In this document: positions 1-64,000 of the stretch, piece after piece
Layout: each line of letters begins with the position of its first letter
Numbering within the stretch: position 1 is the first letter of the stretch
Assembly: GCF_029223885.1 (NCBI RefSeq)
Contig: NZ_CP119409.1
Location: 3,064,001 to 3,128,000, forward strand
Length of the DNA: 64,000 nt
DNA from: Pararhizobium gei
GTDB taxonomy: Bacteria; Pseudomonadota; Alphaproteobacteria; Rhizobiales; Rhizobiaceae
Reading direction: 5' to 3'
Notes under the pieces: generated by a model
Databases searched by the model: none
Seen by the model: the letters and a program-made list of their open reading frames with translations, nothing else
What the model was told of the DNA's origin: nothing
Program-made: the position numbers and the translations under genes

Positions 1-135
1 ACGAGACGCGTTTTCCAGCTGCGCATTTCCGGTGGTCGATCCGTCGCATTGCTCCGGCCTCGTTCGTTTTGCTCTGACAAGGATAAATTGCTCCGATTGA
101 TTCCCCTTTTTCGGAATATGCGCTAGGTACCCCTC

Positions 136-1038
136 ATGTTCAAACTTGCCCATATATCCGACATTCATCTCGGCCCGCTTCCCGACCTGTCCTTTCGCGA
201 ACTCGTGTCGAAGCGCATCACTGGCTTCGTCAACTGGCACCGCAACCGCCGCAACCATATGGTCGGCGACACGCTGAACCTCCTGATGGACGAGATCGAG
301 CGCATCGGTCCCGACCATCTCGCGATAACCGGCGACCTGGTCAATCTCGCCTCGTCGCGCGAAATCGAAATCATGACGGAATGGCTGAAGGAGGCGGGCG
401 AGCCTCAGAACATTTCCGTGGTTCCCGGAAATCACGATGCCTATGTTCCGGGTGCCTACGAGAAAACCACCAAGGCGTGGTACCCCTATATGCGCGGCGA
501 AGGCAGCCCGGCAGACTGGGACGACGATTTTCACTGCTTCCCATATATGCGTATCCGCGGACCGGTGGCGCTCATCGGCTGCTCGACAGCCGTTGCGACG
601 CCTCCCTTCGCGGCAAGCGGATATTTCGGCAGCCGCCAGGCACGCGAGACGGTCAACCTCCTGCGCGCCGCTGGCGAAGCGGGTTTGTTCCGTGTCGTCA
701 TGATCCACCATCCACCGATCCGTGGTGCGGCGTCCATGCACAAGCGCATGCTCGGCATCCGCCGCTTTGGCGCCACCATCTCGGCGGGCGGCGCCGAGCT
801 CGTTCTGCACGGCCACACCCATCTGAACACTGTGTATTCGCTGAAAGGCCAGATCAAACCGGTGCCCGTAGTCGGCATCGCGTCCGCCTCGCAGGGTCCG
901 GGGGGAAAGAAACCACCGGCAGCCTTCAACCTGTTTTCAATCTCGGGCAATCCCGGTCAGTGGGAGCTCGTTCGCGAGCGGTTCGAACTGATGGGGGATG
1001 GAAAGACGGCGACGCTTGCGGAAATGACGCAGTTCTGA
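136..1038 (+). CDS. Metallophosphoesterase (calcineurin-like)
   Basis: A 300-aa calcineurin-like phosphoesterase with the full set of metal motifs in order: HISDIHLG at residues 6-13, GDLVN near 67, GNHDAY near 97, HHPP near 190 and GHTHLN near 225. These bind a dinuclear metal centre that hydrolyses phosphomonoesters or diesters. No signal peptide or membrane segment is visible, so it is probably cytoplasmic. The substrate cannot be told from sequence; cyclic-nucleotide phosphodiesterase-like and nucleotide-processing members share this layout. The ATG at 136 is the first start in the frame. It stands as a single gene ahead of a secreted TPR protein 141 bases downstream. Confidence 0.88.
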   Translation: MFKLAHISDIHLGPLPDLSFRELVSKRITGFVNWHRNRRNHMVGDTLNLLMDEIERIGPDHLAITGDLVNLASSREIEIMTEWLKEAGEPQNISVVPGNHDAYVPGAYEKTTKAWYPYMRGEGSPADWDDDFHCFPYMRIRGPVALIGCSTAVATPPFAASGYFGSRQARETVNLLRAAGEAGLFRVVMIHHPPIRGAASMHKRMLGIRRFGATISAGGAELVLHGHTHLNTVYSLKGQIKPVPVVGIASASQGPGGKKPPAAFNLFSISGNPGQWELVRERFELMGDGKTATLAEMTQF

Positions 1039-1179
1039 TCGTCAATCCCTACTCGCCAAAACAACAAAACGGGGTATGCTTGATATGACCGGCCTCGGCC
1101 CTCCGTCATGGCAGGCTTGGGCCTGACGGTACGACCGGCAAGGCCCACTGCCCGCAACAGCGTCAATCAGGAGAGAACG

Positions 1180-1728
1180 ATGATTCACAGCAAGACCGCC
1201 CTGACCGCCCTCTATTGTCTCTCCATCGTTGGTTTCGGACAGGCCGCATGGGCTGCCGGCGAAGACACGTCCAATCCGCCGGAAAAGACCAAGACCTCGA
1301 CTGAATGCACCAGCGGTAAAGTCTGGGACGAGGCAAAAAAGGAATGCGTCGACGCCAAGAAGAGCGGACTCTCCGACGATATCCTGTTCAAGGCGGCACG
1401 CGAGCTGGCTTATGCCGGCCAGTTTGAAAACGCCCTGAAGGTTCTCGATGCCGTCGGCGACCAGTCGAGCGCCCGCGTTCTCAATTACCGCGGCTATGCC
1501 AACCGCAAGGCGGGACGCATGGAACTCGGCATGAGCTATTACCGGAAAGCACTTCAGGCCGACGAAAACTACATTCTCGCCCGCTCCTACATGGGGCAGG
1601 CGCTGGTCGAACAGGGTCAGATCGAGGAAGCCAGAGTACAGTTGGTCGAAATCCGCGATCGCGGCGGCGAAGACAGCTGGGCTTATCGGGCTCTTCTGGA
1701 GACGCTGGGCGGCGTGCGCCAATACTGA
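1180..1728 (+). CDS. Secreted tetratricopeptide-repeat protein
   Basis: A 182-aa protein with an N-terminal signal peptide (hydrophobic stretch ending near the AWAAGED cleavage-like site around residues 20-24) and two or three TPR-like helical pairs from about residue 65 to the end (for example the stretches around YRGYANRKAG and YMGQALVEQG). The ATG at 1180 is chosen over an upstream start at 1108 because it puts AGGAGAG at 1169-1175 as a ribosome site and gives a clean signal peptide. TPR proteins of this kind are periplasmic scaffolds; the partner is unknown. Two cysteines near residues 45 and 56 could form a disulphide. Confidence 0.82.
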   Translation: MIHSKTALTALYCLSIVGFGQAAWAAGEDTSNPPEKTKTSTECTSGKVWDEAKKECVDAKKSGLSDDILFKAARELAYAGQFENALKVLDAVGDQSSARVLNYRGYANRKAGRMELGMSYYRKALQADENYILARSYMGQALVEQGQIEEARVQLVEIRDRGGEDSWAYRALLETLGGVRQY

Positions 1729-1865
1729 CGAGAGAGCCCGAGGCCTATCCTGCGGGCATCTTTCTTGGAAAACGGTGTGGGGAACGTTTAAATAGTCACC
1801 GACGCGCGGCCTGCGGCTTGCGAACTGCGGGTCAAATGTTTCATATCAACCGGCATGTATATCGA

Positions 1866-1892
1866 CCCGGATGAATAAAGACCCCATCCGGG
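1866..1892 (+). promoter_or_regulatory. Stem-loop just before the ECF sigma gene
   Basis: CCCGGATG (1866-1873) pairs perfectly with CATCCGGG (1885-1892) across an 11-base loop. It ends nine bases before the ribosome site GGAAGAG (1902-1908) of the sigma gene, so in an mRNA it would sit in the 5' leader. It could affect translation or be a stop for upstream transcription, although no T-run follows. Function is inferred only. Confidence 0.4.
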
Positions 1893-1910
1893 ACGTTCTT
1901 TGGAAGAGCA

Positions 1911-2429
1911 ATGCGTCCAGCGGCAGAATCGAACGAATTCAGACGTGACTTGGTCAGTGTGCTGCCCAAGCTGCGGCGTTTTGCGATGACGTTGACGCGC
2001 AATTCGGCGGATGCGGACGACCTGGTTCAGGAGGTCTGCGAGCGGGCGATCACCCGCAGCCACTTGTGGAACGGAGAAGGCCGCCTCGAGAGCTGGATTT
2101 ACGCAATGACACGCAACCTCTGGATCGATGAAATCAGGAAGCGCAGGGTGCGAACCGGCAGCGGCACCATCGACGCATCGGAACAGGACGAATTGTCGGT
2201 TGAAGCTTCCGGCGAAAAGGCCGTCTACGCCAACCAGCTACAGAAAATGATCCTGTCCATGCCGGAGGGTCTGGCGAGCGTCTTCGTTCTGGTCAATGTC
2301 GAGGGCCACAGCTATCGCGAAGCCGCCGACATATTGAAGATCCCAATCGGGACAGTGATGAGCAGGCTTTCGACGGCGCGTATGCGTCTGGCCGCCATGA
2401 TCACCGAGACGGCAGAAAGGAGGGCCTGA
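1911..2429 (+). CDS. ECF-type RNA polymerase sigma factor
   Basis: A 172-aa sigma-70 family factor with only regions 2 and 4, the extracytoplasmic-function (ECF) layout. Region 2 is seen in residues 10-80 (LTRNSADADDLVQEVCERA, then SWIYAMTRNLWIDEIRKRR), and region 4 helix-turn-helix in residues 115-165 (EGHSYREAADILKIPIGTVM). It redirects RNA polymerase to a stress regulon. The start has a good GGAAGAG site at 1902-1908. The anti-sigma gene follows with a three-base gap, so the two are translated as a pair. No PhyR-type response regulator is nearby, so an assignment to the EcfG general stress system is not supported. Confidence 0.92.
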   Translation: MRPAAESNEFRRDLVSVLPKLRRFAMTLTRNSADADDLVQEVCERAITRSHLWNGEGRLESWIYAMTRNLWIDEIRKRRVRTGSGTIDASEQDELSVEASGEKAVYANQLQKMILSMPEGLASVFVLVNVEGHSYREAADILKIPIGTVMSRLSTARMRLAAMITETAERRA

Positions 2430-2432
2430 CCA

Positions 2433-3266
2433 GTGCAAAGCACGAAAGGGCTCGCGCTCGAAGTTCGGCTGTCCGCCTTTATCGACGGCGAAGTGACTGA
2501 CGAGGATCGCAAGGAACTGGAGCAGCTGATTGCCCGCGACGATGAGGCGCGACGGCTGTTGGAGACCCTGAAGTCGGGCACTGCTTTTGGCAACAAGGCA
2601 TTCGAGGAGTTTCTCCACGATCCGGTGCCGCTTTCGCTCGTGCGTGGTATCAAACAAGGCACCGCGGCCAATCCCAAGGCAGCACGCGTCATCCCTGCGG
2701 CGGCGCGCAAGACGAAGGTCAAGATCTGGCCCCGCGCACTGGCGGCCTCAGTGACATTGCTTCTTGTCGGCGGTTCCACGGGTTTCCTGATCGGCAAGAC
2801 CAGCGACGACGATGCACGACTGACGAAAACCGCGGCGGCCCGGACCTGGCTGGACGATATTGCCGACTATCATCGTGTTTATTCGCGCCAGACAGCCGAA
2901 CATCTGGTGGAAGTTCGCCCCTCGTCGGACGGCCGGATGGAGAGCTGGCTGGCATCGAGCGTCGGGGTCAATTTTTCCCTGCCGGATCTTGGCGAACGCG
3001 GCCTGACATTCGAAGGTGCCCGCCTGCTGGTCGCAGCCGGCAAGCCGGTCGCCCAGCTGATCTACAAAAACGACAGCGGCGACGTCTTTGCGATCTGTTT
3101 CCTGAAAGGCAAGCCTGGACAGCCGGATTCGAAAATGACCGAAAGCATCAACGACGATATCTCCATGATCTCATGGCAGAAGAACGGCGCATCCTACGTG
3201 GTCGTCGGCCCGTCCTCAGAGGCAAATCTCGAGCAACTTGCCGACGCCGTCGAGACGACGATCTGA
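2433..3266 (+). CDS. Membrane-anchored anti-sigma factor
   Basis: A 277-aa protein starting at GTG, three bases after the sigma gene. Residues 8-48 form the short helical anti-sigma N-domain (SAFIDGEVTDEDRKELEQLI). A transmembrane helix spans about residues 101-121 (RALAASVTLLLVGGSTGFLI), leaving a periplasmic domain of about 150 aa. I do not see the His-x3-Cys-x2-Cys zinc motif common in ZAS-type anti-sigmas, so binding is probably zinc-independent. It should hold the upstream ECF factor inactive at the inner membrane until a periplasmic signal arrives. Identity as anti-sigma rests on operon position, the N-domain pattern and topology. Confidence 0.85.
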   Translation: MQSTKGLALEVRLSAFIDGEVTDEDRKELEQLIARDDEARRLLETLKSGTAFGNKAFEEFLHDPVPLSLVRGIKQGTAANPKAARVIPAAARKTKVKIWPRALAASVTLLLVGGSTGFLIGKTSDDDARLTKTAAARTWLDDIADYHRVYSRQTAEHLVEVRPSSDGRMESWLASSVGVNFSLPDLGERGLTFEGARLLVAAGKPVAQLIYKNDSGDVFAICFLKGKPGQPDSKMTESINDDISMISWQKNGASYVVVGPSSEANLEQLADAVETTI

Positions 3267-3330
3267 GGCTTGGGTTCCAAAAACACACGAAGCTCAATCG
3301 CCGTTCCGGTCGTGGCCGGTTTGAACACTG

Positions 3331-3366
3331 AAATGGCTGCGCCGCATTGTTGGCGCAGCCATTTTT
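3331..3366 (+). terminator. Rho-independent terminator, sigma/anti-sigma operon
   Basis: AAATGGCTGCGCC (3331-3343) pairs with GGCGCAGCCATTT (3352-3364) over an eight-base loop, followed by a T-run to 3366. It lies 65 bases after the anti-sigma stop and 12 bases past the converging leuA end, so it may serve leuA as well, though the T-run on the minus side is weaker. Confidence 0.85.
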
Positions 3367-3378
3367 CTGGCGCTAAGC

Positions 3379-5094
3379 TTATAGCGAGACTGACTGTTGT
3401 TGAAGAACGCGGTTGGCAGCGGAAACGATGGCTTCGAGGGACGCTGCGACAATGTTGGTGTTGATCCCTACGCCAAACAGCTTCCCGCCGGGATATTCCA
3501 CTTCGACATAGGCGATGGCCGCTGCATTCGAGCCGTGCTGCAACGAATGCTCGGAATAGTCTGCAACCGACATGTCGACGCCGAGATAGATCGACAAGGC
3601 ATTGATGAAACCGTCGATCGGCCCTGTACCCTGGCCCTCGATCCGCTTCGTTTCCCCTTTGTCGGTAATCTCGGCGGCCACAATGCGCACGCCCTTGTGC
3701 TCGCCGACCGGGTAGGTGTGATGATCGACAAAGCGGATGCGTGCGCCTGGCTGCTCCACATAGCGCTCCAGGAAGCGCGCATGGATCGCTTTCGACGGCA
3801 ATTCCTTGCCGTGTTCATCTGTGATGCGCTGGATGTCCTCGCGGAATTCGACCTGCAGATTGCGCGGCAGGTTGATGCCGTAATCCTCTGCCAGGATGTA
3901 GGCGATGCCGCCCTTGCCCGACTGCGAATTGATACGGATGATCGCCTCGTAGGAGCGTCCGACATCCTGCGGATCGATCGGCAGATAGGGCACTTCCCAC
4001 TGCGGCTTGTTGGCGACCTTGATCGCTTTCATGCCCTTGTTGATCGCATCCTGGTGCGAGCCTGAAAAAGCCGTGTAGACCAGTTCGCCGACGTAGGGGT
4101 GGCGTTCCGAGATCGCCATCTGGTTGGAATATTCGTAGACATCCTTGATCCGCTCGATATCCGAACAATCGAGTTCAGGATCGACCCCTTGTGTGAACAT
4201 GTTGAGCGCCAGCGTTACGACGTCGACATTGCCGGTGCGCTCCCCATTGCCGAACAGGGTGCCTTCGACACGGTCGGCTCCCGCCATCAGTCCCAATTCC
4301 GTCGCCGCAATGCCGGTGCCGCGGTCATTGTGCGGATGCAGCGAAATGATCAGGTTCTCGCGGTCGTCGAGGTTGCGGCACATCCACTCGATCTGGTCGG
4401 CATAAATGTTCGGCGTCGCCATCTCGACGGTCGAGGGCAGATTGAGGATCAGCTTGTTGTCAGCCGTCGGCCGGATGATTTCGGTCACCGCATTGCAGAT
4501 CTCCAGCGCGACCTCCAGTTCGGTGCCGGTAAAGCTCTCGGGCGAATATTCGAAGCGGAAATCGCCGCCCGCCTTCGCCGCCATGTCGGTGATCATCTTG
4601 GCAGCGTCGGTAGCGATCTGCTTGATCCCCCGCACATCCTTCCCGAACACCACGCGTCGCTGCAGCTCGCTTGTCGAATTGTAGAAGTGAATGATCGGCT
4701 TCGTCGCCCCCTGCAGGGCTTCGAAGGTACGCGTGATCAGCTCCGGGCGGCATTGCACCAGCACCTGCAGCGACACGTCCGCAGGCACATTGCCTTCCTC
4801 GACGCACCAGCGGGCAAAATCGAAATCCGTCTGCGAGGCGGAGGGAAAGCCGATCTCGATCTCCTTGAAGCCCATATCGAGCAGCAATTGAAACATCCGG
4901 GCTTTGCGGTCATGGCCCATCGGATCGACCAGCGACTGGTTGCCGTCGCGCAAATCGACCGAACACCAGATCGGCGCCTTGGTAATGGTTTTGCCCGGCC
5001 AGGTGCGATCGGGAATGTCAATCTGGGGATAGGATTGATATTTGACCGCGGCTTCGGGCATGCCCTGCTTGACGGTGTGGGATTTCATGATCAT
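3379..5094 (-). CDS. leuA: 2-isopropylmalate synthase
   Basis: A 571-aa enzyme that condenses acetyl-CoA with 2-ketoisovalerate, the first committed step of leucine synthesis. The catalytic TIM barrel is at about residues 40-330, with the metal and substrate motif DLRDGNQSL near 48-56 and HPHNDRG near 250. The C-terminal regulatory domain (about 430-570) is where leucine feedback acts in this family. The length and the N-terminal YQSYPQIDIPDRTWPG segment mark the longer LeuA2-type subfamily. ATG 5094 has AGAGAAG in front; a second ATG two codons on is possible. The 160 bases upstream hold a strong stem-loop and a Leu-rich leader peptide, suggesting translation-coupled attenuation. Confidence 0.95.
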   Translation of the reverse strand: MIMKSHTVKQGMPEAAVKYQSYPQIDIPDRTWPGKTITKAPIWCSVDLRDGNQSLVDPMGHDRKARMFQLLLDMGFKEIEIGFPSASQTDFDFARWCVEEGNVPADVSLQVLVQCRPELITRTFEALQGATKPIIHFYNSTSELQRRVVFGKDVRGIKQIATDAAKMITDMAAKAGGDFRFEYSPESFTGTELEVALEICNAVTEIIRPTADNKLILNLPSTVEMATPNIYADQIEWMCRNLDDRENLIISLHPHNDRGTGIAATELGLMAGADRVEGTLFGNGERTGNVDVVTLALNMFTQGVDPELDCSDIERIKDVYEYSNQMAISERHPYVGELVYTAFSGSHQDAINKGMKAIKVANKPQWEVPYLPIDPQDVGRSYEAIIRINSQSGKGGIAYILAEDYGINLPRNLQVEFREDIQRITDEHGKELPSKAIHARFLERYVEQPGARIRFVDHHTYPVGEHKGVRIVAAEITDKGETKRIEGQGTGPIDGFINALSIYLGVDMSVADYSEHSLQHGSNAAAIAYVEVEYPGGKLFGVGINTNIVAASLEAIVSAANRVLQQQSVSL

Positions 5095-5211
5095 TGCGGC
5101 TTCTCTTCATGTCTGAGGCGCATTTGTGCCTGCAATAACCGATCGACGGTCGCATTGCGACGGCAAAATGCCAACTCTCGGGTTCTTTTCGTGTCTGAAA
5201 TCAGGGATGAC

Positions 5212-5254
5212 AAGGAGCTGGGGCCGGTGGGCTTTCGGCCACCGGGCGCTCCTT
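5212..5254 (-). promoter_or_regulatory. leuA leader stem-loop (candidate attenuator)
   Basis: On the minus strand AAGGAGC pairs with GCTCCTT (outer, plus positions 5248-5254 and 5212-5218) and CCGGTGG with CCACCGG (inner, 5239-5245 and 5224-5230). The base of the stem coincides with the last base of the leader stop codon, so a ribosome finishing the leader would cover it. A competing pairing, CCGGG inside the last leader codons (5262-5266) with CCCGG (5242-5246), would break the inner stem. No T-run follows, so whether it terminates transcription or gates translation is open. Confidence 0.55.
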
Positions 5255-5373
5255 TAAAGAACCCGGCAACCGCGTGTAAGGCCGAGAAGAAGAAGCGAGG
5301 CGCACGAACGGTCCGCAAAGGCAGTCTGCCCGCGGAAACCCTGTCCGATGATGATTGCGCCCGTCTTTAACAT
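5254..5373 (-). CDS. leuA leader peptide (four consecutive Leu codons)
   Basis: A 39-codon reading frame on the minus strand, ATG at 5373-5371 and TAA at 5256-5254, ending SCASLLLLGLTRGCRVL. The four Leu codons CTT CTT CTT CTC occupy 5284-5295, about ten codons before the stop. It lies 160 bases ahead of leuA and its stop codon abuts the stem-loop, the standard geometry for ribosome-mediated attenuation by leucyl-tRNA shortage. No ribosome site precedes the ATG; instead a -10-like TATACA ends eight bases before it, pointing to a leaderless transcript as described for rhizobial trpL. The family knowledge is attenuation control of amino-acid genes; the function here is inferred. Confidence 0.7.
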   Translation of the reverse strand: MLKTGAIIIGQGFRGQTAFADRSCASLLLLGLTRGCRVL

Positions 5374-5380
5374 GAGGCGA

Positions 5381-5409
5381 TGTATAGCCGCAGATGATAG
5401 CAAGGGCAA
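5381..5409 (-). promoter_or_regulatory. Predicted promoter of the leuA leader
   Basis: On the minus strand TTGCCC (plus 5404-5409) and TATACA (plus 5381-5386) are separated by 17 bases, a good sigma-70 match. The expected transcription start falls at or within a base or two of the leader ATG at 5373. Confidence 0.55.
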
Positions 5410-5431
5410 GTCTCGATCGCAGTCGTTGAAA

Positions 5432-5453
5432 ATGTAGCCGCTTGCAGCTACAT
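5432..5453. promoter_or_regulatory. Operator palindrome of the Phd/VapC pair
   Basis: ATGTAGC (5432-5438) and GCTACAT (5447-5453) form a perfect inverted repeat with an eight-base spacer, ending seven bases before the antitoxin ATG. Phd/YefM antitoxins autoregulate by binding such palindromes. The same TGTAG half-site recurs at the second Phd-type pair (52986-53003). Confidence 0.65.
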
Positions 5454-5460
5454 TGGCCGT

Positions 5461-5736
5461 ATGACGCAAATCCCGATCCGTGAGGCCAAGAACAAGCTGA
5501 CCGAACTTGCCCGCCGCGTCGAAGCAGGCGAGCGCATAACCGTGACCCGGAACGGCAAGCCGGTAATGGAGCTTGTGCCAGCGAAGGAGACTGGGGGGAT
5601 CAATTGGGAGGGTGGAAAAGCCTACAAAAAGGAGCGTGGGATAACAAATTTCTTCGGAGAAATTCCAGCTGATTTCGATGACCCGCTAGCTGAAGATTTC
5701 CTTATCACACCCTTGCCGCCTCTGCAGGGAAAGTAA
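5461..5736 (+). CDS. Phd/YefM-family antitoxin
   Basis: A 91-aa antitoxin. Residues 1-45 match the Phd/YefM DNA-binding fold (IPIREAKNKLTELARRVEAG, then RITVTRNGKPVMELVP). The C-terminal half is charged and Pro-rich and should wrap the toxin. Two bases separate its stop from the GTG of the PIN toxin, the usual translational coupling. It is expected to neutralise the nuclease and, with it, repress the palindrome at 5432-5453. This Phd-PIN combination is normally labelled VapBC by its toxin. Confidence 0.88.
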   Translation: MTQIPIREAKNKLTELARRVEAGERITVTRNGKPVMELVPAKETGGINWEGGKAYKKERGITNFFGEIPADFDDPLAEDFLITPLPPLQGK

Positions 5737-5738
5737 GA

Positions 5739-6125
5739 GTGGCAAGATTGTTGGACACACATATCTTCCTGGCAATTGTTGAAGAGCGTATTGCCACACT
5801 TCCTTTATCGATCCGGGAAGAAATCTCAAATCCGAATGGAAGATTTTACCTGAGCGTCGCAAGCTTGTGGGAAATCGCGATCAAGCATCGTCTGGGCAAA
5901 CTTCTGCTGAAAACAGGGCTTGAAGAGCTTCCCGAAACAGCGCGAAGTTACAATATCGCGCTGATTTCCATCAACGAACATCACGCGCTCGCACCCGTAA
6001 CCCCGGAACCACCAACACGTGATCCGTTCGACAGACTTCTACTCGCCCAATGCGCTGTCGAAGGCATGAAACTCGTGACAATCGATACGGCGCTTGCCGG
6101 TCATCCGCTTTCCGCGACCGCCTGA
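5739..6125 (+). CDS. vapC: PIN-domain toxin (VapC type)
   Basis: A 128-aa PIN-domain ribonuclease starting at GTG. The four acidic residues expected for the metal site are present: Asp6 in LLDTHIF, Glu45 in SLWEIAIKHRLGKL, Asp98 in RDPFDRLLLAQ and Asp116 in LVTIDTAL. Toxins of this family cut tRNA or rRNA when the antitoxin is degraded. The LWEIAIK segment is typical of the PIN subgroup paired with Phd-like antitoxins. The pair sits between leuA and clpP and looks slightly richer in A+T than its neighbours by eye, as often seen for transferable TA modules. Confidence 0.9.
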   Translation: MARLLDTHIFLAIVEERIATLPLSIREEISNPNGRFYLSVASLWEIAIKHRLGKLLLKTGLEELPETARSYNIALISINEHHALAPVTPEPPTRDPFDRLLLAQCAVEGMKLVTIDTALAGHPLSATA

Positions 6126-6130
6126 CCACG

Positions 6131-6160
6131 AAAAACCCCGCCGGAAAGAAACCGGCGGGG
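6131..6160 (-). terminator. Rho-independent terminator of clpP
   Basis: CCCCGCCGG (6136-6144) and CCGGCGGGG (6152-6160) form a nine-pair perfect stem with a seven-base loop. On the minus strand it is followed by TTTTT (plus 6131-6135), 25 bases after the clpP stop. Confidence 0.9.
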
Positions 6161-6185
6161 TCTGAGACGTCGTTCAAGACCAATG

Positions 6186-6767
6186 TCAGATATCTGACTG
6201 CGAGGTCACAATGCGCGAGACGAGGCCGTAGGCCTTGGCTTCCTCGGCGGACAGCCAGTAATCGCGGTCCGTGTCCTTGGCGATCTTTTCATAGGACTGG
6301 CCGGTGGCTGCCGCGAAAATCCGGTTCAGGCGCTCGTTCATCTTGATGATTTCGCGTGCCTGGATCTCGATATCCGACGCCATGCCACGTGTGCCGCCCG
6401 AGGGTTGATGCAACAGGAAACGCGTGTTGGGCAGGCAAATGCGGCGTTCCTTCGGAGCCGCCACGTAGATCAGCGCGCCCGCAGAAGCGACCCAGCCCGT
6501 TCCGATCATCCAGACCTTCGGCTTGATGAACTTGATCATGTCGTGAACGGAATCGCCGGACTCGACGTGTCCGCCAGGCGAATTCACATAGACGCGGATG
6601 TCTTCGTCGCTGGCCGCGGACAGCGCAACAAGCTGCGTGTTGACCTTCTGCGCCAATTCCTGCGTGATCGAGCCGTAGATGAAGATCGAACGCGACTTGA
6701 AAAGGTTCGCCTCCGTTTCCTTGCCAAGCGGCAGTTCCTTTGTCTTGTCGTCGTCTTCTTCGTTCAT
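6186..6767 (-). CDS. clpP: ATP-dependent Clp protease proteolytic subunit
   Basis: A 193-aa serine protease subunit; two heptamer rings form the barrel that degrades proteins unfolded by ClpA or ClpX. The catalytic triad is visible: Ser95 in VASAGALIY, His120 in FLLHQPSGG and an Asp near 169 in [11 protein letters not shown]. The N-terminus ([17 protein letters not shown]) and the GTGWVASAG form around the Ser differ from the housekeeping ClpP1/2 of rhizobia, so this is probably one of their extra paralogues (ClpP3-like). The ATG at 6767 is chosen for GGGAGAG five bases upstream; the longer in-frame extension to 6947 has no such site. Confidence 0.9.
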
Positions 6768-7015
6768 GCGAACTCTCCCGCGAAATAAATTCAAATGTTC
6801 TGCCGCTGTCAGATAAGGCGACTCGACCGCGAAAACAATGCAACAAAACCGGTTGCCGACGAAAGGGCCAATCCGCGACCGCATGTCGCTATGGTAAAGG
6901 CGTCCCTTTCCGGCAAATGCCGTATGGACAGACGCGCAATGCGCCATAAGATGGACGACGCCAGATCAGCATCGGCGGGTTGCCTTCCATCTCCCGCCCC
7001 TCGACGGGGAACATC

Positions 7016-7594
7016 ATGAAAAGACGCATTCTTATCGCAGCGACCGCTTTCGCCGCCTCATCCGCACCTGCCTTTGCCCATCTTGGTCCTGCGGAGCACG
7101 GTTCCCTGGCGGCCGGCTTCATGCATCCGCTCTCGGGTGCCGATCATATCCTTGCCATGGTCGCTGTCGGCCTTTGGGCGGCGCAGATCGGTGGCCGCGC
7201 GCTCTGGGCCGTGCCCGGCGCCTTTGTCGCCATGATGGCGGCCGGCTTCGGGCTCTCCATGGCCGGTGGCCATCTGCCCCTGGTCGAGCCGGCAATCCTC
7301 GCTTCGGTCGTTGCGCTTGGCCTGCTGCTTGCGATGGCGGCGCGTCTCCCCATCGCAACCTGCGCCGCGATTGTCGGCATCTTCGCGATGTTCCATGGTT
7401 ATGCCCACGGCGGCGAACTGGGCTTCGCCAGTGCCTTGCCCTTCGGTACGGGATTTGTCCTTTCAACCGCGCTCCTGCATGGTGTCGGGATGGCACTCGG
7501 GTTCGGCATCGGAAGAATGCCTTCCAGCATGACGCTCTCCCGCGTCATTGGCGGCATGACGGCTGCTGCCGGACTGGCGCTGGCCTTCAACTGA
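7016..7594 (+). CDS. HupE/UreJ family membrane protein
   Basis: A 192-aa protein with a signal peptide (residues 1-20, ending APAFAH) and about six membrane helices. The conserved HupE/UreJ segment HLGPAEHGSLAAGFMHPLSG follows the cleavage site, and a second His pair lies in AMFHGYAHGGELGF. Members of this family are thought to pass nickel (or cobalt) across the inner membrane for hydrogenase or urease. Neither enzyme is encoded in this window, so the metal cargo is uncertain. GGGGAA precedes the ATG at 7016. Confidence 0.88.
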   Translation: MKRRILIAATAFAASSAPAFAHLGPAEHGSLAAGFMHPLSGADHILAMVAVGLWAAQIGGRALWAVPGAFVAMMAAGFGLSMAGGHLPLVEPAILASVVALGLLLAMAARLPIATCAAIVGIFAMFHGYAHGGELGFASALPFGTGFVLSTALLHGVGMALGFGIGRMPSSMTLSRVIGGMTAAAGLALAFN

Positions 7595-7618
7595 CCAGAT
7601 CCCGCTGGACAAACCAAG

Positions 7619-7642
7619 TGGCGGCAACAATGCCGCCATTTT
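7619..7642 (+). terminator. Terminator after hupE
   Basis: TGGCGGC (7619-7625) pairs with GCCGCCA (7632-7638) over a six-base loop and is followed by TTTT. It lies 25 bases after the HupE-family stop and just before the converging queF end. Confidence 0.75.
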
Positions 7643-7646
7643 ATGT

Positions 7647-8111
7647 TCAGCCGCGGCCGCGATAGGGCTGGACACCCTGGTCCGGCAGCCAGACGCCTTC
7701 CGGCGGCTTGCCGGTCTGCCAGAAGACATCGATCGGAATTCCGCCGCGTGGATACCAGTAGGCGCCGATCCTCAGCCATTTCGGAGCCAGCAGGTCGACC
7801 AGCCGCTTGGCGATATCGAGCGTGCAGTCCTCATGAAAGGCACCGTGATTGCGGAACGCATGAAGGTAGAGCTTCAGCGACTTCGATTCGACCAGCCACC
7901 CATCCGGCACATAGTCGATCACGATATGGGCGAAATCCGGCTGGCCGGTCATCGGGCAGAGCGAGGTGAATTCCGGCGCTGTGAAACGCACGACATAGTC
8001 TATATCATTGTGACTGGCCGGCACGCGCTCGAGCACGGCGCCCTCCGGGCTGTGCGGCGCCGCCACTGTCTGGCCGAGCTGGGACAGGCCTGAAACATCG
8101 GTCTTCGTCAT
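7647..8111 (-). CDS. queF: NADPH-dependent 7-cyano-7-deazaguanine reductase
   Basis: A 154-aa QueF of the short unimodular type. It reduces preQ0 to preQ1 in queuosine synthesis. The catalytic Cys52 and Asp59 lie in [13 protein letters not shown], and the QueF motif [20 protein letters not shown] binds NADPH. The start at 8111 overlaps the stop of the upstream cation transporter by ATGA, so the two are co-translated. No other queuosine genes are nearby. Confidence 0.95.
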
Positions 8112-9028
8112 ATCGTCATTCCTTCTATCACCTTGACCCTGTTGCCATGAGCCTTCTCGCTCTCCGGTTCGACATGAATGGCAATCTGTGCACCGGGATT
8201 GACCGCGCGGATCGCATCCTCCAGCCGGTCGCAAATATCATGCGCATCGCCGACGGGCATGGCGGAGGGCACGACCATGTGAAAATCGACGAAAATCACC
8301 GCGCCGGCCTCGCGTGTCTTCAAGTCATGCACTCCGAGCGAACCGGTCGCGTTTGCGGCAATCGCCGTCTTGATGGCCGCTTCCTCGTGCGCCGGCACTG
8401 CCTTGTCCATCAGACCGTTGATCGAACGCGCGATGACTTTCCAGCCCTGATAGAGAATATTGCAGGCGACAACAACGGCCAGCAGCGGATCGAGGATCGC
8501 ATAGCCGGAGACAATCGCAAGCACCAGTCCGATGAGAACCCCGGCTGAGGTGACCACGTCCGAGAAAATGTGATGGCCGTCGGCGGAGAGCGCCGGCGAG
8601 CGCAGCGTCCGCCCAGCACGAATGAGCACAGCGGCCCAGACAGCGTTGATCACGCCAGCCAGCAGATTGATCACAAGACCCAGCGCTGGCGCATCCGGCA
8701 GCCGTGGCGCCAGGAGAGCCGGTATCGCCTCGAAAACGATCAGCAGCGCGGCGACGATGATGAGCACGCCCTCAAGGACCGCAGAAATATACTCCGCCTT
8801 ATGATGCCCGAACGGATGACCTGCATCCGCAGGCCGGGCGGCATAGCCAATGACAACGAAGGCAACGACGGCTGCGACGACGTTGACGATCGATTCCAGT
8901 CCATCGGACAGAAGGGCCACCGAACCTGTGACCCACCATGCAAGCATTTTCAGCCCGAGAACGGCGATGGCAAGCGGAATACCCCAGAACGCAAGGCGCT
9001 GCGCGGTGCCTGCCGTCTGTGTTTCCAT
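8108..9028 (-). CDS. Cation diffusion facilitator transporter
   Basis: A 306-aa CDF-family divalent metal/proton antiporter with six membrane helices followed by a cytoplasmic ferredoxin-like domain. The metal-site residues appear in [15 protein letters not shown] (helix 2), [14 protein letters not shown] (the GHxxAEY signature) and [14 protein letters not shown] (helix 5). Likely exports Zn, Mn or Fe; the specificity cannot be set from sequence alone. The ATG at 9028 is preceded by AGGAG at seven bases, better than the ATG five codons upstream. It runs into queF with a four-base overlap. Confidence 0.9.
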
Positions 9029-9079
9029 TGTCGTCTCCTGCATATGCGAACGAGTTGCAAAAACTGGCCGTTAGAACGT

Positions 9080-9116
9080 CGAAACCGCCGAAGCGGTGGG
9101 CGCTTCGGCGGTTTCG
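9080..9116 (-). terminator. Perfect 16-bp stem-loop after trpE(G)
   Basis: CGAAACCGCCGAAGCG (9080-9095) and its exact complement (9101-9116) enclose a five-base loop. It lies 93 bases downstream of the trpE(G) stop and 52 bases upstream of the CDF transporter. The stem is terminator-strength but the T-run is only three bases, so it could also protect the 3' end. Confidence 0.65.
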
Positions 9117-9208
9117 GTTGGCATGGATATGGTTCAAGCGTGGCGCTTTGTCAAAGCGTCAGTCTCAATATTGCGATCGGCTTCGGGCAGGCCCAGCAAA
9201 ATCGCTCA

Positions 9209-11398
9209 TCACGCCGCCTTGATCTTGACGCGCTTGGCCAGATGCGCCACGACGTTTTCGATCATCCGCATGCCGGCGTCGCCGCCGAGCGTCATGATTG
9301 ATTCCGGATGGAACTGCACGGCTGCGATCGGCTCCTTCATATGCTCGATCCCCATGATCGTGCCATCGTCGCTTTCAGCGGTGATCATGAACTCCCGTGG
9401 CAGCGTCGAAGGGTCGGCAAAGATCGAGTGATAGCGGCCGACCGTCACTTCCTTTCCGAGGCCGGAAAAGACAATGCCCGGTTCCAGCACGCGGATGCGC
9501 GAGGGCTTGCCATGCATGGGGACGGCAAGCTGACGCAGATCGCCGCCATAAGCTTCTGCGAGCGCCTGAAGGCCAAGGCAGACACCGAAGATCGGCAGGT
9601 CGCGGGCGCGGGCTTTCTTGATCGTCGCCTTGCAGTCGAAATCCTTTGGCCTGCCGGGGCCGGGCGACAGCACAAGCAGGTCAGGCTTCACGCGATCGAA
9701 AATCTCGTCGGCCACGGGCGAGCGAACGGTGGTGACGATCGCGCCTGTCTGACGGAAATAATTGGCCAGCGTATGGACGAAACTGTCCTCGTGATCGACG
9801 AGCAGGATGTTGACGCCGGTGCCGACGGGCGCGACGTCACGGCCGGTGCCGCCTTTATTGGCGGATTTGGCATCGCGGATGGCTGCAATCATGGCAGAGG
9901 CCTTCAGTTCGGTTTCGGCTTCTTCTTCTTCAGGGTTGCTGTCGTTCAGCAATGTCGCCCCTGCCCTGACCTCGGCGATCCCGTCCTTGATGCGGATGGT
10001 GCGCAAGGTGAGGCCGGTGTTCATGTCGCCATTGAAGCCGACCATGCCGATCGCGCCACCATACCATGCGCGCGGGCTCTTTTCATGGCTTTCGATAAAA
10101 CGCATCGCCCATAGCTTCGGCGCACCGGTTACGGTCACCGCCCAGGCATGCGACAGGAACCCGTCGAAAGCATCCATATCGTCGCGCAAACGGCCCTCGA
10201 TATGATCGACCGTGTGGATAAGGCGCGAATACATTTCGATCTGCCGCCGGCCGATGACCTTCACCGAGCCCGGAACGCAGACGCGGGACTTGTCGTTGCG
10301 ATCGACATCCGAGCACATGGTCAGCTCGGATTCGTCCTTCTTGGAGTTCAGCAGTTTCAGAATCTGCTCGGAATCCGCGATCGGATCGTCGCCGCGCTTG
10401 ATCGTGCCGGAGATAGGGCATGTCTCGATGCGGCGGCCGGAAACGCGCACGAACATTTCCGGCGAGGCGCCGACCAGATATTCCTGATGTCCGAGATTGA
10501 TGAAGAACGAATAAGGCGACGGATTGATCGCCTTCAGACGTTTGGAGATTTCCGACGGTTTGCTCTCGCAACGCTCGTAGAACTTCTGGCCCGGCACGAC
10601 CTCGAACAAATCACCACAGCGGAAACTCTCCTTCGCCTTCGTGACGAGTTCGGCATATTCCCCCGGACGATGATCGCCATGCGGCGGGATACTGTCCACC
10701 GTGCGGAAAGGATCTGGCGCGCTGTCGCCCGCCTTGCCCTGCGTTGTCAGGCCATCTTTGGCAAAGTCGTAGCGATCGATCCACGCCTTTGCCGCGTAAT
10801 GATCCACGACGAGAATTTCATCGGGAAGGAACAGCACCATGTCGCGCTGATCGTCCGGACGCTTGAGCTTGAGCTCGATCGCGTCGAACTGAAAGGCAAG
10901 ATCATACCCGAACGCTCCGTAGAGACCGAGGCTCGAGTCCTCCTGCGAATAAAAGATATTCGTCACGGCCCGCAGCACGGTGAACACCGTCGGCATCTTC
11001 GAGCGCTCTTCTTCGGTGAAAACCCGGTTTGGCTCGTTGATGGTCAGATCGAGGCGGCGGCTGGTGACTGTGCCAAGCGTGATGTCGGCGACAGCAGCCA
11101 GCGCCTGCGTGATCATCGCCAGAAGGGCTTCGCCACGCTCGTTATACGCCTCGATCCACAGAGCACGGCCAAAGGAAGAGATGCCAAGCGGCGGATCGAC
11201 GATTGCCGTGTCCCAGCGGGTATAACGGCCGGGATATTCATAATTGGAGGAAAACACCGCACCGCGGCACGCGTCCAGCTTATCGACATAGCCGGAGATC
11301 GCTTCGCCATAGGGTGCTTCGCGCCGCCGACGGGTAACGGTGATGCCCCCCTTGGTCACATAGCTCTCGGCACCGTCGTCAAGAATAATCGTCGCCAT
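9209..11398 (-). CDS. trpE: Anthranilate synthase, fused TrpE-TrpG
   Basis: A 729-aa fusion of component I and the glutamine amidotransferase. Residues 1-520 form the chorismate-binding TrpE part ([37 protein letters not shown]). Residues from about 535 form a class I amidotransferase with Cys607 in [10 protein letters not shown], His697 and Glu699 in VQFHPESIM. It makes anthranilate from chorismate and glutamine, first step of tryptophan synthesis. The fusion is characteristic of Rhizobiales, where the gene is called trpE(G) and stands apart from the other trp genes, as here. Expression is governed by the trpL attenuator just upstream. Confidence 0.97.
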
Positions 11399-11440
11399 CT
11401 GTCGCTCCGTTCAGGCCCGTCATTCAGCGGCCCGAATACA

Positions 11441-11472
11441 AAAAAAGCCGCCTCGAAATCTCCGGGCGGCTT
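11441..11472 (-). terminator. trp attenuator terminator
   Basis: On the minus strand AAGCCGCC (plus 11465-11472) pairs with GGCGGCTT (plus 11446-11453), followed by a T-run (plus 11441-11447). A competing GGCGGC just past the trpL stop codon (plus 11502-11507) can pair with the same GCCGCC, giving the antiterminator. In Sinorhizobium the terminated leader is released as the sRNA rnTrpL, which also acts in trans. Confidence 0.9.
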
Positions 11473-11507
11473 GTGCTCTCAATCACGCATGACTGGTCAA
11501 GGCCGCC

Positions 11508-11552
11508 TTAGCGAGCCCACCACCAGATTGCAATGTTGCGTGTCTGTGTCAT
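11508..11552 (-). CDS. trpL: trp leader peptide TrpL
   Basis: A 14-codon frame reading MTQTRNIAIWWWAR, with three consecutive TGG codons at 11517-11525, 110 bases upstream of trpE(G). Ribosome stalling on these codons at low charged tRNA-Trp favours the antiterminator. There is no ribosome site; the -10 box ends eight bases before the ATG, matching the leaderless rnTrpL transcript known from Sinorhizobium meliloti, where the free peptide also has a trans role in antibiotic resistance. That extra role is known from the relative, not shown here. Confidence 0.93.
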   Translation of the reverse strand: MTQTRNIAIWWWAR

Positions 11553-11560
11553 GAGGGAAG

Positions 11561-11588
11561 TGTTAGCGCGAGACGCGCAATTGCGCAA
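11561..11588 (-). promoter_or_regulatory. Predicted trpL promoter
   Basis: On the minus strand TTGCGC (plus 11583-11588) and CTAACA (plus 11561-11566) are spaced by 16 bases. The expected start is at the trpL ATG. Confidence 0.6.
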
Positions 11589-11639
11589 GCGGACGCCGGC
11601 GGAAAAGTATAATCGCTTTTTCCACCGGTCTTCGCAGCG

Positions 11640-12383
11640 TTACGCAGGCAACCGCAACGACATCTGAGCCTGAACGCCCTTCGCATCAGAGGCAAAGGCG
11701 GCCGCCACATTTCGGGTCAGTTCGCCGGGGAACACTTCCTCCGTTCCGGCCTCGACGGCATCGAGCGTTTCGCTTACGACATCGAACGGCTTCAGACGGG
11801 GTTCCGGCAGGCTGCGCCCCATATCGGTATCCACCTGGACCGGCATAATCGCTACCACCTGTGTGCCCTGAGCCAGCAGTTCCGCTCGGATGGAGCGGCT
11901 GGCGGAAAGGGCTGCCGCTTTCGAAGCGGAATAGGTTCCAGCCGATGGCAATGTCACCAGCGACAAGAAGGACAGCACATTCACGATGCTGCTCCGCGGC
12001 GCCTTGGCGAGGATCGGCGCGAAGGCTTTGGACAGCGATAGTACGCCGAAATAATTGACCTCCATCTCCTGCCGGGCGACCGAGAGATCGGAGGCGGAGA
12101 TGACACCCTGCTCGCCAGCGAAGCCCGCATTGTTGATCAGGAGTGTAAGGTCTGTAGCCGCCTCGAAGGCGTCGGCGACGTCGGCTGCATTGGTCACGTC
12201 AAGCTTCAGCGGCACCAGACGTGCTGGATCGATAGCAACTAGACTGGCAAGCGCTGAGAGGTCACGCGCGCCGAGATAGACCTTGCTTGCACCACGACGC
12301 AAGAGCTCGGCGACAAACTCGCGTCCGATGCCGCGATTGGCACCGGTAACGAGAGCGACGGAATTTTCAATTTTCTGGGACAT
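11640..12383 (-). CDS. Short-chain dehydrogenase/reductase
   Basis: A 247-aa classical SDR with the NAD(P) glycine motif TGANRGIG (residues 13-20), the NNAG motif near 84-87, a Ser near 138 and the catalytic Tyr151-x3-Lys155 in TYSASKAA. The basic residue after the glycine motif suggests NADP preference. Substrate unknown. It is the second gene of a marR-SDR operon; its own upstream gap holds a near copy of the MarR palindrome, so it is likely repressed by that regulator and induced by its ligand. Confidence 0.88.
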   Translation of the reverse strand: MSQKIENSVALVTGANRGIGREFVAELLRRGASKVYLGARDLSALASLVAIDPARLVPLKLDVTNAADVADAFEAATDLTLLINNAGFAGEQGVISASDLSVARQEMEVNYFGVLSLSKAFAPILAKAPRSSIVNVLSFLSLVTLPSAGTYSASKAAALSASRSIRAELLAQGTQVVAIMPVQVDTDMGRSLPEPRLKPFDVVSETLDAVEAGTEEVFPGELTRNVAAAFASDAKGVQAQMSLRLPA

Positions 12384-12402
12384 GAGTTTTCTTTCGTTTT
12401 GT

Positions 12403-12414
12403 GTGTATATGCAC
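12403..12414. promoter_or_regulatory. Putative MarR operator before the SDR gene
   Basis: GTGTATATGCAC differs by one base from the perfect palindrome GTGCATATGCAC upstream of the marR gene. It lies 20 bases ahead of the SDR start. Confidence 0.5.
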
Positions 12415-12449
12415 TATATGAGCTTTGGATTTGCGGCGTTTCGGAGCCT

Positions 12450-12890
12450 TCATGTGTGGACAGGAGTGCCGACGGGGATCGCCAGAAGCATCTGGCGTAG
12501 ACTGTCCGCATGCTCGGCACCCACCAGCCCGACATATTCCGCCTGTGCGGCGTGCCAGCATGCAGCGCTGTCGGCAAGCTTTTGCAGACCCGTGGAAGTC
12601 AGCGACAACAGCAGTTTTCGCGAACCCTTACCGTCCGGTCTACTGATGACGTACCCATCCCGCTCCAGAGGCTTTAGCGCGCGCACCAGAGTGGTCCGGT
12701 CCATGACCATCGCTTCCGCCATCTCCGCCATGCCGACCTTTCCCGCATCAGCGATATAGGCCAGCAAAGAAAACTGCGTCGCAGTGATCCCCGCCTCGGC
12801 GTAATGCCGCTCAAAAAGCTGCGATACGAAACGTGCGGCCTGACGAATGGCAAAACAGTTACAGGTTGAGATCAACGACGTTGCTTTCAT
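12450..12890 (-). CDS. MarR-family transcriptional regulator
   Basis: A 146-aa winged-helix regulator. The recognition region MAEMAEAMVMDRTTLVRALK (about residues 55-75) and the wing YVISRPDGKGSRKLLLSLT are clear. MarR dimers bind palindromes and release them on binding phenolic or oxidising ligands; a Cys pair near the N-terminus (Cys10, near CNCF) could sense oxidation, which is only a suggestion. The ATG at 12890 is used because residues before it are poorly conserved in type and overlap the operator region. It leads the SDR gene with a 66-base gap. Confidence 0.87.
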   Translation of the reverse strand: MKATSLISTCNCFAIRQAARFVSQLFERHYAEAGITATQFSLLAYIADAGKVGMAEMAEAMVMDRTTLVRALKPLERDGYVISRPDGKGSRKLLLSLTSTGLQKLADSAACWHAAQAEYVGLVGAEHADSLRQMLLAIPVGTPVHT

Positions 12891-12905
12891 GTTCAAAATA
12901 TGTAT

Positions 12906-12917
12906 GTGCATATGCAC
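12906..12917. promoter_or_regulatory. Putative MarR autoregulatory operator
   Basis: GTGCATATGCAC is a perfect 12-base palindrome 16 bases ahead of the marR start, set in an A+T-rich promoter-like stretch. Confidence 0.55.
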
Positions 12918-12940
12918 TTTGTCAAGAGAAAATTGAAACA

Positions 12941-12973
12941 CAAAAGGGAGCGGCCTTCACTGACCGCTCCCTT
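12941..12973 (-). terminator. Terminator of the TonB receptor gene
   Basis: On the minus strand AAGGGAGCGG (plus 12964-12973) pairs with CCGCTCCCTT (plus 12944-12953) over a ten-base loop, then TTTT. It begins 22 bases after the receptor stop. Confidence 0.82.
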
Positions 12974-12994
12974 GTCGATTGACGTGGGCAGAGT

Positions 12995-15208
12995 TCAAAA
13001 GCGCTGTGTCAGCGAAATCTTGAAGGTCCGGCCCGGCTCGGAATAGTAAGCCTTGCCCGGCGATGTCGGGGACAATGTTACGTCGCGCACGCTGATGGCG
13101 TCGTAATATTCCTTGTCGAACAGGTTGTAGACCCCTGCCCTGACGGTCAGTCCCTCGACCTGTTCGGGCTTCCACCAGCTCGTGAGATCGACCAGGCCGT
13201 AGCCGGGAACGCGCGGGAATGTCGAATCCGTTTCCCTTGATTGCGCCTTGACCGCGATGAACGTCAGGTCCGCCCCCCAGGTCTCCGTGGCATAGCCGGC
13301 GCCGAGCACACCCTTCAGTGGCGCTACGGACGCGAGCTTGACGCCGGTCTCCCGGTCTTCGCCGTCGGCATAGGTCAACGAACCGTTGATATGGAAACCG
13401 GAGGCGAAGGATTTATGCGCCGAAAGCTCTAAACCATAAATCCGCACGCGATCGCGGTTGACATACTGCGTCGTGCCGAACGGATAGCCCGGCTCCTGCG
13501 GCACGTCGCTGCTGGTGTCGATGAAATTGCGATACTTGTTATAGAAGCCGGTGATGCGGCCGCCGAAATCCGCGTCACCCAGATTGGCGCCAATCTCGAA
13601 GCCATTGCTGGTCTCCGGCTTCAGATCGGGATTTCCAAGCCTGAGATAGGTTCCCGGCGCACCATAGTCGAGATAGAGTTCGGTCGCGGTCGGGGAGCGG
13701 AAGCCCATTGCCCATTGCGCAAAGAGTTCGACATTCTCGGCTGCTTCGTATTTTGCCAGGAGTTTCGGCGAAAACTGGTCACCGTTCTGACCGGGCGGCA
13801 TGCCGTCGAAATTCGGATTGCCCGTATAGGCCGCCGTGTCCTGCGGCGACTGGTCGTACCAATCGTAGCGCAGGCCGGGTGTCAGCGAAAAGCCGCTCGC
13901 GCCGAAGGCGATTTCGTCTTCAAGATAAATGCCGAATTTTTTCGTATCGACATCCGGCATATCCGCCTGGTTTGTGTGCAGGAAGTTGCAGGAAGGCGTC
14001 GGGATCTCATCGCAGCTGTCTTCGCCGCGCGAATACTGCGTCGTCGTGCCAACCGAAAAATCGCCGCCCAGCCGGACCGTGTGGCCAAGCCTGCCGGTGT
14101 CAAAGTTCTTTTCGAGATAACCCGCACCGCCGAAGGATCGGTTTTCGACTTCGCTGTTGCGGGTGTAGTCGCCGATGACCGATGTATGCCGATAACCGGA
14201 CTTGCCGCTGTCACGGGTGAGATCCTGCCAATAGAACACGGCATTGGCCGCATCGATCAGCGCGCCCTCATCGACCGCCTCGAACTCGTAGTTCAGCGAA
14301 ACGCGGTCGCGCTTGATGGCTTCATTGCCATCCCAACCGCCCGGCTGGTAGTTTCCGCCGACGGATTGCTCCGTGCGCAGGTCGATATCCTTGTCGCGGT
14401 CGAAGCGTTCGCCGGTCAGGGTGAAGGTATGGCCTGTGTCCGTATATTGCTTGACCTTGACCAGCACGTTCTTCTGGTCAAAATCAGCCGGGTTCTGCGC
14501 CGTGCGGCCCGGGCCGTAAAAGTCGTCGCTGCCGCTATTGTCCGTCTCGTGGCCCTTCTTGTAGCCGCCCTGGAACAGGACGGCGGTGTTGCCGTACCGC
14601 GCCGCCGCTGCGGCGGATGTTGCCCAGCTCTCGTCCTCGCTGTCATAGGCAAACTTGAAGATGCCGCCCCAGGTCTTGCCTTCGCCGATCAGATCTTCCG
14701 GCTGCAGCGTGCGCAGAACGACGGCGCCGCCAAGCGCGCCGTCGCCGGCCCGGCTGGAATCGGCGCCGCGAACCACATCTGCCGCCGACAGTGCGTCGAA
14801 ATCGAAGCTGTCGATGCCGCCGTCCGCATCGCGCGCGCCATCGTCCAGATAGGGAATGGCGATGCCGTCGATGGTCGTCTGGACGCGCGCTCCGTCAAGA
14901 CCGCGAACATTGACGCTGCCATTGACCCGGTTGAAGCCGACGCCTGGCTGCAGCGAGCGGCCCAGATCCTCAAAGGACGAGACCTGATTGTCCTGGATCT
15001 GCTCGGCGGTCGTCTCGGTCGCCAGGGGCGTGTCGGCGACACCCTTTGCACGCTCGTCCGTAACGGTAAGCTTCTTCAGCACCGTCACATTGCCGTCCGG
15101 AGAGGCAACGGGTTTTACCTCCTGCGCAAGCGACATCTGGGGGAGAAAATTGACGGATAAGAACGCCGCGCACGCCATCAGGGCCGCGCAGTGATGCCGG
15201 GTAATCAT
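12995..15208 (-). CDS. TonB-dependent haem/haemoglobin-type receptor
   Basis: A 737-aa outer-membrane receptor. A signal peptide covers residues 1-29 (ending MSLAQ). The TonB box-like LKKLTVTDER follows near 45, then the plug domain (about 60-180) and a 22-strand barrel ending in the C-terminal Phe (FKISLTQRF). Motifs such as NVRGLDGARVQTTIDGI and LRLGNPDLKPETSNGFEIG match the haemoglobin/transferrin/lactoferrin receptor family; rhizobial ShmR is the closest functional reference. A TGA-N9-TCA iron box lies 130 bases upstream. The ATG at 15208 has AAGGA nearby and gives a clean signal peptide. Haem as substrate is likely, not proven. Confidence 0.88.
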   Translation of the reverse strand: MITRHHCAALMACAAFLSVNFLPQMSLAQEVKPVASPDGNVTVLKKLTVTDERAKGVADTPLATETTAEQIQDNQVSSFEDLGRSLQPGVGFNRVNGSVNVRGLDGARVQTTIDGIAIPYLDDGARDADGGIDSFDFDALSAADVVRGADSSRAGDGALGGAVVLRTLQPEDLIGEGKTWGGIFKFAYDSEDESWATSAAAAARYGNTAVLFQGGYKKGHETDNSGSDDFYGPGRTAQNPADFDQKNVLVKVKQYTDTGHTFTLTGERFDRDKDIDLRTEQSVGGNYQPGGWDGNEAIKRDRVSLNYEFEAVDEGALIDAANAVFYWQDLTRDSGKSGYRHTSVIGDYTRNSEVENRSFGGAGYLEKNFDTGRLGHTVRLGGDFSVGTTTQYSRGEDSCDEIPTPSCNFLHTNQADMPDVDTKKFGIYLEDEIAFGASGFSLTPGLRYDWYDQSPQDTAAYTGNPNFDGMPPGQNGDQFSPKLLAKYEAAENVELFAQWAMGFRSPTATELYLDYGAPGTYLRLGNPDLKPETSNGFEIGANLGDADFGGRITGFYNKYRNFIDTSSDVPQEPGYPFGTTQYVNRDRVRIYGLELSAHKSFASGFHINGSLTYADGEDRETGVKLASVAPLKGVLGAGYATETWGADLTFIAVKAQSRETDSTFPRVPGYGLVDLTSWWKPEQVEGLTVRAGVYNLFDKEYYDAISVRDVTLSPTSPGKAYYSEPGRTFKISLTQRF

Positions 15209-15337
15209 GGACCGATCCTTTAATAAAAACACCGGGCTGGCTGCTGAGACAGGGGAGCTCAAAGGGCTGGCTGGGCATGGGCTGGAAAGCGCTGAACGAT
15301 TTGCAGAGCGTTTTCTTCCTCTACCGGTTAGAAAACA

Positions 15338-15352
15338 TGATTATTATTGTCA
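15338..15352. promoter_or_regulatory. Candidate RirA box (TGA-N9-TCA)
   Basis: TGA (15338-15340), nine bases TTATTATTG, then TCA (15350-15352), inside an A+T-rich island. This matches the iron-responsive operator bound by RirA in Rhizobium, and sits 130 bases before the haem-type TonB receptor on the minus strand. It is also 157 bases before the plus-strand extensin-like gene. Confidence 0.55.
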
Positions 15353-15508
15353 ACAAATAAATGCCACGATCCAGACAAACTTTCGCCAAGGGCTTGCTGG
15401 CGTGCCGGATAGGCAACGGTGGATCGTTTTCGCCGGGAAATGCAACCCTGCGCCCTGCGAATGCGTTGTCATGCGACCCCTGCCATCCCGGGCAGGGCGG
15501 AGTTTCAT

Positions 15509-16336
15509 ATGCACAGCCGAATCCTTGCTTCCTTTGTCTCTATCGCCATCCTCTCCGGCGCCGGCCTTCCGGAGAAAGGTCCGGTGCCTGAACAAAAACC
15601 CGTAGCCGCGGAGGAAAAGACGCCGACGAACGTGGAAAAGCCAAGGGATGAAAAGCCGAAGGATGAAAAACAGGCGCAACCCGAAGCCGGCGCCAGCGAG
15701 ATGTCCCCCTCGAAAGACGCCATGGCGCCCGCAAAAGCGGAAGATCCCCTGCCCGAGCTGAAAATCGAACCGGAAAACACGGACCAATACGCAATTTGTC
15801 TTATCGCGCTGAAAGAGATCGGCGCCGAATTCAAGGAGATAAACCGAATCGATGACGGCAAAGGCTGCGGCATCGACAAGCCGCTGACGCTTCAGACTGT
15901 CCTGCCCGGTGTCGCGCTCAAGCCGGAAGGGATCATGCGCTGCGAAACCGCCCTGGAACTGGCGCGCTGGACAAAGGACGCGGTCCTCCCGGCTGCCAAA
16001 GCGGCACTCGACAGCGAAGGCCCGCTGACCGCCATCAACCAGGCATCGAGCTATATCTGCAGGTTGCGCAACAACGCGGCCACGGGCAAAATCTCCGAAC
16101 ATGCCCGTGGCAATGCCATCGATATCGCCTCTTTCACCTTCAAGAGCGGCAAGGCGGTAGAAATACAGCCGAGAGACGAGGATGCGACCCTCGCGGGTGC
16201 CTTCCAGCGTGCCGTGACGGCCACGGGCTGCCTCTATTTCAAAACCGTTCTCGATCCCGGCAGTGACGAAGCGCATGAAACCCACCTGCATTTCGACGTT
16301 ATGGAGCGGAAGAACGGCTACCGCTATTGCCGGTAG
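15509..16336 (+). CDS. Extensin-like C-terminal domain protein
   Basis: A 275-aa exported protein. Residues 1-20 look like a signal peptide, followed by a low-complexity Lys/Glu/Pro-rich linker (about 22-85). The C-terminal domain (about 90-275) is the bacterial extensin-like domain, with SSYICRLRNNAATGKISEHA, ARGNAIDIASFTF and ETHLHFDV carrying His and Asp residues arranged as in D-Ala-D-Ala carboxypeptidase-like (peptidase M15) folds. Likely works on peptidoglycan in the periplasm. The ATG at 15509 is preferred to an upstream one at 15419 because only it yields a signal peptide. Confidence 0.85.
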   Translation: MHSRILASFVSIAILSGAGLPEKGPVPEQKPVAAEEKTPTNVEKPRDEKPKDEKQAQPEAGASEMSPSKDAMAPAKAEDPLPELKIEPENTDQYAICLIALKEIGAEFKEINRIDDGKGCGIDKPLTLQTVLPGVALKPEGIMRCETALELARWTKDAVLPAAKAALDSEGPLTAINQASSYICRLRNNAATGKISEHARGNAIDIASFTFKSGKAVEIQPRDEDATLAGAFQRAVTATGCLYFKTVLDPGSDEAHETHLHFDVMERKNGYRYCR

Positions 16337-16451
16337 GTTTTAATGAACGGCGCGAGAGGGAAAAGAGCGACACTTGTGATCGCGCCCGTCTTGCCTGCTG
16401 CTCGCAAGCACACCATCTGTGACGCTGGAAGCCGGCTTGAAGGACCCTCAG

Positions 16452-16961
16452 ATGACCGTTTCGATGTATAAACTCTCAGTTCCCGTCTTCATCCGCGGGC
16501 TGCGCGTTCTCGCAGGCTTGCTCGACAAGGCGGAAGCCCATGCTGCGGAAAAGAAAATGCCGCTGGAGGACTTGGTCAACGCCCGGCTCGCGCCGGACAT
16601 GCTCCCGCTCTCGGGCCAGATCCAGCGCGTCAGCGACACCGCAAAGAACGCCATCGCTCGGCTGACCGATGTCGCAGCGCCGTCTTTCCCCGACGTAGAA
16701 ACGTCATTTGCAGAACTGCGGGAACGCATCGCCAAAACGATTGCCTTTCTGGAAACCGTCAAGCCGTCCGATCTCGACGGGAGTGAAACCCGTGAGGTAA
16801 CGCTGACGTTCCCGAAAATGAAATTCACCTTTGCCGGCGACGACTACGTGCTGAAATTTGCACTGCCCAACTTCTTCTTCCACGTCGCGACTACCCACGA
16901 CATCCTGCGCAATCAAGGCGTCGGCATCGGCAAACTGGACTATCTCGGAGCGTCGATCTGA
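16452..16961 (+). CDS. DUF1993 family protein
   Basis: A 169-aa protein whose start (MTVSMYKLSVPVFIRGLRVL) and end (FFFHVATTHDILRNQGVGIG) match the DUF1993 family, a DinB/YfiT-like four-helix bundle fold. Function is unknown; family members often lie near stress or metal-dependent enzymes. A GTG at 16419 would add eleven residues, but family proteins begin at the MTVSMY position. Confidence 0.85.
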   Translation: MTVSMYKLSVPVFIRGLRVLAGLLDKAEAHAAEKKMPLEDLVNARLAPDMLPLSGQIQRVSDTAKNAIARLTDVAAPSFPDVETSFAELRERIAKTIAFLETVKPSDLDGSETREVTLTFPKMKFTFAGDDYVLKFALPNFFFHVATTHDILRNQGVGIGKLDYLGASI

Positions 16962-17009
16962 CAATGCAACCGGCCTGGGCGCAAAAGACGCGTCCAGCCA
17001 ACTTCGCGG

Positions 17010-18689
<1,680 letters not shown>

Positions 18690-18778
18690 CTCCGCGCTTT
18701 CCCCAAGTCGCAATTTGATCAAGCACATCCCAGCAATGCCCCCTGGAGGGACAATGCACCGGTTCCCCTCCGGCAGTG

Positions 18779-19903
18779 TTACCGCGCCAGAATATCGCGC
18801 ATCTCGACGAGGTTCGACCGCACGCGCAGAATGTAGAAGCCCATCGTGGCGAGATGTGTGGCGAACAATCCGTCTTCGCGCGCATTTGAAATCAGCATCG
18901 GCTGGATGGACAGGCTCTTGCGCAGCTGCCTGAGGCTTTCTGACCAGATCGGGGTCAGGTTGCGCTCGGCTATGATGCTGTCGAAGTCGGCACCCGTCGC
19001 CGAGAGAATGCCGTAATAGCCGTAGAGCTGGCCATAGGCAAACCAGAAGCGGTCGTCGGCCCTCACGTCGAAAAGACCGCCATTATAGTTTTCCGAGCGT
19101 TCCCGCAGAATGGCAGATGTGCCGCCGATCGAACTGGCGATCCGATCCATGAATTCCAGAAAATTGTCTGCGCGTGCATCGAAGACAGCTGCACAGGTGG
19201 AAAGCGCCGTGTTGAAGGTCCGAAGATCATCCGCCGCGGCGCGATACTGCGTCGGCGTCGGCGTCAGGAACCCAAAGGGCGAGAGGCCGAAATACCAGTT
19301 GGTTTCGTCATACTGCATCTTGCTGCGGGCGCTCTGCAGCTGCGCATTGATGCCCGAGGTGCCGCGCATGCGCACCAGCGAATCCACAAGCTCGACCGTC
19401 GTGCGGCGCACCGCTTCGTTGACGCCACGCTGGAACGAAGCCTTGTTGTCGAGCCACGGCGTCTCATCCCAGTCGAGCCCGAAGAGCCCGGCCTTGTACA
19501 ACACCATCGAAGAAATCCAGGCATTCTGATCGACGTTGAAATCGATCAGATCCGCCGTTACATCGACGATCGCAGAACGCTCGCAGCTATTGGCGGGTGC
19601 CGTCTGCCCTTCTGGCACCTTGACCGGCAGCCCAGCATCATTCTTGCGCTCGGCGAGATTGTAGCGGTTGACATAGTCGGGATCAAAATTCGTCCAGAGC
19701 TGCGTCTGCCAGAAGAAATAGCCATACAGGGCGACGAGAGCGATAAGGAGAAGGCCGAACGGACCCTTTATGATCCAGCTTCGTCCGCTGAACCAGGCAC
19801 CTATCGCGACGAAGGGCGAGAGGACAAAGGCAATCGCCAGCCCGATGCCGCGGCCGATGGCAGAAAACACGCGCTGGAAAAACGCGACGATCGGATCAAG
19901 CAT
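18779..19903 (-). CDS. DUF2333 family inner-membrane protein
   Basis: A 374-aa protein with an amphipathic or hydrophobic N-terminus (residues 1-35), a clear membrane helix at about 48-67 ([17 protein letters not shown]) and a large, probably periplasmic, helical domain. Segments such as [14 protein letters not shown] and [20 protein letters not shown] fit the DUF2333 family, whose function is unknown. Its start overlaps the upstream gene's stop by eight bases, indicating translational coupling. It is the last gene of the coiled-coil/AAA+ cluster, where it could be the membrane anchor. Confidence 0.82.
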
Positions 19904-21194
19904 TGGTATCCTCCATGAGCCCGTAAAGACGTTTACGGAACGCCACCTTGTCCCTGAGATATGTGCCGGTCAGCGTCGCCACAACATATTCCCTGAACTT
20001 TTCATTGTAATGATCATAGGTCGCGTAAAACCCCTGCTTGTCGAAAACGAAGCGGGAGACGAAATCCCGCGGCACGAGCTGCGAAATCAGCCGGTTGGTC
20101 AGCCACTGGTCGGGGTGATCAGGCGCAGCGCGCACCAGAAGAAACCGGTTCTGCGGGGCAACCTCCTGCATTTTGATCGTGCCGGATGTCGCGATCGTGC
20201 GGATCATCGACTGCAGGAGCGGATAGGCGCCATCAGCCGATACCAGCGCCGAGTTGCGGTGCATCCAGGTCTGGAGCCAGATCGAATCGATGGCGGCGAT
20301 GTCCATTGCGGGATCGGCCTGATTGACCAGCCCGCGCAAAACCATGTCGGCGCGATGCCGGTAGAGGCCGGAGCTTTCCACCCATGACGCCTGGGGCAAT
20401 TGCAGTCTTTTCGTCGAGGCCAGGAATTCGTAGATGCGCTGATGGTCGGTCAAACCGATATAGCTGACCTGCCAGGGCCGGGAACGGCGGAAGCCCGGCA
20501 CCGAGGGATCGCAGATCACCGTGGTGGTCTTCTCGTCAAGGAACACATAAACTCCGCCGAAATGATTGGCCCAATAGGCCTCGTGCCGGAAGACCAGTTG
20601 ATCGGGCACCAGAGCATTTTCCCGGATATCGCCGGTGACTTTGGCAAGCTCGACCATGCGGTTCAGGAGCGCATCGTCCGCCCAGGCTGTCGGCTGCGTC
20701 TTCAGCCGGTCGACGAGCGCGCGCAACTCCGCGGCTTTCCCCAGCATGTCCTCGGCCGACATCACGCGAAAGCGCACTTCGTTGATCGACAGCAGGTCGT
20801 CGATGTCGTTGACGACGGAGACCGAGTCCTCGATCTCGCCGAACAGCGCATCCTTGATCGTCACAGCATTGATAGCACGCGCATTGGCCGCGAAGAACTC
20901 ATGCATCAAAGCCGCAGTGTTGGAAAAGCTCGTATGGACAACAGGAAGTTCCTGCTGAGCAGGTGTGAGAATGATAAAGCGCCGGTTGACCCGGTTCGGA
21001 TCGAGGTAATCGCGGTCGCCGATCTCGTCGGCGATTTCGGGCGAAAACCCGGTCATGTCAATGCTAAAGGTCGAGAGCGCGGTGGGGCGCAGGCCAAACC
21101 CCTGCAGCGCCTTGTTGTAGCGCGCAATCAGATGCGGCTCGGAAATTTCGAGCAGTCGGCCATAGATCAGTTCGGCTTCGAGGAGACGTTTCAT
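19896..21194 (-). CDS. Conserved protein of unknown function (432 aa)
   Basis: A 432-aa protein without signal peptide or membrane helix. I recall such proteins being labelled DUF6638 but cannot verify it. Visible features are a mixed alpha/beta composition, a central segment GGVYVFLDEKTTTVICDPSV and a C-terminal basic stretch LRDKVAFRKRLYGLMED. No catalytic motif is recognisable. It is translationally coupled to DUF2333 (eight-base overlap) and follows the HTH antitoxin gene by 24 bases. Its job is best read from context: a soluble partner of the AAA+ ATPase and membrane protein encoded beside it. Confidence 0.8.
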   Translation of the reverse strand: MKRLLEAELIYGRLLEISEPHLIARYNKALQGFGLRPTALSTFSIDMTGFSPEIADEIGDRDYLDPNRVNRRFIILTPAQQELPVVHTSFSNTAALMHEFFAANARAINAVTIKDALFGEIEDSVSVVNDIDDLLSINEVRFRVMSAEDMLGKAAELRALVDRLKTQPTAWADDALLNRMVELAKVTGDIRENALVPDQLVFRHEAYWANHFGGVYVFLDEKTTTVICDPSVPGFRRSRPWQVSYIGLTDHQRIYEFLASTKRLQLPQASWVESSGLYRHRADMVLRGLVNQADPAMDIAAIDSIWLQTWMHRNSALVSADGAYPLLQSMIRTIATSGTIKMQEVAPQNRFLLVRAAPDHPDQWLTNRLISQLVPRDFVSRFVFDKQGFYATYDHYNEKFREYVVATLTGTYLRDKVAFRKRLYGLMEDTNA

Positions 21195-21218
21195 GCGTTT
21201 GCTGCGGCTTTGCGTTGA

Positions 21219-21635
21219 TCAATCATCTTTAGCCGGCGCTTCGTCGCGTGTTGGCACGACATCGTCGAGATCCAGGCGAAGCACCCTTGCAATCGCTTTC
21301 AGCACGGAGATGCTGCCTTCCTTCTTTCCTGTCTCGATCTCGGAAATGTAGGCTGTGCTAATACCGGCGGCAGCTGCGAGGTCCTTGGCGGAGAGCCCGC
21401 GAAACTCGCGCCATACCCGTACCGGGTGTTCCCCGTTGATAAGCCGATCGACAAATTCGGCAGGCACGCGCTCTTCTTCACCTGCTGCCACGCGAGACTC
21501 ATAGGCCTTGACCGCCAGCAAGTCCTCCAGATCCTCGACCAGCTCCGACTGCTTGATGAGCATGTTATAATCGCTGCGGCTCAGGAGGACCATCTCCTCG
21601 CCATTGGGCGTCGTGAAAGAAACGGGCGTATTCAT
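21219..21635 (-). CDS. XRE-type HTH antitoxin
   Basis: A 138-aa protein with an N-terminal toxin-binding half (residues 1-65, including LLSRSDYNMLIKQSELVEDLE) and a Cro/cI helix-turn-helix at about 78-130 (LSAKDLAAAAGISTAYISEI). It follows the RelE-like toxin with an ATGA overlap, so the toxin gene comes first, as in higBA-type modules. It should bind and silence the toxin and repress the pair. Because the pair lies inside a gene cluster on the same strand, this repressor may also affect the downstream genes. Confidence 0.87.
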   Translation of the reverse strand: MNTPVSFTTPNGEEMVLLSRSDYNMLIKQSELVEDLEDLLAVKAYESRVAAGEEERVPAEFVDRLINGEHPVRVWREFRGLSAKDLAAAAGISTAYISEIETGKKEGSISVLKAIARVLRLDLDDVVPTRDEAPAKDD

Positions 21636-21892
21636 GGCTCCAATCCTTTATAAACCTCTCCGCGGCCGGCGATCTTGATGACATCGATGACCAACCCGTC
21701 CTCGTTGAAAATCACACGCCAGTCGCCGACCCGAAGTCGATAATATTCGACACCTTGTAGCTTCTTGACATTGTTGGCGAGCGTTGCGGGGTCGTCGGCA
21801 TATTGCTGTACCTTCTGCCGTATTCGCCTCGCGTCGGTCGCAGGCATGCGCGTCAGGGCCTTGATGGCCTCCTTTTCATATACAACGCGCAT
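21632..21892 (-). CDS. RelE/ParE-superfamily toxin
   Basis: An 86-aa toxin with the RelE fold pattern: RVVYEKEAIKALTRMP at the start, then LQGVEYYRLRVGDWRVIFN, whose Arg residues and the C-terminal VIKIAGRGEVYKG match mRNA-interferase members. The ATG at 21892 has AGGA five bases upstream; the ATG two codons earlier overlaps that site. Its stop overlaps the antitoxin start by ATGA. It lies 60 bases after the AAA+ ATPase gene on the same strand. Confidence 0.88.
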   Translation of the reverse strand: MRVVYEKEAIKALTRMPATDARRIRQKVQQYADDPATLANNVKKLQGVEYYRLRVGDWRVIFNEDGLVIDVIKIAGRGEVYKGLEP

Positions 21893-21952
21893 AACCATCC
21901 TAATCCGATAGAACCAGTTCAGGCAAGAAAATTCGCCGACAGCGAATTACCC

Positions 21953-23863
21953 CTACCACCGGCCATCCCGTTTCATCGCCTCCATCTCTCGAAGCGCCTT
22001 CTCGCGCTGCCTTTCGCGGCGTATGATGTCGGTCACCGCGGCATCGTCGGACTTGTCGGTGTAGCGGAATTCCGAGTCGGCGTAGCGGTTGATCTCCTGC
22101 ATCACCATGTCCATCGTAACAGGCCCGCGCAGGTCTTCGATCATGGCCTTTTTCTCATCATAGCCCTTGTGCATGAAGGCGTCCGGCGTCGCGAACCATT
22201 CGTCTGGCAGATCGACATCCATGGCCCGCATCTTGATCGCGTCGGTGATGTTCTTGATCGCCCGCCCGGTGAAGCGCGGCTCGGCCACCTTGATCATGTG
22301 CAGGTAGGCACCGACATCCGCCAGCGTCCTGATCCCGCCATGCGCCGTTTCGTACTTCTCCCAGACGGCAGCGAGGCCCTCCTCCTTCGGACGGGAATGC
22401 GCCTCGTAGGACTGGGACACAGCCTTTTTGATTTCCTGCCCGGCAAACAGCTGGTGCTCGCCGAGCGGGATCGTATGGTTCTTTCCGACGAGAAGAGCGA
22501 AGATGTCGATGTAATCGCTCTCCGACTGCGGCCCGTCCACCAGCCAGCGGGCACCGGCGCGCTGGCGCAAAGCATCATCGACGTTCTCGGGATAGTTCGA
22601 GAACATGCCGAAGGTGCAGTTTCCACGGATCACGGTGGATGCGCCGGCAAAGCTTTCCATCAGCACCGCCGTCACCTCGTGCTGGCCGGCCGAAGCACGG
22701 TCGTCGGAGCGCTTGGCGGCGACCTGATCGACATCGTCGATCGTTCCGAAGCCGATGGCGCGCGGGTTGACGACATTGTTGACGAATTCCTTGCAGTTCT
22801 GGCCGGACTTGCCCTGATAGGAGGAGATCTGGTCAACGCCGAAATTCTCGTAGTGGAAGGCATAGCCGGCAATCTGGCAGTAGTCGTTGAGCATGCCGGC
22901 CAGCATCTGGATGAGGATGGTCTTGCCGGTGCCGGGCATGCCGTCGCCGATGAAGGTGAAGAGAAAACCGCCGAGTTCGACGAAGGGGTTCATCTGCCGG
23001 TCGAAATCATAGGCCATCAGCATCTTGGCGAGCTTCAGCGCCTGATATTTGGCGATATGGTTGCCAATGATCTCTTCCGGCTTCTTGAAGGTCATGGACA
23101 GCGGCTTGCGCTTGGCGCCGGGGGCGACGTCGAAGCCGTTCAGGGTGAAATCGTCCTGATCGAGCCGGATATGTACGTTTTCAAAGCTGGCAAGACCGGT
23201 GAAGCGCGCCTTCCTGCCGATCAGCCCTTCGATCGCCACCCGTGCGAAGGCGCGTGCCCGGCTGGTCAGCGCCGCGTCGTCCGGGCTCCCGCCAATCGTT
23301 TTGTCCAAAGCCGAGATCATGCCTTTCAGCGCATCCTGCGGCGTGTCGAACAGAAAGTCCGGCTCTGCGCCGTCTTCCACCGGCTCTCCGTCTCCCGGCA
23401 GCGTCGACCCCAGATAGGCCGCGAAGGTGAAGGCGGCGATATAGGCAGATGCCGACAGCAGCGCCTTGAACTGCGACGCCTCCTCGCCCCCGAGCGGAGA
23501 CGAGGCATTGCGCGCCTGCAGGCTTTCCAGATCGGTCTGCCGGGCGAAAACCTCGGCGACGGCAAGCGCGACCTGCAGGCCCCGCCGGGCGCGGTAGACA
23601 AGCGCGTGCTGGGCTAAGGACATCATGGGATCGCCGGGCCGAACCGACTGCACCGTCTTGACCAGTTCGACCTCGCGCGTCCGTCTCTGCCCGCCCGTCG
23701 AAACCGTCGACACGAAGCGGCGGCCGGTCCCGGCCAGCGCCGTTCCCGATGAGGGGTCGTCGGCCTCCAGCAGGATCAGCCGCGTTACCATGCCCTGCGC
23801 CAGCGCCTGATGCCTGGCGATGTCATCCTCGTGCAATGTTGTCAGACCTGCATTCAATGACAT
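21953..23863 (-). CDS. AAA+ ATPase of a conserved unknown cluster
   Basis: A 636-aa protein. Residues 1-250 are a helical N-domain with no recognised family. The AAA+ core starts near 295: Walker A GDGMPGTGKT at 306-315 with Lys314, a Walker B-like hydrophobic strand ending IDDVD at 375-379, sensor 1 Asn423 in MFSNYPENVDDALRQR with arginine-finger candidates at 433 and 435. The C-terminal region (about 520-636) ends in a charged helix. This is a remodelling or chaperone ATPase type. It has no protease domain or HEAT-like effector. It follows the 382-aa unknown gene by two bases, so both are surely one operon. Confidence 0.88.
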   Translation of the reverse strand: MSLNAGLTTLHEDDIARHQALAQGMVTRLILLEADDPSSGTALAGTGRRFVSTVSTGGQRRTREVELVKTVQSVRPGDPMMSLAQHALVYRARRGLQVALAVAEVFARQTDLESLQARNASSPLGGEEASQFKALLSASAYIAAFTFAAYLGSTLPGDGEPVEDGAEPDFLFDTPQDALKGMISALDKTIGGSPDDAALTSRARAFARVAIEGLIGRKARFTGLASFENVHIRLDQDDFTLNGFDVAPGAKRKPLSMTFKKPEEIIGNHIAKYQALKLAKMLMAYDFDRQMNPFVELGGFLFTFIGDGMPGTGKTILIQMLAGMLNDYCQIAGYAFHYENFGVDQISSYQGKSGQNCKEFVNNVVNPRAIGFGTIDDVDQVAAKRSDDRASAGQHEVTAVLMESFAGASTVIRGNCTFGMFSNYPENVDDALRQRAGARWLVDGPQSESDYIDIFALLVGKNHTIPLGEHQLFAGQEIKKAVSQSYEAHSRPKEEGLAAVWEKYETAHGGIRTLADVGAYLHMIKVAEPRFTGRAIKNITDAIKMRAMDVDLPDEWFATPDAFMHKGYDEKKAMIEDLRGPVTMDMVMQEINRYADSEFRYTDKSDDAAVTDIIRRERQREKALREMEAMKRDGRW

Positions 23864-23865
23864 GG

Positions 23866-25014
23866 CTACACCTCGCTGATGACCTGATTGCCGGAAATCA
23901 CATGCACCTTGTAGTCACCAAAAATTGCAGCTGCTTCGCCGGCGGCATAGAGCGCCTGGTAGGCGTCGTGCGGCACCAGCGCATGTTTTTCGTAGGAACT
24001 CACGCCCATGCGAGTCGCCTCCAGATTGTCCGTATCGATATGAAATTCCTCGCTGCCCGGCGTGCTCGACCAGAAGCCGCGCGCGGCCGGGCGCTCGGCT
24101 TTTGAGAAGACCTCCTGCACAGTCCAGGTCAGAAGCCAGGCATTTTCGGGTTTGCGCACCTTCGACAGGATCTCGTTGATCTTGGCGTTGTTCTCTGTAA
24201 TCCCGGCGGAATAGAACGGGCCGAGCACGATACGCCGCAGCTGCTTGGGGTGAAGCTCGGGAAAATCCTTGTCGAGATTGGTGGCGATCGTCACCGGCGT
24301 CAGCGAATAGGCGCTGTTTTTCAAGGCGAAATCATCGAAACGGCTGGCAAGATCGGGGTTCAGCAGCCCACCCACCGGCAACGGAATATCGACGGCGGGA
24401 TTGAGTTTGCCGTCCGGTGTGACCAGCATTTCGACGATCTTCTCAGACGAATCCTCGATCGTCGCCATGTAAACCATCGGCAGCGTGCTCGTTCCGTCAA
24501 AGGCGCCCCAGGACATGACATAATAGGGTCTCAGTGTCTTGGGGTTGACCGCAACGCGTATGGTTTCCGGCATGATGAAGGGCGAAAATATATCGCCCTT
24601 GCCGATCTGCTCGAGATAGAGCCGCTCTGCCATGCGCGCCTGCAATGCCTCAGGAAAAGCCTTGCGCCGCAGAATGAAATCGGCCATTTCGCCCCGCAAG
24701 GCGTCGGCCTGAGGGATCTCCGCAAGCCGCTTGTCCGCCGTCTGGCGGTCGTTCTCCAGTTCCAGCACGTTCTGGAACACCGGGAAGCCGCTTTCCGCGC
24801 GGGATATGCGAAACTGTTCGACGAAGCCGATACGATTTTCCCAACAGGAGAAGGAAGACTTCAGTCGTGCGAGATAGGGCACGACGATCTCGCCCACGAC
24901 CGAATTCCGATAGAGCGGCGAATTGCGGTCGCCAAGGAAGATTTCAAGCCCGCCGAGCGCTGCGCGGATGGAAGCGAAATATTGGCCCACGGGGCCCTCG
25001 GTGGCAGCGTTCAT
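23866..25014 (-). CDS. Unknown protein, AAA+ cluster (382 aa)
   Basis: A 382-aa soluble protein I do not recognise. The first 130 residues are helical and charged (DRQTADKRLAEIPQADALRG); the middle has strand-rich text such as IRVAVNPKTLRPYYVMSWGA and MVYMATIEDSSEKIVEMLV; the end VHVISGNQVISEV is also strand-like. No signal peptide or membrane segment. It lies two bases ahead of the AAA+ ATPase gene, so it is most likely a direct partner or substrate adaptor of that ATPase. The RIME-like repeat separates it from the coiled-coil gene upstream. Confidence 0.78.
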   Translation of the reverse strand: MNAATEGPVGQYFASIRAALGGLEIFLGDRNSPLYRNSVVGEIVVPYLARLKSSFSCWENRIGFVEQFRISRAESGFPVFQNVLELENDRQTADKRLAEIPQADALRGEMADFILRRKAFPEALQARMAERLYLEQIGKGDIFSPFIMPETIRVAVNPKTLRPYYVMSWGAFDGTSTLPMVYMATIEDSSEKIVEMLVTPDGKLNPAVDIPLPVGGLLNPDLASRFDDFALKNSAYSLTPVTIATNLDKDFPELHPKQLRRIVLGPFYSAGITENNAKINEILSKVRKPENAWLLTWTVQEVFSKAERPAARGFWSSTPGSEEFHIDTDNLEATRMGVSSYEKHALVPHDAYQALYAAGEAAAIFGDYKVHVISGNQVISEV

Positions 25015-25041
25015 GATGGCTTACTCGGAGTGTGGGGAGGG

Positions 25042-25190
25042 TTCCCCCCCTCTGTCGGCGATGCCGACATCTCCCCCTCAAGGGGGGAGATCATTCTTTT
25101 GCCCGTCGGCTTGCGTGATACGGCCAACAAAGCCGGCGATTGATCTCCCCCCTTGAGGGGGAGATGTCCCGGAGGGACAGAGGGGGGGAA
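25042..25190. repeat. RIME-like long inverted repeat
   Basis: Two arms of about 50 bases, 25042-25093 and 25141-25190, are inverted copies of one another around a 47-base spacer. Each arm contains its own nested palindrome (CTCCCCCTCAAGGGGGGAG in the left arm). The arms match exactly except in a short central part, GGCGATGCC against CCGGAGGG, each itself a small hairpin loop, which looks like compensated change. This has the form of the Rhizobium intergenic mosaic elements (RIME). It fills the gap between the coiled-coil gene and the 382-aa gene and would fold strongly in their mRNA. Confidence 0.8.
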
Positions 25191-25216
25191 GCCTCGGCAA
25201 AAACCAGATAAAACCA

Positions 25217-26305
25217 TCACTGCTTCACGTAATTTGCCGAATTATGCTTGTCCATCACCGACTGGAAACGCCTGGCAAACGCATCATCGGCCAGTTTCTT
25301 GCGGCGCTGGATGTCCTGGGTAGAGAGCATGTTCTTCTCGTGCATCTCAAGGAGGTCGCCGATATGGCGCTGCGCTGCAGAACCGATGCCGGCCATGGTC
25401 TCTTCCGCCGCGATATCCACCTGGCTGCCCAGCGTGTTGATCTTATGAGCCACTTCCTGCTGCGCCGCCGTCTTCAAGGAATCTTCGAGCGCCTTGTAAA
25501 GAACGATGCGCTGTTCGGTATCGATGGTAAGCTTGTTGATCAGCGTATTTTGCGCAGCGATCTGGTTGTTAAGCGAATCGACGAAGGTCTGGAACATGGA
25601 GGTGTAGCGTTCCAGCGTCTGGCTCTCGGCCAGAAGCTCCTGCTCCTTGGCCTGGGACTGGTTGTACTCGGTCGCCAGCACGGAGCGTTCGCCTTCGAGC
25701 TGCGTGCGGGAGATCTGGTCTGTCGAAGCGGCGATCTTGTTTTCGATATCCATCAGGAGAGGATTGAGTTCTTCGATGCGTTTCTGCGTCGCCTGAAGAT
25801 TGGCCATCGTGGTCTTGCGGCGCTCGATCACCTGCACAAGGCTTGCCTCGGAGGTCTTGTACCGCTGGTCGAGCACGTTCTTCTGCTCTTTCAGAATGCC
25901 GACGATGGTATCGGACTTGGACAGCAATTCCTGCAGATTGCCGGCGAGCGACATATTGCGGACGCGGTCGGTGCGCATGCGCTGGGCGCTCTGCTTGGAG
26001 AAGATGCCAATGAACTTCTCGTAGCCGGTATAGGTCTTCATGTTTTCGAATTCGGCGCCGAACACGTTGGTCGCGTCCTCTAGCCCGATGATGAGATCGG
26101 CAATATTACCCTCCATCACCTTCTGCTGGTTGATGACATCCTGAATACGGGCATTCTCGATGTCGAAATTGGCATCGCCAAGCTTGGTGTCGGACTTGGC
26201 GAACTGCTCCAGCACGATGCCGGACTTCTCCAGCTTGCCGCGCATCTGGTCGACGATGCCACGCGTTTTCTCGATTTCGCTCTCAAAATTCTGAAGTGTC
26301 GCCAT
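25217..26305 (-). CDS. Long coiled-coil protein, AAA+ cluster
   Basis: A 362-aa almost fully helical protein with heptad-like stretches (ERRKTTMANLQATQKRIEEL, EYNQSQAKEQELLAESQTLE). It lacks a signal peptide and membrane helix. The overall look recalls PspA or TelA-type helical proteins that lie on the membrane or in assemblies, but no family motif is certain. The ATG at 26305 has GGGGG six bases upstream. It is the first gene of the cluster; 150 bases ahead of it, up to the cytochrome gene, hold its promoter (an A+T-rich TTATATAAT stretch near 26370). The RIME-like repeat follows its stop. Confidence 0.8.
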   Translation of the reverse strand: MATLQNFESEIEKTRGIVDQMRGKLEKSGIVLEQFAKSDTKLGDANFDIENARIQDVINQQKVMEGNIADLIIGLEDATNVFGAEFENMKTYTGYEKFIGIFSKQSAQRMRTDRVRNMSLAGNLQELLSKSDTIVGILKEQKNVLDQRYKTSEASLVQVIERRKTTMANLQATQKRIEELNPLLMDIENKIAASTDQISRTQLEGERSVLATEYNQSQAKEQELLAESQTLERYTSMFQTFVDSLNNQIAAQNTLINKLTIDTEQRIVLYKALEDSLKTAAQQEVAHKINTLGSQVDIAAEETMAGIGSAAQRHIGDLLEMHEKNMLSTQDIQRRKKLADDAFARRFQSVMDKHNSANYVKQ

Positions 26306-26455
26306 GGTTTCCCCCTTGTTGCTGCCGTGCAGACGTGCCGGGCAGCGCAATTATTCAGTCGCCGCATTCGTTTATATAATGGAACACAAGGCCCGAAGCA
26401 CAAGGGCGAACCTGCCGATTTTCAGGATCTATTGCCCGCGACCGGCGATCGTCGC

Positions 26456-26833
26456 TCAGGGTTTTGCCGCTCTTTTCAGATAGGCGATGAGATCGGCGAT
26501 GTCGCCCGGCTTTTTCAAACCGGGAAAACTCATTTTGGTTCCGGGGACCATAGCCTTCGGGCTGAGGAGGTATTCGGAAAGCAGGGCGTCATCCCAGATT
26601 TTTCCATCGCCGAATGCCTGCATTGCATCGGAATAGCTGTATCCGTCGAATGTGGCCACCGGTCGCCCGAGGATGCCGAGAAGACTGGGACCGACGCGGT
26701 TTACGGGCTCGGTCGCCGTATGGCAGGCACCGCATTTCCGGAAGACCTGCGCCCCCGCCTCCGCGTCGGCTGCCGCAAGAGCGGCCGGGGCAAGACAGAG
26801 AAAAAAGGCGGCAAACAAAAGACGAGGACACAT
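26456..26833 (-). CDS. Class I cytochrome c
   Basis: A 125-aa protein with a signal peptide (residues 1-20, ending ALAAADA), the haem attachment site CGACH at 34-38 and the distal ligand Met101 in VPGTKMSFPG. This is the cytochrome c2/c550 fold that shuttles electrons in the periplasm. It is monocistronic here, 28 bases downstream of the thymidine kinase gene, same strand. Partner oxidase or dehydrogenase unknown. Confidence 0.92.
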   Translation of the reverse strand: MCPRLLFAAFFLCLAPAALAAADAEAGAQVFRKCGACHTATEPVNRVGPSLLGILGRPVATFDGYSYSDAMQAFGDGKIWDDALLSEYLLSPKAMVPGTKMSFPGLKKPGDIADLIAYLKRAAKP

Positions 26834-26861
26834 TCACACCTCCCTACAGCAGCCGAGCCTT

Positions 26862-27443
26862 TCAGCTGCCGCTCATCATATCGTCCCAATGCCGCCGGCA
26901 ATAGACGGCATATTTCTCGTTGCCGCCGACTTCGACCTGCGCGCCTTCCCGCACGACTTTGCCGCCGCCGTCCAGACGCACGACCATGGTCGCCTTGCGG
27001 CCGCAGTGGCAAATGGTGCGGACCTCGCGCATCTCGTCGGCAATGGCAAGCAGTGCCATGGAACCCGGAAACAGCTTGCCCTGGAAGTCGGTCCGCAAAC
27101 CATAGGCCATGACGGGTATGCCTATGCGGTCGGCGATGCGCGCCAGCTGCCAGACCTGATCTTCACCGAGAAACTGCGCCTCATCGACGAAGACGCAGGC
27201 GATGGTCTCTTCCGCGTGCATGCGCCCGATCATCGCAAAAAGATCATCCGCATGGGAAAAGGCGATCGCATCGTCGCTGAGACCGATGCGGGAGGACACG
27301 CGCCCCTTACCGGCCCGGTCGTCGAAGGCCGCAATAAGGATCACGGTGCGCATGCCCCGTTCGCGGTAGTTGTAGGCCGCCTGCAGAAGCAAGGTGGATT
27401 TTCCGGCATTCATCGTCGCGTAGCTGAAATACAGTTTTGCCAT
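26862..27443 (-). CDS. tdk: Thymidine kinase
   Basis: A 193-aa type II (TK1-like) thymidine kinase, the ATP-dependent salvage step from thymidine to dTMP. The P-loop is MNAGKST at residues 11-17, the catalytic Glu in FVDEAQFL near 85, the zinc-site cysteines in ICHCGRK and the C-terminal KYAVYCRRHW. The ATG at 27443 has AGAGGA upstream; an extension to 27482 is unlikely. Confidence 0.95.
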   Translation of the reverse strand: MAKLYFSYATMNAGKSTLLLQAAYNYRERGMRTVILIAAFDDRAGKGRVSSRIGLSDDAIAFSHADDLFAMIGRMHAEETIACVFVDEAQFLGEDQVWQLARIADRIGIPVMAYGLRTDFQGKLFPGSMALLAIADEMREVRTICHCGRKATMVVRLDGGGKVVREGAQVEVGGNEKYAVYCRRHWDDMMSGS

Positions 27444-27684
27444 GGCATCCTCTTCTGTATGTTCATTGCTGGTGAAGAACACGGGACAACGTGGGAAGCC
27501 ATAGCGCAGAAACGAAAGTCACAGAAAAACGTCGGTTTGCGCGAGAACCGAGCCAATGCGACATGCCGCGTCGTTTTAGGCAGGCTATCAATCCAAAGGC
27601 CTAATACACTCGAAGCCAACACCAAGGCGCTTGAACTGGCGGACATTTGGTGATTGGCTAAAACAATAAAAGCAGGGGAATATC

Positions 27685-28638
27685 ATGACCAGATCCACTT
27701 CGTTCAAATCCGTTCTCACCGCCGCAGTCGCCTTGACGGCACTTTCGGCGCCCGCAATGGCAGCAGACCCGGAAAGCTGTGCAACCGTGCGCTTCTCCGA
27801 TGTCGGCTGGACCGACATCACAGCGACAACGGCAACAGTTGCAGCCATCGTCGACAGCCTCGGCTACGAGGCGGACGTCAAGGTTCTCTCGGTGCCGGTG
27901 ACCTACCAGTCTTTGAAGAACAAGGACATTGACGTCTTCCTCGGAAACTGGATGCCGGCCCAGCAGAAGGACGTGCAGCCCTACCTCGATGACAAGAGCG
28001 TCGTCTCGATCGGCGCAAACCTGGAAGGCGCGAAATACACGCTGGCGACCAATGCCAAGGGCGCGGAACTCGGCATCAAGGACTTTTCCGATATCGGCAA
28101 GAACAAGGATGCGCTGGACGGCAAGATCTATGGGATCGAGCCCGGCAATGACGGCAACCGCCTCGTCATGACCCTCATCGAAAAGAACGAGATGGGCATG
28201 GGCGGCCTCGAAGTCGTCGAATCCTCCGAGCAGGGCATGCTGGCGCAGGTTGCCCGTGCCGAAAAGGACGGCAAGCCGGTGGTCTTTCTCGGCTGGGCGC
28301 CCCATCCAATGAACTCGGTCTTCAAGATGACCTACCTCACCGGCGGCGATTCGACCTTCGGCCCGAATTTCGGTGGCGCGACGGTCCATACCAATACCCG
28401 CGCCGGCTTCGTCGAGGAATGCCCGAATATCGGCAAGCTCATCACCAATCTCAAGTTCACGCTCGAGATGGAAAATGAGATCATGGGCAAGATTCTCAAC
28501 GACGGTGAAGACCCGGAAAAGGCTGCCACGGATTGGATCAAGGCCAATCCGGCTGCGATCGAGCCTTGGCTCGCCGGTGTCACGACCCTGTCGGGCGAAG
28601 ACGGTCTCGCCGCTGTGAAGTCGGAACTCGGCCTCTAG
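27685..28638 (+). CDS. choX: Choline ABC transporter substrate-binding protein
   Basis: A 317-aa periplasmic binding protein with a signal peptide (residues 1-27, ending PAMAADP). Aromatic and acidic residues of the choline site are in segments such as FSDVGWTDI and LGNWMPAQQKD, matching the ChoX/ProX OpuAC-type fold. It captures choline for uptake by ChoW and ChoV, encoded next. AGGGGA precedes the ATG. The 241 bases upstream, shared with the divergent tdk gene, hold its promoter. A strong stem-loop after its stop should raise its level over the membrane parts. Confidence 0.95.
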   Translation: MTRSTSFKSVLTAAVALTALSAPAMAADPESCATVRFSDVGWTDITATTATVAAIVDSLGYEADVKVLSVPVTYQSLKNKDIDVFLGNWMPAQQKDVQPYLDDKSVVSIGANLEGAKYTLATNAKGAELGIKDFSDIGKNKDALDGKIYGIEPGNDGNRLVMTLIEKNEMGMGGLEVVESSEQGMLAQVARAEKDGKPVVFLGWAPHPMNSVFKMTYLTGGDSTFGPNFGGATVHTNTRAGFVEECPNIGKLITNLKFTLEMENEIMGKILNDGEDPEKAATDWIKANPAAIEPWLAGVTTLSGEDGLAAVKSELGL

Positions 28639-28648
28639 GTCGATCTGC

Positions 28649-28669
28649 GGCTCCGGTTCGCCCGGAGCC
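28649..28669 (+). promoter_or_regulatory. Stem-loop between choX and choW
   Basis: GGCTCCGG (28649-28656) and CCGGAGCC (28662-28669) enclose a five-base loop, ten bases after the choX stop, with no T-run. It fits an mRNA-stabilising or partial-termination element that makes binding protein exceed permease, a common arrangement in ABC operons. Confidence 0.65.
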
Positions 28670-28822
28670 TGGCTAAGAGGCGACGCATCGCGACCGGTTC
28701 CGCCGGATGAGGACGGGCTTGCCAGTCCTTGTTCGCCTGCCTTCGTTTTCCAGCCTATGAGGGGTGGCGACCTGCCGCCCTTCCATCACCATCCCGATTT
28801 CTCATGCAGCGGATGAACCCCG

Positions 28823-29668
28823 GTGGAATGGCTCACTGACCAGAAAATACCCACGGGCCGATGGGCCAAAATTTTTGTCGACTGGCTGACGAACAGCGGC
28901 GGCTGGTTCTTCGATGGATTGTCGGCCTTTCTCTCGGCTGTTATCGACGGGCTGCTGTTCATTCTCGGATGGCCACATCCGCTCGTTATCATCGCCCTGG
29001 TGACCGCACTCTCCTGGTATTTTCGCCGCTCCATCGGCCTGGCGATCTTCACCTGTCTCGGCCTTCTCCTGATCGTCAATCAAGGCTACTGGGAGGAAAC
29101 GACGGAAACGCTGGCGCTGGTTCTGGCGGCAACCGCAGTCAGCATGGCCGTCGGCCTGCCGCTCGGCATTGCTGCCGCCCGCCGACCCTGGTTCAATGAA
29201 TTCCTGCGGCCGATCCTCGATCTGATGCAGACAATCCCGACCTTCGTCTACCTGATCCCGGCACTCATCCTTTTCGGTCTCGGCATGGTGCCCGGCCTCA
29301 TCGCAACAGTGATCTTCGCCATTCCCGCCCCGATCCGGCTGACGCGCCTCGGCATCATTTCGACGCCACCCTCGCTGACCGAAGCCGCGGTTGCCTTCGG
29401 CGCGACACCGGCGCAGGTGCTACGCAAGGTGGAACTGCCCTATGCCACGCCGCAGATCATGGCCGGCCTGACCCAGACGATCATGCTCTCCCTGTCGATG
29501 GTCGTCATTGCCGCCTTGGTCGGTGCCGACGGTCTGGGCAAGCCGGTGGTTCGGGCGCTGAATACGGTCAATATCGCGCAAGGTTTTGAAGCCGGCCTGT
29601 GCATCGTCATCCTCGCCATCGTCCTCGATCGCCTTTTCCGCACCTCGGACGAGGGAGAGCGCACATGA
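28823..29668 (+). CDS. choW: Choline ABC transporter permease
   Basis: A 281-aa inner-membrane permease of the ProW/OpuAB type with about seven membrane helices. The EAA-like loop AAVAFGATPAQVLRKVELPY (near residues 190-210) contacts the ATPase. The start is GTG at 28823, giving MEWLTDQKIPTG as in other ChoW proteins; no good ATG is in frame. Its stop overlaps the choV start by ATGA. The 184 bases before it contain the choX hairpin and no other gene. Confidence 0.94.
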   Translation: MEWLTDQKIPTGRWAKIFVDWLTNSGGWFFDGLSAFLSAVIDGLLFILGWPHPLVIIALVTALSWYFRRSIGLAIFTCLGLLLIVNQGYWEETTETLALVLAATAVSMAVGLPLGIAAARRPWFNEFLRPILDLMQTIPTFVYLIPALILFGLGMVPGLIATVIFAIPAPIRLTRLGIISTPPSLTEAAVAFGATPAQVLRKVELPYATPQIMAGLTQTIMLSLSMVVIAALVGADGLGKPVVRALNTVNIAQGFEAGLCIVILAIVLDRLFRTSDEGERT

Positions 29669-30714
29669 GCGAAGCCGTGGTTTTCAAGAATGTCGATATC
29701 GTCTTCGGCAAAAAGCCGGAACAGGCGCTTGCAATGGTCGACCAGGGCAAGACTCGCGACGAGATCGGTGCGGCGACCGGACTGGTGCTCGGCGTTGCCG
29801 ACGCGTCGCTGACCATCATGGAAGGCGAAATCCTTGTTCTGATGGGTCTTTCCGGCTCGGGAAAATCAACCCTGCTGCGGGCTGTCAACGGTCTCGCGCC
29901 CGTGGTGCGCGGCGAAGTGCAGGTCAAGACCGGGACCGGTCCGCTTAATCCCTACAAGACATCGGCAAAGTCGCTGCGCGACTTCCGCATGCACGATGTT
30001 GCGATGGTGTTCCAGCAATTCGCGCTTTTGCCGTGGCGAACGGTGGAGGACAATGTCGGCTTCGGGCTGGAACTTGCCGGCGTGTCGGAGACCGAGCGCA
30101 AGACGCGTGTTGCCGAGCAACTGGAACTGGTCAACCTGACAAAATGGGGCAGCCGCAAGGTGCAGGAACTGTCGGGCGGCATGCAGCAGCGTGTCGGTCT
30201 CGCCCGCGCCTTTGCCACGGGTGCGCCGATCCTTTTGATGGACGAACCGTTTTCGGCGCTCGATCCGCTGATCCGCACGCGTCTGCAGGACGAACTGCTG
30301 GAATTCCAGCGCCGCCTGAAAAAGACCATCCTCTTCGTCAGCCACGATCTGGATGAGGCCTTCCGCATCGGCAATCGCATCGCCATCATGGAAGGCGGCC
30401 GGATCATCCAGTGCGGCACGCCCCAGGACATCGTCCGAAACCCGGCCAATCAGTATGTCGCGGATTTCGTCCAGAACATGAATCCGATCAGCATGCTGAC
30501 GGCGATGGACGTGATGAGCAAGGGGGTCAACCGCACCGATGCCGGCGCCGGCGTAACCGCGACTGCCAAGCCGACCACGCCGCTTATCGACATTCTCGAT
30601 GCAATGTCGCGTCAGCCCGGAAGCATCGGCATTGTCGAGAACGGTGCGGTCATCGGCACGATCAACGCCCAGAACATCGTTGAAGGCCTGACGCGCCATC
30701 GCAACAAGAGTTGA
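29665..30714 (+). CDS. choV: Choline ABC transporter ATP-binding protein
   Basis: A 349-aa ABC ATPase. Walker A GLSGSGKST lies near residue 62, the signature LSGGMQQRV near 165, Walker B ILLMDEPFSALDP near 185 and the H-loop His in FVSHDLDEA. A C-terminal extension of about 90 aa resembles the regulatory region of ProV-type proteins. The start at 29665 overlaps the choW stop by four bases, so it is co-translated. Choline taken in can be used as carbon and nitrogen source or turned into the osmoprotectant glycine betaine; the bet genes are not in this window. Confidence 0.95.
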   Translation: MSEAVVFKNVDIVFGKKPEQALAMVDQGKTRDEIGAATGLVLGVADASLTIMEGEILVLMGLSGSGKSTLLRAVNGLAPVVRGEVQVKTGTGPLNPYKTSAKSLRDFRMHDVAMVFQQFALLPWRTVEDNVGFGLELAGVSETERKTRVAEQLELVNLTKWGSRKVQELSGGMQQRVGLARAFATGAPILLMDEPFSALDPLIRTRLQDELLEFQRRLKKTILFVSHDLDEAFRIGNRIAIMEGGRIIQCGTPQDIVRNPANQYVADFVQNMNPISMLTAMDVMSKGVNRTDAGAGVTATAKPTTPLIDILDAMSRQPGSIGIVENGAVIGTINAQNIVEGLTRHRNKS

Positions 30715-30740
30715 CCGGACAAGCGCCGCAACAGTTATAA

Positions 30741-30778
30741 ATGCCTGGACCGGAAACGGTCCGGGCATTCGGCTTTTC
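30741..30778 (+). terminator. Terminator of the choXWV operon
   Basis: ATGCCTGGACCG (30741-30752) pairs with CGGTCCGGGCAT (30757-30768) around a GAAA loop, with one G-T wobble, then a TTTT run by 30777. It lies 26 bases after choV and immediately before the next gene's ribosome site. Confidence 0.8.
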
Positions 30779-30791
30779 TAGGAGACCGTTG

Positions 30792-31535
30792 ATGAACGAC
30801 AAACCTTCCGTGCTGCGTGAAACCGACGAGGACGCCCGCAGACTGGCGCGCACTGTGTTGCGCTCGGCGCGCAGCGCCTCTATCGCGGTGATCGAACCAC
30901 AAAAAGACGGCTTTCCTTTTGTCAGCCGCGTGCTGCTCGGCATCGATACGGACGGCACGCCGGTCATTCTCGTATCCGGCCTGTCCACCCATACACAGGC
31001 ATTGGTGATCGACGAAAGATGCTCTTTGTTGACAGGCGAAACAGGCAAGGGCGATCCTCTTGCCCACCCGCGCCTGACGGTACAGTGCGAGGCCGAACGG
31101 GTCGGGCGCGAAGAAGACGCGCATCCGCGCCTGCGCCGCCGTTTTATTCGCCGCCATCCGAAGTCAGGCCTCTATATCGATTTTCCGGACTTCGTTTTCT
31201 TCCGGCTTCACCCCTTGAGAGCCAGTCTCAACGGCGGTTTCGGAAGGGCCTACGCCCTGGACGGCGAGGACCTCATCATCCGCTCGCCGGCAATCGATGA
31301 GATCGCGGCAAAGGAAGAACAGGCGATCGACCATATGAAAAGGGATCATGCCGATGCGGCAAGCCTTTACGCGCAACGGCATTGCGGGGCGAAGGGAAAT
31401 GGCTGGCGAATCGCCGGTCTCGATGCCGCGGGCGTTGATCTGGCATCCGGAGATTTGCTGAAGCGCGTGGAATATGACGCGCCGCTGCAATCTCCGGACG
31501 ATTTACGGCCCGCCTTGATAAAACTTTACAGTTAA
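30792..31535 (+). CDS. HugZ-family haem/flavin-type protein
   Basis: A 247-aa protein with a split-barrel N-domain (about 1-150, ARTVLRSARSASIAVIEPQ, LLGIDTDGTPVILVSGLSTH) of the pyridoxamine-phosphate-oxidase-like fold and a C-terminal DUF2470-like domain (about 165-247) with HMKRDHADAASLYA. HugZ members bind haem and some open it to release iron, which would fit the haem-type receptor at 13-15 kb, though no iron box is seen here. AGGAGA precedes the ATG at 30792. Confidence 0.86.
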   Translation: MNDKPSVLRETDEDARRLARTVLRSARSASIAVIEPQKDGFPFVSRVLLGIDTDGTPVILVSGLSTHTQALVIDERCSLLTGETGKGDPLAHPRLTVQCEAERVGREEDAHPRLRRRFIRRHPKSGLYIDFPDFVFFRLHPLRASLNGGFGRAYALDGEDLIIRSPAIDEIAAKEEQAIDHMKRDHADAASLYAQRHCGAKGNGWRIAGLDAAGVDLASGDLLKRVEYDAPLQSPDDLRPALIKLYS

Positions 31536-31582
31536 AGTCAGCTTTGCTACCCCGAATTCTGATAGTGTGCGGTTGTTCTTTT

Positions 31583-31598
31583 ATGCATCACGCCTAAT
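31583..31598 (-). promoter_or_regulatory. Candidate NolR box upstream of its own gene
   Basis: On the minus strand ATTAG, nine bases, then AT: plus positions 31594-31598, 31585-31593 and 31583-31584. This fits the published NolR consensus (A/T)TTAG-N9-A(T/A). It is 56 bases before the NolR-like start, the right place for autoregulation. Confidence 0.55.
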
Positions 31599-31653
31599 TA
31601 TCCTAGCTTCACATTCATAACGAAGCATGATGTGAACTTTGCTGGAGTATGGA

Positions 31654-31995
31654 ATGCAAACGATCTCTCCCCAGAAGCACGGCAATGCCGAAGTGGCAGC
31701 CGAATTTCTCTCGGCCATGGCCAATCCCAAACGACTCCTGATTTTGAGTTCTTTGGTGAACCAGGAGATGGCCGTTGGTGCCTTGGCGAACCAGGTGGGC
31801 CTAAGCCAGTCCGCCCTGTCGCAGCATCTCTCGAAACTTCGCGCCCAGAATCTCGTGACAACACGCAGGGACGCGCAGACCATCTATTATTCAACGTCTT
31901 CGGATGCTGTTCTCAAGATGTTGAACACCCTGACGGAGATTTATGGCGACGAGACTCCCACGATAGAAAAAATCGCTCAACGCCGTACCGCCTGA
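31654..31995 (+). CDS. nolR: NolR-like ArsR/SmtB-family regulator
   Basis: A 113-aa winged-helix repressor. The family core AEFLSAMANPKRLLILSSLV (from about residue 16), the recognition helix in VGLSQSALSQHLSKLRAQNL and the wing LVTTRRDAQTIYYSTSSDAV closely resemble rhizobial NolR, the global regulator of nodulation, growth and conjugation genes in Sinorhizobium. No metal-binding Cys motif is present, as in NolR. The ATG at 31654 has GGAG six bases upstream; a TTG at 31639 is less likely. A matching NolR box lies in its promoter. Orthology is likely, role here inferred. Confidence 0.85.
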   Translation: MQTISPQKHGNAEVAAEFLSAMANPKRLLILSSLVNQEMAVGALANQVGLSQSALSQHLSKLRAQNLVTTRRDAQTIYYSTSSDAVLKMLNTLTEIYGDETPTIEKIAQRRTA

Positions 31996-32003
31996 TCTGG
32001 ACC

Positions 32004-32022
32004 GGGGCCGGCATCCGGCCCC
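32004..32022 (+). terminator. Stem-loop after the NolR-like gene
   Basis: GGGGCCGG (32004-32011) and CCGGCCCC (32015-32022) form an eight-pair stem nine bases after the stop, with only a C/T-rich tail. It may terminate or stabilise. I see no gene or further structure in the rest of the stretch to 32253. Confidence 0.5.
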
Positions 32023-32253
32023 CTCCTCCGGCATTCCGCCCAAGGCTTGCCCTATTCCGGATCCATCACCTTGCAGACACAGATCGACCTGCCGCGACGG
32101 ACGGGTATATCCACACGCGGCAGGCAGTATCCATGTTGCTGCTGACGAACGGCCGGCAATTTGCCCTTGTCCTGCCGTTTTTATCGAAGCAACCTTATGC
32201 TTCGCACGACAAGATTGTGTCGAGCTTACGCCGCAGCTTGAAAAATCGCTATA

Positions 32254-34572
32254 TCATGGTCGGGTGTCGGCAAGAAACGAAGCGATATAAACCAGCGGCG
32301 CGTTCCAGTTGATCGTCATCTCGTTTGTCCCCCAGGACATAATGTCGTCGATATAGCAGGTCTGCGGCGCGCACCCTCCAAGCTTTTCCTTTGCAATTTC
32401 ATCGACCAATGTGGAATTCGGTCCGCCCGCCAGTGTTCCGTTGGGCGGATGTGGCAGGCGGCTATCCAGCTGATGTGCATACCAGCGACTGTGCTGGTTC
32501 CGGGCAAAGGAACTGCCGTAGCCGGTGATGTAAGAGAGGTTCATCGCGTTGCGTCCGAGCAGATAGTCCATGCTCTCCCGGACGCCGGCGAGAAATTTGT
32601 TGTCACCAGTGAGATCATAGGCCGCCGCGACCACGCTCATATTCTGCAGAATGAGATGGTTGGAGCCCCAGTCGTAGCGATTTTCCGCAGGTTTGTAGAT
32701 CTGGCCGAAAGCTTGTGTCGTCTGAAGTGCAAGAAACGCAGTGGCGGCGTCTATGACGGAAGCGCGAACCATCCTCCTGTCCTTTTCCGGCAGACGGTCT
32801 CCGTACAGCGCAAGATTGAGGCGACCGAGCCCGGCAACGCCGCGCCAGTCGAAAACTCCCGATGCCGGAAAAACAGAACTGGACCAGAAGGGCGATTTCC
32901 GCAGCGCCGAAAGATAGCGGGCCGAACCCGTCGTCAGGTACAGCTCCGCTGCGGCCCAGTAGGTCTCGTCGGTGACGTCAGTGTCGTCATAGTCCCCGCC
33001 GCCCTGACGCCCGTCCGAGGACGGCGCATAGAGCACCGGACTGGTAGCAGCAGCCCGCCAGGCATTTTTCCCGGCGTTCAGCAATCTCGCGGAAAATTCG
33101 GGATCATAAGGCGCAAACAGCCGCGCCCCTTGCGCCGCCGCGGCCGCGAGGTTGAGCGTCGCGGCGGTCGAGGGACGGTGCAGCGCGCGCAGTTCAGGAT
33201 CGAGATGCGGCAGCATCGGCAAACCCGTCCATTGCGTGTCATGCACCTTGTGATGCACCATGCCGGCCAACGGCTCACCGTCCGGCACCGTCATTTTCAT
33301 CAGGAACTCCAGTTCCCACCGCGCCTCGTCAAGAAGGTCGGGAATGCCGTTTCCATTTTCCGGAATGCGCGAAAGGCTGTCGCTCAGCACGGGCGACCCG
33401 CCTTTTTCGTAGACCAGCCCGCGCTCGAACGTGCCGAGAAGCTGCGCCACGGCTATGCCGCCGTTGACGACATATTTCCCGTGATCGCCAGCGTCGTACC
33501 AGCCACCGGAGACATCCAGCCGATAATCGCACCTCCAGTCCTTGCCGTAGAGCTCTTTTGCGACTTCACCGGCGAGACAGGAAACCTTCGTATCGCCCTG
33601 GTTGGGGCTTTCCTGTAGATGGCCGGCCGGACGCGCATAGGCTTCGCCGGCAATTTCACCCTTGATCTCCATGCCGCTGCGCTGCGGATAAAACCATGAC
33701 AAAGCGTCGATCCGCAGTCGGCCATAGATGTCCTCGCCGACGGAGAAAGGCTGGCTCTTGAGAGCGCCGGCAACGAGGCGGTAGCCATGTCCCGGCGTCG
33801 AGAAAGCCGAGAAGTCGGCGACATGTACCCGGCTACCGGCGGTTTCATCGAAGCCTGCAGGAACCGTCATGCCCTCGCCGACCATTGCACCCTGGGCATC
33901 CTCGATTTTGAACATCAGAGGCGCGTCGCTGCCGGACATGATCGTCCCACGCTTCGGACCGTCGAGAAAATAGCCCCCCTGGTTGACGACGGGCGGCATC
34001 TCCCGTGCCCCCGTCTCGGCGGCGACCGGAACGGACTCATCCAGGGCTTCCGGCGCGGCCTCGACGAGCGAAACGTCATCGAGGCATAGCTGCCAGGGCT
34101 TCGATGCACCGCCAAGATGGAAGATGATCTGCGCGGGCTCTGCTTCCTGCGCCTTGAACACCTCGGCAAAGCCCCGTTTCCCCGGCTGCGTCTCGCCGCC
34201 GAACGTGGCGTGAGCCGTCCACGGCTCGGCATTTCGCTGAACCAGTACGGGAAAGACATGACGTCCCTCGTCCTCCAGGCTCATGCTCAACCGGTAGAAT
34301 TTTCCCGGTTGCAACAAAAGATCGTTGACGCCGAGAAGGCGTTGCCAGGGCTCGCCGCCGGACTGAATGGCGGCACACAGCTTTCCGCGCTCGCGGACAA
34401 GCACGACGCCGCCGCTGGCCCAGAACCCGTCTGCCGAATTGTCAAAGCTGCCATCGGCAATCATCTCGACAGGTTCGCTGTTCACTGTGAAAAAGGAAAG
34501 AAAACCAAGCGCCAGGATGATCTGAAGTTTCGGCAAGGCTTGCACACTCAACCTGTTTCGCGATGGGCGCAC
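32254..34572 (-). CDS. Glycoside hydrolase family 9 (cellulase-type)
   Basis: A 772-aa exported enzyme. A signal or anchor helix covers residues 12-30, an N-terminal carbohydrate-binding-like beta domain about 36-170, a CelD-type immunoglobulin-like domain about 190-280 and the GH9 barrel from 285. Catalytic Asp360 and Asp363 are in GGWYDAGDHGKY and the acid Glu751 in SWGTNEMTINWNAP; ARNQHSRWY near 690 supplies the His and Arg. GH9 enzymes cut cellulose or related beta-glucans. In plant-associated bacteria they help pass the plant wall or process the bacterium's own cellulose. Secretion route is unclear. Confidence 0.9.
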   Translation of the reverse strand: MRPSRNRLSVQALPKLQIILALGFLSFFTVNSEPVEMIADGSFDNSADGFWASGGVVLVRERGKLCAAIQSGGEPWQRLLGVNDLLLQPGKFYRLSMSLEDEGRHVFPVLVQRNAEPWTAHATFGGETQPGKRGFAEVFKAQEAEPAQIIFHLGGASKPWQLCLDDVSLVEAAPEALDESVPVAAETGAREMPPVVNQGGYFLDGPKRGTIMSGSDAPLMFKIEDAQGAMVGEGMTVPAGFDETAGSRVHVADFSAFSTPGHGYRLVAGALKSQPFSVGEDIYGRLRIDALSWFYPQRSGMEIKGEIAGEAYARPAGHLQESPNQGDTKVSCLAGEVAKELYGKDWRCDYRLDVSGGWYDAGDHGKYVVNGGIAVAQLLGTFERGLVYEKGGSPVLSDSLSRIPENGNGIPDLLDEARWELEFLMKMTVPDGEPLAGMVHHKVHDTQWTGLPMLPHLDPELRALHRPSTAATLNLAAAAAQGARLFAPYDPEFSARLLNAGKNAWRAAATSPVLYAPSSDGRQGGGDYDDTDVTDETYWAAAELYLTTGSARYLSALRKSPFWSSSVFPASGVFDWRGVAGLGRLNLALYGDRLPEKDRRMVRASVIDAATAFLALQTTQAFGQIYKPAENRYDWGSNHLILQNMSVVAAAYDLTGDNKFLAGVRESMDYLLGRNAMNLSYITGYGSSFARNQHSRWYAHQLDSRLPHPPNGTLAGGPNSTLVDEIAKEKLGGCAPQTCYIDDIMSWGTNEMTINWNAPLVYIASFLADTRP

Positions 34573-34782
34573 TGTCCGGGAAACAGGTTAAACTTCGGAA
34601 AAGACGTTGCAGCAAGGTTTAAGCAGTGGCCATGAAAAATTACTGCCCGCCGAAAGCCATTCGGTGGTAACGGGTCAAGGCTTGACGCTGTAAGGTGCCC
34701 TGATAGTGTTTGACCATCAGGTAAAGATTCCACCTCATTTCCGGGTTTGGCCGCCGGACACAAGATGCCATTGGAGACTACA

Positions 34783-36111
34783 ATGTCGAACCGACTGAAC
34801 GCCACGCCCAATGACTTGCGCGCCTTCTGGATGCCGTTCACGGCCAACCGGCAGTTCAAGAAAGAGCCGCGCATGTTCGTGAAGGCGAAGGACATGCACT
34901 ACACGACCCATGACGGTCGCACGGTGCTCGACGGCACCGCAGGTTTATGGTGCGTCAACGCCGGTCATTGCCGCCCGCTGATCACCGAGGCGATTGCCGA
35001 ACAGGCGGGCGAACTCGACTACGCGCCCGCCTTCCAGCTCGGCCATCCGAAGGCCTTCGAACTGGCAAACCGGCTGATTGATATCGCCCCGGACGGCATG
35101 AACCACGTGCTCTACACCAATTCGGGTTCGGAATCCGTGGATACCGCCCTCAAGGTGGCGCTCGCTTATCATCGCGTGAAGGGCGACGGATCCCGCACAC
35201 GGCTGATCGGCCGCGAACGCGGCTATCACGGCGTCAATTTCGGCGGTATTTCCGTTGGCGGCATCGTTTCCAACCGCAAGATGTTCGGCACGCTTTTGAC
35301 CGGCGTCGATCACATGCCGCATACCCATCAGCCCGACAAGAATGCCTTCACCAAGGGCGAACCCGAGCACGGCGGCGATATCGCCACTGAGCTGGAGCGC
35401 ATCGTCACGCTGCACGACGCCTCGACTATCGCGGCTGTGATCGTCGAGCCGGTCGCCGGCTCCACCGGCGTCCTGATCCCGCCGAAGGGCTATCTTCAAA
35501 AGTTGCGCGAGATCTGCACGAAGCACGGTATCCTGTTGATCTTCGATGAGGTCATCACGGGCTACGGCCGTCTCGGCACGCCGTTTGCCGCCCAGTATTT
35601 CGACGTGATGCCCGACATCATCGTGACCGCCAAGGGTCTCACCAACGGTGTCATCCCCATGGGAGCGGTTTTCGTCACCTCGGCCATCCACGACGCCTTC
35701 ATGAGCGGCCCGGAACACATGATCGAATTCTTCCACGGCTACACCTATTCCGGTAACCCGATCGCCTCGGCAGCGGCCATCGCCACGCTCGACACTTATC
35801 GCGACGAGGGCCTGCTCACCCGCGCGGCGGAACTGGCCCCCTATTGGGAAAAGGCGCTGCATTCGCTCGCCGATTGCCCGCATGTCATCGATATCCGCAA
35901 TATCGGCCTGATCGGTGCCATTGAACTGTCGCCTATCGCCGGCGAGCCGACCAAGCGCGCCTTCTCGGCATTTCTCAAGGCCTATGAAAGCGGCTTCCTG
36001 ATCCGCACCACCGGCGATATCATCGCGCTGTCGCCGCCGCTGATCATTACGACTGAACAGATTGACGAACTGGTGGATGGGATGAGGAAGGTGCTGCAGA
36101 GCAATATCTGA
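34783..36111 (+). CDS. Omega-amino acid-pyruvate aminotransferase
   Basis: A 442-aa class III (PLP fold type I) aminotransferase. The PLP lysine is Lys284 in VTAKGLTNGV and the cofactor Asp255 lies in LLIFDEVITGYGRLG. The N-terminus MPFTANRQFKKEPRMF and the GERGYHGVNFGG-type segment match beta-alanine/omega-amino acid:pyruvate transaminases, which move an amino group from beta-alanine, taurine-like or other omega-amines to pyruvate. The exact donor cannot be set. The ATG at 34783 is preferred to one at 34747. The 210 bases before it form a shared divergent promoter region with the GH9 gene. Confidence 0.9.
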   Translation: MSNRLNATPNDLRAFWMPFTANRQFKKEPRMFVKAKDMHYTTHDGRTVLDGTAGLWCVNAGHCRPLITEAIAEQAGELDYAPAFQLGHPKAFELANRLIDIAPDGMNHVLYTNSGSESVDTALKVALAYHRVKGDGSRTRLIGRERGYHGVNFGGISVGGIVSNRKMFGTLLTGVDHMPHTHQPDKNAFTKGEPEHGGDIATELERIVTLHDASTIAAVIVEPVAGSTGVLIPPKGYLQKLREICTKHGILLIFDEVITGYGRLGTPFAAQYFDVMPDIIVTAKGLTNGVIPMGAVFVTSAIHDAFMSGPEHMIEFFHGYTYSGNPIASAAAIATLDTYRDEGLLTRAAELAPYWEKALHSLADCPHVIDIRNIGLIGAIELSPIAGEPTKRAFSAFLKAYESGFLIRTTGDIIALSPPLIITTEQIDELVDGMRKVLQSNI

Positions 36112-36190
36112 TGCGGGTTTCTGTAGACTCGAAAGCCGGCTGCCGCACGAATTGTCCGCAGCCGGATGTGTGGCGCGAGATGCGTGTCCC

Positions 36191-37156
36191 GTGAGCATAC
36201 CGACAACCCATCTCTTCACGTTCGACCCGACCTACGGCATGCAGCTTGACGCGCTTCTGGCGATCGTTCCGCCCAAGGCTCCCGCAGGTTTTGACGCCTT
36301 CTGGGCCGATCGTTACGCCCAGGCGCTGACGGTCGATCCGAAACCGGCGATCAGGGAAAGCAGGACCAGCCATCCCAAATGGCAGGTCCATGACATCACC
36401 TATTTCTCGACCGGCGGGTTTCCGATCGGCGGTTGGCTGCTCGTGCCGCGCGATGGCGTGGTGCGGCGCGGGCTTGTCGTCGGCCACGGTTATGGCGGAC
36501 GGGACGCACCGGATTTTGACGTTCCGGTCGAAGGGACGGCCATCCTGTTTCCCTGCTTTCGCGGTTTGTCGCGAAGTGCCGCTCCATCGATCCCGCCGGA
36601 TGCCGGCGGGCATGTGCTTGATCGCATTGACAAGCCGGAACACTATGTGATCGGCGGCTGCGTCGAAGACCTCTGGGTGGCGGTGTCGGTTCTTTCGATG
36701 TGCTTTCCGCAGATCGAAACGCGGATCGGCTATAGCGGCATCAGCTTCGGCGGCGGCATCGGCGCGCTCGCACTTCCCTACGACCACCGCATCGACCGCG
36801 GCCATCTCGTCGTGCCAACCTTTGGCAACCGGCCATTGTGGCTGACACTCCCGACCATCGGCAGTGCGGCCTCCGTACAGTCCTACAGCAGGACGCATCC
36901 TGGGGTGGGCGAAACCCTTCGCCTCTTCGATGCGGCCACGGCAGCCGCCCGGATCAGCGTGCCGATGCTGGTTGCCGTGGCCCTTTTCGACCCGGCGGTC
37001 GCACCCCCTTGCCAGTTCTCCGTCGCCAATGCTCTGCCGAAATCGCCCTGTAACGAAATCTTCATCCTTGACGCCGGTCATTTCGATTATCTTCACTCTG
37101 AGGCGCAGCACGCTGCGTTGCAAACCAAGGTCGGACATTTTTTCAGGACGCCATGA
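36191..37156 (+). CDS. Acetylxylan-esterase-like hydrolase (AXE1)
   Basis: A 321-aa alpha/beta hydrolase of the AXE1/cephalosporin-C deacetylase family (carbohydrate esterase 7 like). The nucleophile is Ser185 in GYSGISFGGG, the His in LDAGHFDYLH near 302, and the family Arg-Gly-Gln-like motif is replaced by FRGLSRSAAP. It removes acetyl groups from sugars or similar small esters. No signal peptide, so it acts in the cytoplasm on imported oligosaccharides. The start is uncertain: GTG 36191 gives a natural N-terminus; TTG 36152 is the alternative. Its stop overlaps the next start by ATGA. Confidence 0.8.
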   Translation: MSIPTTHLFTFDPTYGMQLDALLAIVPPKAPAGFDAFWADRYAQALTVDPKPAIRESRTSHPKWQVHDITYFSTGGFPIGGWLLVPRDGVVRRGLVVGHGYGGRDAPDFDVPVEGTAILFPCFRGLSRSAAPSIPPDAGGHVLDRIDKPEHYVIGGCVEDLWVAVSVLSMCFPQIETRIGYSGISFGGGIGALALPYDHRIDRGHLVVPTFGNRPLWLTLPTIGSAASVQSYSRTHPGVGETLRLFDAATAAARISVPMLVAVALFDPAVAPPCQFSVANALPKSPCNEIFILDAGHFDYLHSEAQHAALQTKVGHFFRTP

Positions 37157-37881
37157 ACCGCGAATATCACCGTTGGTACAGTCCAAGACTCCATCGTGAC
37201 ATGGAGTTGCTAATATTCGGCCATTCCGGCGCGAAGGTGCTGATGTTTCCCACCCGCGACGGGCGCTTCTGGGAATATGAACACCGCGGAATCGTCGCGA
37301 GCCTCGAAGAAAAAGTGAATGCCGGCCATCTCCAGCTCTATTGTATCGAGGGGCTGGCGCAAGAAACCTTCTATGACGGGCGCCGCCACCCGGCCGACCG
37401 AATCCGCCGGCACGCCGCTTTCGAGGCCTATATTCTCAACGAAGTGCTGCCGCTGATGGCACAGAAGAACCCGCATGGCAGCACCATCGTGCACGGCTGC
37501 AGCCTCGGCGCATTCCAGGCGGCCAGCCTCGTGTTCCGCCACCCGCATCTGTTCGACAAGCTGGTGGCGTTTTCGGGCCGCTACGACCTGACGATGCAGA
37601 TCGAGAGTTTTGGCAATCTCTTCGATGGCTACTACGACGACGAGATCTTCTTCAGCACCCCGTCGCATTTCCTGCCGGGCCTGAATGCTCAATGGCAGAT
37701 CGATCGGCTTCGCGAAACCGATATCATCCTGACCATAGGCAGAGAGGATCCGTTTCTCGAAAACAACCTCGCCCTCAGCCGAAACCTCAGCGAAAAGGGT
37801 ATCGGCCACCAGCTTCACCTCTGGGACGGACGCGCCCACCGGGCCAGCGCCTGGCGCGAAATGGCCACTCTGTATATTTGA
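37153..37881 (+). CDS. Esterase-family alpha/beta hydrolase
   Basis: A 242-aa protein of the esterase D/putative esterase group. The nucleophile Ser117 lies in IVHGCSLGAFQA, an Asp near 197 in IGREDPFLEN and the His in LWDGRAHRASAW near 230 complete the triad. YSPRLHRDMELLIFGHSG near the start is typical of the small YbbA-like esterases. Four-base overlap with the AXE1-like gene means the two hydrolases are made together, probably on related acyl sugar substrates. Confidence 0.85.
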   Translation: MNREYHRWYSPRLHRDMELLIFGHSGAKVLMFPTRDGRFWEYEHRGIVASLEEKVNAGHLQLYCIEGLAQETFYDGRRHPADRIRRHAAFEAYILNEVLPLMAQKNPHGSTIVHGCSLGAFQAASLVFRHPHLFDKLVAFSGRYDLTMQIESFGNLFDGYYDDEIFFSTPSHFLPGLNAQWQIDRLRETDIILTIGREDPFLENNLALSRNLSEKGIGHQLHLWDGRAHRASAWREMATLYI

Positions 37882-37979
37882 CCGCCCCGAGGCCCGCGGC
37901 GGTCGGAGCATGTGGACACTCGGGAGTTTGAGAATCGGACGCGCACGGCTAAGGTGCTCTGCATTCAGACGGAGTTCCC

Positions 37980-39677
37980 ATGTCCCCATCTCTTCCCAGC
38001 CTCATCGATCAGGGCACCGGCCGCGAGCCGGCCGATATCGTTCTCAAGGGCGGGCGTTTCTTCGATCTCGTCACCGGCGAACTGGTTGAGAGCGACATTG
38101 CCATCTGCGGTGACAGGATCGTCGGGACATGCGAGACGTATGACGGAAAAACCGAGATCGACATTTCCGGGCATATCGTCGTTCCGGGCTTCATCGACAC
38201 CCACCTGCACATCGAATCCTCGCTGGTCACCCCGCACGAGTTCGACCGCTGCGTGCTGCCTTACGGCGTGACCACAGTGATCTGCGATCCGCACGAGATC
38301 GCCAATGTGCTGGGCACCGAAGGCATCCGCTACTTCCTCGATTGCGCGCTCGAGACCGTCATGGACATCCGCGTCCAGCTGTCGAGTTGCGTGCCGGCGA
38401 CGCATCTGGAAACCTCCGGCGCCTCGCTGCCGATCGAAAAACTCCTGCCTTTCCGGTCCCACGAGAAGGTCATCGGTCTTGCTGAATTCATGAATTTTCC
38501 CGGCGTCATCCACAAGGACCCGATCTGCCTTGCGAAGCTCGACGCCTTTCAGGACGGCCATATAGACGGTCATGCGCCGCTGCTGCGCGGTCTTGACCTC
38601 AATGGCTACCTGTCGGCCGGCATCCGCACCGATCACGAATGTACCACCGCCGAAGAAGCGTTGGAGAAAATCCGCAAGGGCATGCACATTCTGGTGCGCG
38701 AGGGCTCCGTGTCGAAGGACCTGCATGCGCTCATGCCGATCCTTACCGAGCGCCTCTCGCCGTTCCTCGCACTCTGCACGGATGATCGCAACCCGCTCGA
38801 CATCGCCGAACAGGGCCATCTCGACTACATGATCCGTGAGGCGATTGCCCAAGGCGTCGCGCCGCTGGCCGTCTACCGCGCTGCCTCGATTTCCGCCGCC
38901 CGCGCCTTTGGCCTGCGCGACCGGGGCCTCGTAGCACCCGGCTGGCGTGCCGATCTCGTCATCATCGACAGTCTCGAAAGCTGCAAGGCGCAGATGGTGT
39001 TTTCAGCCGGCCGCCGGGTCGACGACGCGCTGTTCGCCACCCGCAAGCTTGTGGCACCCGTCGGGCTCGACAGCGTCAAGGCGGGCCATGTCAATGCCGC
39101 CGATTTCGGCGTCCCCTATGCCGACAATGAAACCTCGGTGATTGGTGTGCTCCCGGGCAAGATCATCACCGAGCATCGCCGCTTCAAGCTTCCGGCATCG
39201 GGCAACCAGACGGGGGTCGATCTCGGACGCGATATCATCAAGGTCGCCGTGATCGAGCGCCACGGCATCAACGGCAACCATGCCAACGGTTTCGTCCAGG
39301 GTTTTGGCCTCAAGAAAGGTGCGATCGCTTCCACCGTCGGCCATGACAGCCACAATATCTGCGTCGTCGGCGTCAGCGAGGACGACATGGCGCTTGCCGC
39401 GAACCGGCTGGGAGAAATCAAGGGCGGCTTTGTCGTCGTCGAGGACGGCAAGGTCACCGGCGAGATCGCCCTACCCGTTGCCGGCCTGATGAGCCTGGAA
39501 CCCTACGAGAGCGTCCGCGACACGCTGCACCACCTGCGTCAGGCGGCCTTCGCCCTGGGTGCGACATTGCAGGAACCCTTCCTGCAACTCGCCTTCCTGC
39601 CGCTCCCAGTTATTCCGCACCTGAAGATTTCGGACATGGGGCTGGTGGACGTGGATAAATTTGCGCTGATCGGGTGA
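37980..39677 (+). CDS. ade: Adenine deaminase
   Basis: A 565-aa amidohydrolase that converts adenine to hypoxanthine. The metal motif DTHLHIESS lies near residue 78, the family signature [12 protein letters not shown] near 101, and a C-terminal domain with [16 protein letters not shown] near 455 is specific to the Ade family. It feeds hypoxanthine to xanthine dehydrogenase (xdhABC, 54.7-59.4 kb) or to salvage. It stands alone on the plus strand; ParDE converges on it from the other side. Confidence 0.95.
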
Positions 39678-39695
39678 TTTTTTGCCGCGTAGCAG

Positions 39696-39992
39696 CTACC
39701 TCACCATCTCATCCGAGATATCGCGGAATGCGCTCAGGACACGCACCACGTCGAGGTAATGCGAACTGCACTCGTAGTAGATGATGTAATTTCCGACCGG
39801 AAAACTACGCAGTTTTCCACGGAGTTCCGGTCGTTCACGGCCAGCCTCGGGTTGATCGGCAAGCATTCGAAGACAGGCCTGAATTCTATCCAATAGCCGA
39901 TCCGCGGCTGCATCGTCGTCCTTTGCAATGTATCGCCAGATATCGATCAAATCGACCTTTGCTTTCGGTCGACGGCAGATATCAAGCGCCAT
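39696..39992 (-). CDS. parE: ParE-family toxin
   Basis: A 98-aa RelE/ParE-fold toxin. CRRPKAKVDLIDIWRYIAKD, with the Trp-Arg-Tyr core, then GRERPELRGKLRSFPVGNYI and YYECSSHYLDVVRVL, matches the ParE group that poisons gyrase. Its start overlaps the ParD stop by 11 bases, so translation is coupled with the antitoxin first. It ends 18 bases from the converging adenine deaminase gene. Confidence 0.9.
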   Translation of the reverse strand: MALDICRRPKAKVDLIDIWRYIAKDDDAAADRLLDRIQACLRMLADQPEAGRERPELRGKLRSFPVGNYIIYYECSSHYLDVVRVLSAFRDISDEMVR

Positions 39993-40248
39993 TGGCGGAC
40001 TTTGACAGGGACGAGCGCGCTTCGGACTTTATCGCGTCCATGTCGAGTGCTTCACCTTCACCGCTTGCAAAACCTTCATCGATCGCGGCCTTCAATTCCT
40101 TGAGCTTGACCGCGCGAAGCTGCTCGCGCTCCTCCAATGCGCGCAAACCATCGCGCATTATTTCACTCGCGCTGGAATACCGTCCGCTGGCGAGAAGCTG
40201 CCGGACAAATCCCTCATAATGGGCGCCCAAAGTGTAGCTGGAGGCCAT
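39982..40248 (-). CDS. parD: ParD-family antitoxin
   Basis: An 88-aa ribbon-helix-helix antitoxin. The N-terminal half (SYTLGAHYEGFVRQLLASGR, then YSSASEIMRDGLRALEERE) is the ParD DNA-binding domain; the rest wraps the toxin. A palindrome at 40269-40287, 20 bases upstream, is the probable operator. Together with ParE it is a complete module between adenine deaminase and the GH13 gene. Confidence 0.9.
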   Translation of the reverse strand: MASSYTLGAHYEGFVRQLLASGRYSSASEIMRDGLRALEEREQLRAVKLKELKAAIDEGFASGEGEALDMDAIKSEARSSLSKSANGA

Positions 40249-40268
40249 GCCTCTCTCCTCACAGGTTA

Positions 40269-40287
40269 TATATCATAAAATGATATA
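40269..40287. promoter_or_regulatory. ParD operator palindrome
   Basis: TATATCAT (40269-40276) and ATGATATA (40280-40287) are perfect inverted copies around AAA, in an A+T-rich stretch directly upstream of parD. Ribbon-helix-helix antitoxins bind such sites as the TA complex. Confidence 0.6.
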
Positions 40288-40304
40288 ATCACCTTGCACC
40301 AATT

Positions 40305-41948
40305 TCAATCGAGCCGCCCGCAAAACACATCCATCGCATCCAGCACGATCTCGCCATCCTCCAAGACGGGCGAAAATCCGGGCATGGGGAGCACTTCGGA
40401 AACCCTGATGTCCTTTGGCAAAGGCACGGTCTGCGGGCCGCGGCGCAGGTTGAAGACGAAGAGCAGCTTTTCGCCGTCCTTCTCCCTAGTAAAGGCCAGC
40501 ATGTCCTGGTTGGTCTCGATGAAGGTCATGCTGCCGTCGATCAGGCAGGCGTGACTTTTCCGGAAAGCCAGGGTCTGGCGATAATGGGCAAGCACGGACG
40601 AGGAAGCCTTCTGTTGGTCGACGGCCAGCGGCCGGTGAACCTCTGGAACGGGAAGCCAGGGCTTGCCGCTTGAAAAACCGGCATAGACGGCGTCCTTTTC
40701 CCAGACCATCGGCGTGCGGCACCCGTCGCGGCCCTTGAAGGCGGGCCAGAAGCGGATACCGTAGGGATCGCGCAGATCGGCCAGTTCCAGCTCAGCCTCC
40801 GGCAGGCCCAGTTCCTCGCCCTGATAGAGGCAGATCGACCCGCGCAGCGCCGCAAGCACGGAGACGGCCAACCTGGCCACCCGCTCGCGCTCTCCCTCGG
40901 TCTGTGTAAAACGGCTGACATGACGCGTCACGTCGTGGTTGGAAAAGGCCCAGCAGACCCAGCCGTCGGTGACCGCATCCTGAAAGGCGGCGACGCAACG
41001 GCGGATGTGGGTTGCGGTAAAGTCCGGCCCGAGAAGATCGAACGTGTAACACATATGCAGCTTGTCGCCACCGCCCGTATAGGCCGCCACCGTCTTCAGC
41101 GAGCGCGCACCGTCGCCCACCTCGCCGACGGAAGCACGTCCGCCATATTCGTCGAGCAGCGCGCGAAATCGCTGCAGGAAGCCGATATTTTCGGGCTGCG
41201 TCTTGTCGTAGAGATGGTTCTGCATGCCGTAGGGATTGACGTCGGGCGCATCCAGACCGATGGCATCCGGGTCATGGGCAAGCGGCGGATTGTCCCGCAA
41301 CTCCTTGTCGTGGAAGTAGAAATTCACCGTATCCAGCCGGAAGCCATCGACGCCGCGCTCGAGCCAGAAGCGCACCGTCTCCAGCACGGCAGCCTGAACC
41401 TCCGGATTGTGAAAGTTGAGATCCGGCTGCGAGCCCAGAAAATTGTGCATGTAATATTGCTTGCGGACGCCGTCCCACTCCCATCCGGGGCCGCCGAAGA
41501 TGGAGAGCCAGTTGTTCGGCGCGGTGCCGTCCGGCTTCGGGTCGGCCCAGACATACCAGTCCGCCTTTGGATTGCTGCGGCTCGCGCGGCTCTCCTTGAA
41601 CCAGGGATGCTGGTCCGAAGTGTGCGAAATGACCTGATCGATGATGACCTTGATGCCAAGGTCGTGCGCCGTTTTCATCATCGCATCGAAATCGGCGAGC
41701 GTTCCGAACATCGGATCGACATCGCAATAATCCGAAACGTCATAGCCCATATCTGCCATCGGCGAGGTGAAGAACGGCGACAGCCAGATGGCATCGACGC
41801 CAAGACTGGCAATATAGGGCAGCCGCTCCGTCACGCCGTTCAGGTCGCCGGCGCCATTGCCGGTGCTGTCCTGGAAGGAACGCGGATAGACCTGATAGAT
41901 CACGGCACCGCGCCACCAATCGGCACTCGACGTCAAGGTTGGCAGCAT
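40305..41948 (-). CDS. Alpha-glucosidase, GH13
   Basis: A 547-aa GH13 enzyme with catalytic Asp206 (GFRLDTVNF), Glu276 (SVGEVGDG) and Asp339 (SNHDVTRH). The start WWRGAVIYQVYPRSFQDSTG and the oligo-1,6-glucosidase-like arrangement mark an exo-acting alpha-glucosidase; rhizobial AglA is the functional reference. No signal peptide, so it cleaves imported di- or oligosaccharides in the cytoplasm. No sugar ABC transporter lies beside it here. GGAG precedes the ATG. Confidence 0.92.
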   Translation of the reverse strand: MLPTLTSSADWWRGAVIYQVYPRSFQDSTGNGAGDLNGVTERLPYIASLGVDAIWLSPFFTSPMADMGYDVSDYCDVDPMFGTLADFDAMMKTAHDLGIKVIIDQVISHTSDQHPWFKESRASRSNPKADWYVWADPKPDGTAPNNWLSIFGGPGWEWDGVRKQYYMHNFLGSQPDLNFHNPEVQAAVLETVRFWLERGVDGFRLDTVNFYFHDKELRDNPPLAHDPDAIGLDAPDVNPYGMQNHLYDKTQPENIGFLQRFRALLDEYGGRASVGEVGDGARSLKTVAAYTGGGDKLHMCYTFDLLGPDFTATHIRRCVAAFQDAVTDGWVCWAFSNHDVTRHVSRFTQTEGERERVARLAVSVLAALRGSICLYQGEELGLPEAELELADLRDPYGIRFWPAFKGRDGCRTPMVWEKDAVYAGFSSGKPWLPVPEVHRPLAVDQQKASSSVLAHYRQTLAFRKSHACLIDGSMTFIETNQDMLAFTREKDGEKLLFVFNLRRGPQTVPLPKDIRVSEVLPMPGFSPVLEDGEIVLDAMDVFCGRLD

Positions 41949-42121
41949 CGAAAAACTCCGGCTTCAAGGTAACAGATCAACAAGGTGTATCGCCGGAGGT
42001 AAGGCGCGTAAACGGCATTTCCAGGCATAAAGGCAATCGACGGACGGATTGGTGTTCGCAGCTTGCATTCGCCGGTGGCAGACCGTATCCCGGCAAGGGA
42101 TGCAAGGAGCGAGGGGGAATC

Positions 42122-43036
42122 ATGGCAGGCAAATTGCTTTCGATCGGCGAATGCATGGTGGAACTGATGCAGGCAGAGGGCGACCTGCTGCGCAAGAGCT
42201 TTGCAGGCGACAGCTTCAACACCGCCTATTATGCAAGAATGTTTCTGCCGCCGGACTGGTCCGTCGACTATTTCAGCGCGGTCGGCACCGACACGGTATC
42301 GGAAGAGATGCTGGACTTCATCGCCAAAACAGGCGTCGGCACGGATTATATCCGCCGCATCGAAAATCGCTCGCCCGGCCTCTACATGATCCACCTGAAA
42401 GACGGCGAGCGCAGCTTCTCCTACTGGCGCTCGCAATCCGCCGCCAAGCTTCTGGCAGACGACGCCGGCCATTTGCGCAGTGCCGTCGAGGCAAGCGACG
42501 TGATCATTTTCTCCGGTATTACGTTGGCCATCCTTGCACCATCCTCGGTCGAAACGCTGCTCAGCGAGCTACGCCGCGCCAAGGCTGTGGGCAAGCTGGT
42601 GGTTTTCGACCCGAACATCCGCCCGCGCCTGTGGGACGATAAAACCTATATGCGCACCACGATTTCAGCAGGCGCCCGCGCCTCCAGCATGGTGATGCCG
42701 AGCTTCGATGACGAAACCACGCATTTCGGCGACACCGATATCGCCGCCACTATCGGTCGCTATCGTGAGCTTGGCGTTGAAAACATCATCGTCAAGGATG
42801 GGGCAAAGGGCGTAACCCTGCGCTTTGGCGAAGGCCCCGACGCCTTCATAGCCTCGGTCCCTGTCGACACCATCATCGACACCACCAGCGCCGGGGACAG
42901 TTTCAACGGGGCATTCCTTGCCCGATACGTGCAGGACGGAAACGGCAAGGCCGCCGCCGCCTTCGCTGCCAGGATAGCTGCGGCAGTTATCGGGCACCAT
43001 GGCGCGCTCGTGCCGGTGGAAAATCTCAATAGCTAG
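42122..43036 (+). CDS. kdgK: 2-dehydro-3-deoxygluconokinase (PfkB family)
   Basis: A 304-aa PfkB-family sugar kinase. The start KLLSIGECMVELMQAEGDLL and the ATP/catalytic signature DTTSAGDSFNGAFLARY near residue 255 identify it; the catalytic Asp is in AGDSFNG. It phosphorylates 2-keto-3-deoxygluconate in the breakdown of pectin-derived uronates and gluconate. The ATG at 42122 follows GGGGGAA-like sequence; earlier in-frame starts lack support. It is divergent from the alpha-glucosidase, with 173 bases between them. Confidence 0.9.
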   Translation: MAGKLLSIGECMVELMQAEGDLLRKSFAGDSFNTAYYARMFLPPDWSVDYFSAVGTDTVSEEMLDFIAKTGVGTDYIRRIENRSPGLYMIHLKDGERSFSYWRSQSAAKLLADDAGHLRSAVEASDVIIFSGITLAILAPSSVETLLSELRRAKAVGKLVVFDPNIRPRLWDDKTYMRTTISAGARASSMVMPSFDDETTHFGDTDIAATIGRYRELGVENIIVKDGAKGVTLRFGEGPDAFIASVPVDTIIDTTSAGDSFNGAFLARYVQDGNGKAAAAFAARIAAAVIGHHGALVPVENLNS

Positions 43037-43140
43037 TTAGAATATCCCCTTGCGAAGATACGAGTTACCCTTAATAAGGGTGGTTCAGCTCGTGCACCCG
43101 TTAGCTGCTTACATAATCTCTGTTATTTTTAGGATTTCAC

Positions 43141-44748
43141 ATGAAGAACGGTTTTGCGGGCATTGCCTCTTCGGCACGCGGAATACTCTTGGTTGGCGCG
43201 GTTTTATGTCTCGGCGCAAGCCAGGCCCACGCCATCTGCAAGACATCTGACATCGTGGTCTATGGCGGCACTCCAGGAGGCATAATGGCCGCAATCCAGG
43301 CAGCAAAAATGAAGAAAAAGGTCATTTTGCTCGAACCAACCGGCCATATTGGCGGCATGATGTCGAACGGTCTGACGCGAACGGATGCTTCCCCAAGAAA
43401 AAATGTTTACGGTGGGCTGGCCGCAGCATTCCTGAAACAGGCTCGCGACCACTACAAGACGCCGGACCCGATCCGCATCTATTTCGAATCAAGCTGGGCA
43501 GAAGCGACCTTCAAGACGAACCTCTCCAAAGTTGGGGTTACGGTTTACTACGGGAACCGTATCCTGAAAGTGGAAAGGTCTGGCACGAAGATAAAGCGCG
43601 CCATCTTGAAAAACGGCAATGATTATTGCGCGGACGTTTTCATCGACGCGAGTTATGAGGGCGACCTCATGTTCAAATCTTTTGCTAAAACAATTCTCGG
43701 GCGGGAAAGCAAAAGTCAATACGGCGAAAGTGCTGCCGGCGTTAACCGCATTCGCGCCCCGGTTTTGACCAACGACGGCAAAGAGGTCGAGATCAAGGTC
43801 GACCCCTATGTTAAGCCCGGCGATCCAAAAAGCGGCTTGCTTCCGGGCGTCATCGATGTCGGACAGAAGCCGCTTGGTTCTGCCGATACGAGCTTGATGG
43901 CCTACAACTATCGCTTCTGCATTACCCAAAACGGTCCGAAGGTGCCTTTCACCAAACCTGCGACCTATGATCCTGTTCGATATGAAACAACGGCACGCTT
44001 CTTCGCCGCTTCGAAGAAACAGGGGTTTGGCGTCTCCCCTGCCTATTTCACGGGCAGCGATCTGATGGTCGCAGGCAAATACGACGTGAACTCATCAAGA
44101 TATTTTTCCACGAATGTCTGGCACCTCGGCTACAGCTATGTGAGCGGCACGGAGGCGAAGCGCGATGAAATCCGCGCAATCGTGCGAAATCATATTCTCG
44201 GTTTGATGTGGTTCGGAAAAACAGACCCCCGTGTACCGGCCAATGTCCGTGCGCATACGGCAAGCTTCGGTCTCTGCGCTGACGAGTTCAAAGATAACGG
44301 CAACTTTCCGCGGCAGATGTATGTGCGGCAAGCGCGGCGATTGGTCGGACAATTCGTGTTGACCCAGAGGAACTTGGAAAGGAAGACGACTTATCCCGAT
44401 GCCATCGGCCTCGGTTATTACCCGATGGATGAACACGGCATGATCCGGACCGTTAAGGACGGCTATATCGCCGATGAAAGCCGCAAGAGCATCGGAACAG
44501 GACCGTATCAGATCCCCTACCGTGCCATGCTGCCGAAAAAGGTGGATGTTTCCAACCTCATTGTGCCCGTGGCGATCTCAGCGAGCCATGTCGCTTACAC
44601 CTCCATTCGCGTCGAGCCAACCTACATGGTTCTCGGTCAGGCTGCTGGCGCGGCAGCGGCGCTCGCCACCAATGGCGACGTATCAGGCGTCAATATTTCC
44701 AAGCTGAGAAAAACCCTCTCCGACGCAGGGCAAATCATGAAATACTGA
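43141..44748 (+). CDS. Exported FAD-dependent oxidoreductase
   Basis: A 535-aa protein with a signal peptide (residues 1-31, ending QAHAICK) and a dinucleotide-binding motif VVYGGTPGGIMAAIQAA near 38-54 followed by the acidic LLEP end. The FAD_oxidored type (PF12831-like) is supported by GHIGGMMSNGL and the C-terminal TYMVLGQAAGAAAALA. Substrate unknown. It is preceded by 104 A+T-rich bases and its codons use more A and T than those of its neighbours by eye, so it may have been acquired. An exported flavoprotein must fold before passage (Tat) or take up FAD outside; no twin-arginine motif is obvious in the signal. Confidence 0.85.
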   Translation: MKNGFAGIASSARGILLVGAVLCLGASQAHAICKTSDIVVYGGTPGGIMAAIQAAKMKKKVILLEPTGHIGGMMSNGLTRTDASPRKNVYGGLAAAFLKQARDHYKTPDPIRIYFESSWAEATFKTNLSKVGVTVYYGNRILKVERSGTKIKRAILKNGNDYCADVFIDASYEGDLMFKSFAKTILGRESKSQYGESAAGVNRIRAPVLTNDGKEVEIKVDPYVKPGDPKSGLLPGVIDVGQKPLGSADTSLMAYNYRFCITQNGPKVPFTKPATYDPVRYETTARFFAASKKQGFGVSPAYFTGSDLMVAGKYDVNSSRYFSTNVWHLGYSYVSGTEAKRDEIRAIVRNHILGLMWFGKTDPRVPANVRAHTASFGLCADEFKDNGNFPRQMYVRQARRLVGQFVLTQRNLERKTTYPDAIGLGYYPMDEHGMIRTVKDGYIADESRKSIGTGPYQIPYRAMLPKKVDVSNLIVPVAISASHVAYTSIRVEPTYMVLGQAAGAAAALATNGDVSGVNISKLRKTLSDAGQIMKY

Positions 44749-44796
44749 TCGGACGTTGAAACGGCGGAGGCATATGAGCTTGCGCCATCATCGTCT

Positions 44797-46224
44797 TCAG
44801 CGACGCTTCTTCTTGTTCTCGAACGGGTTTTCCGACGCTTTCAGATGGATTCGGATCGGGACGCCGGGCATCTCGAAATCGGCGCGCAGCCCGTTCGTCA
44901 GATAACGGATGTAGCTTTCCGGAACGGCTTCCGGCCGCGTGCAGGAAATCATGAAACCCGGCGGGCGGGCCTTCACCTGCGTCATGTATTTCAACTTCAG
45001 CCGACGGCCGGAGACGGCCGGCGGCGGATGCTGCACCTGCTGATGCTCCAGCCAGCGATTGAGCTTGGCGGTCGATATGCGACGATTCCAGGTCTTGTCG
45101 GTATCGATGATCGACTGCATCAGCTTGTCCAGCCCATAGCCGGTCTGGCCGGCAATCGGCACGGCCCGGATGCCGCGCACCTGGGGCAGCAGCCGCTCGG
45201 TCTTCTCACGCAGATCGGCAAGCAGCGCCTGTGTGTCTTCTACCAGATCCCACTTGTTGAAGGCGAGGATGGCGGCACGGCCCTCGCGCGCGACGAGATC
45301 AACGAGTTGCAGATCCTGCTTCTCGAACGGAATGGTTGCGTCGAAGACGATGACGACCGCTTCGGCGAAGCGGATCGAGCGCAGGCTGTCGGCAACGGAC
45401 AGCTTTTCAAGCTTTTCCTGCACCCGCGCCTTCTTGCGCATGCCGGCCGTGTCGAACATCTTGATGGTGCGGCCACGCCAGTCCCATTCGACGGAAATGC
45501 TGTCGCGGGTGATGCCGGCCTCCGGGCCGGTCAGAAGGCGGTCTTCACCGAGAAAGCGGTTGATCAGGGTAGACTTGCCAGCGTTCGGACGGCCGATGAT
45601 CGCGACGCGCAGCGGCTTGGTGTCATCATAAGCCGGCTCGAAATTTTCGTCTTCCTCTTCATCGATATCGCCGCGCAGATCGACATTGGTCTCTGGCTCG
45701 TCGATCTCGGGCGGAAAGGCGCGGTCCTCGCCGACTGCGGCCACGATGGCGTCCCGCAGATCGACCATACCCTGGCCATGCTCGGCCGAGATGGCGACCG
45801 GTTCGCCGAGCCCAAGCGTGAAAGCATCGTAGTAACCACCATCCGAGCCCTTGGCTTCGGACTTATTGGCGACCAGCACCACGGGTTTCCCGCGACGGCG
45901 CAGCATTTCGCCGAGCGTCTCGTCGGCGGGCGTCAGGCCATATTTGGCATCGACTACGAACAGCGTCAGGTCCGCCTCGTCGATTGCCGCTTCGGTCTGC
46001 GCCCACATGCGGCCCTGCAGCGTTTCAGGGCCTGACTGTTCGAGGCCAGCCGTATCGATGATCGTGAAGCGCAGATCGACGAGCTTGGCATCGCCGGGCC
46101 GCCGGTCACGGGTCACGCCCGGCGTGTCGTCCACGAGCGCCAGCTTCTTGCCAACCAGGCGGTTGAACAGCGTCGACTTGCCGACATTGGGGCGCCCGAC
46201 GATGGCGACGGTAAAGTTCATCAA
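44797..46224 (-). CDS. der: Ribosome assembly GTPase Der (EngA)
   Basis: A 475-aa protein with two tandem GTPase domains: GRPNVGKST at about residues 10-18 with DTAG near 58 and NKSE near 120, then GRPNAGKST near 213, DTAGMRKK near 260 and NKWD near 330. A KH-like C-terminal domain (about 380-475) ends in a basic tail. It matures the 50S ribosomal subunit and is essential in most bacteria. It follows the YfgM-like TPR gene by 48 bases, echoing the yfgM-bamB-der order of enterobacteria. Confidence 0.97.
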
Positions 46225-46272
46225 ATCATCCTGTCTTCGGGGAGATACCCCGGGGTTGTCTCACATGCCCGT

Positions 46273-46944
46273 TCAGGGAGCCTTGCCGCTGGCCGCGATC
46301 AAGTCGAGCAGCATCTGCGCCCGGTTCGCAACATTGCGCGGCGTTTCGGCGTCGTCGGCAATCTGCCTGAACCAGGTCTTGGCCTTGGCCATGTCCCCGG
46401 CCTTATAGGCCGAAAGCCCAAGCGCCTCCCGGGCCGAATGCCGCATACCGTTTGCCGGCACGGCCAGTTGCTCGGCCTCCGCCGAAACCTGCTCGTAAGT
46501 GCCGGTGTCAACCAGAAGATAGGCCGCGCGCAGCCGCGACGCGTCACGCACCGGCTGGGGTAGCGCGCCATCCTTGGCGATGTCGGAAAACGCCTGGATG
46601 GCCGCAGTCACATCGCCCTTCTGCGCCTGCAGCGTCGCGGCCCGCATTTTCGCCAGCACCGGATAGGCGCCGTAGCCGTCCTTTTCCAGCGTGTCGAGAG
46701 CCGCCAGCGCTTCGTCCGGCTTGTTGTCCTTCGACAGGGTCAAGGCAGCGAGAAACTGGTCGCCCGATTGCGAAGCCGAGGTTTCGTGCCAATAGTCGTA
46801 GCCAACCTTGCCGATCGTGCCGAGAACGACGAGCACGGCGATCGCGATGATGACGCCACCGAATCGCGTCCAGACAACCTTGACCTGGTCGGAGCGCAGT
46901 TCCTCGTTGACCTCGCGGATGAAGCTGTCGTTCTGGTTCGCCAT
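46273..46944 (-). CDS. YfgM-like TPR membrane protein
   Basis: A 223-aa protein with a cytoplasmic start (SFIREVNEELRSDQVKVVW), one membrane helix at about 27-46 and a periplasmic TPR domain. The pattern matches the YfgM/TPR_21 family, a chaperone partner of the Sec translocon in E. coli. The bamB gene that separates yfgM and der in enterobacteria is absent here. Confidence 0.85.
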   Translation of the reverse strand: MANQNDSFIREVNEELRSDQVKVVWTRFGGVIIAIAVLVVLGTIGKVGYDYWHETSASQSGDQFLAALTLSKDNKPDEALAALDTLEKDGYGAYPVLAKMRAATLQAQKGDVTAAIQAFSDIAKDGALPQPVRDASRLRAAYLLVDTGTYEQVSAEAEQLAVPANGMRHSAREALGLSAYKAGDMAKAKTWFRQIADDAETPRNVANRAQMLLDLIAASGKAP

Positions 46945-47035
46945 TCCTGTTCCGGTTGCCCGGCCTTCTGCAAAGATGAAGTAAGATCGGGCGCTTCTAG
47001 CCTATTTTGACGCCGTTGTAAGGGGTTTCAAAAAT

Positions 47036-47623
47036 TTAGCCCATGACAATCGGCGCAACGCCGATCAGCCATTCGTGCAGTTTCAGCAGGAAGAGCAGAT
47101 AGGCGCCGCAACCGACGGCTACCGCGATAACGTCAAAACGTGCCGAGCGGAACACCGGCAGCACCTTTTCACCGGCCCGCTCCCGGCGCTTCAGAGAGAT
47201 GCGCATGATGACGGCCCAGGCAAGGAACGAGCCGAACAGCAGAACGGATGAGGTTTCGCCATTGGCAAGCAGATGCGCCAGCGCCCAGATCTTGATCGAC
47301 AGAACCTGCGGATGCTTCAGCGCAACGGCAATATGCCCGGCCGGCAGAAAGCCGGCAGCAAGACAGATAAACGCGACGAGCATCAGGAAAAGAGCGATGT
47401 GCCTGAGGAAGACCGGCGGATTGTAGAGCATGCCGGTGACGGCCCTCGCCTCACCGAAGCCATAAATGATCAGACAGAGCCCAAGAAGGCTGGCAATGGA
47501 ATAAAGCCCCATCCAGGCGCCCTTGCCAAACCGTTCGATGACCGAGACGCGCAGGCCGGGCGCAAGGACGCGGGCAAGATGAATGCCGAGAAAAAGAAGT
47601 ATGCCCAGAACGAGAAGTGTCAT
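47036..47623 (-). CDS. NnrU family membrane protein
   Basis: A 195-aa protein with about five membrane helices. The start MTLLVLGILLFLGIHLARVL and segments GKGAWMGLYSIASLLGLCLI and AVALKHPQVLSIKIWALAHL match the NnrU family, linked to nitric-oxide and nitrite metabolism in denitrifiers and related to isoprenoid carboxyl methyltransferase-like membrane proteins. No denitrification gene lies near, so its role here is open. Confidence 0.88.
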   Translation of the reverse strand: MTLLVLGILLFLGIHLARVLAPGLRVSVIERFGKGAWMGLYSIASLLGLCLIIYGFGEARAVTGMLYNPPVFLRHIALFLMLVAFICLAAGFLPAGHIAVALKHPQVLSIKIWALAHLLANGETSSVLLFGSFLAWAVIMRISLKRRERAGEKVLPVFRSARFDVIAVAVGCGAYLLFLLKLHEWLIGVAPIVMG

Positions 47624-47792
47624 GAAAATGATCCGCCGCTTGAAAAATGTCTGTCCACCGGCTTAGCCGTATCGGCGCGCAGATTCCAGCGCGTTCGAGG
47701 GTGAACATCGCCAAAGATGCCGGGGATCAAAGGAATGCCGCAATCGTCATCCAGGGATCGCCGTTCCCGCATCTGCCGCCCAAGGTTTTCGC

Positions 47793-48800
47793 ATGCCCAG
47801 ACGTTCCGCCGCATTCGGCGCCGCCTTTCTCCTGTCGCTGTTTCCCACCCTCGCCCAGGCGGCACCGCCACTGGCGCTGACGTATCCGAAGAAACAGCTC
47901 GTCATCATCTCCTTCGATGGCGCGCATGACAACCGGCTCTGGGAAAAGAGCCTTGAAATGGGAAAGCGTACCGGTGCGCATTTCACCTATTTTCTGTCCT
48001 GCACTTTCCTGATGACAAAAGCGGAGGGCGGCAGATCCTACCGGGCACCCGGTCACAAGGCCGGCCGTTCCAATGTCGGCTTCGCCCAGAGCAGGGAGGA
48101 GATACAGGCCCGCCTGCGCCATATCTGGCAGGCGCATCAGGCCGGCCACGAGATCGGCAGCCATGCCTGCGGCCATTTCGACGGCAAGGACTGGACCGAG
48201 ACAGACTGGACGCGGGAGTTTGCAACCTTCACGGCCACGCTGACGGATGCCTGGAAAGTGGCCGGGATCGGCAGCGAGGAGCCAGCGGGATGGGCGCCTT
48301 TCGCGGCCCGCGACATCAAGGGATTTCGCGCGCCTTACCTGTCCTCCAGTGCCAGCTTGGTGCCGGCCTTGAAGAAAGCCGGCTTCAGCTATGATGCGAG
48401 CCTGGTCACCAAAGGACCGGGCTTTCCCACCGGGGACAGCCTGCCGCGGTTCGGCCTGCCGCTTATTCCCGAAGGACCGCAGCAACGCCGTGTCATCGGC
48501 ATGGACTACAATCTCTTCATCCGTCACTCCATGGGCGTCGAAAACCGCAAGGACAGCGCGCGCTTCGAAGAGCGCAGCCTCGCCGCCTACCGCGAAGCGT
48601 TCGAGGCCCAGTATCACGGCGACCGCATCCCGCTGCAATTCGGCTTCCATTTCGTCGAAATGAACGGCGGCGCATACTGGCGGGCGCTCGACCGGTTTCT
48701 GACCGAGACCTGCGGCAAACAGGATGTCGCCTGCGTCAGCTATGCTCAGGCGCTGCTGATGATCGGGACCGAAAAGAAGGCGGATCGCTCCGCCTTTTGA
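47793..48800 (+). CDS. Exported polysaccharide deacetylase family protein
   Basis: A 335-aa protein with a signal peptide (residues 1-24, ending LAQAAPP). The NodB-type motifs are SFDGAHDNRLW near 42 with the metal Asp and HEIGSHACGHFD near 120 with the two His. The second region (GFRAPYLSSSASLV near 177) fits motif 3. It should remove acetyl groups from a cell-envelope or plant polysaccharide in the periplasm. Compared with typical family members of 200-250 aa it has a longer C-terminal part (QYHGDRIPLQFGFHFVEMNG). It converges on bacA with a 14-base gap. Confidence 0.87.
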   Translation: MPRRSAAFGAAFLLSLFPTLAQAAPPLALTYPKKQLVIISFDGAHDNRLWEKSLEMGKRTGAHFTYFLSCTFLMTKAEGGRSYRAPGHKAGRSNVGFAQSREEIQARLRHIWQAHQAGHEIGSHACGHFDGKDWTETDWTREFATFTATLTDAWKVAGIGSEEPAGWAPFAARDIKGFRAPYLSSSASLVPALKKAGFSYDASLVTKGPGFPTGDSLPRFGLPLIPEGPQQRRVIGMDYNLFIRHSMGVENRKDSARFEERSLAAYREAFEAQYHGDRIPLQFGFHFVEMNGGAYWRALDRFLTETCGKQDVACVSYAQALLMIGTEKKADRSAF

Positions 48801-48814
48801 TGGTGGACATCGCT

Positions 48815-50092
48815 TTAAGGTTTGTCGGCAGCGAGTTCGCCGTCCGTTTCCTCGCGTTGCAGATAACGCTGGTCGATCTCGGGGAGTGGCTCGTCATAGA
48901 TCGCCGCCTCGAAAGCCTTCAGACGCTTGTAGATCGAGAGCAACTCGACGATCGTCGTCCATGAATTGACGAGATACTGGAACGATTCCCTCACCTGCCC
49001 GAAGACGTTCTGGATCTGGCTCATCACGCCGAGCGTCAGTTTTCCAGCGACGATCGAAGGCACCAGAACGAAGGTCCCGAAAAGATTGTCGGCCTGCAAA
49101 TAGAAAATTCGGGCAACATTGAAATACATGTAATGAAAATAAAGACGGAAATAGTTCTTCCTTACATTGGCAAAAAGCTGCGCGACGGTCGGCGGCTGCG
49201 CACGGTCGGCATGATCTTCCCCGTATACCAGTTCCTTACGATAGGCTGCCTCCACTCGCTGGTTTCGGAATTCCAGCCCCGGCAGCTTTATACCGACAGC
49301 AGCGAGAAATATCGTGCCGAACAGCGACCAGCAGACCGCGGCCCAGACCAGAGCATGGGGGATTTCACCAATGAAGGGGAGTTCCGTCACGGTGCTGGAA
49401 AACTTGAACAGTACGGGGAGAAAGGCAACGAGCGTCATGATCGAACTGACAAAGCTGACGCCAAGTCCTTCCATTGTGCGCGAAAAGCGCATCGTATCGT
49501 CCTGCACACGCTGTGACGCACCTTCGATATGCCGCAGCTTATCCCAGTGGGACATGTAAAAATTGTTCATCGCCGTTCGCCAGCGGAAAACATAGTGGCT
49601 GACGAAAAAGAGGTTCAGCGTGCCGATGGTGATAGCGACAAAGGCTATCCCGGCAAAGCCGATCATGCCGGTGTAGATTTCCATCTGGGTTGGAATCGGC
49701 TCCGTGCGTGCAAGGCCCCGCTGGATCATGTCGTAGAAGGGGCCGTACCAGGCATTGATGGCAACGCTGACCTGAACCGAGAAATAGGTGTTGAAGATGA
49801 TAAATGCCGAACCGAGCACCGACCATCCCTGCCAGGGATGCGGACTGAACGTGAACCAGAATGCAGCAAACAAACCCGTCATCAACGCGTAGTAGAGGTA
49901 GAACCACAGGAAAGGCGGAGACCAGAAGACGGAAACGCCGATGATCGCTTCCTGTCCCGGCTGCAGTGGCGGAAGGCCGACCAGCGCGCCGAATTGCTCG
50001 CCGCCAGAGTACCAGACAACCATCGCAATCAGCGACCACAGGATGGCGGACGGAAAGAAGAGGCGTGGATTGGGGAAGAAGGATATGAACAC
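48815..50092 (-). CDS. bacA: BacA/SbmA peptide transporter
   Basis: A 425-aa inner-membrane protein of the SbmA/BacA family, a proton-driven importer of peptides such as bleomycin and, in rhizobia, nodule-specific cysteine-rich peptides. The start [13 protein letters not shown], the [20 protein letters not shown] segment and the signature [20 protein letters not shown] match it, with about eight helices and no ATPase domain. Sinorhizobium BacA is needed for survival in nodules. I chose GTG at 50092 because family proteins begin there; an ATG at 50167 adds 25 unlike residues. Downstream effect in this organism is not shown. Confidence 0.9.
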
Positions 50093-50241
50093 GTCGGACG
50101 CTTTCGTTTGACGAAGGTTCGGAAGGCTTGTGCGCCGGACCCTATGGTAAAAGCCCTGCCCTGCCAATCACGTCAAGCCAATGTTACCGTTATTTAATCG
50201 CGCCCTAGATCCGGTCTTTCTCCTGGCGAATGCGTCCCGTA

Positions 50242-50991
50242 TCAGCCCGGCAGGGTCACCACCAGCGGCCCGTTGCGCGTCACGATCACCGTATGCTCGT
50301 ATTGGACGGTCGGCGCCCGCGGCTCGCTGTAGAGCGTCCATGCGTCGTCGCCGCCCTCGGCCCATTGCGCGCCAAGCGACAGGAAGGGTTCGACGGTAAA
50401 CACCATTCCGTCCGTCATCCGGCGTTTTTCATGCTTGTCGGGCCAGGTCGCAATCTCGCTCGGTTCCTCGTGCAGGGAACGGCCAACGCCGTGGCTTGCG
50501 AGGTTTGTGACCAGCGTGTAGCGGTTCTTCCGGGCAAAACTGCCGATGGCATTGCCGATCGCGGCCAGCGGTTTGCCAGCCTTGACCTCGTTCAGTCCTA
50601 CCCACATGGCACGCTTGCCGTCGCGGCACAGCCGCTCGATCGGCGGCTTGACCGGCGGCACCGCGAAGGACGAGCCGGTGTCGGCGAACAACCCGTTTTT
50701 CTCGGCCGATACGTCGATATTGACGAGATCGCCGGCCTTGATGACGCGCGGTCCGGGAATGCCGTGGGCGATTTCCTCGTTGACGCTGATGCAAGTCGCG
50801 CCGGGAAAATTATAGGCGAGTTCGGGTGCCGAACGCGCGCCCGCATCCTCCAGAACCTTGCGACCGATCGCATCAAGCTCCGCCGTCGTCATGCCCGGCT
50901 CCAGCGCCGCACCCATGATCTGGACGGCATTGGCGCAGATGCGGCCGATGTCTTTCAACCGCTCGAGGTCTTCGTCACTGTAGAGGGTCAT
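50242..50991 (-). CDS. map: Methionine aminopeptidase, type I
   Basis: A 249-aa enzyme that removes the initiator Met. Metal-site residues lie in GDLVNIDVSAEKNGLFADTG (two Asp), SHGVGRSLHEEP (His), and MVFTVEPFLS and VQYEHTVIVT (Glu). The FPGATCISVNEEIAHGIPGP segment carries the second-shell His. Rhizobia often carry more than one map; whether this is the essential copy is not clear from the window. Confidence 0.93.
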   Translation of the reverse strand: MTLYSDEDLERLKDIGRICANAVQIMGAALEPGMTTAELDAIGRKVLEDAGARSAPELAYNFPGATCISVNEEIAHGIPGPRVIKAGDLVNIDVSAEKNGLFADTGSSFAVPPVKPPIERLCRDGKRAMWVGLNEVKAGKPLAAIGNAIGSFARKNRYTLVTNLASHGVGRSLHEEPSEIATWPDKHEKRRMTDGMVFTVEPFLSLGAQWAEGGDDAWTLYSEPRAPTVQYEHTVIVTRNGPLVVTLPG

Positions 50992-51067
50992 GATCTCTCA
51001 CTTTCGGCCGTCTATGTAACGTGCCGAAAGCACGCGATCCAGAGACCGTTGAGGGAAAATGTAGCAA

Positions 51068-52126
51068 TCAAATCGTTCCAGATTTCGCTTTTTCTTGCTC
51101 CAGGGCCGCCCGGACGAGGGGGGCAACCCTGGTCCCATACAGTTCAATGCCACGCATGATCTGGTCGTGCGGCATCAGGCCAATCGCCATCTGCAGTAGG
51201 AAGCGGTCGTTTCCAAATATCTTCTGATGACGAACGATCTTCTCAGCAACCGTGTCCGGGTCGCCGAGGAAGAGATTGCCGTCCGGTCCGATCGACTGGT
51301 CGAAATGCGCCCGGCTGGTCGGGCCCCAACCGCGCTCGCGGCCGATGCGGTTCATCACTTCCGCCTGCGGCCCGTAGAACTGATCGGCCGCCTTCTCGGT
51401 CGTGTCGGCGATAAAGCCATGGACGTTGATGCTGGTCTTCAGTTTTGCCGCATCCTGCCCGGCGCGGCGGGCAGCCTCGCGGTAAAGGTCGAACAGCGGC
51501 GCATAGCGCGCCGGCTCTCCGCCGATGATGGCAAGCGCAACCGGCAGGCCGAGCGCCCCGGCTCGCGCCACAGATTGCGGCGTGCCGCCAACCGCGATCC
51601 AGACCGGCAACGGATCGTTGACCGGCCGTGGATAGACGCCGCGGCCATTGATCGGCGCCCGCTTCTCACCCGTCCATGTGACCTTTTCGGAGTCGCGGAT
51701 GGCCAGCAGCAGATCCAGCTTTTCGGAAAACAGCTGGTCGTAATCCTCCAGATCGTAACCGAACAGCGGAAAGGATTCGATGAAGGAGCCGCGGCCCGCC
51801 ATGATTTCGGCCCGGCCGTTGGAAATCAGATCCAGCGTCGCAAACTGCTGGAACACACGCACCGGATCCTCAGAACTCAGCACCGTCACCGCACTGGTCA
51901 ACTTGATGTTTTTCGTGCGCGCCGCCGCAGCGGCAAGGATCATCGCGGGCGCAGAGGCCACATAATCCGGGCGGTGATGTTCGCCAAGCCCGAAGACATC
52001 GAGGCCGACCTGATCGGCGAGCTCGATTTCCTCGATCAGATGGCGCACCCGCTCCTCACCCTCCCTGCCCCGCCCCTCGGGCGCTGCGGGATGAACGTCA
52101 CCAAATGTGTAGAGACCAAGTTCCAT
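51068..52126 (-). CDS. Luciferase-like flavin monooxygenase
   Basis: A 352-aa LLM-class flavin-dependent oxidoreductase. The start [30 protein letters not shown] near 65, and [17 protein letters not shown] near 115 match the bacterial luciferase fold that uses reduced flavin and oxygen, or F420 in some groups. Substrate unknown. The ATG at 52126 is preferred to the upstream frame start at 52255 because the family begins with this motif. Seventy-six bases separate it from map. Confidence 0.88.
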
Positions 52127-52242
52127 GATGGCTTGCCTGTTTGATTGGCCCGAGGGCGTGGTGGTAGCTCGATAATCTGAGATAATCGACATTGCCTGCG
52201 CCTCACAGCGCGTGGGTTGAAACAGTGCGTTTCCAGAAAGAG

Positions 52243-52662
52243 CTATGTTTCCCAAGGGTTGAGAAGCCGGACGCCAGTGTTTTTGAAATAGCGGATGTTG
52301 CGTGTCACGACAGTGAGATTATGGACGATCGCGGTCGCGGCGATGAAGGCGTCCCTGTCCGGGCGAGGATCCGGAACGTGCAGGGGAGCGGCAGCCTGCA
52401 CGACAGCCAGATCGATCATTAGGATACGATCCTGAAATATCGGAAATACGTGCGATATCAACCATTCACGGTAGATGGACGCCTGTATCGGATCCCGCCG
52501 TTGCTTGCGCAAAACACCAATATCGAGCTCCAGTATCGTTATAATGGAAATATAAAGTTGATCGCGTGGGGCGACCCTTGCCCAAGCCGCTACGTTTATA
52601 TCACCACGGCCGGCAGCGGCCTTTCGAAATTCGAAAACGACATTTGTATCGAGAAGATACAT
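52243..52662 (-). CDS. PIN-domain toxin (FitB/VapC type)
   Basis: A 139-aa PIN nuclease with Asp5 in [12 protein letters not shown], Glu45 in ILELDIGV, Asp104 in [10 protein letters not shown] and the C-terminal [18 protein letters not shown], which marks the FitB-like subgroup. The Asp normally found after TRN (TRNxxDF) is Tyr125 here, so the fourth acidic position is altered, though the three core acids remain. The start overlaps the antitoxin stop by one base. Confidence 0.9.
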
Positions 52663-52970
52663 CAGTCATCTAACTCCGCTGGCCTCACGCTAATCGTGCG
52701 ACGAATGGGTAACTCGAAATCATCGTCGATATCTTCCAAGCCCGGCATGGCAAGAAATTCCAGAATGCTCTTTTTTGGCTCTTCAGGCAGGATCTGCGGC
52801 GTCGCAACCTGATCTCCGGTTGTCTCCGTCAGCTTCCGATATTCATCGATCGACAAAAGCACATGCGCCGGCCGGCCTCGATCCGTAATAAACACGGGGC
52901 CATCCTCCGCAGCCCTCTTGGCACGGCCTGTATCCTGGTTGAATTCCCGGCTGGAAAATGTGGTGCTCAT
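52662..52970 (-). CDS. Phd/YefM-family antitoxin
   Basis: A 102-aa antitoxin. The N-terminal domain STTFSSREFNQDTGRAKRAA and PVFITDRGRPAHVLLSIDEY is the Phd/YefM fold; the acidic tail DIDDDFELPIRRT binds the PIN toxin. The ATG at 52970 has GGAGG upstream; the longer start at 53021 would lie across the operator. The gene lies 52 bases after glpK on the same strand, with a palindrome between. Confidence 0.9.
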   Translation of the reverse strand: MSTTFSSREFNQDTGRAKRAAEDGPVFITDRGRPAHVLLSIDEYRKLTETTGDQVATPQILPEEPKKSILEFLAMPGLEDIDDDFELPIRRTISVRPAELDD

Positions 52971-52985
52971 CAGCGCCTCCATCGT

Positions 52986-53003
52986 TGTAGCAACGTTACT
53001 ACA
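52986..53003. promoter_or_regulatory. Operator palindrome of the second Phd/PIN pair
   Basis: TGTAG (52986-52990) and CTACA (52999-53003) flank an AACGTT-centred spacer; the whole 18 bases are an imperfect palindrome. The half-site equals that of the first Phd pair at 5432-5453, although the spacing is two bases shorter. Confidence 0.55.
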
Positions 53004-53022
53004 TTCGACCTCGGACATCAAA

Positions 53023-54516
53023 TTATAGATCGCTCAACGTCCGCTTCACGGCGTTCTGCCAGCCCTTCAACTTCCCGGCCCGCGTTTTTTCGTCCATTCC
53101 CGGCTCGAACCGGCGATCCCGTGCCCAGGATTTCGCAAACGCCTTCTGGTCCGGCCAGACCCCTGCCCGGGCGCCGGCAAGCCAGGCGACGCCGAGCGCC
53201 GTGGTTTCCAGGATGGCCGGTCGGTCCACCGGCGCGTCGAGCAGATCGGACAGCCGCTGCATGGTCCAGTCGGAAGCGACCATGCCGCCATCGACGCGAA
53301 GAACGGTCTCCTTGCCGGTGGTCTTCCAGTCCTTATGCATGGCGTCAAGCAGGTCTCGTGTCTGGTAGCAGACCGCCTCCAGCGCCGCGCGGGCAAATTC
53401 CGCCGGTCCGGTGTTGCGGGTCATGCCGAAGATCGCGCCGCGGGCGTCCGGATCCCAATGGGGTGCTCCGAGCCCGGTGAAAGCCGGCACCAGATAGACC
53501 TCCTGCGAGGGATCGGCGCTTTCCGCAAGCGTGCCGGCATCCGGCGCAGCCTTGATCACCTTCAGTCCGTCGCGCAGCCACTGCACGGCGGCGCCGGCAA
53601 CGAAGATCGAGCCCTCGAGAGCATAGGTGGTTTCGCCGTCGAGACGATAGGCGATCGTCGTCAAAAGCCGGTTTTTGGAGCGGACCATGTCCTGCCCGGT
53701 GTTGAGCAGCGCGAAACAGCCGGTCCCATAGGTCGATTTCATCATGCCGGGCTGAAAACAGGCCTGCCCGATGGTCGCCGCCTGCTGGTCTCCGGCGACG
53801 CCGAGGATCGGCACCTCGGCGCCGAAGATCGCGGCATCCGCCACACCGAAATCGGCGGCGCAGTCCAACACCTCAGGCAACATGGCCGGCGGGACGCGCA
53901 GGATTTCAAGCAGATCGCGATCCCAGTCATTGGTGGCAATATTGTACATCAGCGTGCGCGATGCGTTGGTCGCATCCGTCACGAAGGATTTACCGCCGGT
54001 CAGCCGCCAGATCAGAAAACTGTCGATCGTGCCGAAGCACAAGTCGCCCTTCGACGCCCGGGCCCGCGCGCCCTTCACATTCGACAGGAGCCAGGACAGC
54101 TTCGTGCCGGAGAAATAGGGGTCGAGCAGCAGGCCGGTCTTCTTGGTAAAGGTCTTTTCCAGCCCCTGCCGCTTCAGCTTGTCGCAATAGGATGCCGTGC
54201 GGCGATCCTGCCAGACAATGGCATTGTGGATCGGTTTGCCGCTGTCGCGCTCCCAGACGACGACGGTTTCGCGCTGGTTGGTAATGCCGATTGCCGAAAG
54301 ATCGGTTGCCTCGATGCCAGCCTTGGCGATGGCCTGCCCGATGGTCCAGACAACAGTGTCCCAGATTTCCTCGGAATCATGCTCGACCCAGCCGGATTTC
54401 GGAAAATACTGCGTGAATTCCTTTTGCCCGGTGCCAACGACCTTTTGGTTCGCGTCGAAGACGATCGCGCGGCTCGAGGTCGTGCCTTGATCGATTGCAA
54501 GAACATATCCGCTCAT
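53023..54516 (-). CDS. glpK: Glycerol kinase
   Basis: A 497-aa FGGY-family kinase, the first step of glycerol use. The start [17 protein letters not shown], the [20 protein letters not shown] segment, [13 protein letters not shown] and the ATP-site [13 protein letters not shown] are diagnostic. The full family length is present. No glpD or glycerol transporter is adjacent. Three 11-base repeats of AAACGAA type lie 75-105 bases upstream, likely DeoR/GlpR-type operators. Confidence 0.96.
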
Positions 54517-54591
54517 TGTGCCCCTCCCGGCCTATCTCAGCCTCGCGGCTTCTCCTCCGCGGACTGTTTCAAAAACTTGAATACAACAGAA

Positions 54592-54620
54592 AAACGAATG
54601 TCAAACGAAAACAAAACGCA
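54592..54620. promoter_or_regulatory. Three direct 11-base repeats upstream of glpK
   Basis: AAACGAA at 54592 and 54603 and AAACGCA at 54614 recur at exactly 11-base spacing, one helical turn. On the glpK strand this reads TTCGTTT, the form seen at DeoR-family sites including GlpR. It lies in the 217-base gap shared by glpK and the divergent xdhA. Confidence 0.5.
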
Positions 54621-54733
54621 AATACGCCAAGGCCACCGCTCGGACAGGAGAGACGCGACGAAGGAAAAACACAATTGTCACGCCGCCGCTTTTGGGCATA
54701 GTTTGAAGAGTCGCAATGAAAAGACGGGAACGC

Positions 54734-56200
54734 ATGACCGACCGCATCCGCTTCGTCCTGAATGACAGGGAAATTTCGCTGACATCGGCGTCGCCGACGG
54801 GAACGTTGCTCGATTTTCTGCGGCTGGAACGCCGGCTGACCGGCACCAAGGAGGGCTGTGCGGAAGGCGACTGCGGCGCCTGCACCGTGCTGGTGGGGCG
54901 TCTGCTCGGCGACCGCCTCGTCTACGAAGGCGTCAACGCCTGCATCCGGTTTACAGGCTCGCTCAACGCGACCCACGTCGTCACGGTCGAACATCTCGCG
55001 GCGAAAGACGGCACGCTGCACCCGGTGCAGCAGGCGATGGTCGACTACCATGGTTCGCAATGCGGCTTCTGCACGCCGGGTTTCGTCATGTCGCTCTACG
55101 GCCTCTGGCTGTCGAAGGACAATCCCGGCCGCGCCGATATCGAGAAGGCACTGCAGGGCAATCTCTGTCGATGCACCGGCTATGAACCGATTGTCAGGGC
55201 TGCGGAAGCGGTGGGTGCGGCGCGGCCGGATGCTTTGTTCGATCCGCTATTGAAGGAACGCGACGCCATAAAGGCCCGCTTGAAAGCGATGGCCAGCGAA
55301 CAGACGATCGTTCTCGGCGACGACGCGGCAAAGCTGATCATCCCCGCCTCATCAGCCGATCTTGCAGATGTCCTCTACAGCTATCCGCAGGCAACCGTGG
55401 TGGCGGGCTCCACGGATGTCGGGCTCTGGGTGACGAAGCAAATGCGCGCCCTCAACCCCGTCGTCTTCATCAACGGCATCGCCGATCTCCAGTCGATCCG
55501 CGAAACGGAAGACGGCATCATCATCGGCGCCGGCGTCACCTATTCGGTGGCCTTCGACATGCTGTGCGAGCGCTACCCCGCCTTCGGGCGCCTGCTCGAC
55601 AGGCTGGGCGGCGACCAGGTGCGCAACATGGGCACGATCGGCGGCAATGTCGCCAACGGCTCGCCGATCGGCGACACGCCGCCGCCGTTGATTGCACTTG
55701 GTGCAAGTGTGACCCTGCGCTCGAAAGACGGTTCGCGCTCGGTCGCCCTAGAGGATTATTTCATCGAATACGGCCGCCAGGATCGCAAGGCTGGCGAATT
55801 CGTTGAGAGCATTTTCGTGCCGCATCTGCCGACCACCGATCTCTTTGCCGTCCACAAGATCTCAAAACGCCGGGACGAGGACATTTCGGCGCTCTGCGGC
55901 GCTTTCCGTATCAGGCTCGACGCAGACAATCGGGTAACCTTTGCCCGCCTTGTCTTCGGCGGCATGGCCGGCACGCCGAAGCGCGCCGCGGCTGTCGAGG
56001 CGGCGCTGATGGGAAAACCCTGGAGCGAGGAGACGGTGCTGAACGCACAGGCGGTATTCGAGGCGGATTTTAAGCCGCTTACGGATTGGCGCGCGACGGC
56101 TGAATACCGCATGCTGACGGCGAAGAACCTGTTGTTGCGGTTCTTTCTGGAAACCACTGGAGAACCGGCGCAGTTGGTACGATTCGAGGGCGTAGCGTGA
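54734..56200 (+). CDS. xdhA: Xanthine dehydrogenase small subunit
   Basis: A 488-aa subunit carrying two 2Fe-2S clusters and FAD. The ferredoxin domain has Cys residues in EGCAEGDCGACTV and the second cluster in QCGFCTPGFVMS and NLCRCTGYEP; the FAD domain (about 190-480) has VAGSTDVGLW and GTIGGNVANGSPIGD. It passes electrons from the molybdenum site of XdhB to NAD. The ATG at 54734 is used; one at 54716 is possible. It is followed by xdhB after 61 bases and xdhC, an operon that turns hypoxanthine and xanthine into urate. Confidence 0.95.
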   Translation: MTDRIRFVLNDREISLTSASPTGTLLDFLRLERRLTGTKEGCAEGDCGACTVLVGRLLGDRLVYEGVNACIRFTGSLNATHVVTVEHLAAKDGTLHPVQQAMVDYHGSQCGFCTPGFVMSLYGLWLSKDNPGRADIEKALQGNLCRCTGYEPIVRAAEAVGAARPDALFDPLLKERDAIKARLKAMASEQTIVLGDDAAKLIIPASSADLADVLYSYPQATVVAGSTDVGLWVTKQMRALNPVVFINGIADLQSIRETEDGIIIGAGVTYSVAFDMLCERYPAFGRLLDRLGGDQVRNMGTIGGNVANGSPIGDTPPPLIALGASVTLRSKDGSRSVALEDYFIEYGRQDRKAGEFVESIFVPHLPTTDLFAVHKISKRRDEDISALCGAFRIRLDADNRVTFARLVFGGMAGTPKRAAAVEAALMGKPWSEETVLNAQAVFEADFKPLTDWRATAEYRMLTAKNLLLRFFLETTGEPAQLVRFEGVA

Positions 56201-56261
56201 CGGAATTGTTTCTGATGAGAAAGACCTTCCATCCAAACACGCCAGTTGAAGAGATCTGATC

Positions 56262-58604
56262 ATGGACAAATCCACCTTCGAACAGCGCAAGACCATCACC
56301 GGGCCGATGCACAGCTCGCTGCGCCACGACAGCGCCCACAAACATGTCTCAGGCTCCGCGGATTATATCGACGACATCCCCGAACCATCCGGCACGCTGC
56401 ATGGCGCGCTTGGCATGACCGACCGTGCCCATGCGGAAATCCTTGCGATGGACCTCTCCGAGGTGACGGCGATGCCCGGCGTCGTCTGCGTTCTGACGGC
56501 GCGTGACATGCCGCATTCCAACGATATCAGTCCCAGCCATCTCGACGACGAACCGGTGCTGGCCGACGGCCTTGTGCAGTTTCACGGCCAACCGGCCTTC
56601 GCCGTCATCGCGCAAACGCGCGACATCGCCCGCCGCGCCGCGACCAGGGCGAAGATCAGCTATCGCGATCTCCCGCACATCACTGACATCACCGAGGCCG
56701 TGGCAAGCGGTGGCGAACTCGTGACGAAGCCGCTGACATTGCAGCGGGGTGATGCAGAAGCGGAACTGGAACTTTCGCCCAGGCGGCTGACGGGGCAGAT
56801 GCGGATCGGCGGTCAGGAGCATTTCTACCTCGAAAGCCACATCGCCTTTGCCATCCCCGGCGAGGATGATGACGTCACGGTGTGGTCATCGACGCAGCAT
56901 CCAAGCGAGGTGCAGCACATGGTCGGCCATGTTCTCGGTGTTCCCTCGAACGCGGTGACCGTCAATGTCAGGCGCATGGGCGGCGGTTTCGGCGGCAAGG
57001 AAACGCAGAGCAACCAGTTCGCCGTGCTGGCCGCCGTCGCCGCCAAGAAGCTAAACCGGCCCGTCAAGTTCCGGCCGGACCGCGACGAGGATATGACAGC
57101 GACTGGCAAGCGCCATGACTTCCTCGTCGATTACGACGTCGGTTTTGACGAGGTGGGCCGCATCCATGCAGTGAAGGCCAATTATGCGGCCCGCTGCGGC
57201 TTCTCATCCGACCTCTCGGGCCCAGTGACCGACCGAGCGCTGTTTCACGCCGACAGCTCTTACTTCTACCCCCATGTGACGCTGACGTCGCAGCCCCTGA
57301 AAACCAATACCGTCTCCAACACCGCCTATCGCGGTTTCGGCGGGCCGCAGGGCATGGTTGGCGGCGAGCGCATCATCGAGGAAATCGCCTATGCGGTCGG
57401 CAAGGATCCGCTCGATATCCGCAAACTGAATTTCTACGGCGACAAGGGTTCCGGCCGCGACATCACCCCCTATCACCAGCAGCTGGAAGACAACATCATC
57501 CAGCGGATCGTCTCCGAACTGGAGGAGAGTTCGGACTATCAGGCGCGCCGCAGGGCGATCCTCGACTTCAACCGGACAAGCCGGGTGATCCGCAAGGGCA
57601 TCGCGCTGACGCCGGTGAAGTTCGGCATTTCCTTCACCATGACCGCCTTCAACCAGGCGGGCGCTCTTGTGCACATCTATCAGGACGGCTCGATCCACCT
57701 CAATCATGGCGGCACGGAAATGGGCCAGGGGCTTTATACAAAGGTGGCCCAGGTCCTCGCTGACAGTCTCCAGGTCGATATCGACACGGTAAAGATTACC
57801 GCGACGACAACAGGCAAGGTGCCGAACACATCGGCGACCGCGGCCTCCTCGGGGTCCGACCTCAACGGAATGGCCGCCCATGATGCCGCCCGCCAGATCA
57901 AGGAACGGCTCGTCGCCTTTGCCGCCGAGCGCTGGCAGACGGATCCGGAAAACGTCTCCTTTGTGCCGCATCATGTGAAGATCGGCGACGAGCAGGTGGC
58001 GTTCCCGGAATTCATCAAGCTCGCCTATTTCGCCCGCGTGCAGCTTTCAGCGGCAGGCTTCTACAAGACGCCGCGCATCCACTGGGATCGCAACACCGGC
58101 CGCGGCATGCCCTTCTACTATTTCGCCTATGGCGCCTCCGTCTCCGAAGTCTCTATCGATACGCTGACGGGCGAATACATGGTCGACCGGGTCGACGTGC
58201 TGCACGATGTCGGCAAGTCGCTCAATCCGGCCATCGATATCGGCCAGGTCGAGGGCGCCTTCGTGCAGGGCATGGGCTGGCTGACGACGGAGGAATTGTG
58301 GTGGGACTCCAAGGGCCGGCTGCGCACCCATGCGCCCTCGACCTACAAGATCCCGCTCGCCTCCGACCGGCCGAAGATCTTCAACGTCAAGCTTGCGGAA
58401 TGGGCGGAAAACGCGGAAATGACCATCGGTCGGTCGAAAGCCGTGGGCGAGCCGCCCTTCATGCTGCCGATTTCGGTGCTGGAGGCAATTTCGATGGCTG
58501 TCGCGAGCGTGGCGGACTACCGTGAGTGCCCTCGCCTCGATACGCCTGCGACGCCGGAACGGGTCCTGATGGCCGTCGAGCGGTTGCGGGCACAGAAGGT
58601 TTGA
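56262..58604 (+). CDS. xdhB: Xanthine dehydrogenase large (molybdopterin) subunit
   Basis: A 780-aa subunit of the xanthine oxidase family that binds the molybdenum cofactor. Motifs include QEHFYLESHIAFAIPGEDDD, GGGFGGKETQSN, AYRGFGGPQGM (Arg near the substrate site) and GGTEMGQGLYTKVAQVLA. The active-site Glu lies in the C-terminal SKAVGEPPFMLP. It hydroxylates xanthine to urate in the cytoplasm. It lies 13 bases before xdhC. Confidence 0.96.
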   Translation: MDKSTFEQRKTITGPMHSSLRHDSAHKHVSGSADYIDDIPEPSGTLHGALGMTDRAHAEILAMDLSEVTAMPGVVCVLTARDMPHSNDISPSHLDDEPVLADGLVQFHGQPAFAVIAQTRDIARRAATRAKISYRDLPHITDITEAVASGGELVTKPLTLQRGDAEAELELSPRRLTGQMRIGGQEHFYLESHIAFAIPGEDDDVTVWSSTQHPSEVQHMVGHVLGVPSNAVTVNVRRMGGGFGGKETQSNQFAVLAAVAAKKLNRPVKFRPDRDEDMTATGKRHDFLVDYDVGFDEVGRIHAVKANYAARCGFSSDLSGPVTDRALFHADSSYFYPHVTLTSQPLKTNTVSNTAYRGFGGPQGMVGGERIIEEIAYAVGKDPLDIRKLNFYGDKGSGRDITPYHQQLEDNIIQRIVSELEESSDYQARRRAILDFNRTSRVIRKGIALTPVKFGISFTMTAFNQAGALVHIYQDGSIHLNHGGTEMGQGLYTKVAQVLADSLQVDIDTVKITATTTGKVPNTSATAASSGSDLNGMAAHDAARQIKERLVAFAAERWQTDPENVSFVPHHVKIGDEQVAFPEFIKLAYFARVQLSAAGFYKTPRIHWDRNTGRGMPFYYFAYGASVSEVSIDTLTGEYMVDRVDVLHDVGKSLNPAIDIGQVEGAFVQGMGWLTTEELWWDSKGRLRTHAPSTYKIPLASDRPKIFNVKLAEWAENAEMTIGRSKAVGEPPFMLPISVLEAISMAVASVADYRECPRLDTPATPERVLMAVERLRAQKV

Positions 58605-58617
58605 CGCGTGTGAAGCA

Positions 58618-59442
58618 ATGAACTTTGCGGTTGACAGCCTCGATGCCTTCCTCGAACGCGAATACAGGCTCGTCATCGTCGAGATCAGGCAGGCCCTGGG
58701 CTCGACGCCGCGCGAGACCGGTGCCTTCATGCTTGTCTCGCCAAGCGATACCCATGGCACGATCGGCGGCGGTCAGATGGAACATCTGGCGATAGACAAT
58801 GCGCGCGCGCTCCTGGCCGGCGTCAGTGACCGGTTCGAGATGGATATTCCGCTCGGACCGGATATTGGCCAATGCTGCGGCGGCCGCGTCGTCATTTCCT
58901 TCCGGATCGGCGGCGCTGCCGAGCGCGCAGAACTTACGGACAAGCTGCGGCAGAGGCAGGACGCCTGGCCAGAAGTCTGGCTGTTCGGCGCCGGCCATGT
59001 CGGCCGCGCCCTGGCCGACGCTCTGCTCTTGCTGCCGCTGAAAACCTATGCCGTGGAAACACGCAGGAGCGAACTCGATTTGATGTCAGCAGGTGCCAGC
59101 CATCGTCTGGTGGCAATGCCGGAGGCAACCGTCAAGGATATTGCTCCAGGGAGCGCCATCGTCATCCTGACACATGACCATGCGCTGGATTTCCTGATCG
59201 CCAGGGAAGCGCTTGCCCGCACCGACCTTGCCTATGTCGGCATGATCGGCTCGAAGACCAAGCGGGCGACCTTCGCACGCTGGGCCAAAGACGAGGGTCT
59301 GGGCGAGGAGGCGATCGGACGGCTTGTCCTGCCCATCGGCGGCAGGGCCGTCAACGACAAACGACCGGCCGTCATCGCCGCCATGACCGCTGCCGAGATC
59401 CTGACGGCGCTTGCCGCTTATTCGCGCAAATCGGAATCCTGA
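58618..59442 (+). CDS. xdhC: Xanthine dehydrogenase accessory protein
   Basis: A 274-aa chaperone that binds molybdenum cofactor, protects its sulfurated form and loads XdhB. The N-terminal domain has VEIRQALGSTPRETGAFMLV, and the Rossmann-like C-domain LFGAGHVGRALADALL near residue 125. QCCGGRVVISF is the conserved Cys segment that binds Moco. Its end overlaps a small opposite-strand frame by 25 bases. Confidence 0.93.
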   Translation: MNFAVDSLDAFLEREYRLVIVEIRQALGSTPRETGAFMLVSPSDTHGTIGGGQMEHLAIDNARALLAGVSDRFEMDIPLGPDIGQCCGGRVVISFRIGGAAERAELTDKLRQRQDAWPEVWLFGAGHVGRALADALLLLPLKTYAVETRRSELDLMSAGASHRLVAMPEATVKDIAPGSAIVILTHDHALDFLIAREALARTDLAYVGMIGSKTKRATFARWAKDEGLGEEAIGRLVLPIGGRAVNDKRPAVIAAMTAAEILTALAAYSRKSES

Positions 59443-59624
59443 CGCGGATCGCGGCCGTCAAGAAACCCCAGATCCCGCTTCATGAAGTCTGACATCACCT
59501 CCAGATCGAGTTTTGCTGACCACCGCGCGGCCAGCGGAAACCTGGTTCGCGCCAGATCATACAATCGTTGCCCGAAACGGGAGATGGTCGGGAAGCGACG
59601 ACGATGAACAGCCTGGCAGGTCAT
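59418..59624 (-). CDS. Small conserved-looking protein (68 aa)
   Basis: A 68-codon frame with AAGGTG six bases before its ATG. The end, WSAKLDLEVMSDFMKRDLGF then LDGRDPR, has the feel of DUF1127-type small basic proteins (a membrane- or RNA-related group in alphaproteobacteria), but I cannot confirm the family. It converges on xdhC with a 25-base overlap and is divergent from the LysR gene. Confidence 0.5.
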   Translation of the reverse strand: MTCQAVHRRRFPTISRFGQRLYDLARTRFPLAARWSAKLDLEVMSDFMKRDLGFLDGRDPRQDSDLRE

Positions 59625-59725
59625 GATTGCACCTTAATGGTTTGATGATCAGGATTGCAGGATGCCAAGAAAAATGCTGGAATTCCAATCGAACCACAAT
59701 TCTGACGCATCAAGAGAACTTATCG

Positions 59726-60622
59726 ATGAAAATGTCGCGACAGATGCCGCTCAATGCGCTCCGCGTGTTCGAGGCGGCGGCACGGCTGTTGAGTTTCACC
59801 AAGGCCGGCGACGAACTCGGCATGACCCAAACCGCCGTCAGCTACCAGATCAAGCTGCTTGAGGATCATGTCGGTGAGCCGTTGTTCCTCCGGCGCACGC
59901 GCCATATTGCTCTCACGGACGCCGGCGAAAGGCTGGCGCCGAAGATCGCTCAGGGACTCTCTGTTTTCGAAGAAGCGCTTGCCGCGCTGCGCTCCGATGC
60001 CGGTCAACTGCTGCACATCGACTCCACGGCAACGTTTGCCCAACAATGGCTGACCCGCACCCTAGGCCGCTTCCAGCTCAAGCATCCAAACATTGCGGTG
60101 CGACTCACCACCTCGCCCGTGATTATCGATTTCGCCAGCACCCGGGCAGACGTCGCCGTTCGATGGGGCAAAGGTGACTGGCCGGGTTTGAAAGCGCATC
60201 GCATCATGCGGATGGATTTCACGCCGATGCTGAGCCCGACGCTCGCCGCGTCGATCGGCGGCATCCATAACCCGACCGACCTTCTGAAGCTGCCGATCAT
60301 CAGCGCAGCTGATGAATGGTGGAAACAATGGTTCACAGAAGCCGGCATTGATGATCCCGGCCTTGGCCGTTTTCCAGCCAACGAGCTTGGAACACAATCC
60401 TTCGACGCAGGCATGGCGATTGCCGGCCAGGGGGTTGCCATCGTCAACCCGAAGCACTTCCCGGACGAGATCGAAAGCGGCAGGCTATACCAGCCGTTTT
60501 CTCTGACCTGCAATGATGGACGCGACTACTGGCTGGTCTACCCGGAAGGCAGGCGCAACATTCCAAAAATCCGCGATTTTCGGAACTGGCTGCTGGAGGA
60601 ACTCGCCCCCTTCTACGAGTGA
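59726..60622 (+). CDS. LysR-family transcriptional regulator (GcvA-like)
   Basis: A 298-aa LysR regulator. The HTH is in residues 6-65 (PLNALRVFEAAARLLSFTKA, MTQTAVSYQIKLLEDHVG), and the ligand domain (about 90-298) has the GcvA-type ADVAVRWGKGDWPGL. It lies between xdhC and puuD inside the purine block and likely controls it, with a purine intermediate as ligand; this is inferred from position. The ATG at 59726 is chosen over 59627 because the family starts with MPLNALR. Confidence 0.88.
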   Translation: MKMSRQMPLNALRVFEAAARLLSFTKAGDELGMTQTAVSYQIKLLEDHVGEPLFLRRTRHIALTDAGERLAPKIAQGLSVFEEALAALRSDAGQLLHIDSTATFAQQWLTRTLGRFQLKHPNIAVRLTTSPVIIDFASTRADVAVRWGKGDWPGLKAHRIMRMDFTPMLSPTLAASIGGIHNPTDLLKLPIISAADEWWKQWFTEAGIDDPGLGRFPANELGTQSFDAGMAIAGQGVAIVNPKHFPDEIESGRLYQPFSLTCNDGRDYWLVYPEGRRNIPKIRDFRNWLLEELAPFYE

Positions 60623-60748
60623 CATCCCGAGTGCCTCGGGCAGAAGAGGCGTACCGACACAATCAACCGATGACAGATGTTTTTCACCCTTCCCTCCCGT
60701 TCAAAATTTTCGCAATGTGACACTGCGGGGGAAGACAAGGGGACCTGA

Positions 60749-61987
60749 ATGTACGAATTCGCCATCGCCTGGGAATGGCTCGCCTTCGCCGTCCGCTGGC
60801 TGCATGTGATCACCGCCATCGCCTGGATCGGCTCTTCCTTCTATTTCATCGCGCTCGATCTCGGACTGGTGAAACGGGATCACCTGCCCGTCGGCGCCTA
60901 TGGCGAAGAATGGCAGGTTCATGGTGGCGGCTTCTATCACGTCCAGAAATATCTGGTTGCGCCCGCAACCATGCCGGAGCACCTCACCTGGTTCAAATGG
61001 GAGAGCTACGCGACATGGCTATCCGGTTTCGCCATGCTCTGTCTGGTCTATTACGGCGGCGCCGATCTCTTCCTGATCGACCGGCATGTGCTCGACATCT
61101 CCTCGACCACGGCAATCCTGATCTCGATCGCCTCGCTTGCAATCGGCTGGATCTTTTACGACCTTCTCTGCAAATCGCCGCTCGGGAAAAACACCTGGAC
61201 GCTGATGGGCATCCTTTACGTCGCTCTGGTGGTGATGGCCTGGGGCTATACGCAGGTTTTCACCGGCCGCGCCGCCTTCCTGCATCTTGGCGCGTTCACG
61301 GCAACGATCATGTCGGCGAACGTGTTCTTCATCATCATGCCGAACCAACGCATTGTCGTCGCCGACCTGATCGCCGGGCGCACGCCCGATCCGAAATACG
61401 GCGTCATCGCCAAGCAACGCTCGCTGCACAACAACTACCTGACACTGCCCGTTATCTTCTTCATGCTGTCGAACCACTATCCGCTGGCCTTTGCCACGGC
61501 TTACAATTGGGTCATTGCGGCGCTGGTCTTCCTGATGGGTGTCACAATCCGCCACTGGTTCAACACCACTCATGCACGCAAGGGTCGGCCGACATGGACC
61601 TGGATCGTCACGTTGATCCTCTTCATCCTGATCATGTGGCTCTCGACCGTACCGAAGGTTTTGACCGGCGAGACCAGGGCAGAGGTCGCTCCGGCATTTC
61701 AACAGTTCGCGTCCAATGCGCACTTCCCGGCTGTCAAGGACACGATCTCCACCCGCTGCTCCATGTGCCATCAGGCGGAGCCCGTTTACGAAGGCATCCT
61801 GCGGCCACCGAAGGGCGTGACGCTGGAAAACGATGCGGAGATCGCAGCCCATGCCCGCGACATCTATATCCAGGCCGGCCGCAGCCATGCAATGCCGCCG
61901 GGCAACATCACCGACATGACGGATGACGAACGCAAGCTGCTGGCCGCCTGGTTCGAAAGCGCGGTCTTGGAAAGCAAGGCACAATGA
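60749..61987 (+). CDS. puuD: Urate hydroxylase PuuD (membrane, cytochrome c)
   Basis: A 412-aa membrane urate oxidase. The N-terminal part (residues 1-310) has about eight helices with WLHVITAIAWIGSSFYFIAL and NNYLTLPVIFFMLSNHYP typical of the family; the C-terminal periplasmic cytochrome c domain has CSMCH near residue 335. It oxidises urate to 5-hydroxyisourate with electrons passed to the respiratory chain instead of to oxygen. Its stop overlaps guaD by ATGA. No uricase (UOX type) or HpxO is seen, so this is the urate enzyme of the locus. Confidence 0.94.
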   Translation: MYEFAIAWEWLAFAVRWLHVITAIAWIGSSFYFIALDLGLVKRDHLPVGAYGEEWQVHGGGFYHVQKYLVAPATMPEHLTWFKWESYATWLSGFAMLCLVYYGGADLFLIDRHVLDISSTTAILISIASLAIGWIFYDLLCKSPLGKNTWTLMGILYVALVVMAWGYTQVFTGRAAFLHLGAFTATIMSANVFFIIMPNQRIVVADLIAGRTPDPKYGVIAKQRSLHNNYLTLPVIFFMLSNHYPLAFATAYNWVIAALVFLMGVTIRHWFNTTHARKGRPTWTWIVTLILFILIMWLSTVPKVLTGETRAEVAPAFQQFASNAHFPAVKDTISTRCSMCHQAEPVYEGILRPPKGVTLENDAEIAAHARDIYIQAGRSHAMPPGNITDMTDDERKLLAAWFESAVLESKAQ

Positions 61988-63357
61988 CGAGCACATTGAT
62001 CCGCGGACGCATTCTGAGCTTCACACGCCCGCCCACCGATATTGGGGACAACGGCGCCTATGTCTACGAGGAGGACGGCGCGCTTCTCGTTGAAAACGGA
62101 CTGATTGTGGCAAGCGGCGGCTATGATGCCATCAGGGCCGAAGTGACGGATGACGTGGTGGAAATCGATCACCGTCCGCATCTGATCCTGCCCGGCCTGA
62201 TCGATACGCACCTGCATTTCCCGCAGATGCAGGTCATCGGCTCTTACGCCGCCAACTTGCTCGAATGGCTGAACACCTACACCTTTCCGGAGGAATGCCG
62301 GTTCGTCGAGCGGGCCCATGCCGACCGCATCGCCGGACATTTCTTCGACGAGATGGTGCGCCACGGCACGACGACGGCCGTCGCCTATTGCTCGGTGCAC
62401 AAGGCCTCCGCCGATGCGTTTTTCACCGAAGCCCTCCGCCGCAACATGCGCATGGTTGCCGGCAAGGTGATGATGGACCGCAATGCGCCCCAGGGTCTGC
62501 TCGATACGCCGGAGATGGGATATGACGAGACCCGGGCGGTCATCCGGGAATGGCACGGCAAAGGCCGCAATCATGTCGCCATCACGCCGCGTTTCGCCAT
62601 CACCTCAACGCCGGAACAGATGTCTGCGGCGCAGGCGCTTGCGCTTGAGTTCCCCGACCTGCACATCCAGACACATCTTTCGGAAAACCGCGACGAGATC
62701 GATTTCACCTGCTCGCTCTATCCTGAAGCCACCGATTATACCGACATCTACGCCCGCTACGGTCTTATGGGAAAAAAAACGCTGCTCGGCCACTGCATCC
62801 ATCTCTCAGAACGCGAAATGGATGCGATGAGCGAAACGGGATCCGTCGCGGTGCACTGCCCGACGTCCAATCTTTTCCTCGGCTCCGGCCTCTTCCCCTT
62901 GCGCAAACTGATGAACCGCGAGAAACCGGTCCGCGTATCCCTCGCCACCGATATCGGCGGCGGCACCAGCTATTCCATGCTGCGCACTCTCGACGAGGCC
63001 TACAAGATCCAGCAATTGCAGGGCGAAAGGCTCAACCCCTTCGAAAGCTTTTATTTCATGACTCTCGGCAATGCGCGGGCGCTGTCGCTCGAAGACCGGA
63101 TCGGCACGCTGGAGGTCGGCACCGACGCCGATTTCATCGTGCTGAGCATGGCGGCGACATCGGCCATGGCGCTCAAGGCGGAAGTCGTCAGGTCGCTTGC
63201 GGATGAATTGTTCCTGCTTCAGACCATGGGCGACGACAGGGCCGTCGTGGAGACCTATGTGGCGGGACAGGCGGCGAAAACAACGATCGGAAGGCTGGCG
63301 TCTGAAGACGGTGAAAGAGGTAATATTTTTTTACCTCTTTCACCGTCTCGCCCTTAA
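61984..63357 (+). CDS. guaD: Guanine deaminase
   Basis: A 457-aa amidohydrolase that makes xanthine from guanine. Metal ligands are in DTHLHFPQMQ near 72-81, a His in THLSENRDEI near 230 and the Asp in LATDIGGGTSYS near 322; PFESFYFMTLGNARALSLED near the end is family-like. It overlaps puuD by four bases, so both are co-translated. The last 17 codons contain a perfect 17-base inverted repeat, giving an odd C-terminus EDGERGNIFLPLSPSRP that may not be ancestral. Confidence 0.94.
   Translation: MTSTLIRGRILSFTRPPTDIGDNGAYVYEEDGALLVENGLIVASGGYDAIRAEVTDDVVEIDHRPHLILPGLIDTHLHFPQMQVIGSYAANLLEWLNTYTFPEECRFVERAHADRIAGHFFDEMVRHGTTTAVAYCSVHKASADAFFTEALRRNMRMVAGKVMMDRNAPQGLLDTPEMGYDETRAVIREWHGKGRNHVAITPRFAITSTPEQMSAAQALALEFPDLHIQTHLSENRDEIDFTCSLYPEATDYTDIYARYGLMGKKTLLGHCIHLSEREMDAMSETGSVAVHCPTSNLFLGSGLFPLRKLMNREKPVRVSLATDIGGGTSYSMLRTLDEAYKIQQLQGERLNPFESFYFMTLGNARALSLEDRIGTLEVGTDADFIVLSMAATSAMALKAEVVRSLADELFLLQTMGDDRAVVETYVAGQAAKTTIGRLASEDGERGNIFLPLSPSRP
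63307..63347. repeat. Perfect inverted repeat inside the guaD 3' end
   Basis: GACGGTGAAAGAGGTAA (63307-63323) and its exact complement (63331-63347) enclose TATTTTT. It lies within coding sequence and stops ten bases before the guaD stop codon. As RNA it would be a very stable hairpin, which could end or protect the puuD-guaD mRNA, though the T-stretch is in the loop and not after the stem. Confidence 0.8.
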
Positions 63358-63412
63358 CAAGCCCTTCGGAAGCGTGATATTGGCAATCTTATATCCAGCC
63401 GAAAGAGCCGTC

Positions 63413-64000
63413 ATGCCCCTTCACCTTGACATTGCCGATCTCAAAGCCATGGCCAGGCGCCGGGTGCCGAAGATGTTCTTCGACTATGCCGACAGCGGCG
63501 CCTGGACGGAGGGCACCTACCGGGCGAACGAGGAGGACTACCAGAAGATCAAGCTGCGGCAGCGGGTTCTGGTCGACATGACCAACCGCTCCCTGGCAAG
63601 CACCATGATCGGCCAGCCGGTGTCGATGCCGGTGGCGCTGGCGCCGACCGGTCTCACCGGCATGCAGCATGCGGACGGAGAAATGCTGGCAGCCCAGGCG
63701 GCTGAAGAATTCGGCGTGCCTTTCACCCTGTCGACCATGAGTATCTGCTCGATCGAGGATGTCGCCTCGGTCACGAAGAAGCCTTTCTGGTTTCAGCTCT
63801 ACGTGATGCGCGATCGGGATTTCGTCAGAAACCTGATCGAACGTGCCAAGGCGGCGAACTGCTCGGCGCTGGTCCTGACGCTCGACCTGCAGATTCTCGG
63901 CCAACGCCACAAGGATCTGCGCAACGGCCTTTCGGCGCCGCCGAAATTTACGCCGAAGCATGTCTGGCAGATGGCGACGCGGCCGCTCTGGTGCATGCAG
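63413..64000 (+). CDS. L-lactate dehydrogenase-type FMN enzyme (start only)
   Basis: The first 196 codons of an alpha-hydroxy-acid oxidising FMN protein, cut by the window end. It begins MPLHLDIADLKAMARRRVPK, followed by the FDYADSGAWTE pattern, PVALAPTGLTGMQH (flavin site) and a LVLTLDLQILGQRHKD segment near 155-170. Such enzymes (LldD/glycolate oxidase group) oxidise L-lactate or similar acids to keto acids and feed quinone. The rest of the catalytic domain with the active-site His lies outside. It follows guaD by 55 bases. Confidence 0.9.
   Translation, partial: MPLHLDIADLKAMARRRVPKMFFDYADSGAWTEGTYRANEEDYQKIKLRQRVLVDMTNRSLASTMIGQPVSMPVALAPTGLTGMQHADGEMLAAQAAEEFGVPFTLSTMSICSIEDVASVTKKPFWFQLYVMRDRDFVRNLIERAKAANCSALVLTLDLQILGQRHKDLRNGLSAPPKFTPKHVWQMATRPLWCMQ

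Follow-up and report, generated by a model that had tools for sequence, protein, structure and literature searches.

A conserved four-gene unit around an AAA ATPase in Pararhizobium gei and its relatives, with an exchangeable slot for a predicted membrane protein

Five minus-strand genes in a 64,000-nucleotide stretch of the Pararhizobium gei genome (contig NZ_CP119409.1, positions 3,064,001 to 3,128,000; hereafter the window, in whose coordinates all positions are given) had been described in an initial annotation as one coupled cluster, which raises the question of whether they form a single system and what it might do. From upstream to downstream they encode a 362-residue predicted coiled-coil protein (CC; open reading frame 25217-26305 with its ATG at 26305), a 382-residue protein with a helical N-terminal and a beta-rich C-terminal part (P4; 23866-25014), a 636-residue AAA ATPase (21953-23863; PF00004, 42.2 bits), a 432-residue protein (19896-21194) and a 374-residue predicted membrane protein of the DUF2333 family (18779-19903; PF10095, 68.6 bits, cut-off 22). 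Strand, protein lengths, the 2-base spacing between the P4 and ATPase genes and the 8-base overlap of the last two genes were all confirmed from the sequence. The proposed coupling by spacing applies to these two pairs only, as CC and P4 are separated by 202 bases, a gap in which a pattern scan found a hairpin of 10 pairs (25069-25091). Moreover, the five genes do not form an unbroken run: a ParE-type toxin gene (21632-21898; PF05016, 31.2 bits, cut-off 23) and an XRE/HTH_3 antitoxin-like gene (21219-21635; PF01381, 47.8 bits), both overlooked before and both on the same strand, sit between the ATPase gene and that of the 432-residue protein. Two of the proteins had been called unrecognised. 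For P4 this holds, with no convincing Pfam match, but the 432-residue protein belongs to DUF6638 (PF20343, 253.5 bits, cut-off 27, E 5e-75), a named Pfam family of unknown function. Outside the system, and likewise on the minus strand, thymidine kinase (tdk; 26862-27482; PF00265) flanks the locus upstream and formate-tetrahydrofolate ligase (fhs; 17010-18728; PF01268) downstream.

The order CC-P4-ATPase-DUF6638 is kept in 123 of 126 loci, which are not independent of one another and include 80 named loci, the best 80 of 526 confirmed stretches and hence biased toward Rhizobiaceae and near relatives; the remaining three end at contig edges. All four genes lie on one strand in each of these best 80 and in 43 of the 46 others, the window among them. 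Within 150 genomes of the order (the window's included) 26 of the 29 having any core gene have all four, and joint presence or joint absence of the four is broken in only three of the 150. The outcome named at the outset as one that would refute the cluster, dispersal of its genes in most genomes, was not seen for the four core genes. The ATPase is patchily distributed, being present in 27 of the 150 genomes of the order, in 2 of 115 genomes of a class sample with one genome per family and in 24 of 378 genomes of a phylum sample. Loci with the core order but without tdk and fhs come from alphaproteobacteria of other families, two Vibrio records and a distant 359-kb contig (L229). It is well supported by these data that CC, P4, the ATPase and DUF6638 compose a conserved four-gene unit. 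Alignments comprised the window and loci L042-L073, with near-identical or cut rows omitted (rows aligned: CC, 25 of 31; P4, 27 of 33; ATPase, 28 of 33; DUF6638, 27 of 32; DUF2333, 19 of 22); the P4 alignment leaves out the pieces of locus L045, where a stop splits P4, and the end-cut piece of L059.

Among the best 80 of 526 loci tdk, a conserved upstream flank in Rhizobiaceae, lies in the fetched stretch of 62 and fhs in that of 74, and 59 have the cluster flanked by both. The core cluster has most likely been passed on vertically. In two other Rhizobiaceae records, G137 and Rhizobium leguminosarum pSK03, the interval from tdk to fhs contains DUF2333 together with a CC-like but divergent gene and lacks P4, ATPase and DUF6638; having DUF2333 without three of the core genes, they offer a natural comparison.

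The two additional genes of the window overlap by 4 bases and both Pfam scores exceed their cut-offs, features by which the pair is classed as a type II toxin-antitoxin system with putative toxicity. A ParE and XRE pair occupies the ATPase-DUF6638 junction in 11 of the best 80 of 526 loci, and in relatives the same junction holds varied cargo. The ParE/XRE genes are cargo of a variable junction and stand outside the core. Pfam names were assigned to cargo from single representatives, namely ParE from locus L109 and the window, Phd from L151, and DUF559 from the Sinorhizobium meliloti locus L227, which was tied by eye to a cluster of 26 loci; the cargo of L167 gave no Pfam match. Other junction cargo was read by eye as PIN-like, CopG/RelB-like and MqsA-like.

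DUF2333 had been regarded as a fixed part of the set, a view that does not survive the comparison of loci. No more than 219 bases separate the gene from the core in 79 of the best 80 of 526 loci, and in 26 of the 46 others it lies within 1.7 kb. In 15 of those 46, that is 15 of 126 overall, its place is taken by DUF1523 (PF07509), a family unrelated to DUF2333 by profile comparison (0.4% probability). The fifth gene is therefore an exchangeable slot for a predicted membrane protein, either DUF2333 or the unrelated DUF1523. In the three complete records read that have the core without an adjoining gene of either family, one of the two is found elsewhere on the same record. The core of R. leguminosarum pRlX5 lacks an adjoining membrane gene and DUF1523 lies elsewhere (34.7% identity, E 3e-11); each of the four Vibrio records that contain the ATPase has DUF2333 as well, and in the two that were read (L225 and L226) neither family adjoins the core. 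On the distant contig L229 the arrangement is altered, yet DUF2333 (304.8 bits) is still adjacent, directly preceding CC. Conversely, the order sample has 10 genomes out of 33 in which DUF2333 is found but the ATPase is missing, and DUF1523 is present on 20 plasmid records, pRlX5 being the only one of these also among the 10 plasmid records with the ATPase. As each family is also found without the core, both are only partly tied to it.

By hydropathy, CC, P4, the ATPase and DUF6638 of the window contain no transmembrane segment. DUF2333 has one or more hydrophobic segments at its N-terminus followed by some 300 residues, and the 19 aligned members (of 22 available) share exactly two cysteines at conserved positions. 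DUF1523 shows two hydrophobic segments in all nine loci aligned, six later-found loci being left out of that alignment. The cysteine pair and the segments are as expected for proteins with an exported domain. In the literature searched we found no function for DUF2333 or DUF1523; DUF2333 is reported as a neighbouring gene at an hcp3 locus of Pseudomonas fluorescens (PMC5256989).

The ATPase matches PF00004 in all 28 aligned members at E 0.01. Its Walker A motif is GDGMPGTGKT at residues 306-315, as annotated initially, and in the pattern GDGxPGTGKT every position except x is invariant in all 28. Walker B reads TIDD (D376 and D377), and the Asp-Asp pair is invariant in these 28 and in 19 of 19 more divergent sequences. 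The same holds for N423, which we take to be sensor 1, for R433 and R435, presumably the Arg-finger region, and for a GR at 533-534. With its AAA module (308-438) the protein resembles the classical AAA ATPases CDC48, proteasomal Rpt, FtsH/i-AAA, AFG2 and fidgetin-like, sharing Walker A, an acidic Walker B, the sensor 1 Asn and the Arg-finger region. It departs from them in that the second Walker B acid is Asp instead of the catalytic Glu, D377 aligning with the Glu of the AFG2 chain 7wd3, and in that its N-terminal 300 or so residues match no Pfam family at E 0.01 in the 28 members. The Asp-Asp motif, which is likewise present in the D2 domain of NSF, lowers the claim of ordinary hydrolysis while leaving the AAA module itself unaffected, and suggests slow or regulated hydrolysis.

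For CC, P4 and DUF6638 we found no relative of known function. The coiled-coil assignment of CC stands in so far as its heptad bias is the strongest of the five proteins, covering 9.3% of windows against a mean of 3.1% in 100 shuffles, yet this value lies within the shuffle range, which extends to 13.1% or more, so that the assignment is suggestive only. No convincing Pfam match was seen for CC among the 25 families listed, of 28 in all, for 25 members. Compared with PDB sequences at E 0.1, CC matched two GCN4-fusion chains and none named PspA, Vipp1 or ESCRT-III, which leaves the helical character of CC to point to a filament role. In Vps4/ESCRT-III and PspA-type systems an AAA ATPase acts with a helical partner at the membrane, and the cluster resembles these in plan only, by combining an AAA ATPase with a helical partner near a membrane; no MIT domain is listed for the 28 ATPases at E 0.01. 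The predicted structure of DUF6638 (pLDDT 89.9) gave no confident fold match. The C-terminal part of P4 bears a weak resemblance to the tunnelling fold (beta-beta-alpha-alpha-beta-beta unit).

Taken as a whole, the cluster most likely encodes an AAA+ remodelling machine that is tethered to the membrane and inherited vertically, a function that we infer. What stands of the remodelling function proposed at first is a conserved set around an AAA ATPase, usually accompanied by a predicted membrane protein; remodelling itself is still a deduction. We tentatively propose, and consider quite plausible, that the core proteins assemble into a single AAA+ machine in the cytoplasm, which the exchangeable DUF2333 or DUF1523 probably anchors at the inner membrane. 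In such a machine the ATPase ring would remodel or disassemble helical CC oligomers at the membrane, P4 and DUF6638 might serve as adaptors or regulators, and the membrane protein could relay this action to the periplasmic side or sense that side. Possible, though somewhat less likely, is that the cluster defines a categorically new class of bacterial membrane machine. Its AAA+ engine would be built from four proteins, with a Walker B that is always Asp-Asp, one subunit resembling the tunnelling fold and a DUF6638 subunit whose fold is unrecognised; it would couple through interchangeable, unrelated transmembrane adaptors and be shared by the chromosomes of alphaproteobacteria and giant marine extrachromosomal elements. 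Being tightly conserved in nitrogen-fixing rhizobia, other alphaproteobacterial families and large Vibrio records, the set is a clear target, and the replacement of DUF2333 by DUF1523 points to its likely membrane partner and provides a testable context for two families of unknown function.

Alternatively, the cluster could serve in anti-phage defence. Its ATPase would sense phage assembly at the membrane or disrupt it, and the toxin-antitoxin pair might form an abortive arm. The combination of AAA ATPase and predicted membrane partner, the toxin-antitoxin genes within the cluster here, the patchy distribution of the core and its presence on some large plasmids and on one contig of a viral collection are all consistent with this idea, as is the weak similarity that PADLOC reports between the AAA module and TRIP13 (24.8 bits) or IetA (12.0 and 11.9 bits). 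However, PADLOC recognised nothing past the AAA or HTH level in the six window proteins scanned, and besides the weak TRIP13 match of type III CBASS no HORMA or CD-NTase protein was detected among them. A search at E 1e-10 through 50,697 records of phages gave no match, the position between tdk and fhs is fixed in 59 of the best 80 of 526 loci, and 69 of these 80 lack the ParE/XRE pair, which renders a defence role unlikely. A slightly smaller probability attaches to P4 having the tunnelling fold and recognising a purine or pterin, whether as an enzyme or as a sensor, with the cluster acting in nucleotide or folate metabolism beside tdk and fhs.

It is highly improbable that CC is TelA-like and the cluster a Ter/TelA-type stress system. 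CC is similar to TelA in length and helical character, and 7 of the 22 genomes with the core that were searched contain TelA, but there it is either distant from the core or on a different contig; TelA (PF05816) is not among the 25 Pfam families listed, of 28 in all, for 25 CC members, and hhalign profile comparison of the two gave 0.24% probability, arguing against any profile relation. Least credible of all is that the genes are unrelated neighbours joined by common descent only, since, despite the synteny of the whole tdk-fhs region within Rhizobiaceae, the core order recurs away from these flanks and the four genes come and go together as described above.

The claim that no described system has this combination agrees with our searches: none of the family libraries searched explains the gene set, and in the literature searched we found no paper describing the CC-P4-ATPase-DUF6638 set and none on DUF6638. 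A weak lead comes from S. meliloti 1021. When genes are counted from shmR, which is SMc02726 (PMC8343143), together with the presumed locus tags of choXWV, on which the literature searched gave no relevant paper, SMc02733 is probably a core gene. SMc02733 itself appears among the fragments tabulated for a ChvI DNA-binding screen, whose abstract ties ExoS/ChvI to symbiosis and exopolysaccharide (PMC3687685).

The five genes of the initial annotation all lie on the minus strand where they had been placed, as confirmed by checking the sequence. They encode CC (a predicted coiled-coil protein, 362 aa), P4 (382 aa), an AAA ATPase (636 aa), a 432-aa protein and a predicted membrane protein. The 432-aa protein had been called unrecognised but is assigned to DUF6638 by Pfam, and the final gene is DUF2333 (PF10095), as claimed. 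The reading as a five-gene cluster holds for the presence of the genes, but not for their contiguity, as two additional genes of the same strand are located between the ATPase and DUF6638 genes, an XRE antitoxin-like gene (21219-21635) and a ParE-type toxin gene (21632-21898), which overlap by 4 bases. The genome containing the window comprises 4.75 Mb in three contigs, and the closest named relatives of the window ATPase are from Rhizobium and Pararhizobium. The bases separating CC from P4 contain a G+C-rich hairpin of 10 pairs (25069-25091).

Co-occurrence was determined in an order sample of 150 evenly drawn genomes, including that of the window, at E 0.001. ATPase, CC, P4 and DUF6638 were present in 27, 28, 26 and 28 genomes, respectively; 29 genomes had any core gene and 26 of these had all four. 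Conserved co-occurrence, proposed earlier as part of the support for a single system, is found for the four core genes; the fifth gene is exchangeable. The exceptions are a fragmented genome in which P4 was not found and the ATPase is represented by a 39-residue end alone (G247), a genome with a divergent CC-like gene as its single core-type gene (G137), and one where DUF6638, the sole core gene, lies with DUF2333 on a 3.2-kb contig (G207). In the class sample (one genome per family) ATPase and CC each occurred in 2 of 115 genomes, the same two in both cases, and DUF6638 was detected in 8 of 385 genomes of a wider sample, 7 above the cut-off. The phylum sample yielded the ATPase in 24 of 378 genomes, one of them outside the class, carrying the four core genes complete together with DUF1523 (PF07509).

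The arrangement of the genes was read in 126 loci, i.e. 80 named loci, being the best 80 of 526 confirmed stretches, and 46 others including the window. CC, P4, ATPase and DUF6638 follow each other in this order on the same strand in 123 of the 126, a figure conditional on the presence of ATPase or DUF6638 because the loci, which are not independent, were selected for these genes; the remaining three (L059, L065, L066) end at contig ends. In one locus (L045) a stop splits P4.

In 79 of the best 80 of 526 loci, DUF2333 comes after DUF6638 at a distance of at most 219 bases; the last one (L150) stops before this position. Among the 46 other loci, 26 have DUF2333 no more than 1.7 kb from the core and 15 have DUF1523 as the neighbour, four of the DUF1523 proteins having been checked against Pfam. 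Profile comparison revealed no relation between DUF2333 and DUF1523, and none of the 126 loci (80 of them the best of 526) has both beside the core. Of the five loci that remain among the 46, two are interrupted by contig ends (L062, L065). In the other three, DUF2333 is encoded elsewhere on the same 0.93-Mb record (the Vibrio loci L225 and L226) or a DUF1523 lies away from the core (Rhizobium leguminosarum pRlX5, L228). Two genomes with DUF1523 at the locus (G481, G358) encode DUF2333 on a different contig. The fifth position is an exchangeable slot for a predicted membrane protein. All 19 aligned DUF2333 proteins have exactly two cysteines, at conserved positions behind an N-terminal hydrophobic segment, and all 9 aligned DUF1523 proteins have two hydrophobic segments, patterns that would be compatible with an exported domain.

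Membrane genes that occur without the core speak against a fixed five-part system. DUF2333 is present in 33 of the 150 genomes of the order sample, and 10 of the 33 lack the ATPase, among them G137 with its CC-like gene and G207 with DUF6638. DUF1523 was found on 20 plasmid records, pRlX5 being the sole overlap with ATPase-bearing records, and without the core in one Pseudomonas and one Paracoccus stretch. Therefore, the membrane proteins play some role apart from the core. In two Rhizobiaceae records, L205 (G137) and L234 (R. leguminosarum pSK03), the locus between tdk (thymidine kinase) and fhs (formate-tetrahydrofolate ligase) contains a divergent CC-like gene and DUF2333, and P4, ATPase and DUF6638 are absent from it, probably by natural partial loss. 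On a 0.58-Mb Pseudomonas putida plasmid (L230, 8001-9923) DUF1523 adjoins a VWA-domain gene, the core being absent from the stretch read.

The AAA module comprises residues 308-438 of the window ATPase. All 28 aligned sequences, and likewise all 19 of a second, more divergent set, share Walker A, the Walker B aspartates, the sensor 1 Asn, two arginines and a GR pair without variation. Where the catalytic glutamate would be expected, all 28 and all 19 ATPases have Asp, with D377 aligning onto that glutamate of AFG2; this substitution may point to slow or regulated hydrolysis. The data establish the composition of the cluster, its gene order, the co-occurrence of the core and the exchange of the fifth gene. 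We tentatively predict, as a possibility just short of an even chance, that the cluster works as a membrane-tethered AAA+ remodelling machine. CC would be the likely oligomeric substrate or scaffold of the ATPase, P4 and DUF6638 would serve as adaptors, and DUF2333 or DUF1523 would provide the link to the membrane. AAA+ remodelling itself is an already known kind of mechanism. In agreement with the initial annotation, searches of Pfam, NCBIfam, PADLOC, PDB sequences and a literature collection with few subscription papers revealed no described system made up of these parts. SMc02733 of S. meliloti 1021 is probably a core gene, as judged by counting genes from shmR and the choXWV locus tags; shmR is SMc02726 (PMC8343143). 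SMc02733 is among the fragments tabulated by a ChvI DNA-binding screen (PMC3687685), a weak lead pointing to the envelope.

Both tdk and fhs flank the cluster in 59 of the best 80 of 526 loci, indicating a fixed region in Rhizobiaceae. None of 50,697 phage records has the ATPase at E 1e-10. It was found in 10 of 72,556 plasmid records: five replicons of Rhizobiaceae (3.5-4.6 Mb), a plasmid of 1.3 Mb and four Vibrio records (0.88-0.94 Mb). In both Vibrio records read around the ATPase (L225, L226), all four core genes are present and mfd comes next. All four Vibrio records are typed non-mobilizable and combine the ATPase with a distant DUF2333. One of the contigs in a viral collection (L229, 359 kb) has the order DUF2333, CC, P4, ATPase, DUF6638 and also codes for SmpB, FliG- and FliM-type domains, a ClpA/ClpB-type ATPase, DnaJ and peptide deformylase; it may be a mobile element of very large size or else bacterial DNA filed in the wrong place. 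Record L227 (S. meliloti Ak57) bears the title pSymB, which may be wrong; it measures 3.7 Mb and has the tdk-core-fhs region aboard.

The junction between ATPase and DUF6638 (21219-21898 in the window) was compared across the best 80 of 526 loci (L105-L184), with Pfam run on representatives only. Spacing is at most 70 bases in 29 of the 80. ParE plus XRE occupies the junction in 11 and is missing from 69; ParE with a different small gene occurs in 9, Phd plus a PIN-like gene in 2, another gene pair in 2, a DUF559-type gene or remnant in 26 and a 1.9-kb stretch in 1. Among these close relatives the junction resembles a hot spot for insertions, and we read the toxin-antitoxin pair as cargo. In five relatives the ATPase is 88-90% identical to that of the window and ParE/XRE 51-79%. 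At this junction L227 carries an IS element besides a DUF559 gene.
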